This document shows positions 1 to 38,046 of a DNA stretch of 38,046 nt, piece after piece; position 1 is the first letter of the stretch; every line of letters starts with the position of its first letter. Source of the stretch: Bacteroidales bacterium (GTDB lineage: Bacteria > Bacteroidota > Bacteroidia > Bacteroidales > Bacteroidaceae). A program made the translations under genes and the position numbers. The DNA lies in NCBI GenBank assembly GCA_022772475.1, contig JALEZQ010000001.1, positions 1-38,046 of the forward strand, in the 5' to 3' direction. Below the pieces are notes generated by a model. The model ran no database searches and was not told the DNA's origin. It was given only the letters and a program-made list of their open reading frames with translations.

Positions 1-61
1 CCTTGCTGTAGTGCCGCAACTCAGACAGCAGACGCGGCTTGAATGCAATGCTTGCTTTCAT
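1..61 (-). CDS. N-terminal fragment of a probable SulP-family anion transporter (cut by window edge)
   Basis: Reading the minus strand from an ATG at 61 gives 20 open codons that run off the window. The segment FKPRLLSELRHYSK resembles the cytoplasmic N-terminus that precedes the first membrane helix in Bacteroidetes SulP (SLC26-like) sulfate/bicarbonate transporters. A good Bacteroidetes -7 box lies about 50 bp upstream on the same strand, which supports a real gene start here. Only the first residues are visible, so no transporter domain can be seen. The gene start is fairly secure. The family call is inference from a short resemblance and could be wrong. Confidence 0.5.
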   Translation of the reverse strand, partial: MKASIAFKPRLLSELRHYSK

Positions 62-109
62 ACGTTTACGAAGAATGGCTTTGTGTGAACGTTTCTAAAA
101 ATTATGCTG

Positions 110-117
110 CAAAGGTA
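110..117 (-). promoter_or_regulatory. Minus-strand -7 box for the partial transporter gene
   Basis: On the minus strand the bases read TACCTTTG, a full match to the Bacteroidetes TAnnTTTG -7 element. The expected -33 TTTG at 19 nt spacing is absent. It would give a leader of roughly 45 nt before the ATG at 61. The stretch between here and the frr promoter (118-303) shows no convincing gene. Confidence 0.5.
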
Positions 118-303
118 AGAAATAGTCGCCGATTGCTGACGCCTGTCTTCACACTAACTCACTTTTTGTGCAAAAGGCTACGCCGATTGTCACCTGCACC
201 TGCCAAACCACCCGAAATGAGCCCCGGGCGGCCCCTCGCAAGGCGGCGACGGACCGTCCACGGCCGCCACGGCCACGCCCGTCTCAAAAAAAAATAAGCC
301 CCG

Positions 304-334
304 TTTGCAGATTACCCGCTTTTACGTATATTTG
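304..334 (+). promoter_or_regulatory. Bacteroidetes housekeeping promoter for frr
   Basis: TTTG at 304-307, exactly 19 nt, then TATATTTG at 327-334: a perfect match to the sigma-ABfr consensus. Transcription would start near 341, leaving a leader of about 78 nt before the frr ATG at 419. It probably drives frr-rsgA and perhaps the nfeD-like gene. Confidence 0.85.
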
Positions 335-418
335 CAAACGATAATGGCGGCATAGGCCCGGCGACCGGCATCGCAGTCACCCCCATGCCGCCCCACACAT
401 TCTCACACCCCAATCCCT

Positions 419-979
419 ATGATCGACGTAAAGAAATGCCTCGCCGACTGCGAGGAAAAAATGGAGATGAGCGTGCTCCATCTCGAGGAAACCCTGTCGC
501 ACATCCGCGCCGGCAAGGCCAACGTGCATATCCTCGACGAAATACGTGTCAACAACTACGGCGTGCCCTCGCCCCTCAACAACGTGGCCGCCATCACCAC
601 CCCCGACGCCCGCACCATCGCCATCAAGCCCTGGGACAAGAAGATGTTTCCCGTCATTGAGAAGGCCATCATCGACAGCAACGTCGGCATCATGCCCGAA
701 AACAACGGCGAGGTGATCCGCCTGGGCATCCCGCCCCTCACCGAGGAGCGCCGCCGCGACCTGACCAAGCAGTGCAACCGCGAGGCCGAGGAAGCCAAGG
801 TGGCCATCCGCAACGCCCGCCGCGACGGCATCGACAAACTCAAGAAGGCCATCAAGGACGGCCTCTCCGAAGACGTGGAGAAGGATGCCGAGGCTGACCT
901 GCAGAAAATCCACGACAAGCAGGTCAAGAAGGTCGAGGAACTGCTGGCGCAGAAGAACAAAGAAATCATGACCGTCTGA
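419..979 (+). CDS. frr: Ribosome recycling factor
   Basis: This 186-residue protein has the normal length for RRF. RRF acts with EF-G to split post-termination ribosomes and release mRNA and tRNA. Family hallmarks are visible: an N-terminal helix with the HIRAGKAN segment, the domain II stretch around PWDKKMFPVIEKAI, and the C-terminal basic helix with LTEERRRDLTKQ and a Lys/Glu-rich end. The ATG at 419 is the only sensible start, about 80 nt downstream of a perfect promoter. Four bases separate its stop from the GTG of rsgA, so the two are almost certainly co-transcribed. Identification is secure. Confidence 0.97.
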   Translation: MIDVKKCLADCEEKMEMSVLHLEETLSHIRAGKANVHILDEIRVNNYGVPSPLNNVAAITTPDARTIAIKPWDKKMFPVIEKAIIDSNVGIMPENNGEVIRLGIPPLTEERRRDLTKQCNREAEEAKVAIRNARRDGIDKLKKAIKDGLSEDVEKDAEADLQKIHDKQVKKVEELLAQKNKEIMTV

Positions 980-983
980 GCCT

Positions 984-1982
984 GTGGCACAGCACAAGGA
1001 CGACCAATCCACGCTGCACGGCATCGTCGTGCGCAACACCGGCAGTGCCTATATCGTGCGCACCGACGACGGGCGCGAGGTGGAGTGTCGCGTCAAGGGC
1101 AACTTTCGCCTGCGCGGCATACGCTCCACCAACCCCGTGGCCGTCGGTGACGGTGTCACCCTGCGCCAACAGCAGGGCGCACACCATCAGGCCGACGCTC
1201 AGGCTGCCGCCACGCAGACCCTCTTCATCACCGAGATAGACGAGCGCCGCAACTATATCGTGCGCAAGGCCTCCAACCTGTCGAAGCAGAGCCATATCCT
1301 CGCCGCCAACATCGACCTGGCCCTCCTCGTCGTCACCGTGGCGCGGCCGCAGACCACGACCACCTTCATCGACCGCTTCCTGGCCACCGCCGAGGCCTAC
1401 CGCGTGCCCGCGGCCCTCGTCATCAACAAGATGGACCAGTTGACGGACGACGAACGGCAGGAGGCCGACTATCTCGGCCACATCTACGGCGCTATAGGCT
1501 ACCCCGTCTTCATGGTCAGCGCCCTCACCGGCGACGGGCTCGACGCCCTCCGGACGGCCATGCAGGGGCAGACCTCCCTGCTGGCGGGCCACTCCGGCGT
1601 GGGCAAATCGACGCTGATCAACCGCTTCGTGCCCGACGCCCATGCCCGCACGGCCGGCATCTCCGATGCCCACGGCACAGGGATGCACACCACGACCTTC
1701 AGCGAACTATACACCCTGCCCGAAGGCGGCGCCCTCATCGACATCCCCGGCATCAAGGGCTTCGGCACGTTCAATATGGAGCGCGAAGAGGTGGCCCACT
1801 TCTTCCGCGACATCTTCGCCCTCTCCGCCGACTGCCGTTTCAACAACTGCACGCACACCCACGAACCCGGCTGCGCCGTGCTCCGGGCCCTCGAAGACCA
1901 CCGCCTGGCGCCCTCGCGCTACGCCTCCTACCTCTCGATGCTCGACGACAAGGACGAGTCGAAATACCGCGAAGCCTTCTGA
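984..1982 (+). CDS. rsgA: Ribosome small-subunit-dependent GTPase A
   Basis: RsgA is a circularly permuted GTPase that checks late 30S subunit maturation. This 332-residue protein has an N-terminal OB fold (about residues 10-80, containing VKGNFRLRGIRSTNPVAVGD). The permuted GTPase motifs follow in the order NKMD (G4), GHSGVGKST (G1, P-loop) and DIPG (G3). A C-terminal zinc site follows, with the Cys-x4-Cys-x-His-x4-Cys pattern in CRFNNCTHTHEPGC. The start is GTG at 984. No in-frame ATG occurs before the OB fold, and the GTG gives the usual N-terminus. It sits 4 bp after frr, so both ribosome-cycle factors are probably made from one mRNA. Confidence 0.96.
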   Translation: MAQHKDDQSTLHGIVVRNTGSAYIVRTDDGREVECRVKGNFRLRGIRSTNPVAVGDGVTLRQQQGAHHQADAQAAATQTLFITEIDERRNYIVRKASNLSKQSHILAANIDLALLVVTVARPQTTTTFIDRFLATAEAYRVPAALVINKMDQLTDDERQEADYLGHIYGAIGYPVFMVSALTGDGLDALRTAMQGQTSLLAGHSGVGKSTLINRFVPDAHARTAGISDAHGTGMHTTTFSELYTLPEGGALIDIPGIKGFGTFNMEREEVAHFFRDIFALSADCRFNNCTHTHEPGCAVLRALEDHRLAPSRYASYLSMLDDKDESKYREAF

Positions 1983-2037
1983 GCGGCCCCATTTCGCGGC
2001 TCTGTTCTCACCAACCCACCGCAACACCCTCCGCCCC

Positions 2038-2499
2038 ATGCTGTCCGTCATTATCACCCTCACCATCCTGGCCCTCCTCCTTATGGCCATCGAGGTGTTC
2101 CTCGTTCCCGGCTTCGGGCTGCCCGGCATCGCCGGCGTCGCCTGCATGGTGGCCGTCAACGTGCTCACCGCCTGCACCTATGGCCTGTGGGCCTCGCTGC
2201 TGAGCCTCGCCCTCTCTATCGTTCTCATCGTGTTGGCCATGTGGTGGGCAGCGCGCTCGAAGACCCTCGAACGCCTCTCACTTCACGCCGAGATACGCTC
2301 CACCTCCGCCAATGCCGACCAGCTCGCCGTCGTCGTCGGCGAGCGTGGCGTGGCCCTGACCCGTCTGGCCCTCATCGGCAACGCGCAGATTGGCGGACGC
2401 ACCGTCGAGGTCAAGAGCGAAGGCGGATTCATCGAAGAGGGTACGCCCCTCGTCGTCACCCGCGTCGATACCGCGCAGGTCATGGTGCGCCCGGCATAG
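2038..2499 (+). CDS. NfeD-like membrane protein with C-terminal OB domain
   Basis: The protein is 153 residues. Two hydrophobic segments (about residues 1-35 and 38-68) are joined by the motif VFLVPGFGLPGIAG, typical of NfeD proteins. A soluble C-terminal domain (about 95-150) contains VGERGVALTRLALIGNAQIGG and EGTPLVVTRVD, as in the NfeD OB fold. NfeD proteins normally partner with SPFH/flotillin membrane-scaffold proteins. No such partner is next door; mscL follows instead. The ATG at 2038 is chosen because reading upstream in this frame only overlaps rsgA out of frame. The family is well supported, the cellular role is inferred. Confidence 0.88.
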   Translation: MLSVIITLTILALLLMAIEVFLVPGFGLPGIAGVACMVAVNVLTACTYGLWASLLSLALSIVLIVLAMWWAARSKTLERLSLHAEIRSTSANADQLAVVVGERGVALTRLALIGNAQIGGRTVEVKSEGGFIEEGTPLVVTRVDTAQVMVRPA

Positions 2500-2564
2500 G
2501 CACGTTCCGCGCAGAGTAAGACTATCACACCTAATTAATAATAAGCAAAGCAACAGCAAACCTT

Positions 2565-2987
2565 ATGGCAAAATCTACCTTTGTCCAAGACTTCAAGGCC
2601 TTCGCCATGCGCGGCAACGTGCTCGATATGGCAGTCGGTGTCATCATCGGCGGCGCCTTCGGTAAAATTGTCTCCTCCCTCGTGGCCGACATCATCATGC
2701 CACTCATAGGCTGCGTCGTAGGCGGCGTCGATTTCACGAAGTTGAGCGTCACCCTCAAGGAAGCCGTCGGCGAAGAGCCCGCCGTGCTCTTCAACTACGG
2801 CAACTTCCTGCAGAACCTCTTCGACTTTATCATCATCGCCTTCTCCATCTTCATCTTCATCCGCCTCATCTCCAGGTTCCACCGCAAGCAGGAGGAGAAG
2901 CCCGCTGAGCCCGCTGCGCCTCCCGCACCCAGCAAGGAAGAGCAACTTCTCACGGAGATCCGCGATCTGCTCAAGGAAAAGAAATAA
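2565..2987 (+). CDS. mscL: Large-conductance mechanosensitive channel
   Basis: MscL is a pentameric inner-membrane channel that opens under membrane tension to release solutes on hypo-osmotic shock. The 140-residue protein has the typical N-terminal amphipathic helix, TM1 with the conserved stretch [20 protein letters not shown], and a periplasmic loop. TM2 (about 88-110, [15 protein letters not shown]) and a charged, Pro/Ala-rich C-terminal helical bundle follow. The length is normal. It stands 65 bp after the nfeD-like gene and is followed by a terminator at 3031-3063, so it ends this transcription block. The call is secure. Confidence 0.97.
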
Positions 2988-3030
2988 GTTGCACGGCCTC
3001 GCTTCTTACCAGCAGGCCCATAATCACCAC

Positions 3031-3063
3031 GAGGCTGTGTCAAAATTGGCGCAGCCTTTTTTT
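3031..3063 (+). terminator. Rho-independent terminator after mscL
   Basis: GGCTGTG at 3033-3039 pairs with CGCAGCC at 3050-3056 (seven pairs, one G-U) and is followed by a run of seven T. It closes the frr-rsgA-nfeD-mscL block. Confidence 0.75.
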
Positions 3064-3070
3064 ATAATAG

Positions 3071-3078
3071 TAACTTTG
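3071..3078 (+). promoter_or_regulatory. -7 box upstream of the DUF1016 remnant
   Basis: TAACTTTG matches the TAnnTTTG -7 element. The nearest -33-like sequence is TTGG at 3046-3049 with 21 nt spacing, which is poor. It lies just after the mscL terminator and 20 bp before the ATG at 3099. Confidence 0.45.
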
Positions 3079-3098
3079 TAAACGAATTAAAGAAAAGT

Positions 3099-3491
3099 AT
3101 GGTTAAGAACACAAAGATACAAGTGGTTGATAACTTGACGGATAATTTTCGAGGTTATGCGGCATTGCTTCGCAAAATCAAACAACGGGTACTGCTTGCC
3201 CAGCAACGAGTAATTTATGCCGCTAACGAAGAAATGCTTCGGATGTATTGGGACGTTGGCGAAATGTTACAGCAAAGCCAAGATGCTGACGGTTGGGGCA
3301 AGAAAACCTTGCAACGGTTGGCTGTGGATTTGAAGAATGATTATTCCGAGATAAGGGGTTTTTCTGTACGCAATATGCAGTGCATGATACAGTTTTTTAA
3401 CGAATATAATCAGGAACTTACGATGGTGAAAGGGGGTGTTTTTCCAATTACGCAACCAGTGGTTGCGCAATTAGGTCAGCATGGAGATTAG
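3099..3491 (+). pseudogene. Truncated DUF1016 (YhcG-type) nuclease, N-terminal domain only
   Basis: The 130 codons match the N-terminal domain of DUF1016 proteins (PDDEXK nuclease family, often with restriction or mobile loci). Seen are the segments LLRKIKQRVLLAQQRVIYAANE, MYWDVGEM, GWGKKTLQRLAVDLKNDY, GFSVRNMQ and ITQPVVAQL. Intact members run to over 300 residues and carry the catalytic domain after this point. Here the homology stops at PVVAQL, followed only by GQHGD and a stop. The reading frame runs 11 bp into a GNAT fragment, so a deletion has fused the two remnants. The tract is AT-richer than its surroundings, which suggests transfer. It is not expected to be an active nuclease. Confidence 0.85.
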
Positions 3492-3698
3492 GAATTTGGA
3501 GTACACCGATTTTGAAGTCCTCTTTCACGGCTTTGAAAAAGCATTTGCCGATTACGAGATACGCTTTGAAAAAAATGAGGTGCGCGCTATGCTCAAACGG
3601 TGCGGATATAATCCACAATTATCATTTGCCGCCTTTGATAATGGCGAAATCGTAGCATTACCTTGAACGGAACAGGAACATTCAATGGTGTTCCTACG
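3481..3698 (+). pseudogene. Frameshifted, truncated GNAT-family N-acetyltransferase
   Basis: An ATG at 3481 opens MEIRNLEYTDFEVLFHGFEK, typical of a GNAT N-terminus, and the frame ends early at TGA 3664-3666. The expected continuation (TLNGTGTFNGVPT) is present in another frame from 3660 to 3698. GCA-TT-ACC at 3655-3662 is explained by loss of one T from an original GCA-TTT-ACC. After GVPT the resemblance ends, and the acetyl-CoA-binding motif is missing. The gene is therefore disrupted twice, by a 1-bp deletion and by loss of its 3' two thirds. The acetylated substrate is unknown. Confidence 0.82.
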
Positions 3699-3874
3699 TG
3701 GCGTTTAGTCGCGTTATGGTCCGCTTCTTTTTGCCCACCCCGAAGGTATCATGGCCGTGGGCTTACCACATGTTTTTGGGAAACGCAAGCGGCGCATTTG
3801 ATTTTCTTTTCGTAACTTTGCCCCTGCGGCAGACTTCCCGCACAACCATCATCCGTTAAGGCACTTTTCCCAAT
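3699..3874. other. Gap between the GNAT remnant and tetR, with a tetR -7 box
   Basis: No gene is visible. TAACTTTG at 3813-3820 is a full -7 element about 55 bp upstream of the tetR ATG. No TTTG sits 19 nt before it; the closest TTTG, at 3797-3800, is only 12 nt away. The GNAT fragment loses homology at the left edge of this gap, so a deletion endpoint probably lies there. Confidence 0.45.
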
Positions 3875-4498
3875 ATGGCCCCAATACCCAAATCTCCCGT
3901 ACAAGTGCGGCAGACCGTCATACAGGCTGCCACGCAATATATCAAAGAACACGGATTGCGCTCGTTCACGATGGACGAACTGGCGCATAACCTGCGTATG
4001 TCCAAACGCACGCTCTATCAGGTGTTTAGTGATAAGGAAGACCTTGTGTTCCACTGTTTTGAAGCAGAGAACAAGGTGCGTGCCGAGCGCGTGGCGGAGA
4101 TAATGGCCGGTTCGGAAGACGTGCTCGACGTCATGCTCAAGGTCGTGGCCTATGAGATGCAGAAGTTTGGCGACATGCGGCCCGCCACCATCGAGGAATT
4201 GCAGAAGTTTCCCAAGGTTGTGGCCCTGCTCGAGAAGCAGCGTCGCGAGCAATCGACGCAGGGGGCACAATTTTTCGAGAAGGGCGTAGAGCAGGGACTT
4301 TTCCTCAAGGGCATTGACTACACCATCGTCGATTCCATAATGCGCAATATGATTCGCAACGCCATGTACGAGGATACGATGCGGGAAGTCAGTTTTAACC
4401 ACATTTTTCGCCACGCCGCCCTTATCTACCTCCGCGGCTGCGCTACCCCCAAGGGCATAGAGCGTATCGACGCCTTCCTGAGTGCGTTGCCCCAATGA
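3875..4498 (+). CDS. TetR/AcrR-family transcriptional regulator
   Basis: The 207-residue protein has a TetR N-terminal DNA-binding domain. Its helix-turn-helix is at about residues 31-51 (FTMDELAHNLRMSKRTLYQVF), followed by SDKEDLVFHCFE, the usual start of helix 4. The remaining 140 residues are helical and of the variable ligand-binding type, so the effector cannot be named. No efflux pump or enzyme adjoins it. Upstream is a pseudogene scar and downstream, 6 bp past the stop, the 72-bp repeat array begins. It may regulate itself or distant genes. Family certain, target unknown. Confidence 0.93.
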   Translation: MAPIPKSPVQVRQTVIQAATQYIKEHGLRSFTMDELAHNLRMSKRTLYQVFSDKEDLVFHCFEAENKVRAERVAEIMAGSEDVLDVMLKVVAYEMQKFGDMRPATIEELQKFPKVVALLEKQRREQSTQGAQFFEKGVEQGLFLKGIDYTIVDSIMRNMIRNAMYEDTMREVSFNHIFRHAALIYLRGCATPKGIERIDAFLSALPQ

Positions 4499-4504
4499 TT
4501 ATAC

Positions 4505-5268
4505 ACGACAACCAACACAACGGGAACAACTTTGCTTGTTGTACAAGTTGTTCCCGTTGTCGTCTTAAAATATACACGACAACCAACACAACAAGAACAA
4601 CATTCTTGGTTGTACAAGTTGTTCCCGTTGTCGTCCCAAAAATATACACGACAACCAAAACAACGGAGACCACATACTTTGTTGTATAAGTTGTTCCCGT
4701 TGTCGTCCTAAAAATATAACACGACAACCAAAACAACGGGGACAACATACTTTGTTGTATAAGTTGTTCAAGTTGTCGTCCTAAAAATATAATACGACAA
4801 CCAACACAACGGAGACCACATACTTTGTTGTATAAGTTGTTCCCGTTGTCGTCCTAAAATATAACACGACAACCAACACAACGGGGACAACTTTGCTTGT
4901 TGTATAAGTTGTTCCCGTTGTCGTCCTAAAAATATAACACGACAACCAGAACAACGGAGACCACATACTTTGTTGTATAAGTTGTTCAAGTTGTCGTCCT
5001 AAATATAACACGACAACCAAAGCAACGGGGACAACTTTCTTGGTTGTACAAGTTGTTCCCGTTGTCGTCCTAAAAATATAATACGACAACCAGAACAACG
5101 GAGACGACATACTTTGTTGTATAAGTTGTTCCAGTTGTCGTCCTAAAAATATAACACGACAACCAAAACAACGGGGACAACTTTCTTTGTTGTATAAGTT
5201 GTTCAAGTTGTCGTCCTAAAAAATGTACGACAACCAGAACAACGGGGACAACGTGTGTTGTTGTATGA
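4505..5268. repeat. Tandem array of 71-73 bp self-complementary units (10 full, 1 partial)
   Basis: Units begin with ACGACAACC at 4505, 4576, 4648, 4721, 4794, 4866, 4939, 5010, 5083, 5156 and 5227, giving periods of 71-73 bp. Each unit has an ACAAC-rich left half, a short centre near TTTGTTGTA, a GTTGT-rich right half ending GTTGTCGTCC, and an A/T-rich linker near TAAAAATATAAC. Left and right halves can fold into a long imperfect hairpin. Across each linker GTTGTCGT and ACGACAAC also form a perfect 8-bp inverted repeat. The changing period breaks every reading frame, so it is not coding. The last copy decays after 5250. It fills the whole gap between convergent tetR and tdk. Confidence 0.95.
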
Positions 5269-5284
5269 GCAAGTCCGTTCGGGT

Positions 5285-5860
5285 TTACCCCTGTTTCACC
5301 GCGTTGTAGCACTGGCGGCACAGCGGCTCGTATTCCAGCTTCTCCCCCAGCATCACGCGGCTGCTGCCCTCCACGATACGGTGAGAGACGTATGCCAGTG
5401 CGCCGCAACGCACGCAGATGGCATGCACCTTCGTCACCTCCTCCGCGATGGCACAGAGCGCCGGCATCGGTCCGAACGGTCGGCCCTGATAGTCCATGTC
5501 CAGTCCGGCGACAATCACCCGCTTACCACTGTCCGCCAGCGTATTGCATACCTCCACCAGACTGTCGCCAAAAAACTGTGCCTCGTCGATGCCCACTACG
5601 TCAGCCGCGTCGGCCAGCGGCAGGATGTCCGCCGCATCCGCCACCGGGCGCGAGGGGATGGCATTTGCGTCGTGCGAAACCACCTGTACGTCACTGTAGC
5701 GCGTGTCGATGGCCGGTTTGAAAATCTCCACCCGCTGGTGCGCAATCGTCGCGCGCCGCAGACGGCGGATCAGTTCTTCCGTCTTACCCGAAAACATCGA
5801 GCCGCATACCACCTCGATGTGGCCGCGGCGCAGGAAATCCTCCTGAAAAGTATGTGTCAT
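5285..5860 (-). CDS. tdk: Thymidine kinase
   Basis: This type II thymidine kinase phosphorylates thymidine to dTMP in nucleoside salvage. The 191-residue protein shows the P-loop [14 protein letters not shown] near residue 20 and the Walker B-like [10 protein letters not shown]. The lasso-region stretch [18 protein letters not shown] and structural zinc cysteines in CVRCG and CRQC are also present. The frame is open further upstream, but the ATG at 5860 gives the family's usual N-terminus and length. A Bacteroidetes -7 box lies about 125 bp upstream. It converges with tetR across the repeat array and is divergent from the rplC operon. Confidence 0.96.
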
Positions 5861-5982
5861 GATAGAGTTGCTATGTGAGAAATATGCCTTGTCGGTCCGT
5901 CGGGAGCCCCAATGCACATGCTTACGTGTTCCTGTCAGGAAGATATGCCCGTACATGAGGGATGTGCAGCCCAAGACCGTCG

Positions 5983-5990
5983 CAAAGGTA
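5983..5990 (-). promoter_or_regulatory. -7 box for tdk
   Basis: On the minus strand this reads TACCTTTG, a full match to TAnnTTTG. At 19 nt spacing the -33 position reads CTTC, a weak match to TTTG. It would give a leader of about 115 nt before the tdk ATG. Confidence 0.5.
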
Positions 5991-6070
5991 ACGATAAAAG
6001 GTATGCTGCGAAGCGGGAACGGGCAATACAAAGAAAATCACGGGAATTTTGCAAAAAATCTTCACAATTA

Positions 6071-6101
6071 TTTGCCATGTGGGCAATAATGAGTAAATTT
6101 G
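6071..6101 (+). promoter_or_regulatory. Perfect sigma-ABfr promoter of the r-protein operon
   Basis: TTTG at 6071-6074, exactly 19 nt, then TAAATTTG at 6094-6101. Transcription should start near 6107. It shows that the operon is initiated directly before rplC rather than by read-through from a str operon. Confidence 0.88.
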
Positions 6102-6107
6102 CACGCT

Positions 6108-6254
6108 GAAAAGTAGGAAACGCAAGATAACTGCTTTGTATTGAGGCGCGAAGCCTCTAAGGTTAGCATTAACCCCTCCGCCCCGAGCGCCTGCAGCGTC
6201 TGGGCTACGGAATAAGAAGAAATCATAACTCATATTTTTATAATAAAGACTGAA
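6108..6254 (+). other. Untranslated leader of the r-protein operon
   Basis: The roughly 147-nt leader before rplC carries at least two small hairpins. GAGGC-GCGAA-GCCTC lies around 6144-6158, and a GC-rich fold around CGCCTGCAGCG follows in the next 60 nt. A long structured leader on the first r-protein gene is the usual place for feedback control by an operon product such as L4. No match to a known leader motif is claimed. Regulation here is inference. Confidence 0.35.
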
Positions 6255-6872
6255 ATGCCAGGATTATTAGGAAAGAAAATCGGAATGACATCCGTTTTCA
6301 GTGCCGACGGCAAGAATGTGCCGTGCACTGTGATTGAAGTAGGTCCTTGTGTGGTAACTCAGATCAAGAGCGTAGAAAAAGATGGTTACGCTGCCGTACA
6401 GGTAGGTTACCAGGACGCCAAAGAAAAGAACGTCAGCGCTCCCCTCCTGGGCCACTTCAAGAAAGCCGGCGTAACCCCCAAGCGCCATTTGGCTGAGTTT
6501 TCGGGTTTTGACAAGGAACTCAACCTGGGCGACACCCTCACCGTTGACCTCTTTGCAGATGCAGAGTATGTTGACGTGATTGGTACCTCTAAGGGTAAGG
6601 GCTTCCAGGGCGTTGTGAAGCGTCACGGCTTCGGTGGTGTAGGTCAGAGCACGCACGGTCAGGACGACCGTCTGCGTAAGCCCGGTTCGATCGGTGCCTG
6701 TTCTTACCCCGCCAAGGTTTTCAAGGGTCTGCGCATGGCCGGCCGTATGGGCGGTGACCGCGTGACCACGCAAAACCTCAGAGTATTAAAGGTTATTCCC
6801 GAACACAACCTCCTCCTTATCAAGGGGTCTGTGGCCGGCTGCAAAGGTTCAATCGTAATCATTGAAAAGTAA
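6255..6872 (+). CDS. rplC: 50S ribosomal protein L3
   Basis: L3 is an early-assembling 23S rRNA-binding protein whose long loop reaches toward the peptidyl-transferase centre. The 205-residue product starts [15 protein letters not shown], the standard L3 N-terminus. It carries the central loop signature [14 protein letters not shown] followed by SQSTHGQ-like and GRMGGDRVT segments. It is the first gene of the long operon, about 150 nt after a perfect promoter. Its stop codon overlaps the ATG of rplD by one base, which implies translational coupling. In most Bacteroidales rpsJ would precede it; here it does not. Confidence 0.98.
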
Positions 6873-7501
6873 TGGAAATCAGCGTATATAATATTAAGGG
6901 AGAAGACACCGGTCGTAAGGTGGTTCTCAACGATGACGTGTTTGCCATTGAGCCCAACGACCACGCTATCTACCTCGATGTGAAGCACTACCTCGCCGCA
7001 CAGCGCCAAGGTACCGCCAAAGCTAAGGAGCGCAGCGAAATGAGCGGCTCTACCCGCAAGCTCGGTCGTCAGAAGGGTGGCGGCGGTGCACGTCGCGGTG
7101 ATATCAACTCGCCCGTACTCGTTGGCGGTGCCCGCGTATTCGGTCCCCGTCCCCGCAACTACAGTTTCAAGCTCAACAAGAAGGTAAAGAGCCTCGCACG
7201 CCGCAGTGCCCTGACCTACAAGGCTCAGGAGAACGCCCTCGTCGTAGTGGAAGATTTCACCTTCGAAGCCCCCAAGACCAAGTCGTTCGTTGACGTGGTG
7301 AACAACCTCAAGGTCAGCGACAAGAAGGTGCTCATGGTGCTCCCCGGCGCCGACAAGAACGTCTATCTCTCGGCTCGCAACCTGCCCTGCGCCAAGGTGG
7401 CCATCGCTTCCGACATCAACACCTACGGTGTGCTCGACGCCGGCGTTATGGTAGTTACCGAAAGCGCCCTCAACCAAATCGAAGCTGTATTGACCAAATA
7501 A
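6872..7501 (+). CDS. rplD: 50S ribosomal protein L4
   Basis: L4 lines the exit tunnel and helps begin large-subunit assembly. In some bacteria it also represses its own operon. The 209-residue protein has the conserved tunnel-loop region [19 protein letters not shown] followed by [27 protein letters not shown]-terminal Rossmann-like half ends NQIEAVLTK. The ATG overlaps the rplC stop by one base, so translation of the two is probably coupled. Given the structured leader upstream of rplC, autoregulation by L4 is possible but not shown. Confidence 0.98.
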
Positions 7502-7518
7502 TAAACACAGGTAAACAA

Positions 7519-7809
7519 ATGGCATTCATTATCAAACCTCTCGTTACTGAGAAAGTAACGGCTCAGACGGAAAAGAATAACGTTTACTGCTTCGTGGTAA
7601 AACCCCAGGCCAACAAACAGCAGATTCAGGAAGAAGTTGAAGCCCTCTACAACGTCAGCGTTGTAAGCGTCAACACCGTCAACTACGCCGGCAAGAACAA
7701 GAGCCGCTATACCAAGGCTGGTCTGCTGCGCGGCAAAACCAATGCCTTCAAGAAGGCCTACGTAACCCTCAAGAAGGGCGACGTCATTGATTTCTATAGC
7801 AATATCTAA
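7519..7809 (+). CDS. rplW: 50S ribosomal protein L23
   Basis: L23 sits at the polypeptide exit and is the docking point for trigger factor and SRP. The 96-residue protein begins with IIKPLVTEKVTAQTEKNNVY, matching the L23 N-terminal signature. It ends with the extended strand KKAYVTLKKGDVIDFYSNI. It has normal bacterial length. It follows rplD by 17 bp and precedes rplB by 7 bp, in the canonical S10-operon order. Confidence 0.97.
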   Translation: MAFIIKPLVTEKVTAQTEKNNVYCFVVKPQANKQQIQEEVEALYNVSVVSVNTVNYAGKNKSRYTKAGLLRGKTNAFKKAYVTLKKGDVIDFYSNI

Positions 7810-7816
7810 ATAAAAG

Positions 7817-8641
7817 ATGGCAGTACGTAAATTCAAGCCCACAACACCGGGGCAAAGACACAAGGTTATAGGTACGTTCGAAGAAATTACTGCATCCGTA
7901 CCTGAGAAATCTCTCGTTTGCGGCAAAGGTGCAACCGGCGGTCGCAACCATGTCGGCAAGATGACGGTGCGCTACCGTGGCGGCGGCCACAAGCGTCGCT
8001 TCCGCTTCATCGACTTCAAAAGAGAGAAAGACGGTGTTCCCGCTATCGTGAAAACCATCGAGTACGACCCCAACCGCTCGGCTCGTATCGCTCTGCTTTT
8101 CTACGCTGACGGTGAAAAACGTTACATTATCGCTCCCAACGGCCTCAAGGTGGGCATGGAGCTGCTCTCCGGCGCCGATGCTGCACCCGAAATCGGCAAC
8201 ACGCTGCCCCTGAGCGCCATCCCCGTGGGTACCGTTATCCACAACATCGAGCTCCGTCCCGGACAGGGCGCCATCCTCGTTCGTTCGGCCGGCAACTTCG
8301 CCCAGCTCACCTCGCGTGAAGGCGACTACTGCGTTATCAAGCTCCCCTCGGGCGAAACACGCAAAATCCTTTCTGCCTGCAAAGCTACGGTAGGTAGCGT
8401 CGGTAACTCCGATCACGCCCTCGAAAGCTCCGGTAAGGCCGGACGTTCGCGCTGGCTCGGCCGCCGTCCTCACAACCGTGGTGTTGTCATGAACCCCCAC
8501 GATCACCCGATGGGTGGTGGTGAAGGCCGTCAGTCTGGTGGTCATCCCCGTTCGCGTACTGGTCTCTACGCTAAGGGTCTCAAGACAAGAGCCCCCAAGA
8601 AGCAGTCGAACAAGTACATTATTGAAAGACGTAAAAAGTAA
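7817..8641 (+). CDS. rplB: 50S ribosomal protein L2
   Basis: L2 is a core 23S rRNA-binding protein needed for subunit joining and close to the peptidyl-transferase site. The 274-residue product begins [15 protein letters not shown] and contains the conserved [16 protein letters not shown]. Near the C-terminus is [12 protein letters not shown], with the functionally important histidine, followed by the basic tail. Most bacteria have Val in [12 protein letters not shown]; here it is His. Length and position between rplW and rpsS are standard. Confidence 0.98.
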
Positions 8642-8667
8642 AAACCTCTTAAAAGAACAGATCACCT

Positions 8668-8937
8668 ATGAGTCGTTCATTGAAAAAAGGTCCGTACATC
8701 GCTGTTTCCCTCGAAAAGAAAATTCTTGCCATGAACGAGAGCGGCAAGAAGAGCGTAGTCAAGACTTGGGCTCGCGCCTCCATGATTTCGCCCGATTTCG
8801 TCGGACACACCGTGGCTGTACACAACGGAAACAAGTTCATCCCCGTGTACGTGACCGAAAATATGGTAGGACACAAGCTCGGCGAGTTCGCACCCACACG
8901 CAAGTTCGGCGGACACGCAGGCAACAAGAAAAAGTAA
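8668..8937 (+). CDS. rpsS: 30S ribosomal protein S19
   Basis: S19 lies in the head of the small subunit with S13 and contacts 16S rRNA and A-site tRNA. The 89-residue protein begins [19 protein letters not shown] and includes [22 protein letters not shown] and [15 protein letters not shown], both hallmark segments. Normal length. Spaced 26 bp from rplB and 40 bp from rplV in the standard order. Confidence 0.97.
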
Positions 8938-8977
8938 CCCAAGGGTTCAATAGATAATAAAACAAGACACAATATAA

Positions 8978-9370
8978 ATGGGAGCAAGAAAAAGATTAGC
9001 GGCTGCCGCACGTAAGGAAGCCCGCAAGACCCAGTACTTTGCCAAACTGCGAAACGTTCCCTCCTCCCCCCGCAAGATGCGCTACGTCGTTGACCTCGTG
9101 CGCGGCATGGAGGTGAACCGTGCCCTCGGTACGCTCCGTTTCTCTAAGAAGGCCGCCAGCGCCGACGTAGAAAAGGTGCTCCGCTCGGCCATCGCCAACT
9201 GGGAACAGAAAAACGACCGCAAAGCCGAAGACGGCGAATTGTTCATCACCAAGATTTTCGTTGACGAAGGCGTCACCCTCAAGCGCATGCGCCCCGCACC
9301 TCAGGGCCGCGGCTACCGCATCCGCAAGCGCTCGAATCACGTCACCATCTTCGTGGACACCAAAAACTAA
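8978..9370 (+). CDS. rplV: 50S ribosomal protein L22
   Basis: L22 binds all domains of 23S rRNA, and its long beta-hairpin forms part of the exit-tunnel constriction where macrolides act. The 130-residue protein has [18 protein letters not shown] near the N-terminus. The hairpin region toward the C-terminus reads [20 protein letters not shown]. It is slightly longer than the E. coli protein because of a basic N-terminal extension ([16 protein letters not shown]), which is common in Bacteroidetes. It precedes rpsC by 17 bp. Confidence 0.97.
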
Positions 9371-9387
9371 TGATTAATTGATTAAGT

Positions 9388-10119
9388 ATGGGACAAAAAG
9401 TCAATCCTATAAGTAACCGTCTCGGCATCATCCGCGGCTGGGATTCCAACTGGTATGGTGGTTCCAACTTCGGAGACAACATTCTTGAGGACAGCAAAAT
9501 CCGCAAGTACCTCGATGCACGCCTTGCCAAGGCCAGCGTTTCGCGCATCGTCATCGAACGTACCCCCAAACTCATCACGATTACCGTTTGCACCTCGCGC
9601 CCGGGCCTCATCATTGGTAAAGGTGGTCAGGAAGTGGACAAGCTCAAGGAAGAGCTCAAAAAGGTCACCGACAAGGACGTTCAGATCAACATCTTTGAGG
9701 TGAAGCGCCCCGACCTCGACGCCAACATCGTCGGCAAGAACATCGCTCGCCAGCTCGAAGGCAAGATTGCCTATCGCCGTGCCGTCAAGCTCGCCATCGC
9801 CAACGCCATGCACGCCGGTGCAGAAGGTATCAAGGTGCAGATTTGCGGACGTCTGAACGGCGCCGAAATGGCACGCAAGGAAATGTACAAGGAAGGCCGT
9901 ACGCCCCTCCACACCTTCCGCGCCGACATCGACTACTGCCAGACCGAAGCACTCACCAAGGTAGGTATCCTCGGTATCAAGGTGTGGATCTGCCGCGGCG
10001 AAGTGTATGGCAAGCGTGACCTCGCACCCAACTTCACCCCCGAGAAGGAAACCGGTCGCAACTTCGGCAATGGTGGCAATAACCGCCGCTTCCGCCAAAA
10101 GAGAAACAACAACCGCTAA
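9388..10119 (+). CDS. rpsC: 30S ribosomal protein S3
   Basis: S3 forms the mRNA entry channel of the small subunit, with S4 and S5. The 243-residue protein starts [20 protein letters not shown]. It contains a KH RNA-binding segment ([18 protein letters not shown], about residues 73-90) and a C-terminal domain with [19 protein letters not shown] and [14 protein letters not shown] short Asn/Arg-rich tail ends the chain. Normal length, in the standard operon position. Confidence 0.98.
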
Positions 10120-10140
10120 TCACACAAGAGTTAGAGTATT

Positions 10141-10566
10141 ATGCTTCAACCGAAAAGAACCAAATACAGAAGACCGCAAAAAGGACGCTGCAAAGGCAAC
10201 GCCCAGCGCGGCAACCAACTCGCCTTCGGCAGCTTCGGCATCAAGAGCCTCGATACACACTGGCTCACCGGACGCCAGATCGAAGCCGCACGTATCGCCA
10301 TGACGCGCTACATGCAGCGTGAAGGCCAGAGCTGGATTCGCATCTTCCCCGACAAACCCATCACCAAGAAGCCTGCTGACGTGCGTATGGGTAAGGGTAA
10401 GGGTGACCCCGTAGGCTACGTGTTCCCCATTACCCCCGGACGCATCATCTTCGAAATCGAAGGCGTGCCCTTCGCAGTGGCTAAAGAAGCCCTCCGCCTG
10501 GCTGCCCAGAAACTTCCTGTCACCACCAAATTCGTTGTCCGTCACGACTACGACCAAAACGCTTGA
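10141..10566 (+). CDS. rplP: 50S ribosomal protein L16
   Basis: L16 binds near the A site and helps position tRNA. The 141-residue protein begins [16 protein letters not shown] and has the conserved [20 protein letters not shown] stretch. [16 protein letters not shown] follows. Only two bases separate its stop from the rpmC ATG, so the pair is tightly coupled. Confidence 0.97.
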
Positions 10567-10568
10567 TT

Positions 10569-10763
10569 ATGAAGATCGCAGAAATTAGAGAGATTCCCGC
10601 AAACGAGCTGGCTGAACGCTGCGAAGCCGAGGTGGCCAAGTACCAGCAGATGCTCCTCAACCACAGCATCTCGCCCATGCAGAATCATGCCGAAATCAAA
10701 GCCACGCGCCGTACCATCGCTAAGATGAAGACGGTGTTGCGCGAAAATGAACTGAACAAATAA
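10569..10763 (+). CDS. rpmC: 50S ribosomal protein L29
   Basis: L29 is a small helical protein at the exit-tunnel rim beside L23. The start is set at the ATG at 10569 (MKIAEIREIPANELAER). An in-frame TTG two codons earlier would overlap rplP and is less likely. The 64-residue helical-hairpin protein keeps the usual pattern of an LLNHSISPMQNHAEIKATRR-like turn followed by a second helix. It lies in the standard place between rplP and rpsQ. Confidence 0.95.
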   Translation: MKIAEIREIPANELAERCEAEVAKYQQMLLNHSISPMQNHAEIKATRRTIAKMKTVLRENELNK

Positions 10764-10775
10764 ACCACGGTACGG

Positions 10776-11033
10776 ATGGAAGCTAGAAATTTAAGAAAAA
10801 CAAGACAGGGTGTCGTAATCAGCACCAAGATGGATAAGACCATCGTCGTGGCTGCCAAATTCAAGGAGAAACACCCCATTTACGGCAAATTCATCTCCAA
10901 GACCAAAAAGTTTCATGTTCACGACGAGAAGAACGAATGCAACGTGGGCGACACGGTGGCTATCATGGAAACCCGTCCTCTGAGCAAAACCAAGCGTTGG
11001 AGAGTCATTGAAATCGTAGAAAGAGCTAAGTAA
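10776..11033 (+). CDS. rpsQ: 30S ribosomal protein S17
   Basis: S17 is a primary 16S rRNA-binding protein with an OB fold. The 85-residue product starts [20 protein letters not shown]. It shows [19 protein letters not shown] and [21 protein letters not shown], the family hallmarks. Normal length. It is followed after 3 bp by rplN. Confidence 0.97.
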
Positions 11034-11036
11034 TTT

Positions 11037-11402
11037 ATGATACAGACTGAGTCCAGACTTACCGTAGCCGACAACAGCGGTGCCCGCGAGGCACTCTGCA
11101 TCCGCGTACTGGGCGGCACTCGCCGCCGCTACGCCTCTGTAGGCGATGTGATCGTCGTCTCTGTCAAGAGCGTCATCCCCTCGAGTGATATTAAGAAAGG
11201 TGCCGTGTCCAAGGCACTCATCGTCCGCACGAAGAAGGAAATCCGTCGCCCCGACGGCTCCTACATCCGCTTCGACGACAATGCCTGCGTCCTTCTCAAC
11301 AATGCCGGCGAAATCCGCGGCAGCCGTATCTTCGGCCCCGTAGCACGCGAACTCCGCGCCGTCAACATGAAGGTCGTTTCCCTGGCACCCGAGGTTCTTT
11401 AA
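11037..11402 (+). CDS. rplN: 50S ribosomal protein L14
   Basis: L14 lies at the subunit interface and takes part in intersubunit bridges; RsfS binds it to silence ribosomes. The 121-residue protein begins [18 protein letters not shown] and contains [18 protein letters not shown] and [10 protein letters not shown] near the end. Length and sequence are typical. Spaced 3 bp from rpsQ and 25 bp from rplX. Confidence 0.98.
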
Positions 11403-11427
11403 TCCAGTAAAACGTACATTTACAGTA

Positions 11428-11748
11428 ATGGCTAAATTACATATCAAATCAGGCGATACCGTTTACGTAAACGCTGGCGAAGACAAGGGCAAAACCGGAA
11501 AGGTGCTCAAAGTGCTCGTTGACAAGCAGCGCGCCATCGTAGAGGGCGTCAACTTCGTAACGAAAAGCAAGAAGCCCTCGGCACAGAACCCGCAAGGTGG
11601 CATCGTCAAGATGGAAGCACCCATCCACATTTCCAACCTCAACCCCGTAGATCCCAAAACCGGCAAACCCACGCGTATCGGCCGCCGTAAAAACGACGAT
11701 GGCAAACTCGTGCGCTACGCCAAAAAATCAGGAGAGGAGATTAAGTAA
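11428..11748 (+). CDS. rplX: 50S ribosomal protein L24
   Basis: L24 starts 50S assembly by binding the 5' domain of 23S rRNA. The 106-residue protein has a KOW domain at the N-terminus ([20 protein letters not shown]), then [21 protein letters not shown] and [19 protein letters not shown]. The last base of its stop is the A of the rplE start codon, so the two genes overlap by 1 bp and are probably coupled. Confidence 0.97.
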
Positions 11749-12305
11749 TGAGTAACACAGCAAGTCTCAAACAAGAATACAAAGAGCGCATCGCACCCGC
11801 GCTGATGAAGCAGTTCAACTACTCGTCGGCCATGCAAATCCCCGTGCTCAAGAAGATTGTCATCAACCAGGGCTTGGGTATCGCTACCGCTGACAAGAAA
11901 ATCATCGACGTAGCCATCAACGAACTCACCAGCATCACCGGACAGAAGGCTGTCGCAACCGTTTCCCGCAAGGACGTGTCGAACTTCAAGCTCCGTAAGA
12001 AAATGCCCATCGGCGTACGCGTCACCCTCCGCCGCGAACGTATGTACGAGTTCCTCGAGAAGCTCATCCGCGTAGCACTGCCCCGTATCCGCGACTTCAA
12101 AGGTATCGAAAGCAAGTTTGATGGCCGTGGCAACTACACCCTCGGCATTCAGGAGCAGATCATCTTCCCCGAAATCAACATCGACACCATTGACCGCCTC
12201 CTCGGTATGAACATCACCTTCGTGACCACAGCTCCTACCGACGAAGAAGGTTACGCTCTCCTCAAAGAGTTCGGACTGCCCTTCAAGAACGCTAACAACA
12301 AATAA
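11748..12305 (+). CDS. rplE: 50S ribosomal protein L5
   Basis: L5 binds 5S rRNA and the P-site tRNA side of the central protuberance. The 185-residue protein has [17 protein letters not shown], then KIVINQGLG and [20 protein letters not shown]. The conserved C-terminal [17 protein letters not shown] follows. Normal length. Overlaps rplX by 1 bp and precedes rpsN by 6 bp. Confidence 0.98.
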
Positions 12306-12311
12306 GTAGAT

Positions 12312-12614
12312 ATGGCAAAAGAATCTATGAAGGCTCGCGAAGTGAAAAGAGCCAAACTCGTTGCCAAGTATGCTGCAAAACGCGCCGCTCTCAAGGAAAT
12401 CGTAAACAAGAGCAACGATCCCGTTGAGGCTTACGAGGCCGCACGCAAACTTCAGGCTATCCCCAAGAACGCCAACCCCATCCGCCTGCACAACCGCTGC
12501 AAGATCACGGGACGTCCCAAAGGCTACATCCGCCTCTTCGGCCTCTCCCGTATCCAGTTCCGCGAAATGGCATCGAGCGGCCTCATCCCCGGCGTAAAGA
12601 AGGCCAGCTGGTAA
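12312..12614 (+). CDS. rpsN: 30S ribosomal protein S14, zinc-free long form
   Basis: S14 is a small-subunit head protein beside S3 and S19. The 100-residue protein is the long C-minus type. Where the short zinc form has two CxxC pairs, this one reads [20 protein letters not shown], with a single Cys. The C-terminus [18 protein letters not shown] is typical. A zinc-free S14 needs no replacement paralogue under zinc limitation. The gap to rpsH (81 bp) is the longest inside this part of the operon and carries a small hairpin. Confidence 0.97.
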
Positions 12615-12663
12615 GCCAACGCAAACCCTCAAGTGGAACAACAAAACAATTCCTTTAATATTG

Positions 12664-12678
12664 TCGGGGCAGCCCCGA
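12664..12678 (+). other. Small GC hairpin between rpsN and rpsH
   Basis: TCGGGG and CCCCGA, separated by three bases, form a short stem in the 81-bp rpsN-rpsH gap. No T-run follows directly (TTAATTA does). It could mark RNA processing or weak attenuation, or have no role. Confidence 0.35.
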
Positions 12679-12695
12679 TTAATTAAACCAATTTT

Positions 12696-13091
12696 ATGAC
12701 TGATCCTATAGCAGATTATCTGACTCGGTTGCGCAACGCCATCCAGGCTAAGCACCGTGTGGTCGAAGTGCCCGCTTCAAACCTCAAGAAGGACATCACC
12801 AAGATCCTCTTCGAGAAGGGCTACATCCTCAACTTCAAGTTTGAGGAAGATGGCCCCCAGGGTACCATCAAAATCGCTCTGAAGTATCACCCCCAGAGCA
12901 AAGTCAGCGCCATCAAGAGCCTGACCCGCGTATCCACCCCCGGTATGCGTAAGTACACCGGCTACCGCGATATGCCCAGAGTAATTAACGGTCTTGGTAT
13001 CGCCATCATCTCCACCTCCAAGGGCGTGATGACGGACAAAGAGGCTGCCGAACTCAAAATCGGCGGCGAAGTGTTGTGCTACGTTTACTAA
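12696..13091 (+). CDS. rpsH: 30S ribosomal protein S8
   Basis: S8 is a primary binder of the 16S central domain and, in enterobacteria, represses the spc operon. The 131-residue protein begins MTDPIADYLTRLRNAIQAKH. It ends with GLGIAIISTSKGVMTDKEAA and GGEVLCYVY, the RNA-binding C-terminal signature. Length is normal. The following gene, rplF, starts 17 bp on, behind GAGGAGG, an unusually good Shine-Dalgarno sequence for this phylum. Confidence 0.98.
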   Translation: MTDPIADYLTRLRNAIQAKHRVVEVPASNLKKDITKILFEKGYILNFKFEEDGPQGTIKIALKYHPQSKVSAIKSLTRVSTPGMRKYTGYRDMPRVINGLGIAIISTSKGVMTDKEAAELKIGGEVLCYVY

Positions 13092-13108
13092 TCGAGGAGG
13101 AATAAAGT

Positions 13109-13678
13109 ATGTCTAGAATAGGTAAATTGCCGATTAACATCCCTGCCGGAGTCAACGTGACTCTGAAGGATAATGTAGTGTCCGTAAAAGGACCGAAGGG
13201 TGAGTTGTCCCAGGCCATCCATCCCTCCATCATCGTAAACATCGAAAACAACGAGATTACGTTCTCAATCGACGAAAGCAACGACTCCGTTGACAACAAG
13301 CAGAAGCAGGCATTCCACGGCCTCTACCGCGCACTGGTCAACAACATGGTGGTCGGCGTAAGCACGGGCTACAAGAAGGAACTCGAACTCGTCGGTGTGG
13401 GTTACCGCGTATCGAACCAGGGCAACCTTATGGAGTTCGCCCTCGGCTTCACCCACAGCATCTTCCTCCAGCTCCCCAGCGAAATCAAGGTTGAGACGAA
13501 AACCGAAAGAAACAAGAACCCGTATATTTGCCTTGAGTCCTGCGACAAGCAACTCCTGGGACTTGTGTGCGCAAAAATTCGTTCTTTCCGCAAGCCCGAA
13601 CCTTACAAGGGCAAGGGTATCCTGTTCCTCGGCGAGCAGATCCGCAGAAAGTCCGGCAAGTCTGCAGGTGCTAAGTAA
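13109..13678 (+). CDS. rplF: 50S ribosomal protein L6
   Basis: L6 lies near the factor-binding site of the large subunit. The 189-residue protein is two repeats of the L6 fold. It begins MSRIGKLPINIPAGVNVTLK, contains VSVKGPKGELSQ, and has a C-terminal KPEPYKGKGILFLGEQIRRK, the family signature. GAGGAGG at 13094-13100 lies 8 bp before the ATG. Such a strong Shine-Dalgarno sequence is rare in Bacteroidetes genes. Confidence 0.98.
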   Translation: MSRIGKLPINIPAGVNVTLKDNVVSVKGPKGELSQAIHPSIIVNIENNEITFSIDESNDSVDNKQKQAFHGLYRALVNNMVVGVSTGYKKELELVGVGYRVSNQGNLMEFALGFTHSIFLQLPSEIKVETKTERNKNPYICLESCDKQLLGLVCAKIRSFRKPEPYKGKGILFLGEQIRRKSGKSAGAK

Positions 13679-13696
13679 TTTTAAGACGATAAGATT

Positions 13697-14041
13697 ATGA
13701 CTACGAAAAAAGAACAGCGTCGCATCAAAATCAAATATCGGGTACGCAATAAAATCTCTGGCACTGCCGAGTGCCCCCGCTTGACTGTATTCCGCAGCAA
13801 CAAGCAAATCTACGTTCAGATCATCAACGACGAAACCGCTTCTACTCTGGTAGCAGCATCGTCGCTCGGTATGGAAGCCATGCCCAAGAAGGAGCAGGCT
13901 GCCAAGGTCGGTGAGGCCATCGCCAAGAAGGCCCTCGAAGCCGGCATCACCAAGGTGGTTTTCGACCGTAATGGCTATCTCTATCATGGCCGCGTAAAAG
14001 AAGTTGCAGACGGCGCCCGTAACGGCGGACTTAAATTCTAA
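13697..14041 (+). CDS. rplR: 50S ribosomal protein L18
   Basis: L18 carries 5S rRNA into the central protuberance together with L5. The 114-residue product has the basic N-terminus [20 protein letters not shown], the conserved [18 protein letters not shown], and a C-terminal [20 protein letters not shown]. Normal length. It is followed by rpsE after 5 bp. Confidence 0.97.
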
Positions 14042-14046
14042 TCGAT

Positions 14047-14553
14047 ATGGCAAACAGAGTAAATGTGAATAGCGAAGAACTGAAAGATAGACTCGTTGCT
14101 ATCAATCGTGTAGTTAAAGTCACCAAGGGTGGTCGTACCTTTACTTTCGCCGCCATCGTTGTAGTTGGCGACGGTAAGGGCGTTATCGGTTACGGTCTGG
14201 GTAAGGCCGGCGAAGTTACCGCCGCCATCGCCAAGGGCGTAGAAGCCGCCAAGAAGAACCTCGTCAAGGTGCCCGTCATCAACGGCACCGTGCCTCACGA
14301 GCAGGCTGCCCGCTTCGGCGGCGCCGAGGTTATCATCCTCCCCGCTTCCGAAGGTACCGGTGTGGTAGCCGGCGGCGCTATGCGTGCCGTGCTCGAGAGC
14401 GTCGGTATCAAGGACGTGCTGGCCAAGTCGAAGGGTTCGTCCAACCCCCACAACCTGGTTAAGGCTACCATCAATGCGCTCGCCGAAATGCGCGACGCAC
14501 GCACCGTGGCCCAGCACCGTGGTATTTCTATGGAAAAAGTATTCAGAGGATAA
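14047..14553 (+). CDS. rpsE: 30S ribosomal protein S5
   Basis: S5 acts in decoding accuracy and forms part of the mRNA entry site. The 168-residue protein has the N-terminal double-stranded-RNA-binding-like domain with [20 protein letters not shown] and [15 protein letters not shown]. The C-terminal domain carries [19 protein letters not shown] and [18 protein letters not shown]. Normal length and position. It is followed after 6 bp by rpmD. Confidence 0.98.
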
Positions 14554-14559
14554 AGCACT

Positions 14560-14736
14560 ATGGCAACGATAAAGATTAAGCAAACCAAGAGCCGCATCGG
14601 CGCTCCCAAAGACCAGAAGCGTACCCTCGATGCGCTCGGCCTTACCAAGATGAACCGCGTGGTGGAAAAGGAAGACTCTCCCGCCATTCAGGGTATGATC
14701 AGAAAGGTGCGTCACCTGGTAACCATCGTCGACTAA
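14560..14736 (+). CDS. rpmD: 50S ribosomal protein L30
   Basis: This short gene of 58 codons reads MATIKIKQTKSRIGAPKDQK at the start and RKVRHLVTIVD at the end, with TLDALGLTKMNRVVEKED in the middle. That matches the complete bacterial L30 fold. L30 is a small large-subunit protein that binds 23S rRNA. It begins 6 bp after rpsE and ends 25 bp before rplO, its usual place. It is easily missed because of its size, but the match covers its whole length. Confidence 0.96.
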   Translation: MATIKIKQTKSRIGAPKDQKRTLDALGLTKMNRVVEKEDSPAIQGMIRKVRHLVTIVD

Positions 14737-14761
14737 TTAACACAAACAAGTCATTACAGTC

Positions 14762-15208
14762 ATGAAACTTCATAATTTAAAGCCTGCTGCAGGTTCCACG
14801 CAGTCTCGCAAGCGTATCGGTCGCGGTCCCGGTTCGGGTATGGGCGGCACGTCAACGCGCGGTCACAAGGGTGCCAAGCAGCGCTCGGGTTATAGCAAGA
14901 AAGTAGGCTTCGAAGGCGGTCAGATGCCTCTGCAGCGCCGTCTGCCGAAGTTCGGCTTCAACAATATCAACCGTGTTGAATACAAGGCAATCAACATCTC
15001 TACCCTCCAGTCGCTGGCCGAGGCACGCAACCTCACCAAGATTGGCATCGACGAGATGGTTGCTGCCGGCTTTATCTCCAGCAAGCAGCTGGTGAAGATT
15101 CTCGGCAACGGTGAACTTTCTGCTAAGCTCGACGTTCAGGCTCACGCTTTCTCGAAGAGCGCTGAGGCTGCCATTACCGCCGCTGGTGGTACGGCTACCA
15201 AAATCTAA
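14762..15208 (+). CDS. rplO: 50S ribosomal protein L15
   Basis: L15 is a late-assembly protein of the large subunit core. The 148-residue protein has the Gly/Arg-rich, extended N-terminal arm (RKRIGRGPGSGMGGTSTRGH, then KGAKQRSGYSKK) that penetrates rRNA. GFEGGQMPLQRRLPKFGF follows, then a globular C-terminal half. Length is typical. It precedes secY by 17 bp, the classic spc-operon junction. Confidence 0.97.
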   Translation: MKLHNLKPAAGSTQSRKRIGRGPGSGMGGTSTRGHKGAKQRSGYSKKVGFEGGQMPLQRRLPKFGFNNINRVEYKAINISTLQSLAEARNLTKIGIDEMVAAGFISSKQLVKILGNGELSAKLDVQAHAFSKSAEAAITAAGGTATKI

Positions 15209-15225
15209 TAAAGTCTCTTCTTTCA

Positions 15226-16560
15226 ATGAAAAAAATAATCGAGACTGTCAAGAATATCTGGAGAATTGAGGATTTGAAATCTCGAATCCTCATCACTCTC
15301 CTCTTCGTGACCATTTACCGCTTCGGCTCGCAGATTGTGCTGCCGGGCGTAGATGCCAACGCCTTGACAGAAATGCAAAACCAGACCAAGGACGGCCTGA
15401 TGTCGCTGCTGGACATGTTCTCGGGTGGTGCCTTCTCTAACGCGTCTATCTTCGCGTTGGGTATCATGCCCTACATCTCGGCATCGATTGTCATCCAGCT
15501 CCTGGCCGTTGCAGTTCCGTATTTCCAGAAGATGCAGCGTGAAGGAGAGAGTGGCCGCCGCAAGATTAACCAGTACACGCGAATGCTGACCATAGCCATC
15601 CTCGTGTTTCAGGCTCCGGCCTATCTGGTCAATCTTCACAACACCTCGGGCGGTGCCCTGACCTACGGCTTTAACAGTTGGTTCATTATCTCCTCCACAA
15701 TCATTCTTGCCGCCGGCAGTATGTTCATCCTTTGGCTGGGTGAGCGTATCACGGACAAGGGTGTCGGCAACGGTGTATCGCTCATCATCATGATTGGTAT
15801 CATCGCCCGTCTGCCCGAATCCATCGGTCAGGAATTTGTCACTGCTCTTTCGGCCAGTGAAGGTGGCGGTCTCGTGAAGTTCCTTATTGAGATTGTTGCT
15901 CTGCTCTTCGTCATGGCGCTTGCCATCATCCTGGTCAAGGCAACCCGCAAGGTGCCTGTTCAGTATGCCAAGCGTGTCGAGGGCGGCAAGCAGTTCGGTG
16001 GTGCACGCCAGTACATCCCCCTCAAGCTGTTTGCAGCCAACGTGATGCCTATCATCTTTGCACAGGCCATCATGTTCATCCCCATGGTCATCGCTTCCAG
16101 CTCCGGTGCTGAAGGTGGCATTTGGATGAGTTTCCGCGACCACACCAGCATCGTCTATAACATCGTGCTCGTGACGCTCATCATTGCCTTCACCTACTTC
16201 TACACCGCCATCACGCTCAACCCCGTGCAGATGGCAGAAGACATGAAGCGCAACAACGGCTTTATCCCCGGCGTCAAGCCCGGCAAGGCCACGGCCGACT
16301 ATCTCGACAACGTCATGTCGCACCTCCTGCTCCCCGGCTCGCTGTTCATCGCCCTCATCGCCATCATGCCCGCTTTCGCCAGCATCTTCGGCATCAGCCA
16401 GGGCTTTGCCCAGTTCTTCGGCGGTACGTCGCTCCTCATCCTCGTGGGTGTGGTGCTCGACACACTGCAGCAGATTAACAGCCATCTGCTCGTGCGCCGT
16501 TACGACGGTCTGCTCAATGCAGGTCATGTACGCACACGTTCCAACGTGAACGCCTATTGA
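15226..16560 (+). CDS. secY: Protein translocase subunit SecY
   Basis: SecY is the channel of the inner-membrane Sec translocon, working with SecE, SecG, SecA and the ribosome. The 444-residue protein has ten predicted membrane segments. The N-terminal signature TIYRFGSQIVLPGVDANAL precedes the plug region. The cytoplasmic loop with RRKINQYTRMLTIAI and the KVPVQYAKR segment before TM6-7 are present. The C-terminal DTLQQINSHLLVRRYDGLL is the SecA/ribosome contact loop. Length is normal. It is co-transcribed with the r-proteins, which ties translocon supply to ribosome supply. Confidence 0.98.
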   Translation: MKKIIETVKNIWRIEDLKSRILITLLFVTIYRFGSQIVLPGVDANALTEMQNQTKDGLMSLLDMFSGGAFSNASIFALGIMPYISASIVIQLLAVAVPYFQKMQREGESGRRKINQYTRMLTIAILVFQAPAYLVNLHNTSGGALTYGFNSWFIISSTIILAAGSMFILWLGERITDKGVGNGVSLIIMIGIIARLPESIGQEFVTALSASEGGGLVKFLIEIVALLFVMALAIILVKATRKVPVQYAKRVEGGKQFGGARQYIPLKLFAANVMPIIFAQAIMFIPMVIASSSGAEGGIWMSFRDHTSIVYNIVLVTLIIAFTYFYTAITLNPVQMAEDMKRNNGFIPGVKPGKATADYLDNVMSHLLLPGSLFIALIAIMPAFASIFGISQGFAQFFGGTSLLILVGVVLDTLQQINSHLLVRRYDGLLNAGHVRTRSNVNAY

Positions 16561-16575
16561 ACCTGACAGGGCACG

Positions 16576-17370
16576 ATGGTTTACCTTAAGACGGACGATG
16601 AGATAGAGCTCTTGCGCAAGGCCAACCTTTTGGTCAGCGCCACGCTCACCGAAATCGCCAAGAATATCCGCCCGGGCGTCACCACCCGGAGCCTCGACAA
16701 ACTGGCCGAGGAGTTTATCCGCGACCACGGGGCCGAGCCCACCTTCAAGGGCTTCCCCAACCCCTACGGTCCGGCATTCCCCGCCTCGATATGCACTTCG
16801 GTCAACGAAGTTGTCGTCCACGGCATCCCCGACGACCGTCCCCTCCAAGAGGGTGACGTCGTCTCGGTGGATTGCGGCACGACGCTCAACGGCTTCTGCG
16901 GCGACTCCTGCTACACCTTCTGCGTTGGTGAAGTCAGCCCCGAAGTCAAGGCCCTGCTCGATGCCACCAAAGCCGCGCTATATGCCGGCATAGATCAAGC
17001 CTATCCCGGCAAACGTCTCGGCGACATCGGCTCCGCCATTCAGGACTACTGCGTTGAGCGCGGCTACGGCATCGTCCGTGAGTTTGTCGGTCACGGTATA
17101 GGCAAGAAAATGCACGAAGACCCGCAAGTGCCCAACTTCGGACGCCGCGGGTCGGGCATGCCGCTCAAGAATGGCCTCTGCATCGCCATCGAGCCCATGA
17201 TAACCATGGGCGAGCGCCATCTGGCCATGCTCCCCGACCGCTGGGGCGTCGTCACACGCGACGGCAAGCCCGCAGCACATTTCGAGCATACCATTGCCAT
17301 ACACCACGGCAAGGCAGATATTCTCTCCACATTTGAAACCATCGAAGCCATCGAACGACAGCAGCACTAA
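16576..17370 (+). CDS. map: Methionine aminopeptidase, type I
   Basis: Map removes the initiator methionine from nascent proteins and is a di-metal enzyme. The 264-residue protein shows the metal ligands in order: Asp in [18 protein letters not shown] (two Asp), His in [12 protein letters not shown], Glu in [11 protein letters not shown], and Glu in [10 protein letters not shown]. The substrate His is in VVHGIPDDR. Length fits the short type I form without an N-terminal zinc domain. It lies between secY and infA, as in other Bacteroidetes and Firmicutes. Confidence 0.97.
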
Positions 17371-17375
17371 GCATT

Positions 17376-17594
17376 ATGGCCAAACAGACAGCAATTGAAC
17401 AGGACGGCGTCATCGTGGAAGCCCTTGGCAATGCCAACTTCCGCGTAGAGTTAGAGAACGGGCACGTCATCACCGCACATATTTCCGGTAAGATGCGCCT
17501 GCACTACATTAAGATACTGCCCGGCGACAAGGTAAAGGTAGAAATAACCCCCTACGACCTTACAAAGGGACGTATCGTATTCAGATACAAATAA
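17376..17594 (+). CDS. infA: Translation initiation factor IF-1
   Basis: IF-1 is a 72-residue OB-fold protein that occupies the ribosomal A site during initiation. It reads [20 protein letters not shown] at the start, then [20 protein letters not shown]. It ends with [14 protein letters not shown], the family signature. It starts 5 bp after map and is followed 23 bp later by rpmJ. The call is secure. Confidence 0.98.
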
Positions 17595-17617
17595 GCAACA
17601 AGAAGATACCCACTGTT

Positions 17618-17734
17618 ATGAAGACAAGAGCCTCTTTGAAGAAGCGGACGGCAGACTGCAAAATCGTGCGTCGCAAAGGTCGTCTGTTCGTGATCAATAA
17701 GAAGAACCCCAAGATGAAGATGCGTCAGGGTTAA
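17618..17734 (+). CDS. rpmJ: 50S ribosomal protein L36, zinc-free form
   Basis: The 38-residue protein reads [20 protein letters not shown] at the start and ends [12 protein letters not shown]. It is a full-length L36, which contacts several 23S rRNA helices. The zinc form has three Cys and a His; here only one Cys remains and Asn/Lys replace the others, so this is the C-minus type. It lies between infA and rpsM, the expected position. It is too short for many gene finders. Confidence 0.96.
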
Positions 17735-17766
17735 CCAGTCACAGCAAATATCACACATTATAATAT

Positions 17767-18147
17767 ATGGCAATAAGAATTGTAGGTGTAGATTTGCCTC
17801 AGAACAAGCGAGGCGAAATCGCCCTGACCTATATCTATGGTATAGGTCGCAGTAGCTCGGCCAAGATCCTCGACAAGGCCGGCATCGACAGAGGTCTTAA
17901 AGTAAAGGATTGGACCGATGACCAAGCCGCTAAGATCCGTGAAATCATCGGCGCTGAATACAAGGTAGAGGGTGACCTCCGCTCCGAGATTCAGTTGAAC
18001 ATCAAACGCCTGATGGACATCGGTTGCTATCGTGGCGTTCGTCACCGCATCGGTTTGCCTGTACGCGGCCAGAGCACGAAGAACAACGCGCGTACTCGTA
18101 AGGGTCGCAAGAAGACTGTCGCTAACAAGAAAAAAGCTACTAAATAA
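17767..18147 (+). CDS. rpsM: 30S ribosomal protein S13
   Basis: S13 is a small-subunit head protein that contacts P-site tRNA and the 50S subunit. The 126-residue protein has [20 protein letters not shown] at the N-terminus and [14 protein letters not shown] (helix-hairpin-helix). A C-terminal [20 protein letters not shown] with a lysine-rich tail follows. Standard length and order before rpsK. Confidence 0.98.
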
Positions 18148-18156
18148 CACTGAGAT

Positions 18157-18546
18157 ATGGCAAAGAAAACAGTCGCAGCAAAGAAACGCAACGTCAAGGT
18201 TGACGCCATGGGTCAGTTGCATGTACATTCCTCGTTCAACAACATCATCGTTTCCCTGGCCAACAGCGAGGGTCAGATTATCTCCTGGTCCAGCGCCGGC
18301 AAGATGGGCTTCCGCGGTTCGAAGAAGAACACGCCCTACGCCGCTCAGATGGCCGCTCAGGATTGTGCAAAAGTAGCATACGATTTGGGCCTGCGCAAGG
18401 TCAAGGCTTACGTCAAGGGTCCCGGTAACGGCCGCGAGAGCGCCATCCGCGCCTGCCACGGTGCCGGCATCGAAGTCACCGAGATTATCGACGTGACGCC
18501 CCTGCCCCACAACGGCTGCCGTCCCCCGAAGCGCAGAAGAGTATAA
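18157..18546 (+). CDS. rpsK: 30S ribosomal protein S11
   Basis: S11 lies on the 30S platform near the E-site mRNA. The 129-residue protein carries [40 protein letters not shown] and [20 protein letters not shown]. The C-terminal signature [18 protein letters not shown] closes it. Full-length and typical. Spaced 43 bp before rpsD. Confidence 0.98.
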
Positions 18547-18589
18547 TCCCCATTTCGTGTAACTCCATTTTTAAGAACAACAGAAGAAT

Positions 18590-19198
18590 ATGGCAAGATA
18601 CATAGGCCCCAAGTCTCGTATAGCCCGTCGCTTCGGCGAAGCAATTTTCGGTCCGGACAAAGTGCTCTCCAAGCGCAACTTCCCTCCCGGCCAGCACGGC
18701 AACTCGCGTCGTCGCAAGACGTCCGAATACGGCGTGATGCTCGCCGAGAAGCAGAAGGCCAAATACACCTACGGTGTGCTCGAGAAGCAGTTCCGCAATC
18801 TCTTCGAGAAGGCTGCCCGCTCCAACGGCATCACTGGTGAAATCCTTCTCCAGTCGCTCGAGTGCCGTCTCGACAACGTGGTTTACCGTCTGGGCATCGC
18901 TCCCACCCGTGCCGCTGCCCGTCAGCTGGTTAACCACAAGCACATCACGGTCAACGGCCAGGTGGTGTCCATCGCTTCCTACAGCGTAAAGCCCGGTCAG
19001 ATTGTAGGCGTTCGCGAGCGCAGCAAGTCGCTCGAGGTTATCGCCGACGCCCTCGCCGGTTTCAACCACAGCAAGTATCCCTGGATTGAGTGGGACGAGT
19101 CCCAGAAGGCAGGCAAGCTTCTCCACAAGCCCGAGCGTGCCGACATTCCTGAGAACATCAAGGAGCAGCTCATCGTCGAACTGTACTCTAAAAACTAA
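18590..19198 (+). CDS. rpsD: 30S ribosomal protein S4
   Basis: S4 nucleates 30S assembly on the 16S 5' domain and helps maintain decoding fidelity. The 202-residue protein begins [20 protein letters not shown]. It includes [20 protein letters not shown] and an S4 RNA-binding domain with [20 protein letters not shown] and [14 protein letters not shown]. It is the zinc-free form, with no Cys cluster at the N-terminus. It precedes rpoA in the alpha-operon arrangement. Confidence 0.98.
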
Positions 19199-19218
19199 TC
19201 CTTCTAACCATTCAATTC

Positions 19219-20211
19219 ATGGCGATATTAGCATTTCAAAGACCCGACAAGGTCATCATGACCGAGCACGACGCCAAGTACGGAAAGTTCGAGTTCCGTC
19301 CCTTGGAGCCTGGCTTCGGTACGACCATCGGGAATGCCTTACGTCGCATCCTCCTCTCCTCGCTCGAAGGCTACGCTGTCAACACCGTCAAGATTGAAGG
19401 CGTTGACCATGAGTTCGCCTCCGTGCCCGGTGTGCGAGAAGACGTGACCAACATTATTCTCAACCTGAAGCAGGTACGCTTCAAAAAGTTAGTAGAAGAA
19501 TACGAGACAGAAAAGGTAAGCATCTCCATTGCCAACGCCACCGAGTTCAAGGCCGGCGACATCAATGCGAGCCTTACCGGATTTGAAGTGTTAAACCCGG
19601 ATCTGGTGATTTGTCACCTCGATTCCAAAGCCACGATGCAGATTGAATTGACCATCAACAAAGGTCGCGGTTATGTGCCGGCCGACGAGAACCGCGAGTT
19701 CTGCTCGGACATCCACACCATCGCCATCGATTCAATTTACACCCCCATCCGTAACGTGAAGTACACCGTCGAGCCCTATCGTGTCGAGCAGAAAACCGAC
19801 TACGACAAGCTCGTCCTCGAAATCACGACGGACGGTTCCATCGAACCGAAGGAGGCTCTGAAGGAAGCCGCCAAAATTCTCATCTACCACTTCATGCTCT
19901 TCTCCGACGAGAAGATAACCATTGACGATGCCGCCAACCAGGAAAATGAAGTGTTCGATGAAGAGGTGCTCCACATGCGCCAGCTGCTCAAGACCAAACT
20001 CGCCGACATGAACCTCTCCGTCCGCGCCCTCAACTGTCTGAAGGCTGCCGACGTCGAGACCCTCGGCGACCTTGTGCAGTTCAACAAGAACGACCTCCTC
20101 AAGTTCCGCAACTTCGGTAAGAAATCGCTCACTGAGCTGGATGATTTGCTCGAGAGTATGAATCTGTCGTTTGGAACCGACATTTCTAAGTACAAATTAG
20201 ATAAAGATTAA
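19219..20211 (+). CDS. rpoA: RNA polymerase alpha subunit
   Basis: The alpha subunit dimerises to start RNA polymerase assembly and contacts regulators and UP elements. The 330-residue protein has an N-terminal domain with the assembly signature [20 protein letters not shown] and [18 protein letters not shown] linker follows near residues 230-255. The C-terminal HhH domain contains [20 protein letters not shown] and [20 protein letters not shown]. Full length. It is followed by rplQ after 6 bp. Confidence 0.98.
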
Positions 20212-20217
20212 TCCCTA

Positions 20218-20697
20218 ATGAGACATAACAAGAAATTCAACCACCTGAGCCGTACTGCTTCTCACCGCGCAGCCATGCTCTCCAACATGGCCTGCTCGCT
20301 GATCAAGCACAAAAGAATCACTACGACTCTCGCCAAGGCCAAGGCGCTGAAGATGTACGTCGAGCCCCTCATCACCCGCTCGAAGAACGACACCACCAAT
20401 TCGCGCCGCGTTGTCTTCCGCTATCTGCAGGACAAGTACGCCGTCACCGAGCTCTTCCAGGAGATCTCCGTCAAGGTGGCCGACCGTCCCGGTGGCTACA
20501 CCCGCATCATCAAGACGGGCTTCCGCCCCAGCGATGGCGCCGACATGTGCTTCATCGAACTCGTTGACTACGATGAGAACATGGCCAAGACCGCCAAGAA
20601 GGCAACCCGCACCCGCCGCTCGCGCAAGTCGGCCGCTGCCGCCGAGGCAACCGTAGTTGAAGAAACCCCCGCAGCAGAAGAGGCAAAGGCTGAATAA
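20218..20697 (+). CDS. rplQ: 50S ribosomal protein L17 with acidic/basic C-terminal extension
   Basis: L17 sits near the exit tunnel. The first 120 or so residues are a normal L17 ([39 protein letters not shown], and [19 protein letters not shown]). The remaining 35-40 residues are a low-complexity Lys/Arg run followed by an Ala/Glu-rich tail. Such extensions are common in Bacteroidetes L17 and are likely disordered. It is the last gene of the operon; a strong terminator follows 24 bp after the stop. Confidence 0.97.
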
Positions 20698-20720
20698 GCC
20701 CCGCCCCCATGCCATACCTC

Positions 20721-20759
20721 AAAGCCCCTCGTCCCCACACCGGACGAGGGGCTTTTTTT
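20721..20759 (+). terminator. Strong terminator of the rplC-rplQ operon
   Basis: AAAGCCCCTCGTCC (20721-20734) and its exact complement (20742-20755) form a 14-bp perfect stem with a 7-base loop, running into eight T. It ends an operon of about 14.6 kb. Confidence 0.93.
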
Positions 20760-20828
20760 CGCCGCAGTTTAAGCGGTGAACCCCAAACGCAGCGAGAATG
20801 TATCCACGTTACAAAAACGAAATCTGTA

Positions 20829-21074
20829 GACATGGCACCGGGAGCGCAGCTTAGTAGTGCCATGTCCATTGACATGGCACCGGGGCGCAGCCGCGTTTTT
20901 GCGGCAAAGAATAGGTGTCTTTTATGTAGTGGTGGCATGTCCATTGACGTGCCACTTGCGGCGTAGCCGCGTTTTTTTTTCGGCAAAGAATAGGTGTCGC
21001 GGCCGACGCCGCGACGCGTGCTGAGTGCCACGTCAATGGACATGGCACTACTACGCGGCCTCACCCATTGACGT
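20829..21074. repeat. Cluster of small palindromic repeats between rplQ and frdB
   Basis: Three hairpin cores lie at 20857-20880 (GTGCCATGTC, CATT loop, perfect 10-bp stem), 20932-20955 (one G-U pair) and 21025-21048 (opposite orientation, AATG loop). The first two belong to direct copies about 75 bp apart. These also share CGGCAAAGAATAGGTGTC, at about 20902 and 20981. The third is the inverted partner: 20852-20873 is the exact complement of 21032-21053, so the whole 200 bp can fold on itself. Half-sites flank it at 20829 and 21065. No gene is visible from 20760 to 21204. Confidence 0.85.
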
Positions 21075-21207
21075 ACAAATTAATATCGGAAAACAGACGT
21101 TGAAATTGGGCTAGCGGGCTCCGTCGCTCAAACATCTTCATTTTGATACACCCTCCAGAGGTGTCCCGCCACGCTCTATCGCTCAAGCGCCCGCCGTACA
21201 CTACCAA

Positions 21208-21242
21208 AAAGCGCGCCCTCCCGCTGTGGGAAGGCGCGCTTT
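21208..21242 (-). terminator. Terminator of the frdCAB operon
   Basis: AAAGCGCGCC at 21208-21217 and GGCGCGCTTT at 21233-21242 form a 10-bp perfect stem. On the minus strand it runs into five T, 33 bp after the frdB stop. Confidence 0.85.
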
Positions 21243-21274
21243 ATTTAGGGCTTAAGCGCCCGTGATACGTGTGC

Positions 21275-22033
21275 TTAGTCGTGCAGCTTGGCGCTGATGA
21301 ACTCGCGGTTGAGGCGGGCGATGTTGGCCACGCTCTCGTTCTTGGGGCATACGGCCTCGCAAGCGCGGGTGTTGGTGCAGTTGCCGAAGCCCAGTTCGTC
21401 CATCTTGGCCACCATGGCCTTGGCGCGCTTGGCGGCTTCGGGGCGACCCTGGGGCAGGAGGGCAAACTGGCTCACCTTAGAGCTGACGAAGAGCATGGCA
21501 GAGCCGTTCTTGCAGGCTGCTACGCAGGCGCCGCAGCCGATGCAGGTGGCGCAGTCCATAGCCTCGTCGGCGTCCTGCTTGGGGATGAGGATGGCGTTGG
21601 CGTCCTGGGGAGCACCCGTGCGCACGCTGATGTAGCCGCCGGCAGCCTGAATCTTGTCGAAGGCGGAGCGGTCAACCATACAGTCTTTGATGACGGGGAA
21701 GGCAGCCGAGCGCCAGGGCTCTACGGTGATGACGTCGCCGTCGTTGAAGCGGCGCATATAGAGCTGGCAGGTGGTGGCGCCGGTGGCCGTCTTGCCGTGG
21801 GGCGTACCGTTGATATAGAGCGAGCACATACCGCAGATACCTTCGCGGCAGTCGTGGTCGAAGACGAAAGGCTCCTTGCCCTCTTCGATGAGTTCCTCGT
21901 TGAGGATGTCGAGCATTTCCAGGAAGGAGGTGTCGTCGGGGATGTCGTGCATTTCGCGCGTGTCGAAGTGACCCGCATCCTTGGGGCCGTTCTGCTTCCA
22001 GTACTTTATCGTAAAGCTGATATTCTTAGCCAT
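21275..22033 (-). CDS. frdB: Fumarate reductase / succinate dehydrogenase iron-sulfur subunit
   Basis: This 252-residue subunit passes electrons between the membrane quinone site and the flavin. It shows the [2Fe-2S] ligands in CREGICGMC (N-terminal ferredoxin domain). The C-terminal half has CATCIGCGACVAACKNGSAM and CTNTRACEAVCP for the [4Fe-4S] and [3Fe-4S] clusters. The length fits the Bacteroidetes/epsilonproteobacterial type B enzyme. It is last in frdC-frdA-frdB, 31 bp after frdA. In anaerobic Bacteroidales the enzyme works mainly as a fumarate reductase making succinate. The direction of catalysis is known from the family, not from this sequence. Confidence 0.96.
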   Translation of the reverse strand: MAKNISFTIKYWKQNGPKDAGHFDTREMHDIPDDTSFLEMLDILNEELIEEGKEPFVFDHDCREGICGMCSLYINGTPHGKTATGATTCQLYMRRFNDGDVITVEPWRSAAFPVIKDCMVDRSAFDKIQAAGGYISVRTGAPQDANAILIPKQDADEAMDCATCIGCGACVAACKNGSAMLFVSSKVSQFALLPQGRPEAAKRAKAMVAKMDELGFGNCTNTRACEAVCPKNESVANIARLNREFISAKLHD

Positions 22034-22064
22034 TGTAGGAATGTCTTTAGGAGTTGGTGGGATA

Positions 22065-24032
<1,968 letters not shown>

Positions 24033-24067
24033 TGCTGTATGGTTTTATAAAATTGGGCAGATATGGA

Positions 24068-24778
24068 TTAGAGGGCGCAGCAGCCGGCGGCAGAGCAGGT
24101 GAGGCCCTTGATGCAGAAGACGATGACCACGGCGGCGAAGAGCAGCATCACGATGGTGGCCCAGACGTTGCCGATGGTCTTCCAGCGGTTGAACCATACC
24201 TTGTTGTTCAGACCGAGGGTCTGGAAAGCGCTCCAGAAACCGTGGGTGATGTGGAACCAGATGGCCACGAACCACACCAGGTAGATGATGGAGTAAACGG
24301 GGCACTTGAACGTGTAGGCGATGAGGGCAGCGCCGTCGTTGGCGTGGATGCTGCTGCCTACATAGGCGTAGCCGCTGTTGGCCAGTTCGGCGAACATCAT
24401 GTTGAACCAGAAGTTGTACAGGTGGAGCAGCATGCCGACTACGACGATGAAGCCCAGCACGAGCATGTTCTGCGATGCCCATTCCACTTTGGCGGGCTTG
24501 TCAACCACGGCGTAGCGGTTGGCGCCGCGGGCCTTGCGGTTCTGCAGCGTCAGCAGGATGGCATACACGAAGTGGAGCACCACGAGCACGCCAAGACCGG
24601 CGGTGGCCACAAGGGCATACCAGTTGGCACCGAGGGCCGAGCAGACTACATTGTAACCCTCGGGACTAATCAGGGCTACGGCGTTCATGCACGCATGAAA
24701 GGTCAGGAAGAGGATAAGCGCAATGCCCGTGACGGACATGATCACTTTCTTTCCGATGGATGAGTTAGTTAACCACAT
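24068..24778 (-). CDS. frdC: Fumarate reductase / succinate dehydrogenase cytochrome b subunit
   Basis: This membrane anchor of 236 residues holds heme b and the menaquinone site. Starting at the ATG at 24778 (MWLTNSSIGKKVIMSVTGIA), it has five hydrophobic segments and histidines in FHACMN, LHFVYA, LHLYNF and FHITHGFW. This is the single-polypeptide, type B di-heme pattern. The frame is open further upstream, but a perfect promoter at 24863-24893 lies within that extension, so the downstream ATG is right. It is first in the operon. Confidence 0.93.
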   Translation of the reverse strand: MWLTNSSIGKKVIMSVTGIALILFLTFHACMNAVALISPEGYNVVCSALGANWYALVATAGLGVLVVLHFVYAILLTLQNRKARGANRYAVVDKPAKVEWASQNMLVLGFIVVVGMLLHLYNFWFNMMFAELANSGYAYVGSSIHANDGAALIAYTFKCPVYSIIYLVWFVAIWFHITHGFWSAFQTLGLNNKVWFNRWKTIGNVWATIVMLLFAAVVIVFCIKGLTCSAAGCCAL

Positions 24779-24862
24779 AAATCTGAAAATTAGAATTGAT
24801 ATTGTTTTGATTTGTATCCTTGACTTTCGATGGCGTACGGACGCTCCGCACCCATTACCCTG

Positions 24863-24893
24863 CAAAAATAAAACATTTCCCTTTATTTGCAAA
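24863..24893 (-). promoter_or_regulatory. Perfect sigma-ABfr promoter of frdCAB
   Basis: On the minus strand: TTTG (24893-24890), exactly 19 nt, then TATTTTTG (24870-24863). The transcript would start near 24857 with a leader of about 80 nt. The match fixes the frdC start downstream of it. Confidence 0.88.
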
Positions 24894-25017
24894 ATTATGT
24901 GAGCGTATTTTCTTCACCCTGCCCCTTATCCCCATTTCTGAGGATGCTGTCGCCCTGCGCGCGGCCTCTATGCCCGCGGCAACGCATAGGGCATCGTATG
25001 TTGTCATCGCTGTATAG

Positions 25018-25044
25018 GTTGTCGTCTGAAAAATGCACGACAAC
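25018..25044. repeat. Solitary degenerate copy of the 72-bp array junction motif
   Basis: GTTGTCGT, an 11-base A-rich spacer (CTGAAAAATGC) and ACGACAAC reproduce the unit-to-unit junction of the 4505-5268 array, where the last junction has CCTAAAAAATGT between the same arms. Flanking bases (TGTATAG before, CTACAAC after) also echo the array unit. It lies nearly 20 kb from the array. Confidence 0.7.
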
Positions 25045-25238
25045 AGGGCCTGCTTCTACAACATTATACGGCAAAGAGCGTTGGCGCCGTTGTTTCGCCC
25101 CTCGTCTCAAAAAGACCATTCGCCATTGCACACTGTGCGCAAAACGTGAGTTTTGCGGCCAAAATCGTGAACAGCCGCGACGCTGCAAAGAGACGCCAAA
25201 AAGCCCCGCGGCGGGGCGAAAATCGCCTGCGGGCGCCA

Positions 25239-25280
25239 CTGTTTGGGCGACAGAAAATCCTGTTTGGGCGACAGAAAATC
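25239..25280. repeat. Two direct copies of a 21-bp TTTGGGCGACAG motif
   Basis: CTGTTTGGGCGACAGAAAATC occurs at 25239-25259 and 25260-25280, back to back. Each copy contains the small palindrome CTGT-TTGGGCG-ACAG. The core TTTGGGCGACAG recurs twice, plus one inverted copy, at 37867-37925. Confidence 0.85.
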
Positions 25281-25643
25281 CTGTAACGCTTACAGTGATG
25301 CCCCAATCGCTATGTCTCCGGCCGGTCGGCGAGGGCCGTTTTCGTGGCTTTGGAGGGGAAATTTCAGAGGTTTTAACGAACACACCGCCATCATCCGCTG
25401 CCTGTGCCATAAATTGTCAAAACCTAACGCGCCATACGTGCGTTATTTGCGGCCATGGGGGTGCGTGGTGGATTTCGCGGCCACTCTCAGCGTTAACATG
25501 TGTGAATTGCGCGATTGCACACTCGGCATCTCCTACGGCCGGCCATGGCTGCTTTGGGCGGCTACATACTCACATCTAACACATCTAAAATTATGTTCTG
25601 TGTCCACTTTTCATAAGCAGTACACAGCAACGGGGCTTATCCT

Positions 25644-25852
25644 CGAAAAAGTGTGGCCGAGGGCCGATTGTATCATCGAAAAAGTGTGGCCAAGGGCGAA
25701 ATGTATCATCGAAAAAGTGTGACCAAGGGCGAAATGTATCGTCGAAAAAGTGTGACCAAGGGCGAAATGTATCGTCGAAAAAGTGTGACCAAGGGCGAAA
25801 TGTATCATCGAAAAAGTGTGGCCAAGGGCGAAATGTATCGTCGAAAAAGTGT
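25644..25852. repeat. 33-bp tandem repeat (six full units plus partial)
   Basis: CGAAAAAGTGT begins at 25644, 25677, 25710, 25743, 25776, 25809 and 25842, an exact 33-bp period. Each unit continues GGCCAAGGGCGAAATGTATC or a close variant. Because 33 is divisible by three, frames on both strands stay open and show an 11-residue repeat. No start signal, family match or flanking protein supports coding. Units are directly joined with no variable spacer, so it is a minisatellite and not a CRISPR. Confidence 0.9.
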
Positions 25853-25862
25853 ATTTACGCAC

Positions 25863-25897
25863 AAAAGGCCGCTCCACGGGATGTGGAACGGCCTTTT
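25863..25897 (-). terminator. Terminator downstream of the outer-membrane protein gene
   Basis: AAAAGGCCGCTCCAC (25863-25877) pairs with GTGGAACGGCCTTTT (25883-25897) around a five-base loop. The one imperfect position is a G-U pair in minus-strand RNA and a C-A mismatch in plus-strand RNA, so it suits the minus-strand transcript ending at 25939. Confidence 0.82.
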
Positions 25898-25938
25898 GCG
25901 TTGTTATTTCTCTTGTCTTTACCTTGTATGCCTCTGCC

Positions 25939-26634
25939 TCAGAACGTGTAGGTGAACATGAGGGAGAGGGTGGCGGCGGCCTTACGCCCGGTGGCGACGG
26001 GGGTGCAGCCCAGGTCGGCCTCGGCGGCGACGGTGATGCGCGAGGGCAGGCGGTAGCCGGCGGTGAGCTGGACGCCGGCATCGAAGCGGCAGACGCCGTC
26101 GTGGCCGAAGGTGTTGTGCTCGGCATAGACTTTTTCGCTGCCGTGGCGGCTGGCGTCGCCCTTGATTTTGGTCTTTCCGGCGATGCCGAGGGCGGCATAG
26201 GGACCGCCGCCGAGCAGGATGTAGCGGCCGGGGCCGAGGCGGTGGTAGTAGCAGAGGAGGACGGGCAGCTGGAGGTAGCAGGCGGCGGCGGAGCGGCTCA
26301 TGATGCCATAGCGGGGGGTGCCGTCGTCATTGTAGAGGGGACGGTCGTCGTCGTCGGTGAGGTGGACGGCCCGGTCGGGGTCTTTCCAGCCCTTGCCGGA
26401 GAAGGTCAGGGCGGGGGCGATGCTCCAGCGCTGGCCCAGTTCGTATTCGTAGCCTACGCCAAACTTATAGGCGCCGACGGCGCGGGCGCCGCTGTAGAGG
26501 GTGGACAGGCCGCCGCCGGCCTTGACCTGGAGGTACTGGGCCCGGGCGGTCTCCGTGGTGAGGACGGCAGTCAGAGCGGCCACGCAGAGGACTGCGCGGC
26601 GGCACAGGGTGGTGAGGATAACCGGTTTTTTCAT
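25939..26634 (-). CDS. Outer-membrane beta-barrel protein (PF13568-like)
   Basis: The 231-residue protein has a signal peptide: basic MKKPVILTTLCRR, then a hydrophobic core, then a cleavage site near ETARAQ. The mature part alternates polar and hydrophobic residues with glycine and aromatic strand ends (GVGYEYELGQRWSIAPALTF, RYILLGGGPYAALGIAG). It ends in TYTF with the C-terminal Phe used by the BAM machinery. This is the small porin-like barrel common in Bacteroidetes; its cargo or role is unknown. It follows the DEAD-box helicase gene by 48 bp on the same strand and is probably on its transcript. Confidence 0.82.
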   Translation of the reverse strand: MKKPVILTTLCRRAVLCVAALTAVLTTETARAQYLQVKAGGGLSTLYSGARAVGAYKFGVGYEYELGQRWSIAPALTFSGKGWKDPDRAVHLTDDDDRPLYNDDGTPRYGIMSRSAAACYLQLPVLLCYYHRLGPGRYILLGGGPYAALGIAGKTKIKGDASRHGSEKVYAEHNTFGHDGVCRFDAGVQLTAGYRLPSRITVAAEADLGCTPVATGRKAAATLSLMFTYTF

Positions 26635-26682
26635 CTTGGTATGGGGGTTCGTGGTCAGTGCGCTTGGGGGAAGGTGTGGGCG

Positions 26683-28545
26683 TCAGTGCTTGAAGAACTG
26701 TCGCCAGTCGGTGCTGTCGGCGTCGTTCTGTGCGTCGTTGTCGTCGCCACCACCTCGGCGGCCGCGTTCACGCCCCTGACGGTCGTCACGGGCGGGACGT
26801 CCACGGCGGTCGTTGCGGTCATTGCGGTCATTACGGCGTGCGCCGCGGGCCACGCGGGGGTCGGGGGCATCGCGCTCGGCGTCGTTGACGATGACGTCGC
26901 GGTCGCCGACACGGGCGCGGGCCATCTTGCGGATGACGAGGGCGGCGTCCTGCTCGGGCACCTCGAAGAAGGAGCAGTTGGTGGTGAGGTCGATGCGGCC
27001 TATCTCCACCTGACCCTTGACGTAGCGGTTGACGAGGTTGATGATCTCGCGGGCGTAGAAGTTGTCGCGCTTGCCCATGTTGATGAACAGGCGGCGGTAT
27101 CCCTCCTCGGCCTTTCGGGGCCCTGCGTTGCGCTCGCGGCGCTGGCGGCGGCTGCCGCTGTCGTCGCGGCCTTCGCCGCCCTCGTGGCGCTTGTGCTTGT
27201 CGCCGCGCTCGCTGACGGTGGGCTGGACAATCTCGGGAGCGTCGGCATAGTAGGACAGGAAGCGGCCGAACTCGCGGCTGACGACGCGCTTGAGGAGGTC
27301 TTCCTTCGACAGCCACTCGAGTTTGCGATAGATTTCGGGCAGGAAGGGGGCGATCTGGTTGTCGTCCACCTCGATGCGCTCCAGTTCGTCCATCACGCGG
27401 TAGAGCTGCTTAGTGCATATCTCACGGGGCTCGGGCAGTGTGCCGGCCTCGAACTGCTTGCCGATGACCTTCTCGATGATGCGGACCTTGCCCTTCTCCT
27501 TGACGTGGATGATGGCGATGCTGGTGCCGCGCTTGCCGGCGCGTCCGGTACGTCCGGAGCGGTGGGTATAGTTCTCTACGTCGTCGGGCAGGCCGTAGTT
27601 GATGACGTGGGTGAGGTCTTCGACGTCGAGGCCGCGGGCGGCCACGTCGGTGGCCACGAGGAGCTGCGTGCGGTGCTGGCGGAACTTCTGCATGGTGAGG
27701 TCGCGCTGGGCCTGCGAGAGGTCGCCGTGGAGCGACTCGGCATTGTAGCCGTCGCGGATGAGGGCGTCGGCCACCTCCTGCGTCTCCATGCGCGTGCGGC
27801 AGAAGATGATGGCGTAGATTTTGGGGAAGTAATCGACGACGCGCTTGAGGGCCAGGTATTTGTCGCGCGCCTGGACGAGGTAATATACGTGGTTGACATT
27901 CTCAGCACCCTCGTTGCGCGAGCCGACGACGATTTCCTTGTAGTCGCGGAGGTAGGTCTTGGCGATGCGCTCTATCTCGCGCCCCATGGTGGCGGAGAAG
28001 AGCAGGGTGTTGCGGTTTTCGGGCACGCCGGCCAGTATCTCGTCGATGCTCTCGGTGAAGCCCATGTTGAGCATCTCGTCGGCCTCGTCGAGGACGACAT
28101 TCTCTACCGTATCGAGGCAGGCCACGCCGCGGTGCATGAGGTCGATGAGGCGGCCGGGGGTGGCGACGATGACCTGTGCGCCGCGCTTGAGGGCCCGGAT
28201 CTGGCTCTCTATGCTCGAGCCGCCATAGACGGCGAGGACATGCAGGCCGTCGATATAGCGGGAATAGTCTTTCAGGTCGTCGGCAATCTGGAGGCAGAGC
28301 TCGCGCGTCGGACTGAGGATGACGGCCTGCGTGGTGCGGTCGTCGGGGTTGACTTTCTGGAGTACGGGCAGGCCGAAGGCGGCCGTCTTGCCCGTGCCGG
28401 TCTGGGCCAGGGCGATGACGTCGTTGCCCTCGCCGAGCAGATAGGGGATGACTTGCTCCTGTACGGGCATCGGGCTTTCGTAGCCCATCTCAGCAATGGC
28501 GCGGCGGATGGGCTCGCACACGCCCAGTTCTTCAAAACTTTTCAA
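26683..28545 (-). CDS. DEAD-box ATP-dependent RNA helicase (DeaD/CsdA type)
   Basis: The 620-residue protein unwinds RNA duplexes in ribosome assembly or mRNA turnover. Motifs in order: Q motif near residue 25, AQTGTGKT (47-54), PTREL, TPGRLID, DEAD (153-156), SAT (184-186). The second RecA domain has IIFCRT, VATDVAARGLDVEDLTHVIN and HRSGRTGRAG. After a charged linker (about 445-475) comes a DbpA-like RNA-binding domain (EEGYRRLFINMGKRDNFYAR). The tail is Arg/Asp/Gly-rich and disordered, as in cold-shock helicases. It is divergent from the DUF2851 gene. The specific substrate is not known. Confidence 0.95.
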   Translation of the reverse strand: MKSFEELGVCEPIRRAIAEMGYESPMPVQEQVIPYLLGEGNDVIALAQTGTGKTAAFGLPVLQKVNPDDRTTQAVILSPTRELCLQIADDLKDYSRYIDGLHVLAVYGGSSIESQIRALKRGAQVIVATPGRLIDLMHRGVACLDTVENVVLDEADEMLNMGFTESIDEILAGVPENRNTLLFSATMGREIERIAKTYLRDYKEIVVGSRNEGAENVNHVYYLVQARDKYLALKRVVDYFPKIYAIIFCRTRMETQEVADALIRDGYNAESLHGDLSQAQRDLTMQKFRQHRTQLLVATDVAARGLDVEDLTHVINYGLPDDVENYTHRSGRTGRAGKRGTSIAIIHVKEKGKVRIIEKVIGKQFEAGTLPEPREICTKQLYRVMDELERIEVDDNQIAPFLPEIYRKLEWLSKEDLLKRVVSREFGRFLSYYADAPEIVQPTVSERGDKHKRHEGGEGRDDSGSRRQRRERNAGPRKAEEGYRRLFINMGKRDNFYAREIINLVNRYVKGQVEIGRIDLTTNCSFFEVPEQDAALVIRKMARARVGDRDVIVNDAERDAPDPRVARGARRNDRNDRNDRRGRPARDDRQGRERGRRGGGDDNDAQNDADSTDWRQFFKH

Positions 28546-28586
28546 TGGGAAATAACGGGGGAAAGATACAATAAAATACTTGTGGG

Positions 28587-28617
28587 CAAAGGTACGCGAA
28601 AAAATCCAATAATCAAG
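28587..28617 (-). promoter_or_regulatory. Promoter of the DEAD-box helicase gene
   Basis: On the minus strand: CTTG (28617-28614), exactly 19 nt, then TACCTTTG (28594-28587). The -7 is perfect and the -33 matches 3 of 4 bases. The transcript would start near 28581, about 35 nt before the ATG at 28545. Confidence 0.72.
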
Positions 28618-28651
28618 ACTATGGCGGCTTCACAGACCGAAGAAAAATGCT

Positions 28652-28659
28652 TATCTTTG
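28652..28659 (+). promoter_or_regulatory. -7 box of the DUF2851-thioesterase-dprA operon
   Basis: TATCTTTG is a full -7 match. At 19 nt spacing the -33 position reads TTCA, a weak match. The transcript would start near 28665, about 43 nt before the ATG at 28708. It is back-to-back with the helicase promoter. Confidence 0.55.
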
Positions 28660-28707
28660 TCGGTTTCACAGCGCGCATAGCAAAATGCGCCCCAAACCCC
28701 CTTCGCC

Positions 28708-29997
28708 ATGGAACTACTGCTCCATTACGTGTGGCAGCACAAGCTGTTTCCCGCCACCATCCTCGAGGGTCTGCACGGCGAACAGGTCGAGGTCATCGAC
28801 ACCGGCCTGCACAACACCGACGCGGGGCCCGACTTCTTCAACGCCAAGGTGAAGATTGACGGCCTGCTGTGGGTGGGCAACGTGGAGATTCATACCCTTG
28901 CCTCAGACTGGTTTCGGCACGGCCACGACAGCGACGCTGCCTACGACAACACCATCCTCCACGTCTGCTCGGAGGCGGACATGGAGGTGGTGACGCACAG
29001 CGGACGGCGCCCCACACAGCTGACGCTGACGGTGCCGCAGCGCGTGGCGGACAATTACCACGAACTGCTCACGGAGAGCACCTACCCGCCGTGCTACCGC
29101 GTCATCCCTGACATCGCGCCGCTGGCGGCGCACGCCTGGCTCAACCGCCTCACCGCGGACCGCCTGGAGGAGAAGACAGCACGCATCGCGCAGTGGCTGG
29201 AACGCACGGCGGACGACTGGGAGCGGGTGGCATTCATCACGCTGGCGCGAAACTTTGGCTTCGGCATCAACAGCGATGCCTTCGAGCAATGGGGCGCCAC
29301 GCTGCCGCTGCACGCGGCGGCGAAACACCGCGACGACCTGTTTCAGGTGGAGGCGCTCTTCATGGGCCACGCGGGACTGCTGGACGACGAGGCGGTGGCG
29401 CCGGAACGCCGCGACGACTATTTCCTGCGCCTGCAGGGCGAATGGCGCTACCTGGCGCACAAATTCTCGCTCTCGCCGATCGACCGCCACCTGTGGCGCT
29501 TCCTGCGGCTCCGGCCGCAAAACTTCCCCTATGTGCGCCTGGCGCAGTTGGCAGAATTGTACCACGCGCGGCGCACGGACTTCTCGGCGCTGCTATCGGC
29601 ACCGGACACGGCGGCGCTGCGCACGCTGCTGACGGCACACGCCACGCCCTACTGGCAGACGCACTTCTCCTTCGGCCACGACAGCGCACGCTCGGAGAAG
29701 ACGCTGCGCACGGCATCGATCGACCTGCTGCTCATCAACACGGTGGCGCCGCTGCTCTTCGCCTACGGCCGGCAACACGGCGACGACGAGCGCATGGAGG
29801 CGGCGGTGGCACTGCTGGAGGCGCTGCCGCCGGAGCACAACCACATCACGCGACAATGGGCCAAGGCGGGGCTGACGGCGGCACACGCGGCCGACTCGCA
29901 GGGCCTCATCCACCTGCGACGAAAGTATTGCGACCGCAAGGACTGCCTGCGTTGCCGCTTCGGCAGGGAGTATCTGCGCCGAAAGCCTACGGCGTAG
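28708..29997 (+). CDS. DUF2851 family protein
   Basis: The 429-residue protein matches DUF2851, a family of unknown function largely confined to Bacteroidetes/Chlorobi. Seen are MELLLHYVWQHKLFPATILE, then EVIDTGLHNTDAGPDFFNAK and VGNVEIHTLASDWFRHGHDS. This resembles the acidic core arrangement of PD-(D/E)XK nucleases (D...E-I-H), but that link is my inference. Near the C-terminus CDRKDCLRCRFG has three closely spaced cysteines that could bind metal. It begins a cluster with a thioesterase and dprA. Confidence 0.87.
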   Translation: MELLLHYVWQHKLFPATILEGLHGEQVEVIDTGLHNTDAGPDFFNAKVKIDGLLWVGNVEIHTLASDWFRHGHDSDAAYDNTILHVCSEADMEVVTHSGRRPTQLTLTVPQRVADNYHELLTESTYPPCYRVIPDIAPLAAHAWLNRLTADRLEEKTARIAQWLERTADDWERVAFITLARNFGFGINSDAFEQWGATLPLHAAAKHRDDLFQVEALFMGHAGLLDDEAVAPERRDDYFLRLQGEWRYLAHKFSLSPIDRHLWRFLRLRPQNFPYVRLAQLAELYHARRTDFSALLSAPDTAALRTLLTAHATPYWQTHFSFGHDSARSEKTLRTASIDLLLINTVAPLLFAYGRQHGDDERMEAAVALLEALPPEHNHITRQWAKAGLTAAHAADSQGLIHLRRKYCDRKDCLRCRFGREYLRRKPTA

Positions 29998-30042
29998 GCT
30001 GCGCCAAACTTTTCAAAGAAACAAGCCTCATAATCCTTTCTC

Positions 30043-30450
30043 ATGACTTACCATTTTGAACTGCGCATGAAGGTCCGCGACTACGAATGCGACCTGCAGG
30101 GCATCGTCAACAATGCCAACTACCAACACTACACGGAGCACACACGCCACGAGTTTCTGCTGAGCGAGGGGGTGAGCTTTGCCGACCTCCACGCCCGCGG
30201 CATCGACGCCGTGGTGGCGCGCATGACGATGGCGTTCAAGACGCCGCTGCGCTCGGGCGACGAGTTCATCTCGCGCCTGGCGCTGCGCAAGGACGGCCTG
30301 AAGTACATCTTCCAGCAGGACATCTTCCGCGCTGCGGACGAACGCCCGGTACTGCGCTCCACGGTGGAGGCGGTGTGCCTGGTGAACGGCCGGCTGGGAA
30401 CGTGTGACGAACTGGACGCGACGTTCAACAAGTACATCTGCGCGGAGTGA
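30043..30450 (+). CDS. Acyl-CoA thioesterase, 4HBT/YbgC-like hotdog fold
   Basis: The 135-residue single hotdog-domain protein starts MTYHFELRMKVRDYECDLQG and has the active-site region DLQGIVNNANYQHYTEHTRH. This corresponds to the Y-x-D-x-D-x-x-G-x-V-N-N pattern of 4-hydroxybenzoyl-CoA thioesterase relatives. It probably hydrolyses an acyl-CoA or acyl-ACP; the natural substrate cannot be read from sequence. It starts 45 bp after DUF2851. Its stop overlaps the dprA start by one base. Confidence 0.9.
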   Translation: MTYHFELRMKVRDYECDLQGIVNNANYQHYTEHTRHEFLLSEGVSFADLHARGIDAVVARMTMAFKTPLRSGDEFISRLALRKDGLKYIFQQDIFRAADERPVLRSTVEAVCLVNGRLGTCDELDATFNKYICAE

Positions 30451-31544
30451 TGGACAGTTCGCTGCTGCACGCCGTCGCCCTGACGCGTATCAAAGGACTG
30501 ACGCAGGCTGCCGCCATGCAGCTCCTCCGCCGGTACGGTACGGCGGAGGAGCTTTGGCTGGCGCGCCACGACCTGCCGGAGAAATGGGCGCGCCTGATGG
30601 CGAACACGGCGGAGGCGGAAGACCGCGCCGGCGCCGAACTGGCTTTCTGCGAGAAGCACGGCATACAGGTCCTGCCCTACGGCACGCCGGCCTACCCCAC
30701 CCTGCTGGCGGATTGTCCGGACGCGCCGGCGGTGCTTTTCTATCAGGGCACGGCCAATCTGAACGCGCGGCACGTCATTTCGGTGGTCGGCACGCGCCAC
30801 ATCTCCAGTTATGGGCAGGACTTTTGTCAAGAGTTTTGTGCACAACTGGCATCACTCCTTCCTGATTGTCTTATCGTTAGCGGACTGGCCTACGGCGTCG
30901 ATATTGCCGTCCACCGCGGGGCATTGCGCAATGGGCTGAGCACGGTGGCGGTTCTCGCGCATGGTTTGGACCGCATCTACCCGGCTTTGCACCGGCAGAC
31001 GGCGATAGAGATGCTGCAACACGGCGGACTCCTCACGGAGTACCTCACGGGCACGGCGCCGGACAAGGGCAACTTCGTCCGCCGCAACCGCATCGTCGCG
31101 GGCATCGCGTCGGCGACGCTGGTGGTGGAGAGCGCAGACCACGGCGGCGCCCTCATCACGGCCAACCTGGCCTGCGGCTACAACCGCGAGGTCTTCGCCG
31201 TGCCGGGACGCATCAACGACCCCTACTCGGCGGGCTGCAACCGCCTTATCCGTACCACGCGTGCCGGTCTGGTGACGTCGGCGGCGGACGTGGTGGAGAT
31301 GCTCGGATGGTCACAGCCCTCCACCGTGCGGCCGGCGGCCATACAGCGCGAACTCTTCCCCGAACTGGACGAGGACCAGCAGCGCATCGCCGACCTGCTC
31401 AAGGACAGCGACGACTATACGGCCGACCGACTGGCCATCGCTACCAACATGCCGTCCCAACGGCTGGCCGAAAAACTCTTCGACATGGAGATGCAGGGCG
31501 TGGTGCGCCTGCTGCCGGGCGGACGCTACCACCTCATAGGCTGA
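30450..31544 (+). CDS. dprA: DNA-processing protein DprA
   Basis: DprA binds incoming single-stranded DNA during natural transformation and loads RecA. The 364-residue protein has an N-terminal SAM/HhH-like region (RIKGLTQAAAMQLLRRYGTA). The Rossmann-like core follows (VISVVGTRHISSYGQDFCQE, GLAYGVDIAVHRGAL, RRNRIVAGIASATLVVESAD, FAVPGRINDPYSAGCNRLI). A C-terminal winged-helix-like region (residues about 300-364) ends it. The ATG at 30450 overlaps the thioesterase TGA by one base and is preferred to the GTG just upstream. A strong terminator follows. DprA is also conserved in species not known to be transformable. Confidence 0.96.
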   Translation: MDSSLLHAVALTRIKGLTQAAAMQLLRRYGTAEELWLARHDLPEKWARLMANTAEAEDRAGAELAFCEKHGIQVLPYGTPAYPTLLADCPDAPAVLFYQGTANLNARHVISVVGTRHISSYGQDFCQEFCAQLASLLPDCLIVSGLAYGVDIAVHRGALRNGLSTVAVLAHGLDRIYPALHRQTAIEMLQHGGLLTEYLTGTAPDKGNFVRRNRIVAGIASATLVVESADHGGALITANLACGYNREVFAVPGRINDPYSAGCNRLIRTTRAGLVTSAADVVEMLGWSQPSTVRPAAIQRELFPELDEDQQRIADLLKDSDDYTADRLAIATNMPSQRLAEKLFDMEMQGVVRLLPGGRYHLIG

Positions 31545-31579
31545 GTCGCACTGAACCGCACCATACAAACTACACCTCG

Positions 31580-31615
31580 ACAAGGAAACACTGCCCGGTG
31601 TTTCCTTGTTTTTTT
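31580..31615 (+). terminator. Perfect terminator after dprA
   Basis: ACAAGGAAACAC (31580-31591) and GTGTTTCCTTGT (31598-31609) form a perfect 12-bp stem with a six-base loop, followed by a T-run. It isolates mnmG from the dprA operon. Confidence 0.9.
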
Positions 31616-31616
31616 G

Positions 31617-31624
31617 TACTTTTG
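31617..31624 (+). promoter_or_regulatory. -7 box of mnmG
   Basis: TACTTTTG fits TAnnTTTG, and the transcript would start about 15 nt before the ATG. The -33 position falls in the dprA terminator loop and reads CCCG, not TTTG. Confidence 0.5.
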
Positions 31625-31645
31625 CGCCAAACTCACAGATACGCT

Positions 31646-33523
31646 ATGGATACAGATTTCCACTACGACATCGTGGTCATCGGCGCCGGCCATGCCGGCT
31701 GCGAGGCGGCGCGCGCTGCGGCCCTCATGGGCGCCCGCACCGTGGTCATCACGATGGACATGAACAAAATTGCGCAGATGAGCTGCAACCCCGCCATCGG
31801 CGGCATTGCCAAAGGCCAGATCGTACGCGAGGTGGACGCCCTGGGCGGCGCCACGGGTCTGGTGACGGACGCCACGGCCATCCAGTTTCGTATGCTCAAC
31901 CGCTCGAAAGGACCTGCCGTATGGAGCCCGCGAGCACAGTGCGACCGCGCCCGCTTCATCACGACGTGGCGCCATACGCTGGAAAACACCGACGGCCTGG
32001 ACATCTGGCAGGACGAGGCCACCGAGATTCTGACCGACGGCCGCCGCGTCACGGGCATCCGCACCCTCTGGGGCGCCACGTTCCGCTGCCGCGCGGTGGT
32101 GGTGACGGCGGGCACCTTCCTCAACGGCCTGATGCACGTGGGCCGCGTACAGGTGCCGGGCGGACGCTGCGCCGAGCCGGCAGCCACACGGCTGACGGCC
32201 TCCATCAACGCGCTGGGCATACGCTCGGAGCGCATGAAAACGGGCACACCGGTGCGCATCGACGCCCGCTCGGTGCACTTCGACCTCATGGAGGAACAGC
32301 CGGGCGAAACGGACTTCCACCGCTTCTCGTATATCAGTGCGCCGCGGCCGCTGCCGCAGATGAAGTGCTGGACGTGCAACACGAACGCCGAGGCGCACCG
32401 CACGCTGCTCAGCGGACTGAAAGACTCGCCGCTCTACAACGGACAAATTAAGAGCATCGGCCCGCGCTACTGCCCCAGCGTGGAGACAAAACTGGTCACC
32501 TTCCCCGAACGCACGCAGCACCCGCTGTTTCTCGAGCCGGAGGGCACCGATACCAACGAACTTTACCTGAACGGTTTCTCGTCGTCGCTGCCGATGGACG
32601 TGCAGATTGCGGCCCTGCGCTGCATCCCCTGCTTCAGCGACGTGCGGGTTTATCGTCCGGGCTACGCCATCGAGTACGACTTCTTCCCGCCCACCCAACT
32701 GCGCCATTCGCTCGAAACGAAAGCCGTCGAGGGCCTGTTCTTCGCCGGACAGGTCAACGGCACGACGGGCTACGAGGAAGCCGCAGGGCAGGGCCTCATC
32801 GCGGGCATCAACGCGGCACAGCGTTGCAGCGGCGGCGAAGCCCTCGTGCTGCACCGCGACGAAGGCTACATCGGCGTACTCATCGACGATTTGGTGACGA
32901 AGGGTGTGGACGAGCCCTACCGCATGTTCACCTCACGCGCCGAGTACCGCATCCTGCTGCGTCAGGACAATGCCGACGCACGCCTCACGCCCTACGCCGA
33001 ACGGCTGGGCCTGGCATCGGCCGAACGTCTGCGCCGCTTCCGCGCCAAGAGCGAAGCCATCGAGGCTATCACCGCATGGTGCGCGTCGCACACGCTACGC
33101 CCTGCCGACATCAACGCCTATCTCGAACAGGTGGGCAGCGTACCGCTCCATGGCGGCGCGCGCGTCGATGAACTGGTATGCCGGCCGCAGGCAACGCTGG
33201 CGGGCGTCGCCGCCTACGTGCCCGAACTGCAGGCACTGCTCGACGCGCCGACCGAAGACCGCGAAGAAATCGAAGAAGCCGCCGAGGTGGCCATCAAGTA
33301 CGCCGGCTACATTGCCCGCGAGCGGGTCATCGCCGACAAGATGCAGCGCCTCGAGGCCATACGCATCCGCGGCCGCTTCGATTACAACAGCCTGCAACAA
33401 CTCTCCACCGAGGCGCGGCAGAAACTGACGGCCATCGACCCCGAAACCATAGCGCAGGCCGGCCGCATCCCCGGCGTCTCGCCGAGCGACATCAGCGTGC
33501 TGCTGGTGCTCATGGGGCGCTGA
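31646..33523 (+). CDS. mnmG: tRNA uridine-5-carboxymethylaminomethyl modification enzyme MnmG
   Basis: With MnmE, MnmG (GidA) modifies the wobble uridine at C5 in several tRNAs, using FAD and methylene-THF. The 625-residue protein begins at the ATG at 31646 with DIVVIGAGHAGCEAARAAAL (FAD loop, residues 8-27). It has NPAIGGIAKGQIVREVDALG, then RGPAVWSPRAQCDR-like and GYEEAAGQGLIAGINAA segments. The C-terminal helical domain has FTSRAEYRILLRQDNADARL and YAGYIARERVIADKMQRLEA, which contact MnmE and tRNA. Length is standard. The frame extends upstream into dprA, but only this ATG gives a normal N-terminus. Confidence 0.97.
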   Translation: MDTDFHYDIVVIGAGHAGCEAARAAALMGARTVVITMDMNKIAQMSCNPAIGGIAKGQIVREVDALGGATGLVTDATAIQFRMLNRSKGPAVWSPRAQCDRARFITTWRHTLENTDGLDIWQDEATEILTDGRRVTGIRTLWGATFRCRAVVVTAGTFLNGLMHVGRVQVPGGRCAEPAATRLTASINALGIRSERMKTGTPVRIDARSVHFDLMEEQPGETDFHRFSYISAPRPLPQMKCWTCNTNAEAHRTLLSGLKDSPLYNGQIKSIGPRYCPSVETKLVTFPERTQHPLFLEPEGTDTNELYLNGFSSSLPMDVQIAALRCIPCFSDVRVYRPGYAIEYDFFPPTQLRHSLETKAVEGLFFAGQVNGTTGYEEAAGQGLIAGINAAQRCSGGEALVLHRDEGYIGVLIDDLVTKGVDEPYRMFTSRAEYRILLRQDNADARLTPYAERLGLASAERLRRFRAKSEAIEAITAWCASHTLRPADINAYLEQVGSVPLHGGARVDELVCRPQATLAGVAAYVPELQALLDAPTEDREEIEEAAEVAIKYAGYIARERVIADKMQRLEAIRIRGRFDYNSLQQLSTEARQKLTAIDPETIAQAGRIPGVSPSDISVLLVLMGR

Positions 33524-33530
33524 GCGCGGG

Positions 33531-33681
33531 TGTGTCAAAATGCATATTTTGATGCACACGCGAAGGTGCGTCAGAATGGTTAAGATGCAAGGCGCTGAGG
33601 AGGAGGGCGCCGGGAGTGTACTGAAGTACATGACCAAGCCCGAAGACGATAGCAACGCAGCAGATTGGCCATTATGACACA
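33531..33681. repeat. 151-bp MITE-like element with TGTGTCA inverted ends
   Basis: The element starts TGTGTCAAAA and ends TTATGACACA, with 7-bp perfect inverted ends. Internally it is highly folded. TCAAAAT-GCAT-ATTTTGA lies near the left end, GGCGC pairs with GCGCC around 33591-33612, and TGTACT-GA-AGTACA sits around 33617-33630. Read on the minus strand it contains an open frame (LLRCYRLRAWSCTSVHSRRP) of a type often predicted as spurious small proteins in Gram-negative genomes. That fits a dispersed repeat family. It lies directly after mnmG and contains no transposase. Confidence 0.75.
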
Positions 33682-33707
33682 CCGCACACCCTTCACGTCC
33701 TGCTTCG

Positions 33708-33723
33708 CGTTCCACGTGAAACA
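33708..33723 (+). promoter_or_regulatory. parS-like centromere site (ParB binding)
   Basis: CGTTCCACGTGAAACA matches the broadly conserved bacterial parS consensus TGTTNCACGTGAAACA at every specified position except the first base. It is intergenic, between mnmG and uvrC, 26 bp after the MITE-like element. parS sites cluster near oriC. ParB/ParA genes are not in this window. The chance of such a match at random in 38 kb is small, but binding is unproven. Confidence 0.72.
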
Positions 33724-33865
33724 AAGCGCCCCACCCTTTCTAAGAATCAACGTCTTGCAGAAAGCAACCCTGTACAAAGGAAAACGTGCACAGGCCTTAA
33801 AGCAACGCTCCAAGGCGGGCGCCGTGAGGGCCGGGCGACATACCAATCCGTAATACCTACTTCGC

Positions 33866-35743
33866 ATGGAGGAAAAGCACCAGAGCGCTGCCGAGCGCCG
33901 AGACTATCTGATGGGCATCGTGCACAACCTGCCCGAGACGCCGGGATGCTACCAGTATCTCGACGAGGAGGGGACGGTCATCTATGTGGGCAAGGCGAAA
34001 AACCTGAAACGCCGCGTCTCATCGTATTTTACGCGCGACCAACAGACGCGCAAGACGCAGTTGCTCGTCTCGCGCATTCGCGACATCCGCTACGTCGTGG
34101 TCAAGACGGAGGAGGATGCGCTGCTCTTGGAGAACAACCTTATCAAGCGCTACAAGCCGCGGTATAACGTCCTGCTTAAAGACGACAAAACCTACCCTTC
34201 CATCGCCATTTCCAACGAATACCTGCCGCGCATCTTCAAGACGCGGCGGCGCGGCGCACCGGGGGCGACGTATTACGGCCCCTACTCGCACGTGCCGACG
34301 ATGCTGGCGCTGCTGGACCTCTGCAAGACGCTCTACCACCCGCGGCCATGCCACCACATTTTTACGAAGGAGGGGGTGATGGGCGGAAAGTATGAGGTGT
34401 GCCTCGACTACCATATTCACAACTGCGGCGGACCGTGCGTCGGCCGACAGAGTCGCGAAGAATACGTCAAAAACATAGAGGCCTGCCGCGACATCCTCAA
34501 AGGGAATACGGGCGAGGTGGCGGCGCGGCTGCGCGACGAGATGATGCGCCTGGCGGACGACCTACGCTTTGAAGAGGCGGAGCAGATTCGCCTCAAGCTC
34601 GAAGCCATCGAGCGTTTCCAGGCGAAGAGCGAGGTGGTCAGTCAGGTGCTGCACAACATCGACGTCTTCCACATAGAGATGGACGAAAGCGTCGCTTTCA
34701 TCAACTATATGCACGTCACGCGGGGCTGCGTCAACCAGGCGTTTACCTTTGAATACCGCAAGCGCCTGGACGAGACGGAGGCCGAACTGCTGGCCTTGGG
34801 CATCGTGGAGATGCGCGAGCGCTACGGCAGTACGTCGCGCGAAATCATCGTACCCTTCCCCGTTGACCTGCCGGAGGGCTACGCCACGCAGACGGTGCCG
34901 CAGAAGGGCGAGAAACGCAAGCTCCTGGACCTCTCGCGTCTCAACGTGAAGCAGTATCGCTTCGACCGCCTGAAGCAGGCGGAGAAACTGAATCCGGAGC
35001 AGAAGGCGGTGCGCCTGATGAAGGAGATTCAGCGCGAACTGGGGCTGCCGCGGCTGCCGCTGCGCGTCGAACTCTTCGACAACTCCAACATCCAGGGCGA
35101 CGATGCCGTGGCGGCCTGCGTGGTGTTTGAGCGCCTCAAACCGGCCAAAAAGCTCTACCGCAAGTATGAGATAAAGACGGTCGTCGGCCCGGACGACTAC
35201 GCCTCGATGCGCGAGGTGGTGGGCCGCCGCTACCGCCGCGCCATCGACGAGGGCGACACCCTGCCGGACCTCATCGTGGCGGACGGCGGCGTAGGACAGA
35301 TGGAGATGATACGGCGCGTGGTGGAGGACGAACTGGGGCTGGACATCCCCATCGCGGGCTTGGCGAAGGACGGCCGTCACCGCACCCGCGAACTGCTCTA
35401 CGGCTTCCCGCCGGCAGCGGTGGGGCTCAAGCCGGGCGGCGAACTGTTCCGCCTGATGACGCAGATGCAGGACGAGGTGCACCGCTTCGCCATCACCTTC
35501 CACCGCCAGAAGCGCTCGAAGCGCCAGACGGCATCGGCGCTGGACCATATCGCGGGCATCGGGCCGAAGACGCGCGAGGCCCTGCTGCGCGCCCTGGGCA
35601 GCGTCAAGCGCATACAGACGGCGGGCGTCGAGGACATACAGGCGGTGGTGGGCAAGGCGCGCGGCGAGAAAATCTACGCCGCCATACACGCCGCCGACAG
35701 CGACGAGAATAACGCCGCCGACAGCGACGAGAAAGAAATCTGA
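33866..35743 (+). CDS. uvrC: UvrABC excinuclease subunit C
   Basis: UvrC makes both incisions in nucleotide excision repair. The 625-residue protein has an N-terminal GIY-YIG nuclease domain (PETPGCYQYL, VIYVGKAKNLKRRVSSYF; residues about 20-100). A UVR domain follows (LADDLRFEEAEQIRLKLEAI, about 228-247). The RNase H-like endonuclease half has RVELFDNSNIQGDDAVAACV, LIVADGGVGQ and GLAKDGRHRT. A C-terminal HhH pair (LDHIAGIGPKTREALLRALG) completes it. The last residues are a duplicated acidic octapeptide. It stands about 340 bp after mnmG, with no clear promoter seen, and begins a run with dtd, a MazG-like gene and deoC. Confidence 0.97.
   Translation: MEEKHQSAAERRDYLMGIVHNLPETPGCYQYLDEEGTVIYVGKAKNLKRRVSSYFTRDQQTRKTQLLVSRIRDIRYVVVKTEEDALLLENNLIKRYKPRYNVLLKDDKTYPSIAISNEYLPRIFKTRRRGAPGATYYGPYSHVPTMLALLDLCKTLYHPRPCHHIFTKEGVMGGKYEVCLDYHIHNCGGPCVGRQSREEYVKNIEACRDILKGNTGEVAARLRDEMMRLADDLRFEEAEQIRLKLEAIERFQAKSEVVSQVLHNIDVFHIEMDESVAFINYMHVTRGCVNQAFTFEYRKRLDETEAELLALGIVEMRERYGSTSREIIVPFPVDLPEGYATQTVPQKGEKRKLLDLSRLNVKQYRFDRLKQAEKLNPEQKAVRLMKEIQRELGLPRLPLRVELFDNSNIQGDDAVAACVVFERLKPAKKLYRKYEIKTVVGPDDYASMREVVGRRYRRAIDEGDTLPDLIVADGGVGQMEMIRRVVEDELGLDIPIAGLAKDGRHRTRELLYGFPPAAVGLKPGGELFRLMTQMQDEVHRFAITFHRQKRSKRQTASALDHIAGIGPKTREALLRALGSVKRIQTAGVEDIQAVVGKARGEKIYAAIHAADSDENNAADSDEKEI
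35689..35733 (+). repeat. 24-bp tandem duplication at the 3' end of uvrC
   Basis: CGCCGCCGACAGCGACGAGAA occurs at 35689-35709 and again at 35713-35733. The period is 24 bp, so the frame is kept and the acidic AADSDE unit is doubled at the C-terminus. Confidence 0.85.
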
Positions 35744-35783
35744 AATGGCGGGGCACAGCGCCCCACCCTATGCCGAAAAACAC

Positions 35784-35791
35784 TAACTTTG
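35784..35791 (+). promoter_or_regulatory. -7 box just before dtd
   Basis: TAACTTTG is a full -7 match only 8 bp before the dtd ATG, so a transcript from it would be nearly leaderless. No TTTG is found 19 nt upstream (CCCC instead). It could be fortuitous. Confidence 0.35.
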
Positions 35792-35799
35792 CACCTGAT

Positions 35800-36252
35800 A
35801 TGAGACTTGTCATCCAGCGCGTACAACGCGCCAGCGTAACCATCGGCGGCCACGAGAAGGCAGCCATAGGCAAGGGCCTGCTCATCCTCATCGGTATCGA
35901 GGAGGCCGACACCCGCGACGATGCCGACTGGCTCGTGGGCAAGGTGGCGGGCCTGCGCATCTTCGACGACGCCGACGGCGTGATGAACCTGAGCATCGAG
36001 GCCATCGGCGGCGACGTCATCGTCGTCAGCCAGTTCACCCTCATGGCGTCCTACCGCAAGGGCAACCGCCCGTCCTACATCCGCGCCGCGGGCCACGCCA
36101 CGGCCATCCCCCTCTACGACTACTTCTGCCGGGCCCTCTCCGAGCGTCTCGGACGCCCCGTCGGCACGGGCGAGTTTGGCGCCGACATGAAGGTAGGCCT
36201 CGTCAACGACGGCCCCGTAACGATATGTATGGACACGAAAAACAAGGAATGA
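35800..36252 (+). CDS. dtd: D-aminoacyl-tRNA deacylase
   Basis: Dtd hydrolyses D-aminoacyl-tRNA (and glycyl-tRNA-Ala), removing mischarged products. The 150-residue protein starts MRLVIQRVQRASVTIGGHEK and has the two signature motifs, SQFTL (VVSQFTLMASYRKGNRPSY) and GPVT near the C-terminus (VNDGPVTICMDT). The frame is open ten codons upstream, but the ATG at 35800 gives the conserved family start. It overlaps the next gene's ATG by 4 bp (ATGA). Confidence 0.96.
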   Translation: MRLVIQRVQRASVTIGGHEKAAIGKGLLILIGIEEADTRDDADWLVGKVAGLRIFDDADGVMNLSIEAIGGDVIVVSQFTLMASYRKGNRPSYIRAAGHATAIPLYDYFCRALSERLGRPVGTGEFGADMKVGLVNDGPVTICMDTKNKE

Positions 36253-36644
36253 TGCCCCACCCTTTCTCTGACGAAAAGCCCGCCGCGGCGGACCTCACGC
36301 TGCGCCAGGCGCAGGCCATGGTGGACAACTGGATACGCACCTACGGCGTGCGTTACTTCAGCGAACTGACCAACATGGCGGTGCTCACCGAGGAGGTGGG
36401 CGAACTGGCCCGCATCATGGCGCGCCGCTACGGCGACCAGTCGTTCAAGGCGGGCGAGCCCACCGACCCGGCCGACGAGATGGCCGACGTGCTGTGGGTG
36501 CTCCTCTGCTTAGCCAACCAGACGGGCGTGGACCTCACCGAAGCCCTACGCCGCAATATAGAAAAGAAGACGGCGCGCGACAACAAGCGCCACATCGACA
36601 ACCCCAAACTTTACGACAACCCCCACACCGACAACCATGAGTAA
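36249..36644 (+). CDS. MazG-like nucleotide pyrophosphohydrolase
   Basis: The 131-residue all-helical protein shows the metal-binding EExxE pattern in LTEEVGELARIMARRYGDQS and a second ExxD in ADEMADVLWVLLCLANQTGV. These are the hallmarks of the MazG/dUTPase-like NTP pyrophosphohydrolase superfamily. It probably converts a (perhaps non-canonical) NTP to NMP and pyrophosphate. The substrate is not predictable. The start at 36249 overlaps the dtd stop (ATGA). An ATG one codon later is equally possible. It overlaps deoC by 8 bp. Confidence 0.9.
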   Translation: MMPHPFSDEKPAAADLTLRQAQAMVDNWIRTYGVRYFSELTNMAVLTEEVGELARIMARRYGDQSFKAGEPTDPADEMADVLWVLLCLANQTGVDLTEALRRNIEKKTARDNKRHIDNPKLYDNPHTDNHE

Positions 36645-37581
36645 CCACTGCGATTGCCACTGCGACCACGACCACGAGGCGCAGCACGGCCACAACCACA
36701 TCAACCGCTACGAGGAGGCCTTCGCCCTCTTCGACCTGCACCTCCACGACGAGAATGTCACCACCGCCGTACGCCGCCTCATCGACGAGAAGAGCGCACA
36801 GTACCGCACCGACGAGGTCAAGCGCCAACTCCTCGCCGCCATCGAACTGACCACGCTGCGCGTCACCGACTCGCAGGAGAGCGTCCTGGCCTTCACCGAG
36901 CGCGTCAACCGCTTCGCCGACGCCCACCCCGACCTGCCCCACTTCGCCACGCTCTGCGTCTATCCCAACTTTGCCCGCATCGTCAGCGAAAGTCTTGAAG
37001 TAGAGGGTGTTGAGGTGGCCTGCGTCAGCGGCGGCTTTCCCTCGTCACAGACCTTTATCGAGGTGAAGACCACCGAGACGGCCCTCGCCGTCCACGACGG
37101 CGCCACCGAGATTGACATGGTGCTCAACGTCGGCGCCTTCCTCAGCGGCGACTACGAGACCTGTGCCGACGAGATAGAGGAAATCAAGGCTGCCGCCCGC
37201 GAATGCCCGCTGAAGGTCATCCTCGAGACGGGCGCCCTGCAGACGGCGGTGAACATCAAGAAGGCTTCCATCCTCTCCATCTACGCCGGCGCCGACTTCA
37301 TCAAGACCTCTACGGGCAAGATTGAGCCTGCCGCCACGCCGGAGGCCGCCCTCGTCATGTGCCAGACCATCAAGGAGTACTACGAGAAGACGGGCACGCG
37401 CATCGGCTTCAAGGCCGCCGGCGGCATCAGCACCGTTGACGACGCCATCGCCTACTACACCATCGTCCGCGAGGTACTCGGCGAGGAGTGGATCAAGCAG
37501 GGCCTCTTCCGCATCGGCACCAGCCGCCTGGCCAACCTCCTCGTCAGCGACATCCTCGGCGAGGAGACGAAGGCGTTCTGA
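36637..37581 (+). CDS. deoC: Deoxyribose-phosphate aldolase with His/Cys-rich N-terminus
   Basis: DeoC splits 2-deoxyribose 5-phosphate to glyceraldehyde 3-phosphate and acetaldehyde in deoxynucleoside breakdown. The 314-residue protein has the TIM-barrel core with CVYPNFARIV, GGFPSSQTF, EIDMVLNVGAFLSGDY, VILETGAL and the Schiff-base Lys in FIKTSTGK. FKAAGGIST then binds phosphate. The first 21 residues (HCDCHCDHDHEAQHGHNH core) hold seven His and three Cys, an unusual potential metal-binding extension not needed for catalysis. It overlaps the MazG-like gene by 8 bp and is followed by a terminator. Confidence 0.95.
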   Translation: MSNHCDCHCDHDHEAQHGHNHINRYEEAFALFDLHLHDENVTTAVRRLIDEKSAQYRTDEVKRQLLAAIELTTLRVTDSQESVLAFTERVNRFADAHPDLPHFATLCVYPNFARIVSESLEVEGVEVACVSGGFPSSQTFIEVKTTETALAVHDGATEIDMVLNVGAFLSGDYETCADEIEEIKAAARECPLKVILETGALQTAVNIKKASILSIYAGADFIKTSTGKIEPAATPEAALVMCQTIKEYYEKTGTRIGFKAAGGISTVDDAIAYYTIVREVLGEEWIKQGLFRIGTSRLANLLVSDILGEETKAF

Positions 37582-37615
37582 CCGCCTGCCGCCAGGCCAC
37601 ACATACCCCATTAAC

Positions 37616-37648
37616 GCCCGCTGCGACACCTGCCGCAGCGGGCCTTTT
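37616..37648 (+). terminator. Terminator of the uvrC-dtd-mazG-deoC run
   Basis: GCCCGCTGCG (37616-37625) pairs perfectly with CGCAGCGGGC (37634-37643) and is followed by CTTTTT. Confidence 0.9.
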
Positions 37649-37649
37649 T

Positions 37650-37866
37650 GTGGGACATGGACAGTACCTGAAATAAATCTCTACTTTCAAGACAAGCCCA
37701 TCCTCAAGTTCGCACACAGAGCATCACACATCGGCCATCACGCGGGGGTTCATCCCGATAGCGCGAACCGACATTTCTACAAATCTTCTTTTAGGAAAGT
37801 TTAACGGTATCGACTGCAAATTTGCCCGTTTCGCCCTCCGATTTGGCGGTCGCCCAATCGCGCCAC
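37650..37866. other. Gene-free stretch after deoC
   Basis: No gene, promoter or structured RNA is recognised between the deoC terminator and the TTTGGGCGACAG hairpins. Confidence 0.5.
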
Positions 37867-37925
37867 ACGGTTTGGGCGACAGTTTTTACGGTTTGGGCGA
37901 CAGAAAAAACAGTCGCCCAAACCGT
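37867..37925. repeat. TTTGGGCGACAG repeats forming a 14-bp perfect hairpin
   Basis: ACGGTTTGGGCGACAG occurs at 37867-37882 and 37888-37903. The complement GTCGCCCAAACCGT lies at 37912-37925, so the second copy and the complement form a 14-bp perfect stem with the loop AGAAAAAACA. The core is the same as in the 25239-25280 repeats, 12.6 kb away. Confidence 0.88.
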
Positions 37926-37949
37926 GGAAGTGCCTTTAGGACACGAAAA

Positions 37950-37970
37950 AAGGGCCCCACAGAGGCCCTT
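37950..37970 (-). terminator. Terminator-like hairpin, minus strand
   Basis: AAGGGCC and GGCCCTT (7 bp, 7-base loop) are followed on the minus strand by TTTTTT. It may end a minus-strand gene beyond the window, or act right after the promoter-like sequence at 37987-38018. Confidence 0.65.
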
Positions 37971-37986
37971 ATCTTCATTTCCACTG

Positions 37987-38018
37987 CAAAGATACAACAA
38001 AACGCGGCGAAAAGCAAA
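37987..38018 (-). promoter_or_regulatory. Promoter-like sequence, minus strand, near the right edge
   Basis: On the minus strand: TTTG (38018-38015), 20 nt, then TATCTTTG (37994-37987). Spacing is one base over the consensus. The transcript would start near 37981, only about 10 nt before the hairpin at 37950-37970. No gene follows it in the window. Confidence 0.5.
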
Positions 38019-38046
38019 TCGGCGCCGGAGGACGCAAAATGGCAAA

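Follow-up and report, generated by a model that had tools for sequence, protein, structure and literature searches.

A dispersed family of ACAAC/GTTGT palindromic repeats that looks to be spreading between genes in uncultured Prevotella-type Bacteroidales

The tandem array between tetR and tdk

The window analyzed here is a whole stretch of 38,046 nucleotides from a Bacteroidales bacterium (assembly GCA_022772475.1, contig JALEZQ010000001.1, positions 1 to 38,046). The gap between two convergent genes of this window, which encode a TetR-family regulator (stop at 4498) and thymidine kinase (stop at 5285), is wholly occupied by an array of ladder palindromes that consists of 10 full units of 59 bp and one truncated unit, with a period of 71-73 bp. 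The features are as follows; those listed without a strand are unstranded.

3875..4498, plus strand: TetR-family regulator (TetR_N, E 3.3e-10), stop 6 bp before unit 1; neighbour only
4503..5266: tandem array of ACAAC/GTTGT ladder palindromes, delimited by TRF and the unit starts
4505..4563: unit 1, full unit formula
4576..4634: unit 2
4648..4706: unit 3, third ACAAC reads ACCAC, partner GTTGT unaltered
4721..4779: unit 4, core exact
4794..4852: unit 5
4866..4924: unit 6
4939..4997: unit 7
5010..5068: unit 8
5083..5141: unit 9
5156..5214: unit 10
5227..5266: unit 11, truncated, delimited by TRF and the unit starts
5285..5860, minus strand: thymidine kinase, tdk (TK, E 1.7e-50), stop 18 bp past the TRF array border; neighbour only
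25001..25090: degenerate remnant of ladder units, beside a copy of the repeat E410 described below

The unit formula is ACGACAAC-N4-ACAAC-N4-ACAAC-N7-GTTGT-N4-GTTGT-N4-GTTGTCGT. The outer arms ACGACAAC and GTTGTCGT are exact in all 10 full units, which are separated by an A/T-rich spacer of 12-14 bp. The units start at 4505, 4576, 4648, 4721, 4794, 4866, 4939, 5010, 5083, 5156 and 5227, and TRF delineates the array at 4503-5266 with a period of 73, 10.6 copies and 87% matches (score 1087). The unit starts, the TRF output, the exact arms and the TetR stop codon at 4498 bear out the original prediction of 11 starts at a 71-73 bp period, with perfect arms, in an array that fills the gap and begins 6 bp behind the TetR gene. 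The view that the repeat acts as a nucleic acid is likewise supported, but the accompanying statement that all reading frames are broken is overstated: a 141-aa open frame crosses 4781-5206 on the minus strand. A search against Rfam yields no match in the window at the gathering score, and at E up to 10 over 4300-5500 it yields 36 matches, all under the gathering score. On the other side of the tetR gene, a 130-aa open frame at 3099-3491 matches only positions 1-82 of the 137 positions of DUF1016_N and is probably a remnant.

Conserved blocks and free filler

The unit interiors were compared in 76 units from 21 loci, for which exact outer arms and length served as the sole selection criteria. 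When arrays are set against each other in the better orientation, divergence is 4.7% for the inner ACAAC/GTTGT blocks and 51.1% for the filler together with the loop. Within arrays, departures from the array's own consensus amount to 14/1180 in the blocks versus 183/1357 in the filler (Fisher p 4e-36, the units not being independent).

Individual units are strongly folded when treated as RNA, with z-scores of -4.7 to -8.7 for 12 single units, the range being -4.7 to -7.3 for the 8 from the window's own genome, 3 of which are from the window; the in-register fold is obtained for 72 of the 76 units. Pairing of the filler is at the level of chance, both in the 76 oriented units, where 557, 950, 640 and 956 of 1000 shuffles in two registers reach the observed value, and in the outer filler of 24 units from other loci, where 203 of 2000 shuffles do so. 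What is fixed is the block sequence and its 9-base pitch; because the filler does not pair beyond chance, it is the sequence that is conserved and not the pairing. Accordingly, the observation that right-arm changes are unmatched on the left holds for the family at large, as does the argument drawn from it, that strict pairing is not under conservation. The fixed blocks and their pitch point to a factor acting in trans that would read the block sequence, judging by which bases are conserved. A link to RbpB/FopS was considered and dropped, given that neither GUUG nor UUGU occurs in the passages of PMC11697453 that were searched.

Copies in the same genome and the adjoining repeat E410

The genome that contains the window (G000) is 2.38 Mb in size, in 104 contigs, and 86.8% complete. 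A BLAST search identifies arrays at 27 places in it, and two single units, on contigs C45 and C11, bring the set examined to 29 loci, a few of which are single units. This number is a minimum since degenerate units are also present beside three E410 copies. The unit pattern, with up to 3 mismatches, has 89 matches in G000 and none in the reversed control. Thirteen of the 29 loci lie within 650 bp of a contig end, and some arrays are broken at such ends. The loci resolve into 31 motif-hit clusters, of which 30 are extragenic; the remaining one (36578-36635) is a match within the coding sequence of a called gene and was dropped. Two of the 30 clusters extend 10-14 bp into the end of a called gene. 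A single orientation is maintained throughout in 14 of the 16 loci with two or more scored units.

E410 is a dispersed repeat of about 400 bp that is found at 25125-25525 in the window and at 39 further places in G000; most copies start and finish with TTGCACAC. It adjoins eight ladder arrays, plus one more in part, and the end of E410 that faces the array is almost invariably the same. Elsewhere, E410 has no match in genome G025, fragments only in the sister species described below (G079), and one copy in the independent assembly SUG549. A ladder cluster lies beside 11 of the 40 copies; 8 of these 11 were chosen as array-adjoining, and the other three are among the 32 remaining copies. The possibility that E410 and the ladder form one composite element was set aside on account of this 3/32 frequency, and the two are treated as separate. 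Behind the E410 copy in the window, at 25638-25852, there is a 33-bp tandem repeat with 6.5 copies and 94% matches.

Patchy distribution and comparison with a sister species

The unit pattern (up to 3 mismatches) is matched in two of the 58 genomes of the genus, with 89 units in G000 versus 4 in G079. A looser two-arm pattern is matched in one of 393 sampled genomes of the order, and half-sites far exceed the control in only three of 399 sampled genomes of the family: G000 (128/112 vs 2/0), G025 (23/24 vs 1/0) and G079 (19/14 vs 2/1). A mild excess is seen in a few further genomes of the family, e.g., G605 (9/9 vs 3/1). A contig scan with one genome per species (84,980 species) detects 16 stretches from 12 MAGs, G025, G034 and G079 among them, which are labelled Prevotella, Prevotellaceae, Bacteroidales or uncultured bacterium; the pattern used to find units of other species requires the outer blocks. 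A relaxed pattern matches all 13 unit-bearing genomes, which were picked as unit holders, with 0 or 1 match in the reversed controls. The search of viral contigs, plasmids and phages for the unit gives no match.

Identity between G000 and G079 at the DNA level is 87-95% at shared array loci and 81-95% at loci placed by their flanks. The flanks of 19 array loci of G000 were searched in G079, and 11 loci could be placed by matches that we judge to be unique, four by both flanks and seven by a single flank, in which case the G079 sequence continues for 788 bases or more past the break. At all 11 loci the gap is devoid of a unit; two isolated motif hits lie at the far end of one locus. The other eight loci, including that of the window, have no usable match; neither the window flanks nor tdk are found in G079. 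Arrays are present in both species at four further loci, which were found from the G079 side. Thus, among the 15 comparable loci, four are shared and 11 are empty in G079. Inspection by eye of the four empty sites with both flanks, which have diverged, reveals no target-site duplication. The original prediction would have taken a repeat confined to one assembly for an artefact or a neutral satellite, and for the family this is not the case: orthologous arrays exist at four loci of G079 and at one locus of SUG549, while the window locus is not comparable because its flanks were not found in G079.

The 89 units in G000 versus 4 in G079 favour gain in G000 over loss in G079 at the 11 loci. This polarity is nevertheless to be read with three qualifications: in a comparison of just these two species, the 11 empty sites may reflect losses in G079; the four common loci imply that not all arrays are recent; and intergenic DNA diverges fast, so that some of the differences may reflect ordinary divergence. 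Because the sister species lacks units at most comparable loci, the ladder family appears to be a new kind of palindromic repeat that is spreading in bacteria, and not a switch of a neighbouring gene.

Position relative to genes

In G000, a cluster edge comes within 50 bp of a called gene end in 13 cases, 11 of which involve a 3' end (p 0.022). These 11 edges belong to 10 of the 30 clusters, and the remaining 20 clusters have no close 3' end. The corresponding count in other species is based on the loci of those genomes with SUG549 left out and duplicates removed. In G025, G034 and G079, three of 22 clusters have a close 3'-end edge, and three of the four close edges are at 3' ends; among the other MAGs, such an edge is present in 12 of 16 clusters, with the edges dividing into 13 at 3' ends and 7 at 5' ends (p 0.26), since a large number of units are flanked by codirectional genes. 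In L056, L058, L064 and L138, for example, units are located 0-10 bp behind the upstream gene.

At four loci where G000 has an array, the only gaps that were folded, the G079 sequence past the breakpoint contains perfect stems of 10-16 bp from 30-53 nt on; three of these stem sites are behind a stop codon and one, L011, is on the 5' side of a gene. A role at 3' ends may thus pass to the ladder at some loci. In the third of G000 clusters located close behind a gene, the arrays may double as mRNA 3' ends.

The sites might instead serve the host, as binding sites or RNA hairpins (supercoil or nucleoid sites, terminators or mRNA stabilisers) that are selected at each place and do not spread. The strong conservation of the blocks over the filler and the 11/13 preference for 3' ends in G000 are compatible with this explanation, and so is a unit between thiS and thiF that occurs in two species whose thiF genes are 82% identical at the DNA level, with the outer and middle blocks unaltered. 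However, the distribution is patchy, considering that 11 of the 15 comparable loci are empty in G079, that a large half-site excess is limited to 3/399 genomes of the family with a few more mild cases, and that none of 25 other genomes has a unit in the 150 bases before thiF, even though their ThiF proteins are 79-99% identical and some are closer to either carrier. In 10 of these 25 regions, by our count, thiS runs nearly into thiF, and in some the upstream gene is not thiS. The spot upstream of thiF resembles an insertion hot spot. Several Prevotella-type genomes have other short repeats there (L183-L206), e.g., tandem runs of the GTTTGAA type in L190. Overall, selection at each place is a possible but fairly unlikely explanation.

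Local growth of the arrays

At one locus, the independent assembly SUG549 has four units versus six in G000, one of them short, with flanks that are 95-99% identical and identical array borders. This comparison of unit numbers still counts as an assembly check even if the SUG549 contig is misbinned. That contig (L068, JALFCG010000164.1), which contains ladder units and E410 and accounts for all the SUG549 hits observed, is 95-99% identical to contig C51 of G000 and may indeed be misbinned. Block repeats are apparent within arrays, such that units 1 and 2 of L009 are the same as units 8 and 9, and unit 1 of L011 is the same as unit 4; in the window array, TRF also finds periods of 145 and 289 bp. 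A self-amplifying repeat was one of the options originally listed, and this part of the prediction is supported. A separate peculiarity of G000 is an open frame at L016:3563-4867 that fuses a DUF1016/YhcG start to the end of a Schlafen-type helicase; the SUG549 counterpart in L068 consists of separate longer genes, which indicates either a deletion or a misassembly in G000.

Block duplication and unit-count change would also be expected of a neutral minisatellite, i.e., a palindrome that arose by chance and was multiplied by slippage, without being recognized by any factor in trans. Slippage alone, however, leaves the 29 loci unexplained, and a neutral repeat is hard to reconcile with fixed blocks amid free filler at the same pitch in other species (found with the outer-block pattern), so that this explanation appears very unlikely.

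Search for a driver of the putative spread

No transposase or binding protein tied to the ladder family was found among those examined. Y1_Tnp domains are detected in seven of the 13 unit-bearing genomes versus 28 of the 58 genomes of the genus; the six carriers lacking a match are all drafts. That the ladder is a REP mobilized by a RAYT or an IS200-type transposase encoded in G000 is suggested by one gene, which encodes a 151-aa IS200-type TnpA on contig C45 (Y1_Tnp, E 2.4e-19) and has a complete unit about 165 bp upstream. However, this is the single case, on one side, among 17 Y1 loci (12 in carriers and five in genomes not known as carriers), and the other Y1 gene of G000, a RAYT-like gene (~264 aa) on contig C56, is surrounded by 14 palindromes of the GTAG type (L079:1891-4051), which are another family. 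For these reasons, and with no Y1 match in 6/13 carriers, albeit drafts, the link through the C45 TnpA was set aside as highly improbable; as far as can be seen, the driver is not a RAYT. GTAG-type palindromes related to the C56 set are also present in the window, at 20852-20998, and this species seemingly has an ordinary REP-RAYT system.

The proposal that the array, which starts 6 bp behind a TetR gene, holds operators for that regulator is not supported and is extremely improbable: the array is situated behind tetR, in a convergent gene pair, and TetR_N has no match among the 42 neighbour proteins scanned at the other 28 loci (gyrase B, an EF-G, FtsH-like and M20 peptidases, a RecQ-like helicase and an aminotransferase among them).

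A model for the ladder family

The interpretation that we favour, with moderate confidence, is that the window array is one locus of a dispersed, REP/BIME-like family of intergenic palindromes of uncultured Prevotella-type Bacteroidales that would be spread by a factor acting in trans, grow by block duplication and probably serve at some loci as an mRNA 3' end. Units come to occupy gaps between genes, probably by insertion, as suggested by the empty sites in the sister species. The putative trans-acting factor would read the ACAAC/GTTGT blocks at their 9-base pitch, to judge from the conserved bases. Units multiply in place by duplication of one or several at a time, as seen in the block copies and the count difference, with slippage or unequal recombination as the presumable route. 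In approximately one third of the G000 clusters, the window included, the hairpins are the first structure behind the stop codon and would probably serve there as the mRNA 3' end too. Against this last component, the preference for 3' ends is weak outside G000 and 20 of the 30 G000 clusters have no close 3' end.

In a more far-reaching version, the 9-base-pitch ACAAC ladder would be the recognition code of a factor of Bacteroidales by which palindromes are inserted into the gaps between genes, frequently just behind a stop codon. The 3' ends of genes would thereby be exchanged, with ladder arrays taking the place of other hairpins within the divergence of sister species. This version is quite unlikely because an edge no more than 50 bp from a 3' end is found in only 10 of the 30 G000 clusters.

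With its empty sister sites and a unit-count difference in a near-identical context, the family seems to be caught mid-spread, and the contrast between blocks and filler singles out the bases that a binding factor would recognize. Should the 3'-end component be correct, mRNA 3' ends would turn over rapidly in Prevotella-type bacteria.

Comparison with known repeats

CRISPR arrays combine near-identical repeats with unique spacers; the ladder shares their regular tandem spacing, but its units diverge and its spacers are short, A/T-rich and similar to each other. MITEs are characterized by terminal inverted repeats and a target-site duplication; the ladder unit is itself an inverted repeat, and no duplication is discernible by eye at the four diverged empty sites. 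Among the matches listed in the literature searched, there is no description of the ladder repeat.

The nearest tandem repeat of the order that we came across in this literature is BrickBuilt of Porphyromonas gingivalis, described in PMC4596501 as a minisatellite-MITE with 19 copies in one genome and with 23-bp units that lack spacers and lie within leader and tail subunits. Both are intergenic tandem repeats of Bacteroidales; unlike BrickBuilt, however, each ladder unit is a palindrome with a spacer, and there is no flank common to all arrays.

The TnpAREP genes of subclass 2.6 of Bacteroidetes are flanked, according to PMC6006769, by atypical secondary structures without a GT[AG]G tag. The ladder resembles these structures in its occurrence in Bacteroidetes, the lack of the GT[AG]G tag and the presence of copies elsewhere in the genome. 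It differs from them, as far as can be compared by description only, in that no such gene was shown beside the ladder units and the RAYT-like gene of G000 is located among GTAG-type palindromes.

REPs, as characterized in PMC3733652, measure 20-40 bp and have stems of 5-13 bp with a GTAG or CGTC tag left unpaired at the foot; in GTAG families they flank the RAYT gene, their pairs are mostly inverted, and most families seldom show the head-tail arrangement. Like REP and BIME (PMC3733652), the ladder is palindromic, extragenic, present in many copies, clustered, and patchy among species. The preference of REPs for positions downstream of genes has a counterpart in the 3'-end edges of G000 but is weak in the other genomes. 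Unlike REPs as described there, the ladder unit is 59 bp long, three-step and untagged, forms head-to-tail arrays of up to ten or more units, and has no cognate RAYT that was found. In the units read, GTAG is present at neither foot, and CGTC is confined to one orientation, where it is made up of paired bases of the arm and a single base of the spacer. The ladder repeat fails the marks of tagged REPs (size, tag, RAYT and inverted pairs) and is REP/BIME-like in its behaviour.
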